NCBI RefSeq assembly: GCF_022095675.1
Contig: NZ_JAHYSG010000106.1
Coordinates: 1 to 41,871 of the forward strand
DNA from: Dactylosporangium sp. AC04546
Lineage (GTDB): Bacteria > Actinomycetota > Actinomycetes > Mycobacteriales > Micromonosporaceae
Direction of reading: 5' to 3'
Length of the DNA: 41,871 bases
In this document: positions 1 to 41,871 of the stretch, piece after piece
Numbering within the stretch: position 1 is the stretch's first letter
How the letters are laid out: every line of letters starts with the position of its first letter
Notes under the pieces: model-generated
Told to the model about the DNA's origin: nothing
Seen by the model: the letters and a program-made list of their open reading frames with translations, nothing else
Database searches by the model: none
Program-made: the position numbers and the translations under genes

Positions 1-80
1 ATGTCCTCCTGCGCCGACAGGATCATCCGGAACCCGGCCCGCACCAGCTCCTGATCGTCGACCACCACAACCCGGATCAC
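1..80 (-). CDS. Response regulator, N-terminal fragment (runs off window)
   Basis: Reading down from a GTG at 78-80, the first 26 codons give VIRVVVVDDQELVRAGF followed by RMILSAQED. This is the start of a CheY-like receiver domain: the DD pair is the acidic Mg-binding pocket, and the QELVRAGF stretch is typical of NarL/DesR/LiaR-type regulators. The rest of the receiver and the expected LuxR-type HTH domain lie beyond the left edge. It follows the histidine kinase at 160-1620 on the same strand after a 79-base gap, so the two form a two-component pair. The fold is clear from the sequence; the NarL subclass is inferred from the partner kinase. Confidence 0.85.
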   Translation of the reverse strand, partial: MIRVVVVDDQELVRAGFRMILSAQED

Positions 81-159
81 CGCCCACCCCCGCAGCGCCG
101 CCCACGAAGGACCCGGGCCGCGGCAGCGGGGACCGTCCGGCCGACGGGACGAGCGCGGG

Positions 160-1620
160 TCACGCGGCGGCCGCCCGGGCCAGGGGGATGGTCGCGTCGA
201 CCCGCCAGCCACCGCCCGCGCACGGCCCGACGGTCAAGGCGCCCCCGTGCACGGCGATGCGCTCCCGCATGCCGATCAGCCCGTGCCCGACGTGACGCTC
301 CGGACCTGCCCGGCCAGCGCGCCCAGGCTGACCCGCCTGCCGAACCCGCCCGATGTGGCCCGCTCCGGCTGCGCCGTCGTCCACGGCCTCGATCCGGACG
401 TCGGCGGGGGAGTAGCGCAGCCGCACGGTCAGCACCGCCCCGGGCCCCGCGTGCCGCAGGGCGTTGGTCACCGACTCCTGAACGATCCGGTACGCCGTCA
501 GCTCCTCAGCCGCACTCAACCCCTCCGGACTACCTTCGCGCTCCACCACCACCCGCAGCCCCGCGGAGCCGGCCCGCTCGACGAGCGTGTCGAGCTCCGC
601 CAGCCCGACCCGCCGCCGCCCGAGGTCGACCCCAGTGCTCACCGAGCCAGACCCCGTGCCGAGCGCTCCGCCAAGCTCCACGCCAGACCCTGCGCCATCG
701 CCGGCTCCGAGCTCCGGGTCACGGCCCGTGTTGAAGCCCACGGCGGCTCCCAAGCCAGGCTCCGTGCCCGGCGCGACAGCCGGATCCGCGTTCGCCTCGG
801 CCGCCCGCACGACGGCGGACAGCGGCACGGCGGACGAGGTGGCCGACGAGGCGGCGGTGGACGAGGCGGCGGTGGACGAGGCGGCGGCCGGCGAGGTGGC
901 CGGTAATGGCGGGGGCGAGGCGGCGCGCAGCAGGGACACCACCCGGCGCATGTCGTCCAGAGCCTCGCGCCCCGTCGCGGCGATCGTGGCCAGGGCGGCC
1001 CGGGCCTGCGTGGCCGAGGGGTCGAGCGTGTACGTGGCGCCGTCCGCCTGGACGATCATCACGCTCAGGCTGTGGGCGACGACGTCGTGCAGCTCGCGGG
1101 CGATCGCCGCGCGCTCGTCCGCCGTCGCGAGCCGGGTCAGGTGGTCCCGCTCGCGCTGCAGGGTGGCGTTGCGCTCCTCGAGCGATGCGATATACAGCCG
1201 GCGGGTGCGCACCCCGTGCGCCGTCACCCCCACCGCGACCGTCACCGCGCCGACGACCCAGACGACGGTCCAGAAGTTGCCGGCGCGCCGGTCCTCGGCC
1301 CACGCCCCGAGCAGCACGCCGAGCCCCGCGAACGCCCCGGCCAGGACCGGCCAGCGGCCGCCTGGCCCGTACTTGACCACCGAATACATCGCCACGAGCA
1401 CCGCCACGTCGAACAGCCGGACCATCGGCTGGACGGCCAGGTGGGCGGCGGCCAGCCCGTACACCACGAAGGCCACCGGCACCGCGAACGCCCGGCGCGC
1501 GAGCAGTGCCGCCGCCATGACGAACCCGCAGGCCAGCACCACCGCTCCGGTCGTGCCGCGCTCCATGAGGGCGAGGCACACGATCCCCGCCGCCAGCGCC
1601 CCGTCGAACACCCACCGCAT
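160..1620 (-). CDS. Sensor histidine kinase, HisKA_3/NarL-type, with long low-complexity insert
   Basis: Membrane sensor kinase partnered with the regulator at 1-80. The N-terminal ~140 residues form several hydrophobic membrane segments. A HisKA_3 dimerisation helix follows with the motif ARELHDVVAHSLSV, whose first His is the phospho-acceptor. The HATPase domain has an N-box (YRIVQESVTNALRHA) and a G-box (GHGLIGMRER). Between these lie about 100 residues of Ala/Ser/Gly-rich sequence, encoded partly by tandem repeats near 835-895, and a second Gly/Arg-rich insert sits just before the G-box. Related kinases have only a short linker there. I chose the ATG at 1618-1620 over the in-frame GTG at 1629 because a TAGGGT -10 box at 1628-1633 sits 7 bases upstream, which fits a leaderless mRNA. 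The ligand is unknown. Confidence 0.9.
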   Translation of the reverse strand: MRWVFDGALAAGIVCLALMERGTTGAVVLACGFVMAAALLARRAFAVPVAFVVYGLAAAHLAVQPMVRLFDVAVLVAMYSVVKYGPGGRWPVLAGAFAGLGVLLGAWAEDRRAGNFWTVVWVVGAVTVAVGVTAHGVRTRRLYIASLEERNATLQRERDHLTRLATADERAAIARELHDVVAHSLSVMIVQADGATYTLDPSATQARAALATIAATGREALDDMRRVVSLLRAASPPPLPATSPAAASSTAASSTAASSATSSAVPLSAVVRAAEANADPAVAPGTEPGLGAAVGFNTGRDPELGAGDGAGSGVELGGALGTGSGSVSTGVDLGRRRVGLAELDTLVERAGSAGLRVVVEREGSPEGLSAAEELTAYRIVQESVTNALRHAGPGAVLTVRLRYSPADVRIEAVDDGAAGAGHIGRVRQAGQPGRAGRAGPERHVGHGLIGMRERIAVHGGALTVGPCAGGGWRVDATIPLARAAAA

Positions 1621-1627
1621 GCCGCCC

Positions 1628-1633
1628 ACCCTA
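1628..1633 (-). promoter_or_regulatory. -10 box of leaderless histidine kinase promoter
   Basis: TAGGGT on the minus strand, 7 bases before the ATG at 1620. It overlaps the alternative GTG start (1627-1629), which argues against that start. Confidence 0.5.
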
Positions 1634-1641
1634 GGTCGCCC

Positions 1642-4038
1642 CTACGACAAAACCGCCGACAACGCCGCCCGCCGGGCGGGCAGCACCGCCGCCGCGACCC
1701 CCGCGAGAGCCGCCAGCAGCACGAACAGCCCCAGCCGCCCCACCGGCACCGCGACCAAGGGGTCGACCGCCCCGAAGCCGGCCAGCGTGGTCAGCCAGCC
1801 GTACAGCACGCCGAACGCCACCCCGATCAGCGCCCCCGCGGTCGCCATGAGCAGCGCCTCCACCAGCAGCGTCGCCGCGAGCTGCCGGCGGGTCAGGCCG
1901 AGCGCCCGCAGCAGCGCCGACTCCCGGGCACGCTCCAGCACGGACAGCGACAGCGTGTTCGCGATCCCGACGAGGGCGATGAGCAGCGCGCAGGCCAGCA
2001 GCACCGCGATGATCCCCACCAGTTGGTCGACAGCCGCCTTCCGATCGTCCCGGACGTCGGCCAGGTCGTCGTAGCGCACCAGCGGCGCGTCGGTCAGCGC
2101 CGCGTCGAGCCGCTCGCGCGCCGCCGCCCCAGGCGTGGCCCGGACGAGGATCATGGCCTCAGCGTTGCCGCCGGGAAAGAGCGATGCGAAGTCGCGCGGA
2201 CTGACGACGAGATCGCCGGTCAGGCTGGGGCCCTGGACCGTGGCCGCCACGGTGACGGTGAGCGCCCGCTCGCCGGCCCGCACGGTGAGCCGGTCGCCCG
2301 GCCGGGCGCGCCCGAGCACGTCGGAGGCGGCGGGCACCCGTGCCGTGCCGTCCGCGACGCCGCCGGTGCCCACGAGGACCGACCGGCCGTCGACGACGGC
2401 GTCGGCCTGCCGCACGGCCTCGACCGACGCGAACGCCGGGTCGCCGGACAGCGACGCGGTCACCGACGGCGGGATCGTGGCGCCGTTGACCGCGGGCACG
2501 ACGAGGTAGTCGACCGGGAACGCCCGATCGAGCTGGGCCGTCGCGGTCCGGTCCACGGTCGCGGCGATCGTGCTCCCGCCGGCCATGAGCGCCACCCCGA
2601 TCACCAGCGTCGCCGTGGTCGCCGCGGTCCGGCCCGGGTTGCGCCGGGCGTTGGCGGCCGCGAGCCGGGCCGGCACGCCGAACACGCGGGCGGGCAGCCA
2701 GCCGAGCGCCGCCACTAGCCGGCCCACCAGCAGCGGTGACAGCAGGAGCAACGCCAGGAACGTGCCGGTGCCGCCGGCCATGACCAGCACCATGCCCTCC
2801 TCCGCACCGCGCGCCCGCAGCCCGGCTGCGGTCAGCGCGGCGCCGCCGGCGAGGGCGAGCCCGGCCAGCACGAACGTCCACCGCCGTCGCGGCTCCTCGC
2901 CGGTGATGCGCAGCGCGGCGACCGGCGGCACCCGAGCGGCCCGCAGCGCCGGAACCGCCGCCGACACGACCGTCACCAGCAGGCCCAGTCCGACCGCGAC
3001 GAGCAGTGGCGGCGCGCTGAGCACGGGCCGCCCGCCCGGCAGCCCGAGCAGCGTGCCGCCACGGGCCAGCCCGGCCGCCACCCCGAGCCCGGCGACCGCC
3101 CCGACGAGCGACGCGGCGAGCCCGACGGCGGCCGACTCCAGCAGCACCAGCCGCATCACCTGGCCGCGGCGGGTGCCGACGCAGCGCAGCAGCGCGGTCT
3201 CGCGGATCCGTTGCGTCATCAGGATGTTGAAGGTGTTGAAGATGACGAACCCGGCGACCAGCACGGCCACGGCCGCGAACAGCACGAGCCCGACGAACAC
3301 CCCGCTCAGCTGCCCGGAGGCGGCCCGGGCCAGGTCATGCCGCAACTGCTCACCGGTGCGGAACCGGGCCTGCCCCGGCCCGCCGGCCGCGATGCGGTCG
3401 CGCACCTCACCCGCGTCGGCGCCGGGCCGCAGCGTCGCGACGACCTCCCGGAAGCCGCTCGCCCCGGTCAGCCGCACCAGCTCCGCGCGTGTGAGCACCA
3501 CGGTCGGCGCGCCCCCGGCGCTGTCCACCGTGCCGACGACCCGCAGCTCCTGCCGTGCGCCACCGGCGTCGACCACGACCGCGGTGTCTCCCACGGAGAT
3601 GCCGGTGGCCTCCACGGTGCCGCTGTCAAGAGCGGCCTCACCGCCCCGCGCCGGCAGCCGTCCGGCCCGCAGGTCGAAGCCCCGCAGCGCCGGCACCGAG
3701 CCGGTGTCGACCGCGGCCGGCGGCTCCCCGAACGTCGTGACCGGCTTGCCGTGCCGGTCGAGCAGCGGCAGCGGCGCCGACATCCGCCCGTCCACGTCGG
3801 CGACGCCGGCCGTGTCGCGAACACTGTCCACAGTGGACATCGGCAGGCGTGCGCCGCCGGTCGCCGTCACGGCGACGCCGACGTTGCGGGCGCCCCGTGC
3901 GTACTCGTCGTAGAGCGCGGCCGAGGCCGTGTCCCGGTAGACCAGGATGCCCGCGACGAACGCCACCGACAGCACGATCGCGAGCGCGGTCGGCACGAGC
4001 CGGCGCGGCCGCAGTGAGGAAAGGGCGAGTCTGAGCAC
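1642..4038 (-). CDS. FtsX-like ABC transporter permease, two-domain
   Basis: 798-residue membrane protein of the FtsX/MacB permease class, which exports lipids, peptides or antibiotics with a separate ATPase. The N-terminus has one membrane helix (about residues 13-34). A large extracytoplasmic domain follows, then a block of membrane helices including FNTFNILMTQRIRETALLR, the conserved FtsX coupling region. A second extracytoplasmic/FtsX unit ends the protein, with the related motif ERARESALLRALGLTRRQL. Start is a GTG. No ATP-binding subunit is adjacent on the upstream side; it may lie beyond the left edge, past the response regulator. The kinase begins 22 bases downstream, so this looks like a stress-sensing transporter module such as those answering cell-envelope antibiotics. 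That role is inferred from context only. Confidence 0.88.
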   Translation of the reverse strand: MLRLALSSLRPRRLVPTALAIVLSVAFVAGILVYRDTASAALYDEYARGARNVGVAVTATGGARLPMSTVDSVRDTAGVADVDGRMSAPLPLLDRHGKPVTTFGEPPAAVDTGSVPALRGFDLRAGRLPARGGEAALDSGTVEATGISVGDTAVVVDAGGARQELRVVGTVDSAGGAPTVVLTRAELVRLTGASGFREVVATLRPGADAGEVRDRIAAGGPGQARFRTGEQLRHDLARAASGQLSGVFVGLVLFAAVAVLVAGFVIFNTFNILMTQRIRETALLRCVGTRRGQVMRLVLLESAAVGLAASLVGAVAGLGVAAGLARGGTLLGLPGGRPVLSAPPLLVAVGLGLLVTVVSAAVPALRAARVPPVAALRITGEEPRRRWTFVLAGLALAGGAALTAAGLRARGAEEGMVLVMAGGTGTFLALLLLSPLLVGRLVAALGWLPARVFGVPARLAAANARRNPGRTAATTATLVIGVALMAGGSTIAATVDRTATAQLDRAFPVDYLVVPAVNGATIPPSVTASLSGDPAFASVEAVRQADAVVDGRSVLVGTGGVADGTARVPAASDVLGRARPGDRLTVRAGERALTVTVAATVQGPSLTGDLVVSPRDFASLFPGGNAEAMILVRATPGAAARERLDAALTDAPLVRYDDLADVRDDRKAAVDQLVGIIAVLLACALLIALVGIANTLSLSVLERARESALLRALGLTRRQLAATLLVEALLMATAGALIGVAFGVLYGWLTTLAGFGAVDPLVAVPVGRLGLFVLLAALAGVAAAVLPARRAALSAVLS

Positions 4039-4162
4039 GGCTCGACGCTAGGCGGGCGGCGGGCCGTTCCGCGTCGGACCAGAGCCGTAGTACCCAGGTA
4101 TGAGGCCGGGGCGCCGCCGGAAATTGTCGTACCCCCGGCCTACGGTCGGCGCCATGACAACC

Positions 4163-4411
4163 TCAGATCACATCGGCCACGGCGGCGATCCACTCGGCCG
4201 CCTCCTGCTCGCTGGCGAAGGAGCGGCGGGTCGCGAAGACCGTCGCCGAGCCGCCCACGTTGACGACGAAGGTCACCGCCCAGGTCTGCTGGTCCTTGCG
4301 AAATGTGCGGGCCCGCGTGTCGAGGTGGATCGGGGCGAGCAGCGTGGCGTGGGCCAGGTTGAGGTAGGTCGGCTGCGAGGTCGACATGTCGACCACGGGC
4401 ACGAGTCTCAT
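4163..4411 (-). CDS. Small conserved-type hypothetical protein, 82 aa
   Basis: 82-residue soluble protein beginning MRLVPVVDMSTSQPTYLNLA. Third codon positions are almost all G or C, which marks this strand as the coding one. It looks like a small alpha/beta fold: a central TWAVTFVVNVGG strand pair, then ATRRSFASEQEAAEWIAAVADVI, an amphipathic C-terminal helix. I do not recognise a family. A TAGGGT -10 box at 4418-4423 lies 6 bases before the ATG, so it is probably transcribed alone as a leaderless mRNA. It lies between the FtsX permease and the glucanase leader, and neither neighbour suggests a role. Confidence 0.7.
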   Translation of the reverse strand: MRLVPVVDMSTSQPTYLNLAHATLLAPIHLDTRARTFRKDQQTWAVTFVVNVGGSATVFATRRSFASEQEAAEWIAAVADVI

Positions 4412-4417
4412 GGAACG

Positions 4418-4423
4418 ACCCTA
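4418..4423 (-). promoter_or_regulatory. -10 box of leaderless promoter for the 82-aa gene
   Basis: TAGGGT on the minus strand, 6 bases before the ATG at 4411. Confidence 0.45.
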
Positions 4424-4430
4424 GTCCGTG

Positions 4431-4460
4431 TAAGAAATCTTAGAACTGTCGTAAGAAGTC
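4431..4460. promoter_or_regulatory. Direct repeat TAAGAA(A/G)TC, 21-bp spacing
   Basis: TAAGAAATC at 4431-4439 and TAAGAAGTC at 4452-4460 are repeated at 21 bases, two helical turns. They lie in the only AT-rich patch between the divergent 82-aa gene and the glucanase. The first copy is also part of a palindrome, TAAGAAATCTTA (4431-4442). The layout fits a tandem-binding activator or repressor site for the glucanase promoter; no protein can be assigned. Confidence 0.35.
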
Positions 4461-4513
4461 AACAAAGATGTGTCTAGATGTTGCGTCGACTCCGGGCCGG
4501 GGTTACCGTCCCA

Positions 4514-4648
4514 GATGCACCGCTCCGCCAACCGGTGCATCGACCGAACGCCTCCACCCCCCTGCCTGACCGGGTCAGGCCCCGGACCCCCGTCCCGACC
4601 GCCGACACGGGGGCCTTGGGCGACCCTGTCGGCTCGTCGAAAGCGAGC
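4514..4648 (+). promoter_or_regulatory. Hairpin-rich leader upstream of the glucanase
   Basis: About 135 bases with successive inverted repeats. GATGCACCG (4514-4522) pairs with CGGTGCATC (4533-4541). CCTGACC/GGTCAGG form a palindrome at 4565-4579. GCCGACA and TGTCGGC pair around 4600-4635, and GCTCG/CGAGC flank a short loop just before the start codon (about 4632-4648). If transcribed, this would be a folded 5' untranslated region that could hide the ribosome site. It matches no riboswitch I know. Confidence 0.3.
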
Positions 4649-4652
4649 AATC

Positions 4653-7600
4653 ATGCTCAGGCTCACCCGAAGCGGGCGGACGACCGCCCGAGACACGACC
4701 GGGCCGTCACCCGCCCCGGTCGCGGCGGGGCGGCACTTCCGCCTGCCGCGACCGCGCATCCGGACCGCCGCGCTCGTCGCCGGCACCACGCTGGCCGCCG
4801 CCGGCGTGGCAGTCGCCGTCAGCTCCCCGGCGTTGGCGGCCGCCACCGGCGGCGTCGGGGCGACGCTGCCCTACGTGCAGGTCCAGGCCGAGAACTCGAC
4901 CACCAACGGCACCGTCATCGGCCCCTCGGCGCAGTACAACACGCTCGCCGCCGAGGCGTCCTACCGCAAGGCGGTGACCCTGCAGGGCCAGGGCAAGTAT
5001 GTCGAGTTCACCACGCCCGTGTCGACGAACTCGATCGTCTTCCGCTACAGCATCCCCGACTCCGGCAACGGCTCGGTCTACACGGCGCCGATCTCGCTGT
5101 ACGTCGACGGCACGCGGCAGACCAACTTCACCCTGACGAACGCCTACAGCTGGTATTACGGCGGATACCCGTTCACCAACTCGCCGGGCAGCAACGCCCA
5201 CCACTTCTACGACGAGGTCAACCGGCTCTTCACCCAGACCTACCCGCCCGGGACGAAGTTCCGCCTGCAGGTCGACGCCGACTCGACCGCCTCGTCGTAC
5301 ACCATCGACTTCGCCGACTTCGAGAACGTGAGCGGGCCGCTGTCCCAGCCGGCCGGCTCGGTCTCCATCACCAGCCGCGGCGCCGACCCGACCGGCGTGC
5401 AGGACTCCACCTCGGCGATGAACCAGGCGATCGCCGCCGCCGGCGCGGGCGGCACGGTCTGGATCCCGCCGGGCACGTTCAAGATCCAGGGCCACATCGC
5501 GGTCAACAACGTCACCATCAAGGGTGCCGGCATGTGGCACTCGCGGACCCAGGGCGACCGGATCGGGTTCTACGGCAACTACCCGCCGACCCCGAGCGCC
5601 AACGTGCACCTCGCCGACTTCGCCATCTTCGGCAACGTGCAGGAGCGCAACGACGGCGACCAGGTCAACGGCATCGGCGGCGCGATGAGCAACTCCACCG
5701 TCGACCGGGTCTGGATCGAGCACACCAAGGTCGGCGCCTGGATGGACGGGCCGTTCACCAACCTGGTGTTCAACCAGATGCGGCTGCGCAACTTCACCGC
5801 CGACGCGATCAACTTCCACAACGGCGTCACCAACTCGAAGGTGACCAACTCCGACGTGCGCAACGCCGGCGACGACGGCCTGGCGATGTGGGCCGAGGTC
5901 AACGCCGACGCGAACAACTCGTTCGACCACAACACGGTGCAGTATCCGATCCTGGCCAACGGCATCGCGATCTACGGCGGCCACGACAACGTCGTCGCCG
6001 ACAACAAGGTGATCGACGCCGGCCTGGCGCAGGGCGGCGGCATCCACGTCGGGCAGCGGTTCAACTCGACCCCGCTCGGGCGCACCGACGTGCTGCGCAA
6101 CACGATCATCCGGTCCGGCAGCCTCGACCCCAACTGGAACTTCGGGGTCGGCGCGCTGTGGTTCGACGCCCGGGACGCCGCCATGTCGGGGCTGGTCAAC
6201 GTCGACAACATCCTGATCCAGCAGAGCCCGTTCGAGGCGATCCAGTTCGTCTCCGGATCGAGCATCACCAACGTGCGGATCAACAACGCCACCATCCAGA
6301 ACACCGGCACGTGGGCGATCCAGGAGCAGGTCGGCGGCTCGGCCACGATCAGCAACAGCTCGGCGACCGGCGTCGGGGCGCCGGCCGCGATCTACAACTG
6401 CGGCGTCGGCTTCACCCTGACCGACGGCGGCGGCAACTCCGGCCTGAGCGGCTCGGCGTGCCAGAACATCACCAACCCGGCCTTCCCGCCGTACCTGCCG
6501 GACAACGGCTCCAACATCACCGTCAGCCCCAGCGCCCTCGGCTTCGGCAGCGTCGCCACCGGCGCCACCAGCGCGGCGCAGACGGTGACCGTCACCAACG
6601 GCGGCACCGCGGCGGCGGCCGTGGGCACGATCGCGGTCACCGGCGACTTCGCGCAGACCAGCACCTGCGGCAGCAGCCTCGCCGCCGGCGCGTCCTGCAC
6701 GGTGAGCGTCACGTTCCGCCCGACGGCGGCCGGCGCCCGCACCGGCACGCTCAGCGTCACCGCCGGCGGGGTCACCAGCACGGTGCCGCTGTCCGGCACC
6801 GGCGTCGCCCCCGGTCCGGTGCTCAACGCCAACCCGCAGTCGCTGTCGTTCCCGGCGACCGTCGTCGGCGCGCAGTCGGCCACCCAGACGGTGACCGTGA
6901 CCAACTCGGGCACCACCGCGGCGACGGTCTCCGGCGTCGCGGCGAGCGGGGACTTCAGCCAGACGAACACCTGCTCGTCGCTGGCGGTCGGCGCATCCTG
7001 CACGATCACGGTCCGGTTCGCACCGACGGCGTCCGGCGCCCGCAGCGGTGCCGTCACCGTCACCAGCAACGCGAACAACAGCCCGCTGTCGATCGCTCTG
7101 TCGGGCAGCGGCATTGGCACGAACACCAACATCGCGCTGAACAAGCCGGCCACCGCCTCCAGCCAGGTCAACGGCACCCAGGCGGCGACCACGGCGACCG
7201 ACGGCAACACCGCCACCTACTGGGAGAGCGCCAACAACGCGTTCCCGCAGTGGGTGCAGGTCGACCTCGGCGCGGTGACCAGCATCGGCCGGGTCACGCT
7301 GAAGCTGCCGCCGGCCACGGCCTGGGCCACCCGCACGCAGACGCTGTCGGTGCTGGGGTCCAACGACGGCAACAGCTTCAGCCAGATCGTGGCGCCGGCC
7401 GGGCGGACCTTCGACCCGGCGACGGGCAACACGGTGGACATCACGCTGCCGGCGACGAGCACGCGGTACGTCCGCGTGAACATCACGGCCAACACGGGCT
7501 GGCCGGCGGGGCAGGTGGCCGAGTTTGAGGTGTACCCGTCCGGCGGCACGACGCCGAACGCGCCGACGCTCAGCACGATGCCGAGCTCGCTCACGTTCGG

Positions 7601-8285
7601 TTCGCAGACGGTCGGCAGCACCAGCGCCGCGCAGGCGGTGACCGTGACCAACTCGGGCACCGCGGCGGCGACCGTCACCGGGGTCTCGGTGAGCGGTGAC
7701 TACACGCAGACGAACAACTGCGGCTCGATCGCGGTCGGGGCGTCCTGCGTCGTCAACGTGAGCTTCCGGCCCACCGCGACGGGCACCCGCACCGGCACAC
7801 TTACCATCACCAGCAACGCGTCGAACAGCCCGACGACGGTGTCGCTCACCGGCACCGGCGGCAGCTCGGCGCCGGTGAACCTGGCCGCGGGCCGCCCGAC
7901 GGCGGAGTCGAGCCACGTGCAGGTGTACGCCTCGGCCAACATCACCGACGGCGACCAGGGCAGCTACTGGGAGAGCGCCAACAACGCGTTCCCCCAGTGG
8001 GTCCAGGTCGACCTGGGCAGCGCCCAGTCGGCCTCGCGCATCGTGCTGCAGCTCCCGGCCGGCTGGGGCACCCGCACCCAGCGCATCGAGGTCCTCGGCA
8101 GCACCAGCGGCTCGTCGTGGACCCAGGTGAAGGCCCCGGCCGACTACGTCTTCGACCCGAGCGCCAACAACACCGTCACCATCACGTTCGGCGCGACGAG
8201 TCAGCGCTACTTCCGCCTGCAGTTCTCGTCGAACACGGGCTGGCCGGCCGGCCAGCTCTCCACCCTCCAGGTCTGGACCGCGTAA
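4653..8285 (+). CDS. Secreted GH87-type alpha-1,3-glucanase / mycodextranase with accessory modules
   Basis: 1210-residue secreted polysaccharidase. After an Arg-rich start and hydrophobic segment (about 36-63, ending SSPALAAA) comes a CBM6/35-like module (about 70-205), then a right-handed beta-helix catalytic domain (about 212-600). Three acidic residues, D384, D407 and D408 (TADAINFH and AGDDGLAMW), have the 23+1 spacing I recall for the GH87 catalytic triad of Paenibacillus Agl-FH1. The C-terminal part alternates choice-of-anchor-D/ASH Ig-like domains (about 624-715, 722-815, 968-1068) with two F5/8 type C (CBM32-like) modules (825-965, 1073-1210). It probably attacks alpha-1,3-glucan of fungal walls. 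I chose the ATG at 4653 because the signal peptide follows it; an upstream in-frame ATG at 4470 would add an unlikely Pro-rich extension. GH87 is well supported; the exact substrate is inferred. Confidence 0.85.
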   Translation: MLRLTRSGRTTARDTTGPSPAPVAAGRHFRLPRPRIRTAALVAGTTLAAAGVAVAVSSPALAAATGGVGATLPYVQVQAENSTTNGTVIGPSAQYNTLAAEASYRKAVTLQGQGKYVEFTTPVSTNSIVFRYSIPDSGNGSVYTAPISLYVDGTRQTNFTLTNAYSWYYGGYPFTNSPGSNAHHFYDEVNRLFTQTYPPGTKFRLQVDADSTASSYTIDFADFENVSGPLSQPAGSVSITSRGADPTGVQDSTSAMNQAIAAAGAGGTVWIPPGTFKIQGHIAVNNVTIKGAGMWHSRTQGDRIGFYGNYPPTPSANVHLADFAIFGNVQERNDGDQVNGIGGAMSNSTVDRVWIEHTKVGAWMDGPFTNLVFNQMRLRNFTADAINFHNGVTNSKVTNSDVRNAGDDGLAMWAEVNADANNSFDHNTVQYPILANGIAIYGGHDNVVADNKVIDAGLAQGGGIHVGQRFNSTPLGRTDVLRNTIIRSGSLDPNWNFGVGALWFDARDAAMSGLVNVDNILIQQSPFEAIQFVSGSSITNVRINNATIQNTGTWAIQEQVGGSATISNSSATGVGAPAAIYNCGVGFTLTDGGGNSGLSGSACQNITNPAFPPYLPDNGSNITVSPSALGFGSVATGATSAAQTVTVTNGGTAAAAVGTIAVTGDFAQTSTCGSSLAAGASCTVSVTFRPTAAGARTGTLSVTAGGVTSTVPLSGTGVAPGPVLNANPQSLSFPATVVGAQSATQTVTVTNSGTTAATVSGVAASGDFSQTNTCSSLAVGASCTITVRFAPTASGARSGAVTVTSNANNSPLSIALSGSGIGTNTNIALNKPATASSQVNGTQAATTATDGNTATYWESANNAFPQWVQVDLGAVTSIGRVTLKLPPATAWATRTQTLSVLGSNDGNSFSQIVAPAGRTFDPATGNTVDITLPATSTRYVRVNITANTGWPAGQVAEFEVYPSGGTTPNAPTLSTMPSSLTFGSQTVGSTSAAQAVTVTNSGTAAATVTGVSVSGDYTQTNNCGSIAVGASCVVNVSFRPTATGTRTGTLTITSNASNSPTTVSLTGTGGSSAPVNLAAGRPTAESSHVQVYASANITDGDQGSYWESANNAFPQWVQVDLGSAQSASRIVLQLPAGWGTRTQRIEVLGSTSGSSWTQVKAPADYVFDPSANNTVTITFGATSQRYFRLQFSSNTGWPAGQLSTLQVWTA

Positions 8286-8310
8286 CCAGCACGGCCGGCG
8301 CCAGACTGAC

Positions 8311-8341
8311 GGCTGCCGGGTCCCCCGCGGACCCGGCAGCC
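8311..8341 (+). terminator. Rho-independent-like terminator of the glucanase gene
   Basis: Perfect 13-bp stem (8311-8323 with 8329-8341) around a 5-base loop, 25 bases after the glucanase stop and followed by TTCGTCGTC. The U-tract is poor, as is usual in high-GC actinomycetes. Confidence 0.75.
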
Positions 8342-8361
8342 TTCGTCGTCCCCGGAGCCGC

Positions 8362-8397
8362 GGCAGTGCGGCCGGCAGTGCGGCCGGCAGCGCCGCC
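8362..8397. repeat. 12-bp tandem repeat in intergenic spacer
   Basis: GGCAGTGCGGCC occurs at 8362-8373 and 8374-8385, with a degenerate third copy at 8386-8397. It lies between the terminator and the next promoter; no function is evident. Confidence 0.5.
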
Positions 8398-8429
8398 GGT
8401 GGGGCGGCAGCCGAGGGCCGCGTGCGGGA

Positions 8430-8435
8430 TACAGT
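8430..8435 (+). promoter_or_regulatory. -10 box of leaderless promoter for the 64-aa membrane protein
   Basis: TACAGT, 7 bases before the ATG at 8443. It lies after the upstream in-frame GTG (8422) and so decides the start. Confidence 0.5.
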
Positions 8436-8442
8436 GCGACGT

Positions 8443-8637
8443 ATGGTCATCCCGAAGCGGGCGCGGATCCTGCTCTGGTTCTTCGGTGTCGTGCTGCTCG
8501 CCGTGCTCGTGCTGGGTGCCTTCGGGGCGTTCGACTCGCCCATGGAGATGTTCGCGGCCCTCGCCGCGCTGCTCGCCGGGCTCGGGACCGTTGGCCTTGC
8601 CCTGAGCTACTACTTCAACTGGCCGCCGCGAGACTAG
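8443..8637 (+). CDS. Small two-helix membrane protein, 64 aa
   Basis: 64-residue protein starting MVIPKRARILLWFFG. Two hydrophobic helices (about 8-27 and 33-55) are joined by a short acidic loop containing FDSPMEMF, and the tail is YYFNWPPRD. Family unknown. I preferred the ATG at 8443 over the GTG at 8422 because of the TACAGT -10 box immediately before it. Its TAG stop (8635-8637) shares the tetranucleotide CTAG with the TAG stop of the convergent broken gene at 8634-9543. Positive residues before helix 1 suggest a cytoplasmic N-terminus. Confidence 0.65.
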   Translation: MVIPKRARILLWFFGVVLLAVLVLGAFGAFDSPMEMFAALAALLAGLGTVGLALSYYFNWPPRD

Positions 8638-9543
8638 TCGCTGTTCACCCAGAACCAGTCGGCCGGCTCGTGGTCGACGCCGGCCTCCGTGAACCAGGCC
8701 GCCACGCGGTCGCGGGCGGCGCCCAGTTCCTGGCCGTCGGCCAGGTCACCCGACGCCACGCGGGCGCGGAAGGCGCGGGCCAGGCGGTCCTCCAGGGTGC
8801 CGCGGGCATCCGGGTTCGGGGACAGGTGCTCGACCAGGGCGGCCAGGCTGGCGTACCGCGTGCGGACCCCGTATGAGTACTCGCGGCCCGCGTCGCCGCG
8901 CTGGGGCAGGTAGTCGTACTCCTCGTGGAAGGAGATGCGGCCCGCCTCCGGGTCGATGCGCAGCACCAGCTGGAAGATGCAGTCGGTCGACGTGCGGTGG
9001 ACGCGCAGCAGCCGCTCGGTACGCATGAAGCCCTCCTGTTTCGCCTCGACGCCGGCCGCCGCGAACCACTCGGCGACCCGGCCGCGGTTGGCCTGGCGGG
9101 GGAGATCCGGGGCGAGCCGGCCGTCGGCGGCGAGGGCGTCGAAGCACGCGACCAGGCGGTCGTCGGCGCGGCCCGGGAACGTGCGGCCGAGCAGCCCTCG
9201 AAATGGTCGGCCAGCGTCTCCGTCGCGTCGAGCGGCGCGACGACGGAGTGGACCGTGCCGCCGTCGCGGTGCTCGGTGGCCGTCAGCAGCGGATGTCCAC
9301 AATGGACCTCCAGTGCGCGTCGTAGCCGACACCGGCCGACACGCACCGATGTGCGATCGTGTCGCGATTCCAGTCGCCCCCGGAAGTGCGGATGCAACTC
9401 CGGGCCGCGGTGAGGATCTCGACCACCCGTCGAGCGAGTGCTTCGAGGGAATCCGACATTTCCGATTCGTCACGCGAAGCGGCGGCGGGCGGGAAGGTGG
9501 ACCCGACCGCGGACAGCAGCGTGGGCAGGCTGGTCGTGGGCAC
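8634..9543 (-). pseudogene. Unrecognised gene, apparently broken by two -1 frameshifts, with duplicated WF-AGV motif
   Basis: Coding signal moves through three frames on the minus strand. 9543-9283 encodes a helical start (MSDSLEALARRVVEIL from an ATG at 9459, or from a GTG at 9543) ending RSIVDIRC-stop. About 9290-9195 continues as LLTATEHRDGGTVHSVV to ADHFEG. About 9190-8634 continues as LLGRTFPGRADDRL to the stop. Adding one base at each junction would restore a single protein of about 270-300 residues. Both junctions fall in a GCTGCT context. The C-terminal half holds two copies of a helical unit: RLVACFDALAADGRLAP with RVAEWFAAAGVE, and RLARAFRARVASGDLAD with RVAAWFTEAGVD. No family recognised. 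Third-position AT is higher in the N-terminal part than in neighbouring genes. It could be a true pseudogene or sequencing errors. Confidence 0.55.
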
Positions 9544-9610
9544 CAGGACCGAGCCGAAGCGGCCCCGGTCGTCCGGGGGCCCGCGATCACCCGCATGGAG
9601 GGCAATCTAC

Positions 9611-10813
9611 CTACACGGGCGTCGCGAAGGGGACCGTGTCGATGCCCAGCGCCAGCGCGACCGCGCCCAGCGCGGCCGCCCGCAGAGCCAGGGCGCTCTG
9701 CACCACCTCGACGGAGTCGGCCGCCGCGGCCAGGGCCGTCTCGGCCAGGCCCCGCTGCAGCGGCTCGCGGAGCAGGTCGGTGGCGGCGCCGAGTTCGTCG
9801 CCGAGCAGGACGCGCTGGGGGTTGATGAGGTTGACCAGGTTGCCGAGGGCGTAGCCGAGCTGCGTGCCGGCGTCCATGATCAGGCGGCGGCAGCCGGGGT
9901 CGCCGGACTGGGCGTACTGGATCAGGCCGGCCAGGTCGTGCAGCTCCGGGTGGGACTGGCGGGCGTGGGCCAGCAGGGCGCGGCCGCCGACCGCGAGCTC
10001 GACGCAGCCGCGGTTGCCGCAGCGGCAGACCGCCCCGCGGGCGTCCAGCGTCACGTGGCCCAGTTCGCCCGCCGTGCCGGCCGTGCCGCGGTACAGGCGG
10101 CCGTCCAGGACGATCCCGGCGCCGATGCCGGTCGCGAGCTTCACGTAGACCAGGTCGGTGCAGCCCCGCCCGGCGCCCCAGACGTACTCGCCCAGGGTGG
10201 CCAGGTTGGCGTCGTTGTCGACCCGGACCGGCAGGTCGAGGCGGGCGGTGAGCTCCTCGGCCGGGAGCAGGTCGGCCCAGCCGGGCAGCATGGGCGGCGA
10301 GCCGATCCGCCAGTCGCGGGTGATCGGGGCCGGCACGCCCAGGCCGACGCCGACGACCTCGGTGCGGGTGGCGCCGATGTCGGCCAGGGCGGCGTCGATG
10401 AGGCCGACCGCGAGGTCCAGCGCGTCGAACGGCCGGTCGTCGATGTCGAAGTCGGTGCGGGCCTCCCGCTCGGCGAGGACCGCGTGGCCGAGGTCGGCCA
10501 GGGCGACACGGACGTGCCGGCGGCCGATGTCGGCGCCGACCGCGATGCCGGCCTGGCGGGTCAGCTGGACCACCGACGCGGGGCGGCCGCCGACCGGGCG
10601 GGCCGCGGCGCCGGTGCGCTCGCTGACCAGGCCCGCGCCGCCGAGGTCGGTGAGCACCGCGGAGACCGTCGGCCGGGACAGTCCGCTGAGCGTGACCAGC
10701 TCGGCCCGGGTGCGGGGGCCGTACAGGCGCAGCGTCTCGGCGACCCTCCTGGCCGTCCCGCCCAGCTCGCGGCGCCACAGGTCGCGGGGATACGTCGGTT
10801 GCGCCGCCGCCAC
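9611..10813 (-). CDS. ROK-family transcriptional regulator
   Basis: 400-residue repressor of the NagC/XylR (ROK) class. The N-terminal winged HTH (about 20-75) includes GPRTRAELVTLSGLSRPTVSA. The sugar-kinase-like body has VGADIGRRHVRVAL in place of the usual DxGGT phosphate loop, so kinase activity is unlikely. It keeps the catalytic-type DNDANL, the glycine loop ATGIGAGIV and the zinc signature GH followed by CRCGNRGCVE. Start is a GTG. It is divergent from the ABC sugar importer at 11084-14274 across a 270-base spacer, so it probably controls that importer in response to a sugar or sugar phosphate; this is inference from position. It is not fused to the downstream broken gene, although one reading frame runs through both. 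Confidence 0.9.
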   Translation of the reverse strand: MAAAQPTYPRDLWRRELGGTARRVAETLRLYGPRTRAELVTLSGLSRPTVSAVLTDLGGAGLVSERTGAAARPVGGRPASVVQLTRQAGIAVGADIGRRHVRVALADLGHAVLAEREARTDFDIDDRPFDALDLAVGLIDAALADIGATRTEVVGVGLGVPAPITRDWRIGSPPMLPGWADLLPAEELTARLDLPVRVDNDANLATLGEYVWGAGRGCTDLVYVKLATGIGAGIVLDGRLYRGTAGTAGELGHVTLDARGAVCRCGNRGCVELAVGGRALLAHARQSHPELHDLAGLIQYAQSGDPGCRRLIMDAGTQLGYALGNLVNLINPQRVLLGDELGAATDLLREPLQRGLAETALAAAADSVEVVQSALALRAAALGAVALALGIDTVPFATPV

Positions 10814-10916
10814 GGCGCGTAATCCTGCAACCGCACCGGCAGTTATGTCAAGGTCTTACCGAACCGCACCCTCGCGGCGCACGCGGTCTGTCCGGCCTCA
10901 CCGCAGATTGCAGGGA

Positions 10917-10945
10917 TGTCACAACTCGAATGCCAGGAGTTGACA
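10917..10945 (+). promoter_or_regulatory. Operator-like inverted repeat overlapping a TTGACA box
   Basis: TGTCACAACTC (10917-10927) and GAGTTGACA (10937-10945) are near-perfect inverted arms in the spacer between the ROK regulator and the importer genes. The second arm contains a consensus -35 hexamer, TTGACA (10940-10945). No good -10 stands 16-18 bases downstream, so the promoter assignment is weak. The symmetry still makes this the best candidate operator in the spacer. Confidence 0.35.
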
Positions 10946-11083
10946 GAACCCCCGCCAAAGACGAAGGTCCCGAGTGAGACCTTTCCCGCAAGGTTCAACA
11001 CGTTCACACACACCCACACTCCGCAACCGCAAGCATGTGACACACCCCCGAGCAACGTGCAACATCCCGTGATGGAGGGACGA

Positions 11084-12361
11084 ATGCGCTTCAGCGGAAG
11101 CACTCGCGTGGCGTTCGCCGCCGCCGGCGTCGCGCTGGCCCTGGTGGCCAGCGGCTGTGGTGCCGACGACGGCGACGGCAGCAGCGGCACCGGCAGCAAG
11201 CAGGTCGAGGTCTTCACCTGGTGGGCCGACGGCGGCGAGAAGGCCGGCCTCGACGGCCTGGTGACGCAGTTCAAGACGGACTGCTCGCAGTACGAGTTCG
11301 TCAACGGCGCGGTCGCCGGCGGTGCCGGTTCGAACGCCAAGCAGGTGCTGGCCTCCCGGCTGCAGCAGAACGACCCGCCGGACACGTTCCAGGCGCACGC
11401 CGGCGCCGAGCTGACCGACTACATCAAGGCCGGCCAGATCGAGGACCTCTCCGCGCAGTACAAGGAGTGGGGCCTCGACAGCGCGTTCCCGAAGGGCCTC
11501 GTCGACAGCCTGACGGTCAACGGCAAGATCTACTCCGTGCCGGCCAACATCCACCGCGCCAACGTGCTGTGGGCGAACAAGAAGGTCCTCGCCGACGCCG
11601 GCATCACCGCCGCGCCCAAGGACCTGGCCGAGTTCTTCACCCAGCTCGACACGCTCAAGGCCAAGGGCGTCGCCGCCCCGCTCGCGCTGGGCAAGGACTG
11701 GACCCAGCAGATGCTGTTCGAGGCCGTCCTGATCAGCGACCTCGGCGCCGACAAGTTCACCGGCCTGTGGAACGGCAAGACCGACTGGGCGAGCGCCGAC
11801 GTCACCAAGGGCATCGAGGACTATAAGAAGCTGCTGACGTACTCCAACAAGGACCGCGACACCTTCGACTGGACCGACGCCGAGAAGATGATCATGGAGG
11901 GCAAGGCCGCCTACCAGCTCATGGGTGACTGGGAGGCCGCCGACCTCGACGCCAAGGGCTTCAAGGACTACAGCTACTCGGTCTTCCCGGGCAACGGCAA
12001 CGCCTACCAGTGGCTCGCCGACTCGTTCGTGCTGCCGAAGGGCGCCAAGAACCCCGAGGGCACCAAGTGCTGGCTGAAGACCCTGGGCAGCACCGCCGGC
12101 CAGAAGGCCTTCAACACCAAGAAGGGCTCGATCCCGGCCCGCACCGACTCGGTCGCCAGCGACTACCCGGCCTACCAGCAGGCGGCCATCGCCGACTGGG
12201 CCAAGGGCGTCGCCGTCCCGTCCTGCCCGCACGGCTCGGCCTGCTCGCAGGGCTGGCAGGGTGCGGTCGCCTCGGCGCAGGGCAAGTTCTCCAGCGACGG
12301 TAACGTCGCCGCCCTGCAGACCGCGCTCGTCGCCGCGGCGAAGCAGTACGCCGGCAAGTAA
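11084..12361 (+). CDS. Sugar ABC transporter substrate-binding lipoprotein (CUT1, glucose/mannose-like)
   Basis: 425-residue extracellular solute-binding protein. The signal peptide ends in a lipobox, LVASGC, with Cys25 as the lipid anchor. The mature part opens VEVFTWWADGGEKAGLDGL, typical of CUT1 family binding proteins. The stretch with QAHAGAELTDYIKAGQIEDL and VNGKIYSVPANIHRANVLW resembles GtsA-type glucose/mannose binders. Several Cys in the C-terminal third (KCWLK, PSCPHGSACSQGW) may form disulfides. I chose the ATG at 11084 because GGAGG lies 6 bases upstream; the frame is open further up but carries no signal peptide. It is first of three importer genes, with no ATPase in the cluster. 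The substrate is inferred only from resemblance. Confidence 0.9.
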   Translation: MRFSGSTRVAFAAAGVALALVASGCGADDGDGSSGTGSKQVEVFTWWADGGEKAGLDGLVTQFKTDCSQYEFVNGAVAGGAGSNAKQVLASRLQQNDPPDTFQAHAGAELTDYIKAGQIEDLSAQYKEWGLDSAFPKGLVDSLTVNGKIYSVPANIHRANVLWANKKVLADAGITAAPKDLAEFFTQLDTLKAKGVAAPLALGKDWTQQMLFEAVLISDLGADKFTGLWNGKTDWASADVTKGIEDYKKLLTYSNKDRDTFDWTDAEKMIMEGKAAYQLMGDWEAADLDAKGFKDYSYSVFPGNGNAYQWLADSFVLPKGAKNPEGTKCWLKTLGSTAGQKAFNTKKGSIPARTDSVASDYPAYQQAAIADWAKGVAVPSCPHGSACSQGWQGAVASAQGKFSSDGNVAALQTALVAAAKQYAGK

Positions 12362-12379
12362 CCAGAGGAGTACAACGGA

Positions 12380-12413
12380 CGCACCGGAGCGGGCACACGC
12401 CTGCTCCGGTGCG
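12380..12413 (+). promoter_or_regulatory. Intra-operon hairpin between binding protein and permease genes
   Basis: Arms 12380-12390 and 12403-12413 pair perfectly over 11 bp, and 12391-12394 can extend the stem against 12399-12402 to about 15 bp with a 4-base ACAC loop. It lies 18 bases after the binding-protein stop and before the permease ribosome site, with no U-run. The likely role is 3'-end protection or partial termination that keeps binding protein in excess over permease. Confidence 0.6.
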
Positions 12414-12433
12414 CCCATGACGGAGGACCCGCG

Positions 12434-13375
12434 GTGACCACCACTCAAGCAACCCGACCCCGGCGCAGTCCCGGAGCGACCCGCGCGAAGCTGCGCCGGT
12501 GGGCCCCGGGTCTCATCCTGCTGTCACCCTCGCTCGTGCTCCTGGCGGTCTTCGTGTACGGCCTGATCGGCTGGACGGCGAAGCTGAGCTTCAGCGACGA
12601 GCACGACGCCCTCGGCAGCAAGGGCTTCGTCGGCCTCAAGAACTTCACCGACCTCTTCACCGAGGACATCAACGACCGGTTCGTCCACTCGCTGAAGAAC
12701 CTGCTCGTCTTCACCGTCGTGTTCATGGTCGGCGCGATGCTGATGGGCCTGCTGTGGGCCTTCCTGCTGGAGCGGGGCGTGCGCGGCGAGGGCTTCTTCC
12801 GCGCCGTCTACCTGTTCCCGATGGCCGTCTCGTTCGTCGCCAGCGGCGTCGTGTGGCGCTGGCTGATGAACTCGGGCACCGACGACTCGGCCGGCGGCCT
12901 CAACCGCATCTTCGTCGACCTGCACCTCGGGTTCCTGCAGAACCCCTGGTGGACCGACCCCGACTGGGGCATGGCGGCGATGGCGCTGCCGGCGATCTGG
13001 CAGCTGTCGGGCTACGTGATGGCGCTGTTCCTGTCCGGCTTCCGGGGCATCCCGGCCGAGCTGCGCGAGGCCGCCGCCGTCGACGGGGCGACCGGCTGGC
13101 AGCTCTACCGGCACGTGCTCTTCCCGCAGCTCACCCCGACCGCGCTGTCCGCGCTCATCATCCTCGGCCACATGTCGATGAAGATGTTCGACCTCATCAT
13201 GTCGGTGTCCGGCGCCCAGTGGATCACCGAGGTCCCCGCGGTCTACGTCTGGCAGACGCTGCTGACCAGCGACTACGCCAAGGCGGCGGCCATCTCGATC
13301 ATCCTGCTGGGGCTGGTCGCGATCGTGATCGTGCCGTACCTCATCTACAACAACCGGGTGGAGCGCCGCTCATGA
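12434..13375 (+). CDS. Sugar ABC transporter permease, MalF-like
   Basis: 313-residue inner-membrane permease with about six helices. The first is GLILLSPSLVLLAVFVYGLI (about residues 31-50). The coupling EAA motif ELREAAAVDGATGWQLYRHV is followed by LFPQL, which contacts the ATPase. Start is a GTG preceded by GGAGG. The stop overlaps the next permease ATG (ATGA, four bases), so the two permeases are translationally coupled. It forms a heterodimer with the 13372-14274 product and uses the binding protein at 11084-12361. The ATPase is not in the window and is probably a shared MsiK. Confidence 0.9.
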   Translation: MTTTQATRPRRSPGATRAKLRRWAPGLILLSPSLVLLAVFVYGLIGWTAKLSFSDEHDALGSKGFVGLKNFTDLFTEDINDRFVHSLKNLLVFTVVFMVGAMLMGLLWAFLLERGVRGEGFFRAVYLFPMAVSFVASGVVWRWLMNSGTDDSAGGLNRIFVDLHLGFLQNPWWTDPDWGMAAMALPAIWQLSGYVMALFLSGFRGIPAELREAAAVDGATGWQLYRHVLFPQLTPTALSALIILGHMSMKMFDLIMSVSGAQWITEVPAVYVWQTLLTSDYAKAAAISIILLGLVAIVIVPYLIYNNRVERRS

Positions 13376-14274
13376 CCACGGGCACTGTGACGCCGGCCCC
13401 GGAGGCGGTCGACGCCCCGGCGCCGCGCAAGAAGCCGCGGGGCTCGGTCCATCGCCGCTCGCCGCTCGCGCGGGTCGTCACGTACGTCCTGCTGCTGTTC
13501 TTCCTGATCATCATCCTGATGCCGGCCTACGTGCTCGTCGTCACGAGCCTGAAGTCCGGCCGGGAGATCGGCGTCAACGGGCAGTGGAACCTGCCCTCCG
13601 AGTGGACCTTCGCGTCGTGGGAGAAGGCGTGGACGTCGCTGCGCCCGTCCTTCATCCGCACGTTCGAGCTGGCGATCCCGGTGGCGCTGATCTCGTCGGT
13701 GCTCGGCGCCGCCAACGGCTTCGTGCTCTCGCGCTGGCGGTTCCCGGGCGCCGACGTGGTGTTCACGCTGATCCTGTTCGGCATGTTCATCCCGTACCAG
13801 GCCGTCATGATCCCGCTGCGCCAGATCGTGCACGAGATCGGCCTGCCACCGGGCATCTCGACGCTGATCTTCGTGCACTGCGTCTACGGCATCCCGATCT
13901 GCACGCTGATCTTCCGTAACTACTACGCCACGACCGTGCCGGTGGAGCTCATCGAGGCGAGCCGGGTCGACGGCGCCGGCATGCTGCGCACGTTCTGGTC
14001 GGTGATCCTGCCGGTCTCCGCGCCGGGCTTCGTCGTGACGATCATCTGGCAGTTCACCTCGGCCTGGAACGACTACCTGTTCGCCATCTTCATGTCGAAC
14101 ACCCGCAACGGGCCGGTGACGATCGCCTTGAACGCGCTGGCCGGCGCCCAGTCGCCGGACTACGCCGCCTCGATGGCGGGCGCGCTCATCGCGTCGCTGC
14201 CCACGCTGCTGGTGTACATCGTGCTGGGCCGCTGGTTCATCGGCGGCCTGATGGCGGGCTCGGTCAAGAGCTGA
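13372..14274 (+). CDS. Sugar ABC transporter permease, MalG-like
   Basis: 300-residue second permease. A cytoplasmic Pro/Arg-rich start (about 1-32) is followed by the first helix, VVTYVLLLFFLIIILMPAYV, and five more. The EAA loop reads ELIEASRVDGAGMLRTFW, then VILPVSAPG. The conserved tail SAWNDYLFAIFM is typical of CUT1 MalG-type subunits. Its ATG overlaps the stop of the preceding permease gene. Ten bases after the stop begins a strong hairpin terminator, so this is the last gene of the importer operon. Confidence 0.9.
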   Translation: MTTGTVTPAPEAVDAPAPRKKPRGSVHRRSPLARVVTYVLLLFFLIIILMPAYVLVVTSLKSGREIGVNGQWNLPSEWTFASWEKAWTSLRPSFIRTFELAIPVALISSVLGAANGFVLSRWRFPGADVVFTLILFGMFIPYQAVMIPLRQIVHEIGLPPGISTLIFVHCVYGIPICTLIFRNYYATTVPVELIEASRVDGAGMLRTFWSVILPVSAPGFVVTIIWQFTSAWNDYLFAIFMSNTRNGPVTIALNALAGAQSPDYAASMAGALIASLPTLLVYIVLGRWFIGGLMAGSVKS

Positions 14275-14283
14275 GCCACACAG

Positions 14284-14319
14284 AACAGCGGTCCGCCGGA
14301 ACCCCGGCGGGCCGCTGTT
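14284..14319 (+). terminator. Terminator of the ROK-linked importer operon
   Basis: 16-bp stem (14284-14299 with 14304-14319, one G-U pair) around a four-base AACC loop, just after the last permease. Its end abuts the murB -10 box at 14319-14324. Confidence 0.8.
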
Positions 14320-14324
14320 AGGCT
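14319..14324 (+). promoter_or_regulatory. -10 box of leaderless murB promoter
   Basis: TAGGCT, 6 bases before the GTG at 14331. It touches the base of the preceding terminator hairpin. Confidence 0.5.
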
Positions 14325-14330
14325 GCCCGC

Positions 14331-15353
14331 GTGACCGTTACCTTCGCAGAGCTCACCACCATGCGGGTGGGCGGCCCGATCGGCCGGCTGGAGATCACCG
14401 AGAGCACCGGCCACGCCGTCGACCTGCTGCGGGCGCACGACGAGCGCGTGCCGCTGCTGGTGATCGGCGGCGGGTCGAACCTCGTGGTCGGCGACGAGGG
14501 CTTCGACGGTACCGTGATCAAAATGGCCTCCAAGGAGGTCGACCTCGACGGCGAGCGCGTCACCGCCTCGGCCGGCGTCGACTGGGACGGCCTCGTCGAG
14601 CTCACCGTGGCGGAGGGCCTGTCCGGCCTGGAGGCCCTGTCCGGCATCCCCGGCACGGTCGGCGGCACCCCGGTGCAGAACGTCGGCGCATACGGCTACC
14701 TCACCGGCGACGTGCTGGAGGCGGTCACCGTCTTCGACCGGCAGACCGGTGCGCTGGAGCGCTGGGGCGTCGAGCGGTGCGGGTTCGGCCCGCACCGGCA
14801 GTCGGTGTTCAAGCACACCGACCGCTGGGTGATCATCGACGTCACCTACCGGCTGCGCCGCAGCGACCAGTCCCTGCCGCTCACCTACGAGGTGCTGTAC
14901 CAGACGCTCGGCGTGGAGAAGGGCGGCACCGCCAAGCCGGCCGACGTGCGCGACTCGGTGCTGCAGATCCGCCGCGGCCGCGGCATGGTGCTCGACCCGG
15001 CCGACCACGACACGTGGAGCGTCGGGTCGTTCTTCGTCAACCCGGTCGTGCCGGCCGGCACCGTCCCCGCGAAGGTCTACGAGCGCGGCGGTCCCGCCTA
15101 CCCGGACCCCCAGGGCACCAAGCTGTCGGCGGCCTGGCTGATCCAGTCGTCGGGGTTTCAGCGGGGGTACGGCGGGGAGTGGGGCAACGGCCGGGTGACG
15201 CTGTCGAGCCGCCACACGCTGGCGATCACCAACCGGGGCGGCGCCACGGCGACCGACGTGGTGCGGTTCGCGGCGCACATCGCCGACGGCGTCGAGGCCG
15301 AGTACGGGCTGCGCCTGACCCCCGAGTGTGACCTGGTCAACTGCGCGTTCTGA
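14331..15353 (+). CDS. murB: UDP-N-acetylmuramate dehydrogenase (MurB)
   Basis: 340-residue cytoplasmic FAD enzyme that reduces UDP-GlcNAc-enolpyruvate to UDP-MurNAc with NADPH, an essential peptidoglycan step. The FAD-binding part begins TTMRVGGPIGRLEI and has VIGGGSNLVVGDEGFDG and GIPGTVGGTPVQNVGAYG. The catalytic part has SVGSFFVNPVV, whose Ser is the expected proton donor, and AAWLIQSSGF. The C-terminal signature is LTPECDLVN. The length fits a type I MurB. Start is a GTG right behind a TAGGCT -10 box. It stands alone between a sugar importer and a pectate lyase rather than in the dcw cluster, which is common for actinobacterial murB. Confidence 0.96.
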   Translation: MTVTFAELTTMRVGGPIGRLEITESTGHAVDLLRAHDERVPLLVIGGGSNLVVGDEGFDGTVIKMASKEVDLDGERVTASAGVDWDGLVELTVAEGLSGLEALSGIPGTVGGTPVQNVGAYGYLTGDVLEAVTVFDRQTGALERWGVERCGFGPHRQSVFKHTDRWVIIDVTYRLRRSDQSLPLTYEVLYQTLGVEKGGTAKPADVRDSVLQIRRGRGMVLDPADHDTWSVGSFFVNPVVPAGTVPAKVYERGGPAYPDPQGTKLSAAWLIQSSGFQRGYGGEWGNGRVTLSSRHTLAITNRGGATATDVVRFAAHIADGVEAEYGLRLTPECDLVNCAF

Positions 15354-15360
15354 GCACGGA

Positions 15361-15404
15361 GTCGGCCGGCCCGCCACCGGCGAGGTGGTGACGGACCGGC
15401 CGAC
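15361..15404. terminator. Bidirectional terminator between murB and pectate lyase
   Basis: Outer stem of 9 bp (15361-15369 with 15396-15404) and inner stem CCACC/GGTGG (15374-15378 with 15384-15388). It fills most of the 60-base gap between the two convergent stops. Confidence 0.65.
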
Positions 15405-15413
15405 GATCGTGTC

Positions 15414-16805
15414 CTACACCCAGTGGATGTCGGTGTCCGGGTTGTAGAGACAGTTCGTGCTGTCCGGGCCGGAGCCGATGTGGCTCGGCTCGCTGCCCTT
15501 CGGCACGCCCTTGTACTTGTCACAGATGATCGTCTTGTGCGACGAGTCGCCCACGATCGTGATGTTCGAGAACCGGGCCGTGTCGCCCCAGTTCGTGTTG
15601 ATGCCGGCGATCACCTTGGTCGACGTGGCGCGGATGTTGCTCACGACCACGTGCCGCTGGAACGAGTTGGTGCAGTTGCCGCACGCGCGGTACAGCTTGC
15701 CGGAGCTCTCCACGGAGAAGCCGGAGATGTTCACGGTGCCGTTGCCGTTGTGCTGGAACACCTTGTCGCTGGCCGACCTCGCGCCGCCGCCGATCACGTA
15801 GCTGGTGCCGCCGCCGGTGCCCATGAAGGTGGCGGCGTCCTCGCCCACGTCCTCCCACCAGACGTTCTGGATGGTGCAGGTGCCGAGGCAGTGGATGCCG
15901 TCACCGGCGGGTGCGCCGATGATGACGTTCTTGATCGTGCCGCCGTTGGCGACCTCGAACATCGGGTCCTGGCTTTCGCTCTGGCCGCCGTCGCCGATGC
16001 AGCAGTACCGCTTCATCCCGCCGTCGAGCGTGCCCGACACGCTGATCGTGCCGCTCACCGACACGTCACCGGTCTTCGACGGCCAGGAGCCCGACGGGTT
16101 GGTGCCGGTGGGCGTCGGCGTCGGGGTGCGCGACGGCGTCGGGGAGGCGGAGGTGGGCCCGGTGGTCGGGCCGGTCGTGGTCGGGCCGGGGCCCGCCGCG
16201 TCGCTCACCGTCACGTCGTCGAACGACGCGCTCGCGTACCCCGTCTGGATGCCGATCCGGCCCTTGGAGGCGACGCTGCTCGAGCCCGAGCCGACGACCG
16301 AGCCGTCGACCGAGCCGGAGATGCTGCTGCCGGAGACCGTGAGGCTCAGGGTGTACCACGTGCCGTTGCTCACGGTGCGGCTGGCGGAGCCGAGCACCGT
16401 GACCGAGCCGCTGTTCACGGCCTGCAGCTGCACCGCGTTACCGGGCAGCAGCGCCAGCCGGTAGAACGTCGTCGAGCTCGTCGACCGCGCGAGCAGGCCG
16501 ACGAACCCGTTGCTGCCGATCGACGAGGGCTGGACCCGGGCCGAGACCGTGTAGTTGGTCCAGCCGCTGTCGCCGGCGAACAGGCGGGCGTTCTCGCTGT
16601 CGGCGTTGCTCTGGTTCGCGGCGCCGGAGACGACGGCCCAGGTGCCGCCGGACTTCGACCAGCCGCTGGTGTCGCCGTCACTGAAGTTGTCGCTGAACAG
16701 GGTGGCCGCGAACGCGATCTGACTGAAGATCGCCGCCGCGGCGGTGAACGCGACGGCGCTGCCGGCCACGATGGGCCATCTGCGCCGCCTGGGTCGGGTG
16801 ACCAT
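15414..16805 (-). CDS. Secreted pectate lyase, PL3 family, with N-terminal LamG/DUF1080-like module
   Basis: 463-residue secreted enzyme that cleaves polygalacturonate by beta-elimination. The signal peptide (about 1-33) ends IFSQIAFAAT. A concanavalin-like domain (about 34-202) starts LFSDNFSDGDTSGWSKSGG and ends SFDDVTVSD. A Thr/Pro/Ser-rich linker (about 203-240) follows. The catalytic domain has PL3 hallmarks: GMKRYCCIGDGGQSESQDP, GDGIHCLGTCTIQNVWWEDV (with the acidic cluster of the calcium and active site) and KVFQHNGNGTV. Many Cys suggest disulfides. ATG start with GGAGG upstream. It has its own promoter and a LacI-type operator at 16905-16958. It lies directly downstream of, and on the same strand as, the uronate operon, so its product feeds that pathway. 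Confidence 0.92.
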   Translation of the reverse strand: MVTRPRRRRWPIVAGSAVAFTAAAAIFSQIAFAATLFSDNFSDGDTSGWSKSGGTWAVVSGAANQSNADSENARLFAGDSGWTNYTVSARVQPSSIGSNGFVGLLARSTSSTTFYRLALLPGNAVQLQAVNSGSVTVLGSASRTVSNGTWYTLSLTVSGSSISGSVDGSVVGSGSSSVASKGRIGIQTGYASASFDDVTVSDAAGPGPTTTGPTTGPTSASPTPSRTPTPTPTGTNPSGSWPSKTGDVSVSGTISVSGTLDGGMKRYCCIGDGGQSESQDPMFEVANGGTIKNVIIGAPAGDGIHCLGTCTIQNVWWEDVGEDAATFMGTGGGTSYVIGGGARSASDKVFQHNGNGTVNISGFSVESSGKLYRACGNCTNSFQRHVVVSNIRATSTKVIAGINTNWGDTARFSNITIVGDSSHKTIICDKYKGVPKGSEPSHIGSGPDSTNCLYNPDTDIHWV

Positions 16806-16904
16806 GCATTACCTCCGGAGATGGGTCGGAGACGCGTGCATGGGGTGTTCACGGCACGTGACTGGGCGGGTCTGCCGTGATGCGCGCCGGGGGAGAAGCA
16901 CTGA

Positions 16905-16918
16905 GGAAAGCGCTTTCC
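16905..16918. promoter_or_regulatory. LacI-family operator palindrome upstream of the pectate lyase
   Basis: GGAAAGCGCTTTCC is a perfect 14-bp palindrome with a central CG, the classic LacI-family operator form. It lies just after the -10 box at 16930-16935, about +5 to +18 of the expected transcript, so binding would block initiation or early elongation. Its half-site (GGAAAGC) differs from the TTTGC half-site at 23693-23796. Confidence 0.75.
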
Positions 16919-16929
16919 CCTCGGCGCTC

Positions 16930-16958
16930 AACATAGACCTTCGTCTACCGCTGGTCAA
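16930..16958 (-). promoter_or_regulatory. Pectate lyase promoter (-35 TTGACC, -10 TATGTT)
   Basis: On the minus strand TTGACC (16953-16958) and TATGTT (16930-16935) are separated by 17 bases, an ideal housekeeping-sigma layout. Transcription would start near 16923, giving a leader of about 118 bases with the operator inside it. Confidence 0.7.
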
Positions 16959-16961
16959 CCG

Positions 16962-17300
16962 TTACGAGGCCGGTGCCAGGTGCATCCAGGTGAAGACGAG
17001 CGGCACGTCGCCGTCGCTGACCAGATGGTGGTTCTCACCAGGCTCGATGATGAGGATGTCGCCGGCGGTGAACCGGGTGTCGCGGGCCCCGTTCAGTTCG
17101 AGCACGCCCGCACCCTGCACGATCGTGAAAATTTCAGGGACGTCGTGCACGTGGTGATCGGACTCGTTGTGGGTGCGGTGCCCGGGCGCGTCGTACCGGC
17201 TGATGCCGCCGCGCATCACCGGCCCCCAGCCCGTGCCGATCGCGGCGAGCGTGGCCGGGGTGCCACCGTCGGGCAGGTCGGCGATGTTGAGCTTCCTCAC
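16962..17300 (-). CDS. Single-domain cupin, possibly acting on uronate intermediates
   Basis: 112-residue beta-barrel protein. Cupin motif 1 is HHVHDVPEIFTIVQGAG (metal ligands H, H, E). Motif 2 is AGDILIIEPGENHHLV (final His ligand). The size matches KdgF, the cupin that opens 4,5-unsaturated galacturonate released by pectate lyases, but KdgF as I recall it has Gln where this protein has Glu, so the assignment is open. Start is a GTG overlapping the stop of the upstream oxidoreductase by four bases (GTGA). It is the last gene of the six-gene uronate operon. The pectate lyase promoter begins four bases after its stop. Confidence 0.8.
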   Translation of the reverse strand: MRKLNIADLPDGGTPATLAAIGTGWGPVMRGGISRYDAPGHRTHNESDHHVHDVPEIFTIVQGAGVLELNGARDTRFTAGDILIIEPGENHHLVSDGDVPLVFTWMHLAPAS

Positions 17301-18340
17301 GGCAGGGCTCCGATCTCTGAGAACAGCGCGCCCCGGGCGGCGGCGGCGCGGACGTGGTGTGCGATGCCGGGGATGACGAGCCCGTCGCCGTCGGGGTGCG
17401 GCGCGAGCCGCTCCCGGGGCAGGGCGACCGGCGGGTCCGCCGCCATCACCGAGGCGGCGAGGGCGGTGAAGGGCTCGGTGCGCTCCAGCGGCACCAGCAG
17501 CGGGGTGCCGTCGGCGCGATGGTCGAGGAGGTTCGCCAGCAGGCTTACCCGGCCGGGCAGGACGTCGCCGTCGAGCCGGTCCTGCGGGTAGACGACGGTG
17601 GCGGTGCCCCTGGTGCCGGTGACGGTGAGGTCGCCGGGGATGAACTCCTCCGAGCACAGCGTCACCGCGGCCGTCACGACCGGGCCGCCCGGCACGGTGA
17701 GCCGCAGCGCGGCGGTGTCCTCCACCTCGATGTCACGCGTCCGGAACCGTTCGAGCTCGAGGGTCCACGGCGGGCGCACACCGGCGATGGCGAGGGCCTG
17801 CATGAGCCCGTGGGCGAGGGGGTTGCACAGCGCGCCGTCCATGGTGGGCCGCCCGCCGACGCTGGACCGGCCGGCCCACGGGGACCGTTTCCAGTAGGCG
17901 TCGCCGCGCCACCAGGCCCCGGCGAGCGCGACCGACGTGACGGTGCCGACCCGGGCCGGCAGGGCGGCCAGGGTCGGCGAGCCGAGCGCCTGGAAGCCGA
18001 CCTGGAGGGCCCGGCCGGACGCCGACACCGCGGCCAGCAGCGCGCGGTGCTCGTCGAGCGAGAGCACCGGCGGCTTCTCCAGCAGCAGGTCGGCGCCGGC
18101 GGCGAGCACGTCGCGGGCGATCGAGAGGTGGGTGTGCGGCGGGGTGCAGACGACGACGATCTCGGGCGCGTGCCGGTCGAGCAGCTCGCGGTGGTCGGCG
18201 TACACCGGCACGTCCGCGTCCTCGACCGGCCGCACGTCGCCGAGCGCGACGAGCCGGACCCGGTCGCCGAGCGCGGCGATCGCCAGCCGGTGCCAGTTCC
18301 CGTGCCCCGTCGCCCCGATCAGCGCGACGGACGTCGTCAT
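17297..18340 (-). CDS. Gfo/Idh/MocA-family oxidoreductase
   Basis: 347-residue NAD(P)-dependent sugar dehydrogenase. The Rossmann start VALIGATGHGNWHRLAIAAL is a variant of the GxGxxG fingerprint. VVVCTPPHTHLSIARDVLAAG and LLLEKPP carry the conserved EKP lysine. The C-terminal beta-sheet domain has GALCNPLAHGLMQAL, with the substrate-side His. The ATG overlaps the stop of the upstream mannitol-dehydrogenase-type gene (ATGA). It is the fifth gene of the uronate operon; the substrate is unknown, perhaps a modified or methylated uronate. Confidence 0.87.
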   Translation of the reverse strand: MTTSVALIGATGHGNWHRLAIAALGDRVRLVALGDVRPVEDADVPVYADHRELLDRHAPEIVVVCTPPHTHLSIARDVLAAGADLLLEKPPVLSLDEHRALLAAVSASGRALQVGFQALGSPTLAALPARVGTVTSVALAGAWWRGDAYWKRSPWAGRSSVGGRPTMDGALCNPLAHGLMQALAIAGVRPPWTLELERFRTRDIEVEDTAALRLTVPGGPVVTAAVTLCSEEFIPGDLTVTGTRGTATVVYPQDRLDGDVLPGRVSLLANLLDHRADGTPLLVPLERTEPFTALAASVMAADPPVALPRERLAPHPDGDGLVIPGIAHHVRAAAARGALFSEIGALP

Positions 18341-19662
18341 GGAAGCGCCTTGAGGGTGGCCGCGACGCCGTGGCGCTCCAGGTCCCGGGCCCAGTGGGCG
18401 ATCTCGGCGCGCAGCTCGTCGTCGCCGGCGAGCCCGGCCGGGAACACGCCGTCGAGCTCCAGCAGGTTCGGGGTGGCCCGGATCCGGTCGGCCAGCGGGT
18501 CGTCGAGCGGCAGCGGGCTGCCGTCGTCGGCCGTGCCGCGCACGAACCGCATCCACGCGGCGATGACCAGCGCCCCGTAACGCGGGCAGGCGCCGGCCGC
18601 GCGCCGGTCGGCGACGGTGCCGAGCAGCCGTTGCGGCAGCTTCTGCGTGCCGTCCATCGCCACCTGCAGCGTGCGGTGGCCCAGCGCCGAGTTCGCGAAC
18701 CGGTGCAGCACGCTCTGCCCGTACGCCTCGACCGTCATGCCGGGCGGGGGCTCCAGCGTCGGCGCGATGTCCTCGGCGATGAACCGCTCCATCGTCTCGC
18801 GCATCCCCGGCAGGGCGAGCGCCCGGTCGATCGTTGGCGCTCCGGCGAGCGCGCCGAGGTAGGCGATGGCCGAGTGCACGCCGTTGAGCACCCGCAGCTT
18901 CATGCGCTCGTAGGGCGCCGCGTCGTCGGTGAGGATCGCCCCGGCCCGCTCCCACGCGGGGCGGCCGGCGGCGAAGTCGTCCTCGATCACCCACTGCGTG
19001 AACGGCTCGCCGGCCACGGTGGCCCGGTCCTCGACGCCGAGGAGGTTCGCCGCCGTCGCATAGGTGGCTTCGGTACTGGCGGGAACGATGCGGTCCACCA
19101 TCGTGCCCGGGAAGCTCAGGCCCTCGGCCGGCAGCTCGGCGGTCACCAGCGCGCGCAGCTTCGCACCGTTGCCGGACAGGTTGTCGCAGCTGACCACCGA
19201 GACCGGCGCGCCGCCCCGGGCGGCCAGCCCGCGCATGAGCACGCGCATGACGGGGGAGTCGGGGCGGTACGCCTTCTCCGTCACCGTCAGCGTGATGATC
19301 CGGATGTCGGGGTCGGCGATGCGGCGGGCCACGGCGTCGGGGTCACCGGCGGCGTGCAGCCCGCCGGCGAGGACCCCGCAGACCCGGGCGCTCGCCTCGG
19401 TGCCGTCGAGGGTCAGGACCGAGAACAGCAGGTCCTGCTCCAGCAGCGGGTCGAGGACGGCCCGGGAACGGGGCGCGACCCCGACGATGCCCCAGTCGCC
19501 GCCACCGGCGGCCATCGCCGCCTCGGTGAACACGGCCTGGTGCGCGCGGAAGAACGCGCCCAGGCCCAGATGCAGGATGCCGACGCCCGCGTCGCCCGGC
19601 GCGACGAGCGGCCGGGCCGCCGGGTCGAGCCCGGCGAGCGCGGCCCGGGTCAGGCGCTCCAT
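18337..19662 (-). CDS. Mannitol dehydrogenase-family uronate reductase (UxaB/UxuB-like)
   Basis: 441-residue NAD-dependent polyol dehydrogenase-type enzyme. The N-terminal nucleotide domain starts VGILHLGLGAFFRAHQAVF. The catalytic region has the family signature KLRVLNGVHSAIAYLG, with K, N and H of the active site. VSVVSCDNLSGNGAKL is also typical. In this operon, next to UxaC, it should reduce tagaturonate to altronate or fructuronate to mannonate; the sequence alone does not say which. Its ATG overlaps the end of the enolase-superfamily gene by 13 bases. It is somewhat shorter than E. coli UxuB/UxaB. Confidence 0.87.
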   Translation of the reverse strand: MERLTRAALAGLDPAARPLVAPGDAGVGILHLGLGAFFRAHQAVFTEAAMAAGGGDWGIVGVAPRSRAVLDPLLEQDLLFSVLTLDGTEASARVCGVLAGGLHAAGDPDAVARRIADPDIRIITLTVTEKAYRPDSPVMRVLMRGLAARGGAPVSVVSCDNLSGNGAKLRALVTAELPAEGLSFPGTMVDRIVPASTEATYATAANLLGVEDRATVAGEPFTQWVIEDDFAAGRPAWERAGAILTDDAAPYERMKLRVLNGVHSAIAYLGALAGAPTIDRALALPGMRETMERFIAEDIAPTLEPPPGMTVEAYGQSVLHRFANSALGHRTLQVAMDGTQKLPQRLLGTVADRRAAGACPRYGALVIAAWMRFVRGTADDGSPLPLDDPLADRIRATPNLLELDGVFPAGLAGDDELRAEIAHWARDLERHGVAATLKALP

Positions 19663-20936
19663 GCCGGCCCCGCCGGGAAGCTGTAGGTGGCGATGGCCTC
19701 GGGGCGCAGCTCGACGCTGTAGCCGGGCCGCTCGGGCAGCCGGTAGCGGCCGTCGACGACGGTGACCGGGTCGGTGAAGTGCTCATGCAGATGGTCCACG
19801 TACTCCACCATGCGCCCTTCGAGCGGGCTGCCGAGCCGCAGGTGGTCGAAGAACGACAGGTGCTGCACGTACTCGCACAGGCCGACCCCGCCCGCGTGCG
19901 GGCAGACCGGCACGCCGAACTTGGCCGCCATGAGCAGCTCGGCGAGGACCTCGCCGACGCCGGAGACCCGGCACGCGTCGATCTGCATGACGCCGATCGC
20001 GCCGGCCTGCAGCAGCTGCTTGAAGATGACCCGGTTGGCGGCGACCTCACCGGTCGCGACCCGGCACCGGTCGCCGAGGCTTTGCTGGATGCGCGCGTGG
20101 CCAAGCACGTCGTCGGCGTGCGTGGGCTCCTCGATCCAGTAGGGGTCGAACTCGGCGAGGCGGGCCATGTTCGCGATCGCCTCGTCGACGTCCCAGACCT
20201 GGTTGGCGTCCATCATCAGCAGCGCGTCGGGGCCGATCTCCGCGCGGATGATGCGGGCGCGGCGCACGTCGTCCTCGATCGGCCCGCCGACCTTCATCTT
20301 CACGGCGGTCCAGCCGTCCTTGACGGCCTGGCGGGTCAGCGCGCGGACCTTGTCGTCGGGGTACCCGAGCCAGCCCACGGAGGTGGTGTACGACGGGAAG
20401 CCGGTCTCCTCGACGCCCTTGCGCCGCTCCTCGTAGCCCTCCAGGCCGCGGTCGAGCAGCTCGGCTGCCTCGGCGGGGGTGAGCGCGTCGGTGATGTGCC
20501 TGAAGTCGACGGCGTCGACGAGCTGCTCGGTCGGCAGCTCCGCCAGCAGCCGCCACATGGGCAGCCCGGCGACGCGGGCCCGCAGGTCCCACACGGCGTT
20601 GAGGATCGCGCCGGCCGCCATGTGGATGACGCCCTTCTCCGGCCCGAGCCAGCGCAGCTGGACGTCGGCGGTGAGCGTGCGGGCGCCGTCGGCGGTGCAC
20701 AGCCGCTCGACGTCGTGGCCGACCACGTGGTGCTCCAGCGCGGCGACGGCGGCGCAGGTGATCTCGTTGCCGCGGCCGTTGGTGAAGGTCAGGCCGGTGC
20801 CGGTGACGCCCTCGGCGGTGTGCAGCTCGACGTAGGTGGCCGAGTAGTCGCCGCGGTTGATGGCGTCGGAGCCGTCGCCGGCCGCCGCGGTCGGGAACCG
20901 CACGTCGTGCACGGTGAGGCCGGTGATCTTCGTCAT
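19650..20936 (-). CDS. Enolase-superfamily sugar-acid dehydratase, L-fuconate dehydratase-like
   Basis: 428-residue Mg-dependent dehydratase. It starts MTKITGLTVHDVRFPTA. The barrel holds the KxK base motif (TAVKMKVGGP), metal ligands in LLMMDANQVWDV, WIEEPTHADDV and RVATGEVAANR, and the catalytic His in CPHAGGVGLCEYVQHLS. These match L-fuconate dehydratase closely. The Xanthomonas enzyme is reported to accept several acid sugars, including D-altronate. As no UxaA or UxuA is present, this enzyme probably makes 2-keto-3-deoxygluconate in this pathway; that step is inferred. The ATG overlaps the uxaC stop (ATGA). Confidence 0.9.
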   Translation of the reverse strand: MTKITGLTVHDVRFPTAAAGDGSDAINRGDYSATYVELHTAEGVTGTGLTFTNGRGNEITCAAVAALEHHVVGHDVERLCTADGARTLTADVQLRWLGPEKGVIHMAAGAILNAVWDLRARVAGLPMWRLLAELPTEQLVDAVDFRHITDALTPAEAAELLDRGLEGYEERRKGVEETGFPSYTTSVGWLGYPDDKVRALTRQAVKDGWTAVKMKVGGPIEDDVRRARIIRAEIGPDALLMMDANQVWDVDEAIANMARLAEFDPYWIEEPTHADDVLGHARIQQSLGDRCRVATGEVAANRVIFKQLLQAGAIGVMQIDACRVSGVGEVLAELLMAAKFGVPVCPHAGGVGLCEYVQHLSFFDHLRLGSPLEGRMVEYVDHLHEHFTDPVTVVDGRYRLPERPGYSVELRPEAIATYSFPAGPAWSA

Positions 20937-22348
20937 CGGATGGTCACTCCGTCGTCGAGGGTCCGCTGGTAGACCCGCTTGGGCAGGTGGTAGGCGAGGT
21001 CGGCGATCGTCTCGGCGGCCTCGTCGAGGGGCAGGCGGTGCTCGGTGACGAGCCGGGCGAGGAAGCCGGCGTCGACCCGCCGGGCGACGTCGTGGCGCAC
21101 CGGGATCGAGCAGAACGCGCGGGTGTCGTCGACGAAGCCGGCGGTGTTGTAGAAGCCGGCGCTGTCGGTGACCGCCTCGCGGAAGCGGCGCAGCCCGTCG
21201 GGGGTGTCGAGGAACCACCACGGCGCGCCGAGGAACACCGCCGGGTAGCCGCCCGCGAGCGGCGCGAGCTCGCGGGCGAACGCGGTCTCGTCGAGGGTGT
21301 AGAGCACGATCCGGAAGCGCGGGTCGGTGCCGAACTCGTCGAGCAGCGGCTTGAGCGAGCGCACGTACTCGGTCGGCGAGGGGATGTCGCCGCCGACGTC
21401 GCGGCCGTGCCGAAGGTAGAGGGCGGTGTTGTGGTTGCGCACGGCGCCCGGGTGCAGCTGCATCACCAGGCCGTCCTCGACCGACATGCGGGCGAACTCG
21501 ACGAGCATGTGGGCGCGGAACCGCTCGGCGTCGCCGGGCCCGGACGCGCCGCGCAGCGCGCGGTCGAACAGCGCCGCCGCCTCGTCCACCGGCAGCGCCT
21601 CGGCGGCGGCCGTCAGGTGGCCGTGGTCGCTGGAGGTCGCGCCCGCGGCGATGAAAGCTTCACGGCGGGCACGCAGCTTGTCGACGTACTCGCGGTAGGT
21701 GCTCACCCCGAGGCGCTCGATCCGCTCGGCCCAGCCGGGCCAGTCGAACTCGACGACGTCGTCCGGGCGGAACGTGGTGATGACCCGGCCGCCGGGGCCG
21801 CCCCACCCGTCCGCCTCCAGCTTCGCGTGCGCGGTGAGGTCGTTGAGCGGGGACTCGGTGGTGGCCAGGACCTCGATGTTGAACCGCTCGAACAGCGCCC
21901 GGGGCCGGAACGCGGGGTCGGCCAGCCGCTCGGACAGCGCGTCGTAGACGGTGTCGGCGGTGTCGGCGCGCAGCGGGGTGACGACGCCGAACACGTCGGC
22001 GAGGACGGACTCGGTCCACAGCCGCGACGGGGTGCCGCGGAAGAGGTGCCAGTTGGCGGCGAGCAGGCGCCAGATGGTGCGGCCGTCGGTCTCGCTGGGG
22101 GTGCCGTCCAGCGACGGCACGCCGAGGCGGTGCGGCGGGATGCCCTGGCTCGCCAGCATGCGGGTGACGTAGTGGTCGGGCACGACGATGAGCCGCGCCG
22201 GGTCGGGGAACGGCCGGTCGTCGGCGAGGATCGCCGGGTCGACGTGGCCGTGCGGGCTGATCAGCGGCAGGTTCTTGGCGTGCCGGTACAGTTCGCGCGC
22301 CACGGCGCGGACCTGCGGCTCCGCGGGGAACAACTGGTCTTCATGCAT
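20933..22348 (-). CDS. uxaC: Glucuronate/galacturonate isomerase (UxaC)
   Basis: About 471-residue amidohydrolase-superfamily isomerase that converts D-galacturonate to tagaturonate and D-glucuronate to fructuronate. The metal-binding HxH is in LPLISPHGHVDP near the start. Other conserved segments are ANWHLFRGTPSRLW, VLATTESPLNDL, VMQLHPGAVRNHN and the C-terminal FCSIPVRHDVARR. I chose the ATG at 22346-22348, which overlaps the upstream oxidoreductase stop by eight bases and has GGGAT in front. An ATG at 22360 would add four residues. It is second in the operon and the clearest marker that the locus degrades uronic acids. Confidence 0.93.
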   Translation of the reverse strand: MHEDQLFPAEPQVRAVARELYRHAKNLPLISPHGHVDPAILADDRPFPDPARLIVVPDHYVTRMLASQGIPPHRLGVPSLDGTPSETDGRTIWRLLAANWHLFRGTPSRLWTESVLADVFGVVTPLRADTADTVYDALSERLADPAFRPRALFERFNIEVLATTESPLNDLTAHAKLEADGWGGPGGRVITTFRPDDVVEFDWPGWAERIERLGVSTYREYVDKLRARREAFIAAGATSSDHGHLTAAAEALPVDEAAALFDRALRGASGPGDAERFRAHMLVEFARMSVEDGLVMQLHPGAVRNHNTALYLRHGRDVGGDIPSPTEYVRSLKPLLDEFGTDPRFRIVLYTLDETAFARELAPLAGGYPAVFLGAPWWFLDTPDGLRRFREAVTDSAGFYNTAGFVDDTRAFCSIPVRHDVARRVDAGFLARLVTEHRLPLDEAAETIADLAYHLPKRVYQRTLDDGVTIR

Positions 22349-23657
22349 TGGCGATCCCATGGTGTTCGGCGATCCCGGCGTCGAGGGTGTGCGTGGCGAT
22401 CGGGCGGCCGGTGGCGATGGACTCGTTCGCGGCGAGCCCGACGAGCAGGGCGCGGGCGCCGGCCTCGGCGTCGGCCGTTCGGCCGAGCGGGTCGGCGGGC
22501 GCGTGCGGGTCGAGCAGGTCGGCGAGCATCCGGCCGTCGGCGCCGCCGTGGCCCTTGCGCTCGTACCCGGTGACCGGCAGGTCGCGCGGAGGCGCCCAGT
22601 ACGGGTGGACGCGCAGCGACCAGTAGCCCTGTTCGGCCGGGATGCCGAAGCCCTTGACGGTGGCCGCGGCGGCGGGTGCGACGTGGTCGCTCTCGACGAC
22701 CTCCAGCTCGAGCCGGCCGCGGCTGCCGTTGAACATCACCCGGTACCCCTCCCATGGAGCGTACGCGGTGAGGTGGTACGTCATCGTGGCGCCGCGCCCG
22801 TAGCGGACCAGCACGGCGAGGTCGTCCTCGATGGTGATGCCGGGCCCGAACACGTTGCGGTCGCGCTGGTAGCCGTCGGCGGTCTCGGCGTCGAGGTACA
22901 GCGCCTTGAGCGTCGGGTCGCCGTCGAGCGCGATCGCGAACGGGTCGTCCGCGGCGGCCGGCGCGCCGTGGGCGCGCTCGTAGTCGCGGGCGTAGCCGTG
23001 CCGGGCGCCCTCGGTACCGTAGAAGAAGAGCCGGCCGCTGGCGAAGACCTCGGCCGGCAGGTCGTCGAGCCACCAGTTGACCAGGTCGAAGTGGTGGCCG
23101 GACTTGTGCACGAGCAGCCCGCCGGAGTCGGCCTTGTCGCGGTGCCAGCGGCGGAAGTAGTCGGCGCCGTGGCGCACGTCGAGCAGCCACTCGAAGTGCA
23201 CCGAGCCGATCTCGCCGATCTCGCCGCTGGCGATCACCCGCTTCACGGCCTCGTGCAGCGGGTTGTAGCGGTAGTTGAAGGTGACCTTGACCGACCGGCC
23301 GGTGCGCCGCACCGCGTCGAGGATCCGCTTGCTGCGGGGCGCGTCGACGGTCATCGGCTTCTCCGTGAGCACGTCGCACCCCGCCTCCAGGGCGGCCACG
23401 ATGTACTCGTCGTGGACCCGGTCGACGGTCGTCACGACGGCGACGTCGACCCGCTCCTTGGCGAGCATCTCGGTGAAGTCGGCGGCGGCGTAGGTCGGCA
23501 CGGGGGCGGGCAGCCGGGCGTTGTGCACGGCCAGCCGGACCGGGTTGGGGTCGGCGAGCGCCACCAGCTCGCAGGTGTCGCGGTGCTCGGCGGTGAGCGC
23601 CCGCGCGAACATCTCGGCCCGGGAACCGGTGCCGACGATCGCGTAGCGCAGCTTCAA
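22341..23657 (-). CDS. Gfo/Idh/MocA-family oxidoreductase, first gene of the uronate operon
   Basis: 438-residue NAD(P)-dependent oxidoreductase. The Rossmann motif is YAIVGTGSRAEMFARAL, the lysine motif is VLTEKPMTVD, and the catalytic HKSGHHFDLVNWWL lies in the C-terminal domain. It is longer than the second oxidoreductase of the operon (17297-18340) and not a close copy of it. Start is a TTG with AAGGAG 8 bases upstream; no better start lies nearby. Its promoter (TTGACC/CATAGT, 23714-23743) carries a TTTGC-type operator just downstream. The substrate is unknown; a role in oxidising an imported uronide before UxaC is plausible. Confidence 0.88.
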   Translation of the reverse strand: MKLRYAIVGTGSRAEMFARALTAEHRDTCELVALADPNPVRLAVHNARLPAPVPTYAAADFTEMLAKERVDVAVVTTVDRVHDEYIVAALEAGCDVLTEKPMTVDAPRSKRILDAVRRTGRSVKVTFNYRYNPLHEAVKRVIASGEIGEIGSVHFEWLLDVRHGADYFRRWHRDKADSGGLLVHKSGHHFDLVNWWLDDLPAEVFASGRLFFYGTEGARHGYARDYERAHGAPAAADDPFAIALDGDPTLKALYLDAETADGYQRDRNVFGPGITIEDDLAVLVRYGRGATMTYHLTAYAPWEGYRVMFNGSRGRLELEVVESDHVAPAAAATVKGFGIPAEQGYWSLRVHPYWAPPRDLPVTGYERKGHGGADGRMLADLLDPHAPADPLGRTADAEAGARALLVGLAANESIATGRPIATHTLDAGIAEHHGIANA

Positions 23658-23692
23658 CGGACGCGCTCCTTCCGGAGTGCTGTGGGGGTGTG

Positions 23693-23715
23693 TGCTGCAA
23701 AGGTTTGCAGCAAAC
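23693..23715. promoter_or_regulatory. LacI-type operator cluster (three TTTGC/GCAAA half-sites) at the uronate operon promoter
   Basis: TGCTGCAAA (23693-23701), two bases, then TTTGCAGCA (23704-23712) form a perfect inverted repeat. GTTTGC and GCAAAC (23703-23715) form a second palindrome sharing the central half-site. It lies directly downstream of the minus-strand -10 box. The half-site matches the operator at 23783-23796, so one LacI regulator probably controls both directions. Confidence 0.7.
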
Positions 23716-23743
23716 TATGCGCAGAGTGCGCTGGTCCGGTCAA
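23714..23743 (-). promoter_or_regulatory. Promoter of the uronate catabolic operon
   Basis: On the minus strand TTGACC (23738-23743) and CATAGT (23714-23719) are separated by 18 bases. Transcription would start inside or just after the operator cluster at 23693-23715. Confidence 0.6.
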
Positions 23744-23772
23744 TACCGCCATGGAAAGTACGCCGGGGGGCG

Positions 23773-23800
23773 TTGACAGTGGCGCAACCGTTTGCATAAT
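23773..23800 (+). promoter_or_regulatory. Promoter of the lacI-importer operon
   Basis: TTGACA (23773-23778) and CATAAT (23795-23800) with a 16-base spacer make a near-consensus promoter, unusually strong for this genome. The spacer is almost filled by an operator (23783-23796), so repression would be direct. Confidence 0.75.
23783..23796. promoter_or_regulatory. LacI-type operator CGCAACCGTTTGCA between -35 and -10
   Basis: An imperfect palindrome centred on CG with half-sites GCAA and TTTGC. It lies between the -35 and -10 boxes of the promoter reading into the LacI gene, which implies autoregulation. Confidence 0.65.
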
Positions 23801-23868
23801 TGGCAGCACCTGGCCCAGTGACTCAGGTCACCGCCTGACGGCTACACCCCCGCCGAGAGGACCACCCA

Positions 23869-24873
23869 GTGCCCGCCACGATCCGAGATGTCGCCCGCGC
23901 CTCCGGCGTCCATGTCTCCACCGTGTCCCGCACCTTCTCGGCGCCGCATCTGGTCAACCCCGACACCCGCAGCCGGGTGCTGTCCACCGCGGAGAGCCTC
24001 GGCTACCGCCCCAACCGCGCCGCCCGCGCGCTGATCACCGGCCGCACCCACAACATCGGCCTGATCGTCGCGGACATCGCGAACCCGTTCTTCCCGCCCC
24101 TGATCAAGGCGGCCGAGTCGCAGGCCCGCAGCCGCGACTACCACCTGTTCGTGGCGGACACCAACGAGGACCCGGTGGCCGAGGAGGACCTCGTCCACGC
24201 CCTCGCCAAGCAGGTCGACGGGGTGCTCCTGTGCAGCCCGCGCATGAGCAACGACCTGATCGAGAAGCTCCGCAAGGAGGTGCCCCTCGTCGTGGTCAAC
24301 CGGCCCGTCGAAGGGCTCCCCGCGGTGGTCATGGACGTCGCACACGGCGCCCGCACCGCGATCGAACACCTGGTGGCCCACGGCCACCGCGACATCGCCC
24401 TGCTCGGCGGCCCGCGGGGCTCCTGGACCAACCGGGAGATCCGCCGGTCCGCCGCGCTGGCGGCGAAGGCGGCCGGCGCCACGCTGTCCGCCGTCGGTCC
24501 CTACCAGCCGACCGAGGCCGCGGGCGCGGCCGCCTGCGACGCCGTCCTCGACACGGGGGCGACCGCCGTCCTGGCCTACAACGACCTGATGGCGATCGGC
24601 CTGCTGGAGGGCCTGCACGACCGCGGCATCCGGGTGCCGGAGGAGCTCAGCGTCGTCGGCATCGACGACATCATGCTCAGCCGGCTGATCCGCCCGAAGC
24701 TCACGACGGTGGCCACACCGACCGCCGCCGCGGGCCGGGCGGCCGTGGACATGCTGCTGCAGCACGACGACGAAACCCGCACCACCGCACTGGTCACGCT
24801 CCAGACGCAACTGGTCGTCCGCGACTCGACCGGTCCCGCTCCGGTCGAGCGCCGCACCGCATCTCGTCCGTAA
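23869..24873 (+). CDS. LacI-family transcriptional regulator of the uronate locus
   Basis: 334-residue repressor. The LacI HTH and hinge occupy residues 1-56 (ATIRDVARASGVHVSTVSRT, then SLGYRPNRAARAL). The periplasmic-binding-protein-like body has NIGLIVADIANPFFPPLIKA, AVLAYNDLMAIGLLEGL and ELSVVGIDDIMLSRL, all standard. Start is a GTG preceded by GAGAGG. It is first gene of the plus-strand operon, 47 bases before the sugar-binding lipoprotein, and divergent from the catabolic operon across a 211-base region carrying TTTGC palindromes on both promoters. The inducer is probably a uronate or keto-deoxy intermediate; this is inferred. Confidence 0.93.
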   Translation: MPATIRDVARASGVHVSTVSRTFSAPHLVNPDTRSRVLSTAESLGYRPNRAARALITGRTHNIGLIVADIANPFFPPLIKAAESQARSRDYHLFVADTNEDPVAEEDLVHALAKQVDGVLLCSPRMSNDLIEKLRKEVPLVVVNRPVEGLPAVVMDVAHGARTAIEHLVAHGHRDIALLGGPRGSWTNREIRRSAALAAKAAGATLSAVGPYQPTEAAGAAACDAVLDTGATAVLAYNDLMAIGLLEGLHDRGIRVPEELSVVGIDDIMLSRLIRPKLTTVATPTAAAGRAAVDMLLQHDDETRTTALVTLQTQLVVRDSTGPAPVERRTASRP

Positions 24874-24920
24874 TTCCGTTCGTAGTTCTCTGCCTAGTCC
24901 CCTGCCTAGGAGTGACATCC

Positions 24921-26216
24921 ATGTCCGGAACCTCCCGCCGCCGGCTGCTGTCCGCAGCCGTCGCGGCCGCCCTGCTCGTCCCGCTCGCCGCGTGCGGTGA
25001 CGACGGCGGCGACTCGCCGTCGGTCGACTCCACCAAGCCGGTCGAGCTGAGCATCTTCTGGTGGGGCGGCGACGCCCGCGCCAAGCTGACCGAGGACGCG
25101 CTCGCGCTGTACACCAAGAAGCACCCGAACGTGACGTTCAAGAAGACCTGGCAGGCCAACCAGGGGTACTTCGAGAAGCTGGCGACCCTGACGGCCGGCA
25201 ACGAGGCCCCGGACATCTTCCAGATCGACGACAACTACCTCACCGAGTACGCGTCGCGGAACGTCACGCTGGACCTGACCTCGTACCAGAAGTCCGGCAA
25301 GCTCGACACCACGAAGTTCCCCGAGAGCCTGTGGAAGTACGGCGTCGTCGACGACAAGCTCGCCGCCGTCGCCTTCGGCGAGAACACCCAGGGCCTGGTC
25401 TACAACAAGACCAAGCTCGAAGCCGCCGGCCAGCCCCTGCCCACGCAGGGCATGAGCTGGGAGGACTACATCACCTGGGCGGAGAAGGCGTCCGCGGCGG
25501 CCAAGGTGCCCGGCACCCAGGACCCGAGCGCCGACTACAAGGCCTTCTGGGTGTGGCTGCGCCAGCAGAACAAGGACCTCTACAAGGGCAAGGAGCTCGG
25601 CTTCACCGCCGAGGACGTGGTGAAGTGGTTCGAGCTGTGGAAGGGCGCCCGCGACCGCAAGGCCACGCCGACCGCGGACGTGATCCGTGAGGGCAACGCC
25701 ACCGACGTCACCAAGCAGCTCGTGGTGACCGGCAAGGCGCTCGCCTCGTGGGTGTGGGTCAACCAGCTGCCCGAGCTGCAGAAGAACACCAAGGACCAGC
25801 TCGGCGTCATGTCCTACCCGGGTGACCCGAAGGCCCAGTGGGCCCGCGCCTCGATGTACTTCTCGGTGTACCGCGGCAGCGACAAGAAGGACGTCGCCGT
25901 CGACGTCATCAACTTCCTGTCCAACGACCCCGAGGCCGGCAAGATCCTCGGCACCGACCGCGGCCTGCCGTCCAACCTGGACATCCGCAGCGCCGTGCAG
26001 GCCAGCGTCACCGACCCGGCGATGAAGACGTCCATCGAGGTCGAGAACGCGCTCGGCAAGACCTTCGGACCGTCGCCGCAGGTGCCGCTCAAGGGCCACA
26101 GCACGCTGCGCTCCGAGCTCACCAAGGCCGCGGAGTCCGTCCAGGCCGGCAAGGCCAGCCCGCAGCAGGCCGCCGACGCGTTCATCGCCGCAGTGAAGAC
26201 TGCCATCTCCAAGTAA
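24921..26216 (+). CDS. Sugar ABC transporter substrate-binding lipoprotein (CUT1), probable oligogalacturonide binder
   Basis: 431-residue lipoprotein. The Arg-rich signal peptide ends in the lipobox PLAAC, with Cys25 as anchor. The mature chain opens VELSIFWWGGDARAKLTEDAL, and FQIDDNYLTEYASRNVTLDL is a typical CUT1 binding-protein stretch. Aromatic positions suited to sugar stacking include AFWVWLRQQ and ASWVWVNQLPEL. AGGAG stands 8 bases before the ATG. Its place between the LacI regulator and two permeases, opposite UxaC and a pectate lyase, makes a pectin-derived oligosaccharide the likely ligand. Confidence 0.9.
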   Translation: MSGTSRRRLLSAAVAAALLVPLAACGDDGGDSPSVDSTKPVELSIFWWGGDARAKLTEDALALYTKKHPNVTFKKTWQANQGYFEKLATLTAGNEAPDIFQIDDNYLTEYASRNVTLDLTSYQKSGKLDTTKFPESLWKYGVVDDKLAAVAFGENTQGLVYNKTKLEAAGQPLPTQGMSWEDYITWAEKASAAAKVPGTQDPSADYKAFWVWLRQQNKDLYKGKELGFTAEDVVKWFELWKGARDRKATPTADVIREGNATDVTKQLVVTGKALASWVWVNQLPELQKNTKDQLGVMSYPGDPKAQWARASMYFSVYRGSDKKDVAVDVINFLSNDPEAGKILGTDRGLPSNLDIRSAVQASVTDPAMKTSIEVENALGKTFGPSPQVPLKGHSTLRSELTKAAESVQAGKASPQQAADAFIAAVKTAISK

Positions 26217-26227
26217 GGACCCCTCCA

Positions 26228-27199
26228 GTGGCCCTGACCACCACTGAGCGGCCTACGCGGCACCTCGCCCGGCCCCCCGCCAAGCGGCGGGCCGGGCGGG
26301 GGACCCGCCGCGAAGGCGTCGCCGGCTACCTGTTCCTCAGCCCCTGGCTCCTCGGGCTGATGGCCATCACGGCCGCGCCGATGCTCATGTCGCTCGTGCT
26401 GAGCTTCACCAACTACGACATCCTCTCCGAGTGGTCGGAGCTGAAGTTCATCGGCTTCGACAACTACCAGCGGATGTTCACCGAGGACCCGACGTTCTGG
26501 CACTCGGTCCAGGTGACCGTGCTGTACGCGGTCGTCGCGACCCCGCTCAAGCTGGCCGCCGCGCTCGGCGTGGCGCTGCTGCTGAGCCGCAACATGTTCG
26601 GCGTCGGGCTGTTCCGCGGCCTGTTCTACCTGCCGTCCCTGCTCGGCGGCAGCGTCGCGCTGGGCATCGTGTGGTTCACCATGTTCAACCGCGACGGCTC
26701 GTTCAACTCGTTCCTCGGGCTGTTCGGCATCGAGGGCGAGGGCTGGGTGAACAACCCCGACTACGCCCTGAGCACCCTGATCCTGCTGGCCGTCTGGCAG
26801 TTCGGCGCGCCGATGGTCATCTTCCTGGCCGGCCTCAAGCAGGTCCCGCAGGAGCTCTACGAGGCGGCCGCGGTCGACGGCGCCGGCGCGGTGCGCCGGT
26901 TCTTCTCGATCACGCTGCCGATGCTCTCGCCGGTCATCTTCTTCAACCTGGTGCTGGAGACGATCCACGGCTTCCAGGGCTTCACGTCGGCGTTCGTCAT
27001 CTCCGGCGGTACCGGTGGCCCCGTCGACTCCACCCTGATGTACACGCTCTACCTGTACATCAAGGGCTTCACCGACTACGAGATGGGCTACGCCTCCGCG
27101 CTCGCCTGGGTGTTCCTGGCGGCCGTCGGCCTGCTCACCGTCGTGCTGTTCACCACGGGCCGGTTCTGGGTCCACTACGCGGACGGGGACGACCGATGA
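26228..27199 (+). CDS. Sugar ABC transporter permease, MalF/UgpA-like
   Basis: 323-residue permease with six predicted helices after a basic cytoplasmic start. The first helix is YLFLSPWLLGLMAITAAPML. The EAA loop reads ELYEAAAVDGAGAVRRFFSI, then TLPMLSPV. Start is a GTG, 11 bases after the binding-protein stop and preceded by AAGGA. Its stop overlaps the next ATG (ATGA). It pairs with 27196-28023. Confidence 0.9.
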   Translation: MALTTTERPTRHLARPPAKRRAGRGTRREGVAGYLFLSPWLLGLMAITAAPMLMSLVLSFTNYDILSEWSELKFIGFDNYQRMFTEDPTFWHSVQVTVLYAVVATPLKLAAALGVALLLSRNMFGVGLFRGLFYLPSLLGGSVALGIVWFTMFNRDGSFNSFLGLFGIEGEGWVNNPDYALSTLILLAVWQFGAPMVIFLAGLKQVPQELYEAAAVDGAGAVRRFFSITLPMLSPVIFFNLVLETIHGFQGFTSAFVISGGTGGPVDSTLMYTLYLYIKGFTDYEMGYASALAWVFLAAVGLLTVVLFTTGRFWVHYADGDDR

Positions 27200-28023
27200 A
27201 GGCGATCCGGCTGGTCGTGATCCTCGCGATCATGGCGGTCATCCTGTACCCGCTCGTGTGGATGCTCGGCACCTCGTTCAAGGGCCAGCAGGAGATCCTC
27301 AGCAACCCCGGGGTGTTCCCGCAGGACTTCTCGCCCGCCAACTACCCCGACGGCTGGACCCACCTCGACGTGAACTTCGGGCGGTTCTTCCTCAACAGCA
27401 CGCTCGTCGCGGTCGCCGTCGTCATCGGCAACGCCGTCTCGTGCCTGCTGGCCGCCTTCGCCTTCGCCCGGCTGAAGTTCCGCGGCCGGGGCGTGTGGTT
27501 CGCCGTCATGATCGGCACGCTGCTGCTGCCGGGCCACGTGCTCATCGTCCCGCAGTTCATCGTGTTCCGCGAGCTCGGCCTGGTCGGTGGCGAGTTCCCG
27601 TACCTGCCGCTCATCGTGCCGCACTTCCTGGCGACCGAGGCGTTCTTCGTCTTCCTCATGGTGCAGTTCATGCGGGGCATCCCGCGCGAGCTCGACGAGG
27701 CCGCGAAGATCGACGGCTGTTCGTCCTTCGGCGTGTTCCGCAACGTGATCCTGCCGCTGTCGCGGCCGGCGCTGGTGACGACCGCGATCTTCTCGTTCAT
27801 CTGGACCTGGAACGACTTCTTCCGGCAGCTCGTCTACGTCTCGGACCTGGAGAAGTACACGGTCCCGGTGGCGCTGCGGCTGTTCATCGACTCGCAGGGC
27901 CAGTCGGCCGTCGGCCCGATGTTCGCGATGTCGGTGCTGTCGCTGCTGCCGGTGTTCCTGTTCTTCGTCGCGTTCCAGCGGATGCTCGTCGAGGGCATCA
28001 ACACCTCGGGTCTGAAGGGTTGA
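27196..28023 (+). CDS. Sugar ABC transporter permease, MalG/UgpE-like
   Basis: 275-residue permease. The first helix is LVVILAIMAVILYPLVWML. The EAA loop reads ELDEAAKIDGCSSFGVFRNV, then ILPLSRPAL. The conserved TWNDFFRQLVYV segment follows. The N-terminus is short compared with the ROK-linked MalG-type subunit at 13372-14274. The ATG overlaps the previous gene by four bases, and a YesL-like gene begins four bases after its stop. No ATPase is encoded nearby; a shared MsiK is expected. Confidence 0.9.
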   Translation: MKAIRLVVILAIMAVILYPLVWMLGTSFKGQQEILSNPGVFPQDFSPANYPDGWTHLDVNFGRFFLNSTLVAVAVVIGNAVSCLLAAFAFARLKFRGRGVWFAVMIGTLLLPGHVLIVPQFIVFRELGLVGGEFPYLPLIVPHFLATEAFFVFLMVQFMRGIPRELDEAAKIDGCSSFGVFRNVILPLSRPALVTTAIFSFIWTWNDFFRQLVYVSDLEKYTVPVALRLFIDSQGQSAVGPMFAMSVLSLLPVFLFFVAFQRMLVEGINTSGLKG

Positions 28024-28027
28024 TGCG

Positions 28028-28621
28028 ATGCGCCGGGACTGGCGGGAGACGTACACGGTCATGGCCGACGTGGCACTGGTCGGTCTCGCGGTGACGGCGG
28101 CCTCGGTACCGCTGGTCACGGCGGGCGCCGCGGTGCGGGCCGGCTCGGCCGCGATCGCCTCGATCGTGGCCGGCGAGGGCGTCGACCTGCGCCGGCTGTG
28201 GCGGATCTTCCGCTCGTCCCTGCTGCCGGGCCTCGCCGCCACCGCGCTCGCGGTGGTCGTCGCCTGGCTGCTGCTGTTCAACGTCGGCGCCGTCGCCTCC
28301 GGCCGGGTCCCGGGCGGGTTGCCCGTGCTGGTCGGCACCGGCGCCGCTGCCGTCGCACTGCTGGCGGTGGCCGTGCTGACCGTGGTCCGCCTGGGCCGGG
28401 ACGACGTCCCGGGCTGGCGCGCCGCGGTCCGCTGGGCCGCCGGGGCGGTGTGGCGGCAACCGGTCGCGGCGGCGATGGTGGCCGGGGTGTCGACCATCGC
28501 CGCCGCGCTCGGCGCCATGGTGCCGGTGACGGCACCGCTGCTGGTGGGCTACCTGCTCTTCGCCGCCCACATCGTGACGGCGCGCCTGGTACGCACGGAG
28601 GCCACCGCCCCGCTCTCGTAG
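28028..28621 (+). CDS. YesL-like (DUF624) membrane protein of the importer operon
   Basis: 197-residue protein with about five hydrophobic segments. It starts MRRDWRETYTVMADVALVGL. RRLWRIFRSSLLPGL followed by a long hydrophobic helix, and the proline-rich last segment MVPVTAPLLVGYLLFA, fit the DUF624/YesL pattern. YesL proteins are commonly encoded beside carbohydrate importers, including those for rhamnogalacturonan in Bacillus, and their function is unknown. It is the fifth gene of the operon, starting four bases after the permease stop. Its 3' end lies inside a duplicated segment of about 60 bases (28581-28692). Confidence 0.75.
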   Translation: MRRDWRETYTVMADVALVGLAVTAASVPLVTAGAAVRAGSAAIASIVAGEGVDLRRLWRIFRSSLLPGLAATALAVVVAWLLLFNVGAVASGRVPGGLPVLVGTGAAAVALLAVAVLTVVRLGRDDVPGWRAAVRWAAGAVWRQPVAAAMVAGVSTIAAALGAMVPVTAPLLVGYLLFAAHIVTARLVRTEATAPLS

Positions 28622-28692
28622 GCGTTGGTCGATGTGGCGGCGCGCCTGGTACGCACGAAGGCGGCCGCCCGTTCTCGTAGACGTTGGTCGAT
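28581..28692. repeat. Imperfect ~60-bp tandem duplication at the 3' end of the YesL-like gene
   Basis: CGCGCCTGGTACGCACG at 28581-28597 recurs at 28641-28657. The similarity continues through CTCGTAG(G/A)CGTTGGTCGAT to 28633 and 28692. The period is 60 bases, falling to 59 after a one-base deletion. Copy 1 encodes the real C-terminus and stop. Copy 2 is a non-coding ghost that now supplies the left arm of the terminator. Confidence 0.75.
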
Positions 28693-28719
28693 CACCCGCG
28701 GGTGGATCGACCAACGTCT
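28679..28719. terminator. Bidirectional terminator between YesL-like gene and FAD monooxygenase gene
   Basis: A 14-bp perfect outer stem (28679-28692 with 28706-28719) plus inner CACCC/GGGTG pairing, with the two convergent stops on either side. Its right arm ends two bases before the monooxygenase stop. Confidence 0.8.
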
Positions 28720-28720
28720 G

Positions 28721-30073
28721 TCAAGCGACCGGTGCCGGGACGGGAGCCGCAGTGTGCGCCGGTGCGGTGCCGCCGCGGCTGTGCCACAGCACCCGCGCCA
28801 GGATCGGCGGGGCGAACAGCGCCTGCGGCGGCGCCACCAGGTTGGCCACCCGCAGGAACCGCCCGGCCACCGCGGCGCTGCGCTCCGACGCGGTCTGCAC
28901 CCGGGCCACGTACCCGTTGAGGAACCGGGTCTTGCCGGTCCGCACGCCCACGACCTCCGGGAAGCCGAGGTCGGCCCCGACCGCGATGTCCCACGGCGTG
29001 TCCACGACCTTCGCCGCCCGGGCGTAGAACCGGGCCGGCAGCCCGTCGAGCCCCGCCGCGAGCGCCGCGCGCAGCTCGGCCGCCTCGGCGGCGGCGACCG
29101 TCATGCCCTGGCCGTAGGCCGGGTTGAAGCTGCAGATCGCGTCCCCGATCGCGACGAGCCGCTCGGGGAGCCGGGTCATGCGCTCGTACCGCCGGCGCAC
29201 GCTCGGCGGCAGCCGCAGCTTCATCGGCGGCCCCAGCGGCTCGGCCTCGCGCAGCAGCTCGTACAGGCGCGGGTCCGGCAGCCTGGCGGCGAACCCGGCG
29301 TACGAGTCCGGGTCGGTCGGCGGGACCATCCCGACGCCGAACAGCGTCACCATCCAGCGGTCGCCGTCGGCGGCGATGCCGACCCCGCCGTACGGACGCG
29401 TCGTGCGGGCGCCGCAGACGAACGCGGTGAAGTCGGCGTCGCCCGGGACCCGGCGGTAGTCGCGCGACACGTAGGTGGTGAGCGGGTCGATCCGCTCCTC
29501 GGCCGGGCGCTCGAAGCCCAGCGCGGCCAGCCACGTCGGCCCGCGGTTGCCCCGGCCGGTGGCGTCGACGACCAGGTCGGCCGGCACGTCGTGCGGTGCG
29601 CCGCCGACGGCCCGGATGGTGACGCCGGTGACCCGCCGCCCGTCGAACAGCAGACGGGTCGCCTCGTGCCCGTCCAGGACGGTGACGTTGGCCAGGGCGG
29701 TGGTGCGCTCCCGGACGTACGCCTCGATGAGCGGCCGGCTCATGCACATCCCGGCCAGGCCGCTCGGCACGCGCGGGACCGCCCGCTCGCCGTACACCCA
29801 GACGCAGTCGTTCTGCAGGTCGACGGGCAGGGCGCCGCGGGCGGCGAGGTCGGCCCCGAAGCCGGGGTAGAGCTCCTCCAGGACCTGGCGGCCCCGGGCG
29901 AGCAGGCCGTGGGAGTGCTCGCCCTGCGGCACGCCCCGGCGTTGGGCGGCACCCTCGGGCAGGGTGTCGCGGTCGAACACGGTGACTTTATCGAAAGACT
30001 CGCTGAGCACACGTGCCGCGAGCAGACCTGACATGCTGGCGCCGAGCACGACGGCGTGACCGGTGGATGACAA
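28721..30073 (-). CDS. FAD-dependent monooxygenase/oxidoreductase
   Basis: 450-residue flavoprotein of the p-hydroxybenzoate hydroxylase/geranylgeranyl-reductase group. The N-terminal ADP-binding fold reads AVVLGASMSGLLAARVLSE, then VTVFDRD. The DG-type segment is ADLVVDATGRGNRGPTWL. The second flavin signature is LVAIGDAICSFNPAYGQGM, followed by TVAAAEA. Start is a TTG with GGAGG 8 bases upstream. The C-terminus is Ala/Pro/Thr-rich. No biosynthetic cluster surrounds it, so the substrate cannot be guessed; epoxidation, hydroxylation or reduction of a lipophilic compound are all possible. Confidence 0.85.
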   Translation of the reverse strand: MSSTGHAVVLGASMSGLLAARVLSESFDKVTVFDRDTLPEGAAQRRGVPQGEHSHGLLARGRQVLEELYPGFGADLAARGALPVDLQNDCVWVYGERAVPRVPSGLAGMCMSRPLIEAYVRERTTALANVTVLDGHEATRLLFDGRRVTGVTIRAVGGAPHDVPADLVVDATGRGNRGPTWLAALGFERPAEERIDPLTTYVSRDYRRVPGDADFTAFVCGARTTRPYGGVGIAADGDRWMVTLFGVGMVPPTDPDSYAGFAARLPDPRLYELLREAEPLGPPMKLRLPPSVRRRYERMTRLPERLVAIGDAICSFNPAYGQGMTVAAAEAAELRAALAAGLDGLPARFYARAAKVVDTPWDIAVGADLGFPEVVGVRTGKTRFLNGYVARVQTASERSAAVAGRFLRVANLVAPPQALFAPPILARVLWHSRGGTAPAHTAAPVPAPVA

Positions 30074-30229
30074 GGGTCGCCTCCGTGGAGTGGGTTGATG
30101 TGGCCCACACCGTACGGACGGTTGCCCCGGCCGCCCGTCCGCTCGGCGACAGCCGCCAACCCGACTCCGCGCCCCGCCGCAGCTCAGCCCGCGGCGACAC
30201 CGCAGTGACGGAACATCGACGGTATCAAC

Positions 30230-30235
30230 TAGGCT
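30230..30235 (+). promoter_or_regulatory. -10 box upstream of the 97-aa membrane protein
   Basis: TAGGCT, 8 bases before the ATG at 30244; a leaderless or nearly leaderless mRNA is expected. Confidence 0.45.
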
Positions 30236-30243
30236 GCCGCTCC

Positions 30244-30537
30244 ATGAGATTGCGGATGATCATCACGGCCGGCGTGACGGGAGCGGCCGGGACGGCACTC
30301 GCGCTGGCCGCCGCGCTGCCTGCGTGGGCCGCGCCGACGCCGGCCGACACCGAGGACCCGGCGTACCGGGCGGGCTACCTCCTCGGCCGTGTGCTCCTCG
30401 CGGTGGGTTGCCTCGTCGCGCTGGTCCTGCTGGTCGCGACCGTGGTCATCCTGCTGGTCCGGCGCCAGCGCCGGCAGGCGCAGCAGTACGCGCAGCCGGG
30501 CTATCCGCCGCAACCGCCCCACCCCCCGTATCGGTAG
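30244..30537 (+). CDS. Small membrane protein with Pro/Tyr-rich tail, 97 aa
   Basis: 97 residues. A cleavable-looking signal or first helix (about 4-29, ending LPAWAAP) is followed by a short outside segment PTPADTEDPAYRAGY. A second helix (about 45-70, LLAVGCLVALVLLVATVVIL) leads to a basic stop-transfer VRRQRRQAQQ and a cytoplasmic tail QPGYPPQPPHPPYR. No family recognised. The ATG at 30244 is preferred because of the TAGGCT box; upstream in-frame codons give unlikely protein. It precedes the RNA-processing gene on the same strand, but that gene has its own promoter. Confidence 0.65.
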   Translation: MRLRMIITAGVTGAAGTALALAAALPAWAAPTPADTEDPAYRAGYLLGRVLLAVGCLVALVLLVATVVILLVRRQRRQAQQYAQPGYPPQPPHPPYR

Positions 30538-30569
30538 GAAACCGGTCGCAGGGGGGCGTGGCGGGCGCC

Positions 30570-30575
30570 TACCCT
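30570..30575 (+). promoter_or_regulatory. -10 box of leaderless promoter for the RNA-end processing gene
   Basis: TACCCT, 6 bases before the ATG at 30582. It fixes the start well inside a longer open frame. Confidence 0.5.
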
Positions 30576-30581
30576 ACGAGC

Positions 30582-33173
30582 ATGACGAAGGGGCGTGGAG
30601 CCGGTCTGCGTCCCGTGCACGAGGTCGTCTCCCGGATCCGGTACGACGCCACGCTCGACGCGGGGCGGTTCGTCGTCGGCTACGAGGAGCGCGGCGCCGG
30701 CATCCGTGAGGCGCCGCTGCCCGCGTTCGTCGCCGGCGGGGACGTGCCGTGGCACCGGGTGCAGTACGTCAAGGCCGGCGAGCGCACCGTCTGGGACCGC
30801 CAGTCGCGGGTCGACCTCGTCTTCGGCTCCGGCGACACCCCGGCCGCCGACCTGGCCGCACTCGCCGCGCCGGCGGAGACGCCCGCGGCCACCCCCGTGC
30901 GCCGGCGGCGGACGGCCGCCTTCGACGAGGCCGCGCTGCTGCGCTTCGACGCCGCGGCCGGCGACTGGGTGCCCGCCGGGCCGCCCGCGCCGGTGCACGC
31001 CGACGCGGTCCAGGTGGCGACGTTCAACGTGCTCTCCGACGCCTACGACCGCGAGCTCACCTACCCGCACCTGCGCGTCCCGGCCTGCGTCGAGCTGCTC
31101 GAAGGGCTCGGCGCCGACGTCGTGGCCCTGCACGAGGTCACCCACGACCTGTGGGCGGCGCTGCTCGCCGCGCCCTGGGTCCGCGCCGGCTACCACGTCT
31201 CCGCCGGGCCCGACCCCGACGTGGGCTACGGCACCACGCTGCTGTCGCGGTGGCCGCTGACGCTGGAGGCGCACCGGCTCTCGGCGTACAAGCGGCTCGT
31301 CCTCGGCCACACCGTGCTCAACGGCCGCGCCACCGGGTTCGTCGCCGCGCACCTCACCAGCGACCACACCGAGGGCGCCGAGCAGCGCCGCGAGCACCAG
31401 CTGCGGGTCATCGAGGAGCGGCTCGGCCGGGGCGACCTCGCGGCCGCCGTCGTGCTCGCCGACCTCAACGTCAGCGACGACACCACGCCCGAGGTGCCGG
31501 GCTTCGCCGACGCGTGGCGGGCCCTGCACCCGCACGACGCCGGGTTCACCTTCGACCCCGCGGTCAACCCGCTCGCCGCGGTCGCCTCGCGCACCGGCCG
31601 GGCCGGGCGGCTCGACCGGATCCTGGTGCGGGGCGCGCTGACCCCGGTCGCCGTCGAACGGTTCGGCGACCAGCCGTTCGCGCCGGATCACTTCGTCTCC
31701 GACCACTTCGGCGTCACCGCGCTGCTGCAACCGGCCGAGCGGACCGTCGACGCGGCCTCGGTCCACACGTCCGCGCTCGTGCTGCGGCCGCCCGCGCACG
31801 CCTGGGCGCCGATCCAGGCGCTGCGGCAGGCGCACGACCCGTCGTACCGGCGCTGGATGCCGCACGTCAACCTCGTCTACGGCTTCGTGCCGGAGGCCGA
31901 CTTCCCGGTCGCCGCCGAGGCGGTCACCGAGGCCGTGAGCGGCCGGGCCGCGATCCGCGTCCGGCTGGCCCGGTTCCGCACGTTCGCGCACGCCGGCAGT
32001 ACCACCGTCTGGCTGGAGCCGGAGACGGAGCCGGCCGGCGCGGTGCGCACCCTGCAGGCAGCGCTCGCCGCCCGGTTCCCCGGCTGCACCGAGCAGGACA
32101 GCCGCGGCGGCTTCACCCCGCACCTCACCGTCGCCAAGCTCACCGGCCCGGCCGAGCGGATCGCCGCGACCGTGGCCCACTGGCAGCGCGAGTGGCAGCC
32201 GCTGGAGTTCACCGTCGACGCCGTCGACCTCATCAGCCGCCGCGACGCCGAGCCGTTCGCGGTGCGCCGCACGGTGCCGCTCGCCACCGGCCACCAGCCC
32301 GCCCGGCAGTTGGTGACCGAGGCCTGCCAGGCCGTGCGGCCCGGCTCCCGGGTGCACGTGGTCGGCTCGGTCCGGCTCGGGGTCGCCGGCCCCGGCACCG
32401 ACCTCGACCTGGTCTGGGTCACCACCCCCGGCGGCGACCCGCTCGCCGACCTGGCCGCGGTGCTGCCCGGCGCGCGGCTCGCCGGCGCCGTCGTGCCGGT
32501 GCTGCGCGGCGAGGTCGCCGGCGTCAGCGTCGACGTGCAGCAGGTGGCGCTGCGCGACGTCGACCGGCTCGACCCGGACACCGCCCCCGACGAGGCCGGC
32601 CGCCGCTCGATCCTCGCCGTCCGCGACGCCGACGCCCTGCTGGAGGGCCTGGACCCGGCGGTGTTCCGCCCGCTGCTGCGCGAGGTGCGCGCCTGGTCGG
32701 CCGCCCGCCGGCTCGACGGCGCCGCGTGGGGCCTGGTCGGCGGCTTCACCTGGGCCCTGCTCGTCGCCGAGGCGATCCGCCACAACGCCACGGACCTGCC
32801 CGGGTTTCTGCGGCACTGCGCCAGCCACCCGCGCCGGCCGCGGGCGGGGGAGCGGCACGCCTACTGGCCCGTGTACTCACCGACCCCGCCGGGCGTCAAC
32901 ACCACCCGCACGACGACCCGCTCCACGGCCGAGCTCGTGCAGGCGGCGTTCACCGGCGGGGGCGGCTCCCAGGCCCACGAGCGGCGCGTGCTGCTCACCC
33001 CGGACGAGACCCTCGACGGCCGGATCCTGGGCCTGATCCTGGCCCTGGAGGCGGCCGGCGCCCGGGTCCGGCCCTACCCGGCCGCCCTCGCCCTGGGCGT
33101 CGACGGCGGCGACCCCGACCGCATCGCGGCGGAGGCCGCCGCGTTCGGCGCCACGGTGACCGCGCCCGCCTAG
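30582..33173 (+). CDS. Four-module RNA-end processing protein: MJ1316 + EEP nuclease + 2H phosphoesterase + poly(A) polymerase-like
   Basis: 863 residues. (1) 10-82: MJ1316/DUF504 domain (PVHEVVSRIRYDATLDAGRF, PWHRVQYVKAGERTVWDR), proposed to bind RNA cyclic-phosphate ends. (2) 143-383: CCR4-like EEP hydrolase with N149 (ATFNVLSDAYDR), E185, H257, D294/N296 (LADLNVS), D345 (GRLDRILV) and SDH 373-375. (3) 395-565: 2H phosphoesterase with H428xN and H514xT. (4) 573-863: nucleotidyltransferase with GS (595-596), D607xD609 and D651, then WGLVGGFTWALLVAEAIR and WPVYSPTPPGVNTTRTTTRS, matching the central domain of eukaryotic poly(A) polymerases. All catalytic residues are kept. It probably trims, opens and re-tails damaged RNA 3' ends in the cytoplasm; that combined role is inferred. 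The ATG follows TACCCT by 6 bases. Its TAG stop shares CTAG with the convergent gene. Confidence 0.88.
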   Translation: MTKGRGAGLRPVHEVVSRIRYDATLDAGRFVVGYEERGAGIREAPLPAFVAGGDVPWHRVQYVKAGERTVWDRQSRVDLVFGSGDTPAADLAALAAPAETPAATPVRRRRTAAFDEAALLRFDAAAGDWVPAGPPAPVHADAVQVATFNVLSDAYDRELTYPHLRVPACVELLEGLGADVVALHEVTHDLWAALLAAPWVRAGYHVSAGPDPDVGYGTTLLSRWPLTLEAHRLSAYKRLVLGHTVLNGRATGFVAAHLTSDHTEGAEQRREHQLRVIEERLGRGDLAAAVVLADLNVSDDTTPEVPGFADAWRALHPHDAGFTFDPAVNPLAAVASRTGRAGRLDRILVRGALTPVAVERFGDQPFAPDHFVSDHFGVTALLQPAERTVDAASVHTSALVLRPPAHAWAPIQALRQAHDPSYRRWMPHVNLVYGFVPEADFPVAAEAVTEAVSGRAAIRVRLARFRTFAHAGSTTVWLEPETEPAGAVRTLQAALAARFPGCTEQDSRGGFTPHLTVAKLTGPAERIAATVAHWQREWQPLEFTVDAVDLISRRDAEPFAVRRTVPLATGHQPARQLVTEACQAVRPGSRVHVVGSVRLGVAGPGTDLDLVWVTTPGGDPLADLAAVLPGARLAGAVVPVLRGEVAGVSVDVQQVALRDVDRLDPDTAPDEAGRRSILAVRDADALLEGLDPAVFRPLLREVRAWSAARRLDGAAWGLVGGFTWALLVAEAIRHNATDLPGFLRHCASHPRRPRAGERHAYWPVYSPTPPGVNTTRTTTRSTAELVQAAFTGGGGSQAHERRVLLTPDETLDGRILGLILALEAAGARVRPYPAALALGVDGGDPDRIAAEAAAFGATVTAPA

Positions 33174-33907
33174 GCTCTGTAGGGGCTCAGGCGCCAGATG
33201 CCGAACGGGTTGTGGAAGAAGTCGTCCGGGTGCCGGACGTCGGCTCCGTGCTCGACGGTCCACCGCTTCGCGCCGGGCGCGGCCCGGAAGGTGTCGCCGC
33301 TGTAGAGCGCCGGCCGCCCGAGCAGCAGGTAGCCCGCGAACGCGTCCATCGTCGGCACGTCGTCGGCGGTGCCGCCGGCCATCTCGATGTCGGGCACGCC
33401 GAGCAGGTGCAGGCCGCAGCTGGACATGTCCGGGCCGGTCCGGACGGGCCGGCGCACCCAGGCGCGGTAGAGGGCCACGATGCGGCGGTCGGGGTTCCCG
33501 CCGGCGGCCAGGCCCGCCAGCTCGAGCCACCGCGCCCGCCCGTGCGTGATCCCGCTGCTCTCGTTCTTGACGGCCGTCGCCCCGGCCGTGAAGAGCTTCG
33601 CGACCAGGCCCAGCATCCGGGCCGCGACGTCACCGGCGGCGGCCCGCCGGACCGGCTCGGACAGCAGGTAGGCCACCGTGTCGTGCCGCTCGACGGCGTC
33701 CACGTCGGCGTCGCCGAAGGTGCCGTCGGCCGCCGCGGCCCGGAACTCCCGCTCCATCCGCGGGTCCGCCGCGGACGCGGCGCCGGCCGGGTCGAACTCC
33801 ACCCCAGGCGTCTCGCCGGCGATGCGCGCCACCAGGTCGAGGTCCAGTCCCTGGCCGAGAACGCACAGCACGTGGCGGGGAAAGACAACCTGCACCGTCG
33901 GCATCAT
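33170..33907 (-). CDS. Hypothetical protein, possibly DUF4261-like
   Basis: 245-residue soluble protein starting MMPTVQVVFPRHVLCVLGQG. Other features are TAGATAVKNESSGITHGRAR, a run with VRTGPDMSSCGLHLLGVPDI, and the tail FFHNPFGIWRLSPYRA. The SCGLHLLGVPDIEM segment recalls DUF4261-type proteins, but that is weak recall. I chose the first of two adjacent ATGs (33905-33907) because a TACCGT -10 box at 33916-33921 lies 8 bases upstream. It is convergent with the RNA-processing gene and the two TAG stops share CTAG. No functional link to that gene can be shown. Confidence 0.7.
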   Translation of the reverse strand: MMPTVQVVFPRHVLCVLGQGLDLDLVARIAGETPGVEFDPAGAASAADPRMEREFRAAAADGTFGDADVDAVERHDTVAYLLSEPVRRAAAGDVAARMLGLVAKLFTAGATAVKNESSGITHGRARWLELAGLAAGGNPDRRIVALYRAWVRRPVRTGPDMSSCGLHLLGVPDIEMAGGTADDVPTMDAFAGYLLLGRPALYSGDTFRAAPGAKRWTVEHGADVRHPDDFFHNPFGIWRLSPYRA

Positions 33908-33915
33908 GCCGTGCA

Positions 33916-33921
33916 ACGGTA
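33916..33921 (-). promoter_or_regulatory. -10 box of leaderless promoter for the 245-aa gene
   Basis: TACCGT on the minus strand, 8 bases before the ATG at 33907. Confidence 0.45.
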
Positions 33922-33956
33922 CCGCGCGACACCAAACAGCCCGGCGAAGCGGCCGG

Positions 33957-34268
33957 TCAGCGCCGCGCGGGTTCGGCCGGAGGGTCGGCCGGCGCGGCAC
34001 CGGCCCGCGCGGCGGCCGCGCGGCGGGCGCGGACGCGGTCGGTGGCGACGCGCCACAGCACGGCCGCGGCCAGACCGGCCGCCGCGGCGAACTTCACCGC
34101 CAGCTTGCCGGTCACCAGCGTCTTCACGGCCAGCCAGAGCAGCACGAACCAGGGGCCGTCGTGGCCGCGGGCCCAGATGACCAGGGCCACGACCGCCAGG
34201 GTCGTCACGGTGAAGCAGACCAGAAGCAGCGCCAGGGCCAGGGCGTTTGAGGATCGACGGTGCCGCAT
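33957..34268 (-). CDS. Small two-helix membrane protein, 103 aa
   Basis: 103 residues beginning MRHRRSSNALALALLLVCFT. Helix 1 spans about 9-32, then WARGHDGPWFVLLWLAV leads into helix 2 and a third short hydrophobic stretch (KFAAAAGLAAAVLWRVA). The tail is basic and Ala/Pro-rich (RVRARRAAAARAGAAPADPP). Family unknown. It is divergent from the Hsp70-like gene across a 232-base spacer. The ATG is the first that keeps the basic start before helix 1. Confidence 0.65.
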   Translation of the reverse strand: MRHRRSSNALALALLLVCFTVTTLAVVALVIWARGHDGPWFVLLWLAVKTLVTGKLAVKFAAAAGLAAAVLWRVATDRVRARRAAAARAGAAPADPPAEPARR

Positions 34269-34500
34269 GTTCTTGACGGTAGGAGCGGATCGGGGGCAGC
34301 GAATCGGCCTGAGGAGTACACCCGCCACCAACCTAAGGCGGTGGCCTCGATCCGCCGATGGGCGGACGCGGGGCCGCCGAATCCGGGCCTGACCCCCGCA
34401 GGTCCAGATGACCAGGCGCGGGTTCGGCGGGCCCACCCATCGATGCGCGCGGCCCGCTCCGGGGTTGTGTGCGACTTTCGATGCGTTACTCTCGCCGAGC
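34269..34500. other. Divergent intergenic spacer
   Basis: 232 bases between the small membrane protein and the Hsp70-like gene. It contains a short hairpin, TCCGCC/GGCGGA, near 34354-34369 and the plus-strand TACTCT box at 34487-34492. I see no open frame with good codon bias and no clear operator. Confidence 0.4.
34487..34492 (+). promoter_or_regulatory. -10 box of leaderless promoter for the Hsp70-like gene
   Basis: TACTCT, 8 bases before the ATG at 34501. Confidence 0.45.
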
Positions 34501-36645
34501 ATGACGGGCCCGCGGTTAGGCGTCGACTTCGGCACCTCCACGACCATCGGTGTGGTGCGCCGCCCGGACGGGCGGGTCCAGCCCCTGCTCTTCGACGGCT
34601 CCCCGCTGCTGCCCTCGGCGGTCCTGGCCGGTACCGACGGCCGCCTGCACACCGGCCGCGACGCCGACCACCTGGCCCGTAGCGCGCCCGAGCGGCTCGA
34701 GCCCAACCCGAAGCGCCGCATCGACGAGTCCCGCGTGCTGCTCGGCGACGCGGAGATCGACGTCCGTGACCTCGTCGCCGCGGTCCTCGGCCGGATCGCC
34801 GGGGAGGCCGAGCGGGTGGCCGGGCCGGTCGCCGAGGCGGTCCTCACCCACCCGGCCGACTGGGGCGCCGGCCGCCGCGCCCGCCTGGAGGAGGCGGCCC
34901 GCCGGGCCGGCCTGCGGTCGGTCACCCTCGTCGCCGAGCCCCTGGCGGCGGCCACCTTCTTCGCGTCCACGCACGGGCGGGAGCTTCCGGTCGGCTCCTT
35001 CCTCCTGGTGTACGACCTGGGCGCCGGCACGGCCGACGTGACCCTCCTGCGCCGGCAGCCGGACGGCTTCACCCCGGTCGCCTCCGACGGCCTCGACGAG
35101 CTCGGCGGACTCGACGTGGACGCCGCGATCATCCGATATCTCCAGGGTCTGTACGGCGAGCTCTGGCAGGATGCCGCCGCCCGCCGCCGGCTCTGGGACG
35201 ACGTGCGCTCCGCCAAGGAGATGCTGTCCCGGGCGAGCGGCACGGTGATCATGGTCCCGTCGCTGGGCCGGGAGGTTCCGCTCGGCCGCGAGGAGCTGGA
35301 CCGCCTGGCCCGCCCGGTCCTGGGCCCGAGCGTGGCGATGGCCCACACCCTGCTCACGGCGGCGGGGGTGGGCCGGGCCGACATCGGCGGGCTGTTCCTG
35401 GTCGGCGGGTCGAGCCGGATGCCCCTGGTCGCGACGATGCTGCACGAGACGCTCGGGGTCGCGCCGGTGGTGGCGGAGCAGCCGGAGCTGGTGGTCGCCG
35501 AGGGGGCGCTGCGGCTGACCGACCCGACACCGTCGCGGGCCCGGGCGGCCGCGAGCCTGCCCCGGCCGCTCTCCGACGCGGGCCCGCTCCCTGGCGCGGG
35601 CCCGGTCTCCAGCGCGGGCCCGGTCTCCAGCGCGGGCCCGGTCTCCAGCGCGGGCCCGGTCTCCGGCACAGGCCCGGTCTTCGGCGTGGGCCCGGTCTCC
35701 GGCGCGGGCCTGGTCTCCGGCGACGCCGCGGGGGGACCGCTGTCGATGTCGGCGCCGCCGTACGCCGCGTCGCCGATGTCCGCGCCGCCCGGCCCGCACG
35801 GCGCCGGCGCGGCCTGGCCGGACGCCGACGCGACAGCCGAGGTGCGATGGCCCCTGCCCGGTGTGGCTCCCGGCGCGGCCCGGCCCGCGTCCGGCCCTCC
35901 CTCTCTAACCGGATATTTCCGAAATGTCGGTCTGGAGAGTGAGCACCGGGAGCGGAACGAAGGCTCCGCGGCCGGTCGGCGGCGAGCGCGGAACGGCGAC
36001 CGGCGGCGGGTCGCCGTCCGGATCGGTGCGGTGATCGCCGGGCTCGCCGTGCTCACGGTCGGCGGGATCACCGCGTACCACAAGCTCTACGACGAGCCGG
36101 TCGACGTGCCGGTCGCGCTGTCGCACTACGACGGCACCCGCACCGTCGACAACCTGTGCTCCCACCTCGACCTCAGCGCGTTCCAGCCGCTGTTCGAGAC
36201 CCAGGACCGGCCGGACGAGCCCCGCTTCACCCCGTCCCAGCAGGGCCTCGACGCCTCCTGCTACGCCGACCGGGTGCACCAGCGCGGCAAGGTCCGGGCG
36301 AACATCGTCGTCAGCGTCACCGTGCGGGAGGGCAACGAGGGCGCCCGGATGATCCACCAGATCGTCGCCGGCGCCGCGAGCGTCAACGACCAGGCGGTGC
36401 AGCTCTCCGGCCTCGGCGCCGAGGCGGTGCTCTACACGGTCAGGAACGCGACGCAGCAGATGAGGTCCGAGATGACCTTCATGCTCGGCGTGCTCGACCA
36501 CAACCTGGTCTGGTCCATCCGGGTCAGCCTCCAGCGGACCGACCCGGTCGGCTGGACCGCCGCCGAGCAGAACGACGTGCGCGACCGGATGACCACCGCG
36601 ACCCGCGCCTCGTTCCCAGGGGTGACTGAGCTGCTCCTGCGCTAA
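34501..36645 (+). CDS. Membrane-anchored Hsp70-like ATPase with repeat linker and extracytoplasmic domain
   Basis: 714 residues. The Hsp70/actin-like ATPase domain (about 1-340) has GVDFGTSTTIGVV (phosphate 1), LLVYDLGAGTADVTLL (phosphate 2) and GLFLVGGSSRMPLV (adenosine). No DnaK substrate-binding domain follows. A Gly/Pro/Val/Ser linker (about 350-470) contains eight six-residue repeats of the SAGPVS type (about 360-407). A basic run precedes one membrane helix (505-525, VAVRIGAVIAGLAVLTVGGI). The outside domain (530-714) has two Cys (553, 587), a pattern like DUF3558-type domains. Thus cytoplasmic ATPase and outside sensor are in one chain, topologically like receptor kinases. The ligand and partners are unknown. 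Its TAA stop overlaps the convergent gene's TAG by three bases within CTAA. Confidence 0.85.
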   Translation: MTGPRLGVDFGTSTTIGVVRRPDGRVQPLLFDGSPLLPSAVLAGTDGRLHTGRDADHLARSAPERLEPNPKRRIDESRVLLGDAEIDVRDLVAAVLGRIAGEAERVAGPVAEAVLTHPADWGAGRRARLEEAARRAGLRSVTLVAEPLAAATFFASTHGRELPVGSFLLVYDLGAGTADVTLLRRQPDGFTPVASDGLDELGGLDVDAAIIRYLQGLYGELWQDAAARRRLWDDVRSAKEMLSRASGTVIMVPSLGREVPLGREELDRLARPVLGPSVAMAHTLLTAAGVGRADIGGLFLVGGSSRMPLVATMLHETLGVAPVVAEQPELVVAEGALRLTDPTPSRARAAASLPRPLSDAGPLPGAGPVSSAGPVSSAGPVSSAGPVSGTGPVFGVGPVSGAGLVSGDAAGGPLSMSAPPYAASPMSAPPGPHGAGAAWPDADATAEVRWPLPGVAPGAARPASGPPSLTGYFRNVGLESEHRERNEGSAAGRRRARNGDRRRVAVRIGAVIAGLAVLTVGGITAYHKLYDEPVDVPVALSHYDGTRTVDNLCSHLDLSAFQPLFETQDRPDEPRFTPSQQGLDASCYADRVHQRGKVRANIVVSVTVREGNEGARMIHQIVAGAASVNDQAVQLSGLGAEAVLYTVRNATQQMRSEMTFMLGVLDHNLVWSIRVSLQRTDPVGWTAAEQNDVRDRMTTATRASFPGVTELLLR
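35578..35721. repeat. 18-bp minisatellite, eight units, in the Hsp70-like gene
   Basis: Eight in-frame units of GCGGGCCCGGTCTCCAGC and variants. Units 2-4 (35596-35649) are identical, and outer units differ at a few bases. It encodes the linker repeats. Identical central units suggest recent slippage, so copy number may vary between strains. Confidence 0.9.
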
Positions 36646-37025
36646 CCGGTGTGGAAGCCGGCGAGCTTCGCCGGCGGGGGCGGGACCACCTTCACGCCCT
36701 CGCCCGCGAACAGCTCCAGCTCGTGCAGCCGCCCGCCGACCACGTGCAGCACCGCGTCGACCCGGCCGGCGGCGGCGCCGACGGCGACGTGGTCGTCGCG
36801 CCCGTGTTCGCTCATCGCCTTGACCGCCGCGCGCGGCAGCGCCGGGCCGGTCGTGGCCAGCCTCACCGACGCGCAGCCGCAGTCACACACCGCCGTCACC
36901 CGGGCCGTCGCCAGCTGGGCGGTCAGCTCCGCGCGGCCGGCGTGGGCGACCAGTGTGGCCAGCACCGCGCGCTCCGCCGGGGTCAGCGGGCGCGGCGCCG
37001 GCAGGTCGGCGAACGCCACGGTCAC
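36642..37025 (-). CDS. Hypothetical protein with CDCGC motif, 127 aa
   Basis: 127-residue soluble protein starting VTVAFADLPAPRPLTPAERA from a GTG. A helical N-terminal half (AVLATLVAHAGRAELTAQL) leads into VTAVCDCGCASVRLATTG, with three Cys in CDCGC that could bind metal or form a redox site. The C-terminal half is beta-rich (VDAVLHVVGGRLHELELFAG) and ends GVKVVPPPPAKLAGFHTG. Family unknown to me. A second in-frame GTG (37019) is possible. Its stop overlaps the Hsp70-like stop. Confidence 0.7.
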   Translation of the reverse strand: MTVAFADLPAPRPLTPAERAVLATLVAHAGRAELTAQLATARVTAVCDCGCASVRLATTGPALPRAAVKAMSEHGRDDHVAVGAAAGRVDAVLHVVGGRLHELELFAGEGVKVVPPPPAKLAGFHTG

Positions 37026-37079
37026 GCGACCACTCTCGCACCCGGCATGAACCGCCGCCACCGGGATAGGACCAGCGCC

Positions 37080-37892
37080 GTGGAAGCGGAGACGGCCGAG
37101 GCGGAGTTCATGTACCAGCTGGTGGTCACCGCCCCCGCCGGGATGCGCGAGGCCCGGGGCATGGCCGCCGAGCGGATCGGCGGCGGGGTCGCCCTGGCGA
37201 TGCGCGACGACCCCGCGCGGTACTGGAACAAGGCCCTCGGCTTCCCCGGCCCCACCGGCCCGGACCTGCTCACCGACCTCGCGGGCTTCTACCGGCGGCA
37301 CGGCGTCGCCATGGCGGTGCTCCAGCCAGCCCCGGCCGCGCTGCCGACCGGCTGGCCCGGGCTGTGCGCCGAGTTCGGGATCGCCGCCGCCGACACCTGG
37401 CTGCAGCTGGCCTGCCCGATCGGGGCGGCGACCACGGCCCCGCCGGCGACGGCGGCCGGGGTCGAGATCGGGCCGGTGGCGCCGGGCGACGCCGAGGAGT
37501 GGGGCGCGGTCGTGGCCGGCGCGTTCGGCATGAGCCCCGGCATCTACGGGCCGATGCTCGCCGCGGTCGTCGGCCATCCCGCGTTCCGGCCGTTCGCGGC
37601 GCGCGTCGACGGGCGGATCGCCGGCGGTGGCAGTCTGTTCGTCCACGCGGGCGTCGGCGTGCTGAACTCGACGGCGGTCGATCGGCGGTACCGTAACCGC
37701 GGCATTCAGACGGCGCTCATCCGCACCCGCATCGCCGCGGCGCGGGACCTCGGCTGCCGGATCGTCGCCGCGCAGGTGGTGGAGCCGGTGCCCGGCACCG
37801 TCAACCCGTCGCTGGAGAACCTCGGCCGGGCCGGGCTGCGCCGCCTGTACCGCCGCCGCAACTGGGTCTGGCGCGCGGCCGCGCACGGGTGA
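37080..37892 (+). CDS. GNAT-family N-acetyltransferase
   Basis: About 270 residues. The N-terminal half (to about 125) includes WNKALGFPGPTGPDLLTDLA and resembles the degenerate first half of two-domain GNAT proteins. The C-terminal half has the acetyl-CoA signature in TAVDRRYRNRGIQTALI (RxxGIQ), followed by VVEPVPGTVNPSLENLGRAG. That segment is the usual N-P-S-x-x-N pattern near the active site. Start is a GTG at 37080 with TAGGA upstream; a start further up would overlap the convergent gene and lacks support. The substrate is unknown. Confidence 0.8.
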   Translation: MEAETAEAEFMYQLVVTAPAGMREARGMAAERIGGGVALAMRDDPARYWNKALGFPGPTGPDLLTDLAGFYRRHGVAMAVLQPAPAALPTGWPGLCAEFGIAAADTWLQLACPIGAATTAPPATAAGVEIGPVAPGDAEEWGAVVAGAFGMSPGIYGPMLAAVVGHPAFRPFAARVDGRIAGGGSLFVHAGVGVLNSTAVDRRYRNRGIQTALIRTRIAAARDLGCRIVAAQVVEPVPGTVNPSLENLGRAGLRRLYRRRNWVWRAAAHG

Positions 37893-37991
37893 CGCAGCGC
37901 CGGAAGGGCACCGCTGTGCGCACGGTCCAGCAGGCCGTCGACGAGGTGGTGCCCCAGCTCTCCTGACACCGGCCTGACACCGCGCGTCGGT

Positions 37992-37997
37992 TACGGT
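37992..37997 (+). promoter_or_regulatory. -10 box of leaderless promoter for the second two-component system
   Basis: TACGGT, 6 bases before the GTG at 38004. Confidence 0.5.
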
Positions 37998-38003
37998 GGC
38001 CGT

Positions 38004-39209
38004 GTGCGTCGGACATTGCGGGATCTGCGGGCCTTCCTGGTCGGCCCGGACCCCGCGGTGCACCCGCGCACCCGGCTCGGCCGGTCGCTGCCGCTTATCG
38101 CCGCGGTCGCGGCCGTGCTCAGCGGCCTCCTCTCGTATGAGTATCTGCACGGCAACGGCGGCGGCAGCGGGTTCTACCGGGTCGTCGTGTCGATCCTCAC
38201 CGCGGCCCCGATCGCGCTGCTGCCGACCCGGCCACTGCTCGCGTGGCGGTTCGCGTGGGTCGTCTCCCTCTGGACCGGCCTGACCCTCGACCTCAGCGAC
38301 GGCACGCCGTGGCCGTGGCAGCCGCTGCAGGTCCTGCTGTTCCCGCTGATCCTGGCCGTGGTCTCGATCCGGCACCGCCGCGGCGTGCTGGTCTGGGTCT
38401 TCGCCTCGGCCCTGGTGCTGGTGCTCGCCTTCACCGACCCGGAGAACGTCGCCGGGCTGGTCCTCGGCGTCGTCGCCGTCATGGTCATCGGCGACCAGAT
38501 CCGACGCCGCCGTGAGGTGCAGCGGGCCCTCGCCGAGGAGGAGGAGCGCACCGAGCTGGCCCAGGCCCGGCGGGCCGTCGCCGAGGAGCGCAACCGGATC
38601 GCCCGCGAGATGCACGACGTCGTGGCCCACCACATGTCGCTCATCGCGGTGCGGGCCGAGACTGCCGTCTACCGCATCGAGGGCGTCCCGCCCGCCGTCG
38701 CCGAGGAGCTGGCCGCCATCGCCGGCACCTCCCGGGAGGCGCTCGCCGAGATGCGCCGGCTCCTCGGCGTGCTGCGCGGCGCCGACCAGGCCGCGCCGAC
38801 CGAGCCGCAGCCCGTCCTCGACGACCTCGCCGGCCTGGTCCGCGACGCCCGCGAGGCCGGCGTCGAGGTCGCCTTCGTGCCGTTACCCGGCGCGCGGGTG
38901 CCGCCCGCGGTCGGCCTGGCCGCCTACCGGATCGTGCAGGAGGCGCTGTCCAACGCCCGCCGCCACGCCGCCGGCGCGCCGGTGCGCATCGCGCTCACCC
39001 GCGACCGCGGCGCGCTGCGGGTGCGGGTCCACAACGGGCCCGGCGTCGCCGAAGACGGCGGGGGCGCGGGGCACGGGCTGCTCGGCATGCGCGAGCGGGC
39101 GGCCGCGGTCGGCGGGACGCTCACGGCCGGTCCGGTCGCCGACGGCTACCTGGTCGAGGCGATCCTGCCGCTCGACGACGACAACGGGGACGGGGACGGT
39201 GCGGGTTGA
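38004..39209 (+). CDS. Sensor histidine kinase, HisKA_3/NarL-type
   Basis: 401-residue membrane kinase. Membrane segments lie between about residues 28 and 163. A coiled-coil linker, RRRREVQRALAEEEERTELA, precedes the HisKA_3 helix AREMHDVVAHHMSLIAVRAE, with phospho-acceptor H204. The HATPase has an N-box, YRIVQEALSNARRHA (N317), and a G-box, GHGLLGMRERAA (356-367). The linker between the domains is short, unlike the kinase at 160-1620. Start is a GTG right after a TACGGT -10 box. The stop overlaps the regulator start by four bases (TTGA). The acidic tail DDDNGDGDGAG is unusual. Confidence 0.92.
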   Translation: MRRTLRDLRAFLVGPDPAVHPRTRLGRSLPLIAAVAAVLSGLLSYEYLHGNGGGSGFYRVVVSILTAAPIALLPTRPLLAWRFAWVVSLWTGLTLDLSDGTPWPWQPLQVLLFPLILAVVSIRHRRGVLVWVFASALVLVLAFTDPENVAGLVLGVVAVMVIGDQIRRRREVQRALAEEEERTELAQARRAVAEERNRIAREMHDVVAHHMSLIAVRAETAVYRIEGVPPAVAEELAAIAGTSREALAEMRRLLGVLRGADQAAPTEPQPVLDDLAGLVRDAREAGVEVAFVPLPGARVPPAVGLAAYRIVQEALSNARRHAAGAPVRIALTRDRGALRVRVHNGPGVAEDGGGAGHGLLGMRERAAAVGGTLTAGPVADGYLVEAILPLDDDNGDGDGAG

Positions 39210-39871
39210 TCAAGGTGATGATCGTCGACGACCAGGCGATGGTCCGGCAGGGCTTCGCCGCGCTGCTGGCCGCCCAGCCCGACCTGACCGTGGTCGGTGA
39301 CGCGGCCGACGGCGCGCAGGGCGTGGCGATGGCCCGCCAGCGCTCGCCCGACGTGGTGCTCATGGACATCCGCATGCCGGTCCTCGACGGCCTCCAGGCC
39401 ACCCGCCAGCTGCTCGACGTCGCGCCCGGCCTGCACCGGCCGCGGGTGCTCATCCTCACCACGTTCGACCTCGACGACTACGTGTTCGAGGCGTTACGGG
39501 CCGGCGCGTCCGGATTCCTGCTCAAGGACGCCCCGGCGGCCGAGCTGGTGAACGCGGTGCGGGTCGTCGCCTCGGGTGAGGGCCTGCTCGCCCCGTCCGT
39601 CACCCGGCGGCTCATCGAGCAGTTCGCGGCCCGGCCGCGGGCGGTGCCGCACCAGCCGGCGCGGCTGGCGGCGCTGACGCCGCGTGAGACCGAGGTACTA
39701 CGCCTCGTCGCCCGCGGGCTGTCCAACGGGGAGATCGCCGACACCCTCGTCGTCGCCGAGCAGACCGTGAAGACCCACGTCAGCCGGGTGCTCACCAAGC
39801 TCGACCTGCGCGACCGGGCGCAGGCGGTCGTCTTCGCGTACGAGACGGGGCTCGTCGCCGCCGGCGAGTAG
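39206..39871 (+). CDS. Response regulator, NarL/LuxR family
   Basis: 221 residues. The receiver domain has acidic pocket D8-D9 (VMIVDDQAMVRQGF), phospho-acceptor D54 (VVLMDIRMPVLDG) and conserved K107 (FLLKDAP). The LuxR-type HTH (about 156-216) reads LTPRETEVLRLVARGLSNGE, then VAEQTVKTHVSRVLTKL. Start is a TTG overlapping the kinase stop, so the pair is translationally coupled; an ATG four codons later is possible but would cut the first strand. No obvious target operator is nearby. Confidence 0.93.
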   Translation: MIKVMIVDDQAMVRQGFAALLAAQPDLTVVGDAADGAQGVAMARQRSPDVVLMDIRMPVLDGLQATRQLLDVAPGLHRPRVLILTTFDLDDYVFEALRAGASGFLLKDAPAAELVNAVRVVASGEGLLAPSVTRRLIEQFAARPRAVPHQPARLAALTPRETEVLRLVARGLSNGEIADTLVVAEQTVKTHVSRVLTKLDLRDRAQAVVFAYETGLVAAGE

Positions 39872-39932
39872 TACCGGGGAGCTACGCCGGGGATGGCGCC
39901 GCGGGGTGACGATCCGGGCCGTGCCTCGTCCC

Positions 39933-39938
39933 TACCGT
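39933..39938 (+). promoter_or_regulatory. -10 box of leaderless promoter for the alpha/beta hydrolase
   Basis: TACCGT, 7 bases before the ATG at 39946. Confidence 0.5.
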
Positions 39939-39945
39939 CCGGGGC

Positions 39946-40710
39946 ATGCGCAGGCTGCTGGCTCTCCCCGCGATCGCCCTCTGCTGGGCGGTGCTCGGCC
40001 CGACCCACGTCACCGACGTGCCGCCACCGTTGGCGATCCACAGTGGACGGTACGCGGACGGGCGCGCCCTGGAGGTCGTCGGCGACCTCACCCGGGCCCG
40101 CACGGTCGTCGTCCTGGTGCCCGGCGTCGACACCACCGCCGCCAACTTTGATACCGGCCTGGGCGGCGTCCAGCGCCGGGCGCCGGCCTGGCAGGCACGG
40201 CAGCTCGCCGCCGCGATCGACCGGCCGGACGTCGTCGTGGTCGCGTGGCTCGGCTACGACCCGCCGGAGGGGGTGCGGCTGGCCGCGGTGCGCGAGGACC
40301 GGGCCGCCGCCGGAGCGCTCGCGCTGCGCGCGTTCGTCGCCCGCCTGCCCGGCGACCGGATCGTCCTGGTCGGCCACAGCTACGGCTCGACGGTCATCGG
40401 CCGGGCCGCACCGCGCCTCGACGCGCGGGTCACCGACCTGGTCGCCCTCGGCAGCCCCGGCATGGGCGTGGACCGGGCCGCCGACCTGCACACCACGGCG
40501 CGGGTCTGGGCCGGCACCGCGGCCACCGACTGGACCCGCCGCCTGCCGGGCGCGCGCCTGTTGGGCGCCGGCCACGGCACCCACCCGGCCGACCCGTCGT
40601 TCGGCGCGCTCGCCCTCCCGGTCGACGGCGTCGACGGCCACGACGGCTACTTCATGCCCGGCACGCCCACGCTGACCGCGCTGGCGGCCCTGTCCCGCGG
40701 GGAGGCCTGA
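39946..40710 (+). CDS. Alpha/beta hydrolase (DUF1023-like), probably exported
   Basis: 254 residues. The hydrophobic start MRRLLALPAIALCWAVLG may be a signal peptide or anchor. The core has VVVLVPGVDTTAANFDTGLG (oxyanion region), VVVVAWLGYDPPEG and the nucleophile elbow RIVLVGHSYGSTVIG, with Ser in GHSYG. LVALGSPGMGVDRAADL follows, with acid and His expected near HGTHPADPSF or GVDGHDGYF. This matches the DUF1023 hydrolase group common in actinomycetes; the substrate is unknown. The stop overlaps the methyltransferase ATG by one base (TGATG), so the two are coupled. Confidence 0.85.
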   Translation: MRRLLALPAIALCWAVLGPTHVTDVPPPLAIHSGRYADGRALEVVGDLTRARTVVVLVPGVDTTAANFDTGLGGVQRRAPAWQARQLAAAIDRPDVVVVAWLGYDPPEGVRLAAVREDRAAAGALALRAFVARLPGDRIVLVGHSYGSTVIGRAAPRLDARVTDLVALGSPGMGVDRAADLHTTARVWAGTAATDWTRRLPGARLLGAGHGTHPADPSFGALALPVDGVDGHDGYFMPGTPTLTALAALSRGEA

Positions 40711-41390
40711 TGTTCCTCGTCGACGAGATCATCCAGTGGTACCGGGAGCACGCCGCCGACCTGCGCCGGGCCCGCGACGACCAGCGGGAGCTGCGGGCCC
40801 GGCGTGACCTGCGGCCGCGGCTGGACGACCTGGAGGCCGAGATCGCGTACCTGACCGTCCGCGCGCTGCGGCCCGCCGTGGTCGTCGAGCTCGGCGCGAG
40901 CCACGGCTGGTCGACCACCTGGCTGCTGCGGGCACTGCGCGACAACGGCGCCGGCGAGCTGCACTCGTTCGATCGGGGCTCGCACGCGCCGCGGGTCGTG
41001 CCGGCGGAGCTGTCGGCCGGTCGCTGGCACTTCGCCGCCGGTGACGTCCGCGCCGCCGTGGTGCCGGACGCGCCCGGCTTCCTGTTCGTGGACGCGGCGC
41101 ACACCGTGTCGTTCGCCCAGTGGTACACCAGGACGCTCTTCCCGGCCCTCCGCCCGGGCGCCGCGGTCGCCGTCCACGACGTCTACCACGGCCGCCGCCC
41201 CTGGCCCCGCAGCGAGGGCGCGGTCGTGCTGTCCTGGCTGCGCGGCCGCGGCGTCGGCCACCTGACAGCGTCCCGCGCCGCCGACCCGGACACCCGCGAC
41301 CGGCTGCTCGGCCTGAAACACAAGCTGCACCTGTCGTCGCCGGTCCACGACCGCGCCCGCGACCCGATGCTGTTCTTCCGGGTTCCCTAG
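40710..41390 (+). CDS. Class I SAM-dependent methyltransferase
   Basis: 226 residues. A helical, charged N-terminal region (about 1-50) contains EHAADLRRARDDQRELRAR. The Rossmann SAM site is AVVVELGASHGWSTTWLL, followed by GELHSFDRGSHAPRV (ribose-binding acidic loop), FLFVDAAHTVSFAQWYT and AVAVHDVYHGRRPW. The pattern fits the methyltransferase_24/cephalosporin-hydroxylase-like group, which often acts on sugars or small molecules. GGAGG lies in the end of the hydrolase gene, 4 bases before the ATG. The stop TAG shares CTAG with the convergent regulator. Confidence 0.85.
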   Translation: MFLVDEIIQWYREHAADLRRARDDQRELRARRDLRPRLDDLEAEIAYLTVRALRPAVVVELGASHGWSTTWLLRALRDNGAGELHSFDRGSHAPRVVPAELSAGRWHFAAGDVRAAVVPDAPGFLFVDAAHTVSFAQWYTRTLFPALRPGAAVAVHDVYHGRRPWPRSEGAVVLSWLRGRGVGHLTASRAADPDTRDRLLGLKHKLHLSSPVHDRARDPMLFFRVP

Positions 41391-41871
41391 AGGAGCCCCA
41401 GCTCGCGGGCCCGCTGGACGGCGTCGCGGCGGCGGTGGACGCCGAGCTTGGGGTAGATGTGGGCGAGGTGGGTCTTCACGGTGTTCGCGCTGATGTGCAG
41501 GTCGGCCGCGATCTCGGTCACGGTGAACAGCCCGGCGAGCCGGCGCAGCACGAGCAGCTCGGCCCGGGTGAGCCCCTCGCCGCCGTCGATCGCCGCCACC
41601 ACGGGGCCGTCCGGGTTCGCGGCGTCGTGCGGGACGGCGGCCGGACCGGGCAGGGCGGGCCGGTGCGCCGCGGCGAACTCGTCCGGGCCGTGCGCGGTGC
41701 CCGGCGTCGGGCGGTGGGTCGCGGTGCCGGGCATCGGACCTTGCGCGGACGCGGGCGGCGGCGGGCGGTGGGTCGCGGCGCCCGGCGACGTCGGGCTGTG
41801 CGCGGTGCCCGGCGTCGGGCGGTGGGTCGCGGTGCCCGGCGTCGGACCTTGCGCGGACGGGGGCGGCGGCG
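41387..41871 (-). CDS. LuxR-type regulator, C-terminal part (start beyond window)
   Basis: The frame is open to the right edge. The C-terminal 65 residues are a LuxR HTH: GLTRAELLVLRRLAGLFTVT, EIAADLHISANTVKTHLAHI and YPKLGVHRRRDAVQRAREL. This form is typical of large MalT/LAL-type regulators rather than of small response regulators. Before it lies a Pro/Thr/Gly/His-rich stretch built from in-frame 36-residue repeats (PTPGTATHRPTPGTAH units) that continues to the edge. An internal GTG/ATG near 41734 could start a 115-residue HTH-only protein, but the open frame and its repeats suggest a longer one. The stop overlaps the methyltransferase stop at CTAG. Confidence 0.75.
   Translation of the reverse strand, partial: PPPPSAQGPTPGTATHRPTPGTAHSPTSPGAATHRPPPPASAQGPMPGTATHRPTPGTAHGPDEFAAAHRPALPGPAAVPHDAANPDGPVVAAIDGGEGLTRAELLVLRRLAGLFTVTEIAADLHISANTVKTHLAHIYPKLGVHRRRDAVQRARELGLL
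41691..41871. repeat. 108-bp tandem repeat, at least 1.7 copies, running off the right edge
   Basis: 41691-41763 and 41799-41871 match with about three differences in 73 bases. The period of 108 bases equals 36 codons, so the repeat keeps the regulator's frame. More copies may follow outside the window. Confidence 0.8.

Follow-up and report, generated by a model that had tools for sequence, protein, structure and literature searches.

A four-module MJ1316-EEP-2H-PAP protein of Dactylosporangium as a candidate 3'-end component of an RNA repair system

The stretch of DNA analysed here, hereafter the window, comprises 41,871 nt of contig NZ_JAHYSG010000106.1 from Dactylosporangium sp. AC04546 (genome G000) and encodes a protein in which MJ1316, EEP, 2H phosphoesterase and poly(A) polymerase (PAP) modules follow one another in a single chain (Table 1). 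On balance, our data favour the view that this protein belongs to an RNA repair system, in which it would process 3' ends and add nucleotides. The activities complementing it, as judged from the protein families, would be those of an RNA ligase that is ATP-dependent and a polynucleotide kinase acting on 5'-OH ends. In many actinobacterial relatives these two are fused to each other and encoded directly upstream; in Dactylosporangium they form a pair of unfused genes elsewhere in the genome.

Table 1. Positions in the window of the gene, domains and catalytic motifs of the four-module protein.
Feature	Position	Strand	Evidence
CDS, MJ1316-EEP-2H-PAP protein, 863 aa	30582..33173	+	ORF and domain matches, purifying selection
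MJ1316 (DUF504) domain, residues 10-73, invariant P56-W57-H58-R59	30609..30800	+	Pfam 3.9e-17; 52/52 invariance
EEP domain, residues 146-375 (fold 139-386), TDP2-like	31017..31706	+	
2H phosphoesterase domain, residues 403-555, motifs H428-V-N and H514-L-T	31788..32246	+	Pfam 8.8e-39
Canonical eukaryote-type poly(A) polymerase, residues 568-863	32283..33170	+	
Nucleotidyltransferase motif G595-S596 ... D607-x-D609	32364..32408	+	invariant 52/52
Third catalytic carboxylate D651	32532..32534	+	invariant 52/52

A first-pass annotation, made from the DNA letters without database searches, had proposed four consecutive modules with intact active sites, and this was confirmed by Pfam, by fold comparison and by the catalytic residues, which are invariant in 52/52 sequences. 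The domain search recovered the 2H domain (8.8e-39) and the MJ1316 domain (PF04457; 63.1 bits as compared to a cut-off of 26.3), the latter being the only MJ1316 match found in the window's genome. PAP_central remained just under its cut-off on the window sequence alone and a PAP RNA-binding row was absent from the Pfam result; the PAP assignment comes from a profile and fold match along residues 568-863 together with the invariant GS-x-DxD motif and third aspartate. This module can be aligned to solved PAPs over their catalytic, central and C-terminal parts, but is shorter, and at E values up to 1 neither Pfam nor NCBIfam returned a row of the class II PAP I/CCA-adding family for the window protein. 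Both 2H histidines, H428 and H514, are invariant in the 52 sequences. Motif 1 ends with N in 46 of them and with T in six, motif 2 ends with T in 45 and with S in seven, and motif 1 thus deviates from Hx(T/S) in most sequences including the window protein. The 2H part is hardly covered by the fold lists, in which a missing row does not equal absence. The EEP module has the complete catalytic set N/E/H/D/N/D/SDH by which the superfamily is recognised. Its description as CCR4-like was weakened and TDP2-like is the better label, since the nearest solved EEP relative, by sequence as well as by fold, is TDP2. Comparison with three Dactylosporangium orthologues gave dN/dS values of 0.11-0.55 in every module, showing that purifying selection acts on all of them.

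To describe the distribution of this architecture, homologues were retrieved by a database search, which returned 216 proteins, the best 120 of which were considered. By visual inspection of precomputed domains, MJ1316 and EEP are present in all best 120 of 216 homologues, 2H is absent from two (P0058 and P0060), and PAP_central is missing from a minority including several Dactylosporangium rows, where it goes unseen because the model scores near its cut-off here. These 120 proteins, mostly named 'RNA repair domain-containing protein' or 'poly(A) polymerase', stem from Dactylosporangium, Nannocystis and other Myxococcota, Spirillospora, Streptomyces, Kitasatospora, a few more actinobacteria and the eukaryote Capsaspora, in which the architecture is the same as in the window protein. 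A protein of the laboratory species Streptomyces venezuelae that has all four domains (P0141) is annotated as polynucleotide adenylyltransferase. The order of modules varies in a protein of the dinoflagellate Effrenium voratum (P0166; 2H-MJ1316-EEP followed by a weak PAP_central match) and in a metagenome protein of 1243 aa (P0168), which combines 2H, a P-loop kinase, EEP, PAP and MJ1316, in this permuted order, in one chain. Thus, the four-module architecture is widespread, already annotated and extends to eukaryotes, and is not confined to the window.

In genome surveys, MJ1316 is present in 32 of 200 genomes of the family Micromonosporaceae, and loci were taken from 28 of these 32. MJ1316, EEP, 2H and PAP are found in that order in one ORF at 24 of the 28 family loci, two loci lack 2H and retain PAP (L053, L063), and two are broken (L060, L070). 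In genus g8, which is probably Streptomyces judging by the names of the nearest relatives, MJ1316 occurs in 68 of 246 genomes with 70 matches, and the best-scoring 30 of these matches, not a random draw, were examined. Twenty of these 30 loci carry EEP. Twelve of the 20 include 2H and have open frames of at least 918 aa, the stretch ending before any PAP region would be reached, and the remaining eight are devoid of 2H and all show PAP. The other ten loci encode short MJ1316-2H proteins (L136, L138, L139, L140, L142, L143, L144, L146, L150, L156). When the phylum was surveyed using the full alignment and two scored candidates per genome, three long matches were obtained among 396 genomes, which is an undercount, as the family and genus surveys show. 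A scan of genome contigs with the single protein detected three Dactylosporangium loci only. A phage origin was discarded, one viral-contig scan having yielded only an EEP match of 30% identity (L073:60-770).

An all-against-all comparison of neighbouring genes revealed one gene family immediately upstream and in the same direction. Pfam identified an RNA_ligase domain (1.9e-31 to 3.5e-35) and an AAA_33 kinase domain (4.4e-19 to 2.6e-24) in 8/8 members scanned, and the chains contain the ligase motif EKLDGEN and a P-loop; a phosphatase match by Pfam was absent from all eight. In eight junctions inspected, the stop of the ligase-kinase gene and the start of the MJ1316 gene overlap or are 0-2 bases apart. 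A profile built from these eight proteins and run on the fetched loci found the ligase-kinase upstream in 12 of them, namely in 10 of the 28 family loci and in L011 and L012. The fused protein was not detected by the profile in the stretches fetched for the other 18 of 28 family loci, three of Dactylosporangium included, nor in the window or in L002-L004. In g8, all 20 EEP-bearing loci among the best 30 of 70 matches have the ligase-kinase directly upstream (L135 and L147 with the ligase match spread over two frames), whereas none of the ten short MJ1316-2H loci has one within the ~1.5 kb searched upstream of the domain match. As genome G023 is in both sets (L012, L155), the coupling was seen in 31 distinct genomes.

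The 200-genome family sample contains 10 full-length ligase-kinases, all of which reside in MJ1316-positive genomes and adjoin the MJ1316 gene, in two genomes as two pieces. The confinement of these 10 to the 32 MJ1316-positive genomes corresponds to a hypergeometric probability of 2.9e-9, relatedness being ignored. In G489 (L125), remnants of ligase-kinase and PAP lie side by side in a genome that gave no MJ1316 match. Hence, many relatives carry the missing ligase beside the MJ1316-EEP gene, which is the point that is new over the first-pass annotation. The latter had stated that no ligase core is present, which is true of this chain but misleading, as a ligase-kinase abuts the gene in many relatives and a separate pair exists in the window's genome.

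This pair was located on contig C79, where a gene for a separate 252-aa RNA ligase is followed by a kinase gene; a fused ligase-kinase was not found in the window's genome when all 52 candidates were scored. Of seven Dactylosporangium genomes, six contain the ligase and kinase pair intact. MJ1316 protein matches occur in all seven, in six along most of the length and in G398 in fragments only. In G398, the MJ1316 gene (L070) and the ligase-kinase pair (L121) are both internally deleted although the two loci are millions of bases apart. This shared loss is a single event suggestive of a link between the pair and the MJ1316 protein; however, G398 is the smallest of the seven genomes (8.2 Mb) and the double loss could therefore be a coincidence. 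The window's genome also harbours three RtcB loci and further RNA_ligase matches (contigs C20, C88, C38, C65, C115, C36), the origin of which is not certain because assembly contamination is estimated at 11.5%.

How might such a system operate? T4-like ligases require a 5'-phosphate and a 3'-OH. Cleavage of RNA by a metal-independent nuclease would leave a 5'-OH and a 2',3'-cyclic phosphate, and the cyclic end may be bound by the MJ1316 module, a role assigned here following a published proposal. EEP, helped by 2H where present, would then take off the phosphate to yield a 3'-OH. Since the eight ligase-kinases scanned lack a phosphatase match, the 3'-phosphatase has to be contributed by another protein, for which the EEP/2H protein is the candidate. 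Absence of 2H from two of the 28 family loci and from eight of the 20 EEP-bearing g8 loci indicates that it is dispensable, making EEP the likelier core healing enzyme. Every partner found beside a ligase-kinase has EEP (truncated in G508) and only some have 2H, which renders EEP the likeliest 3'-healing enzyme. In the least certain step, PAP would add nucleotides, whether to restore those that were lost or to tail ends beyond joining; its retention where 2H was lost implies that nucleotide addition belongs to the job. Finally, the kinase would phosphorylate the 5'-OH and the ligase would seal. As a precedent for EEP action followed by a PAP, the EEP enzyme ANGEL2 is described, in the excerpts of PMC9525292, as clearing 3'-terminal phosphates from mitochondrial RNAs and thereby permitting their polyadenylation, with a preference in vitro for 2' or 2',3'-cyclic phosphates. 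There, the two steps are carried out by separate eukaryotic proteins, the phosphatase belongs to the CCR4 family, and the pathway as excerpted involves no ligase, 2H or MJ1316 (PMC9525292). A more far-reaching version, which we put forward only tentatively, is a machine that heals, extends and seals: the MJ1316-EEP-(2H)-PAP protein would clean the 3' end and resynthesise nucleotides before joining by the ligase-kinase, thereby replacing lost bases, and would in addition be an overlooked tailing enzyme of bacteria said to be devoid of PAP.

Several findings speak against assignment to a repair system. Eighteen of the 28 family loci are without an adjacent ligase, the window itself lacks a ligase-kinase, and the window lineage lies apart from the ligase-linked clade in the tree. 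None of the 11 MJ1316-positive g252 genomes matched the ligase-kinase, a weak absence with six candidates scored per genome, and compact ligases are also present in the absence of MJ1316 in many g265 genomes. In G508, the ligase is full-length and adjoins a partner that is truncated. It is conceivable, albeit unlikely in our estimation, that the protein is a stand-alone enzyme of RNA decay that unblocks cleaved RNA and adds a short tail, upon which PNPase or other 3' exonucleases clear the fragment, the link to the ligase being secondary. The loci without an adjacent ligase, the window included, fit such a role, as does the presence of PAP without 2H in L053, L063 and all eight such EEP-bearing g8 loci. 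Moreover, bacterial tails promote decay and terminal phosphates prevent tailing, according to excerpts of PMC5872136 and PMC9525292, respectively. A decay enzyme would not readily account for the ligase-kinase directly upstream in 20/20 EEP-bearing g8 loci (best 30 of 70 matches), nor for the ligase and kinase pair being whole in the six Dactylosporangium genomes with a long protein and broken, along with the MJ1316 gene, in the seventh. The first-pass annotation had envisaged a healing and tailing enzyme that would sense a cyclic end, open or trim it and add nucleotides back, a complete 3'-end reset in one polypeptide. As anatomy, this idea is supported by the modules and their active sites, but a ligase-kinase beside the gene in relatives and a separate pair in the window's genome make the 3'-end part of a repair system more likely than a stand-alone enzyme, even though so many family loci lack the ligase.

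The substrate of the EEP module bears on a further explanation. TDP2 acts on 5'-tyrosyl ends and is not known to act on 3' phosphates, and its position as nearest solved relative by sequence and fold could mean another EEP substrate. Accommodating this kinship, EEP might process 5'-end adducts in a TDP2-like manner or act as a deadenylase opposing PAP, such that the protein would edit ends or tails rather than heal 3' phosphates, a scenario that we consider quite improbable. Degradation of 2-5A is known for certain 2H and EEP enzymes, and PAP-type transferases count OAS among their relatives. From these kinships one could derive an enzyme of nucleotide signalling, in which the PAP-like domain makes and EEP and 2H degrade an oligoadenylate-type signal, but the transferase aligns with canonical PAPs from the catalytic to the C-terminal part, the partner genes in relatives encode RNA ligase and kinase, and PADLOC gave no match, leaving such a function hardly credible. 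Membership in a defence system was rejected as well, as PADLOC matched neither the window protein nor one fused ligase-kinase nor the split ligase.

LENG9-type proteins pair MJ1316 with 2H. The window protein shares this pairing and has EEP and PAP besides, whereas the short bacterial g8 proteins resemble the LENG9 pairing itself. The 2016 survey of RNA repair by Burroughs and Aravind reportedly describes a syntax of ligase, nucleotidyltransferase, end-modifying enzymes and kinase, which resembles the set formed by the window protein and the ligase-kinase, and may already list this architecture. The titles and abstract openings of the limited literature set searched do not describe the MJ1316-EEP-2H-PAP arrangement. 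According to excerpts of a 2019 study, MJ1316 is said to recognise RNA 2'-3' cyclic ends and occurs in diverse RNA-repair fusions across eukaryotes (PMC6514570). Judging from the excerpted source, the closest characterised systems are the Pnkp-Hen1 and Pnkp1-Rnl-Hen1 complexes, in which kinase, 3'-phosphatase and ligase heal and seal RNA cuts with 5'-OH and cyclic phosphate ends (PMC4411300). Kinase, ligase and 3'-healing are combined in both cases, here as predicted from genes. The candidate healer in the present case is EEP with or without 2H, whereas theirs are phosphatase domains drawn from two further superfamilies; the present protein also has MJ1316 and a canonical PAP, and a Hen1-type methyltransferase was not found among the part of the neighbours that was scanned. 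In the excerpts of a 2010 analysis, RNA ligases, Thg1 and CCA-adding/poly A polymerases occupy comparable positions in a network, and Thg1 is associated with genes for polynucleotide kinase and RNA ligase (PMC2904730).

With bacterial poly(A) polymerase I (pcnB), the window PAP has the presumed template-free tailing in common, but it belongs to the eukaryotic canonical class. Excerpts of two reviews describe Streptomyces as devoid of PAP I, with tails apparently made by PNPase (PMC5872136, PMC8208693); a laterally acquired PAP I in one Streptomyces cavourensis strain is an exception (PMC8208693), and an MJ1316-EEP-2H-PAP protein is not mentioned in these excerpts. By our data, Streptomyces and its relatives possess a PAP of the canonical eukaryote type. 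RNA repair as known to date consists of healing and sealing ends; if the repair assignment is true, fusion of a polymerase to the healer and its coupling to a ligase-kinase would allow the cell to replace nucleotides, or to choose between joining and discarding an RNA. The Capsaspora architecture and the permuted form of Effrenium voratum bear on the movement of such systems between bacteria and eukaryotes.

A midpoint-rooted tree of 87 proteins (one dropped) shows that the Dactylosporangium group and Spirillospora nest in a clade with Nannocystis proteins, apart from other actinobacteria and, as to the window lineage, from the ligase-linked clade. This position points to either a transfer of myxobacterial-type genes or common ancestry with them. 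The neighbouring genes in the window were considered as partners and rejected: none of the 20 window ORFs scanned is RNA-related, and they include genes for sugar uptake and catabolism, an Hsp70-like gene, two-component genes and FAD enzymes. The sugar-catabolism cassette near the gene is partly retained in D. sucinum, D. fulvum and D. vinaceum. At eight loci of one lineage (L048, L050, L051, L055, L056, L059, L067, L069), visual inspection identified an alcohol dehydrogenase-like gene head to head with the MJ1316 gene, which probably reflects inherited synteny. Within the window, a Hsp70-like domain with a long C-terminal extension is encoded at 34408-36645 (+). A 276-aa ORF at 33170-34000 (-), for which there is no Pfam match, is convergent with the MJ1316 gene and overlaps its end by four bases; an 82% identical copy occupies the same place in L002.
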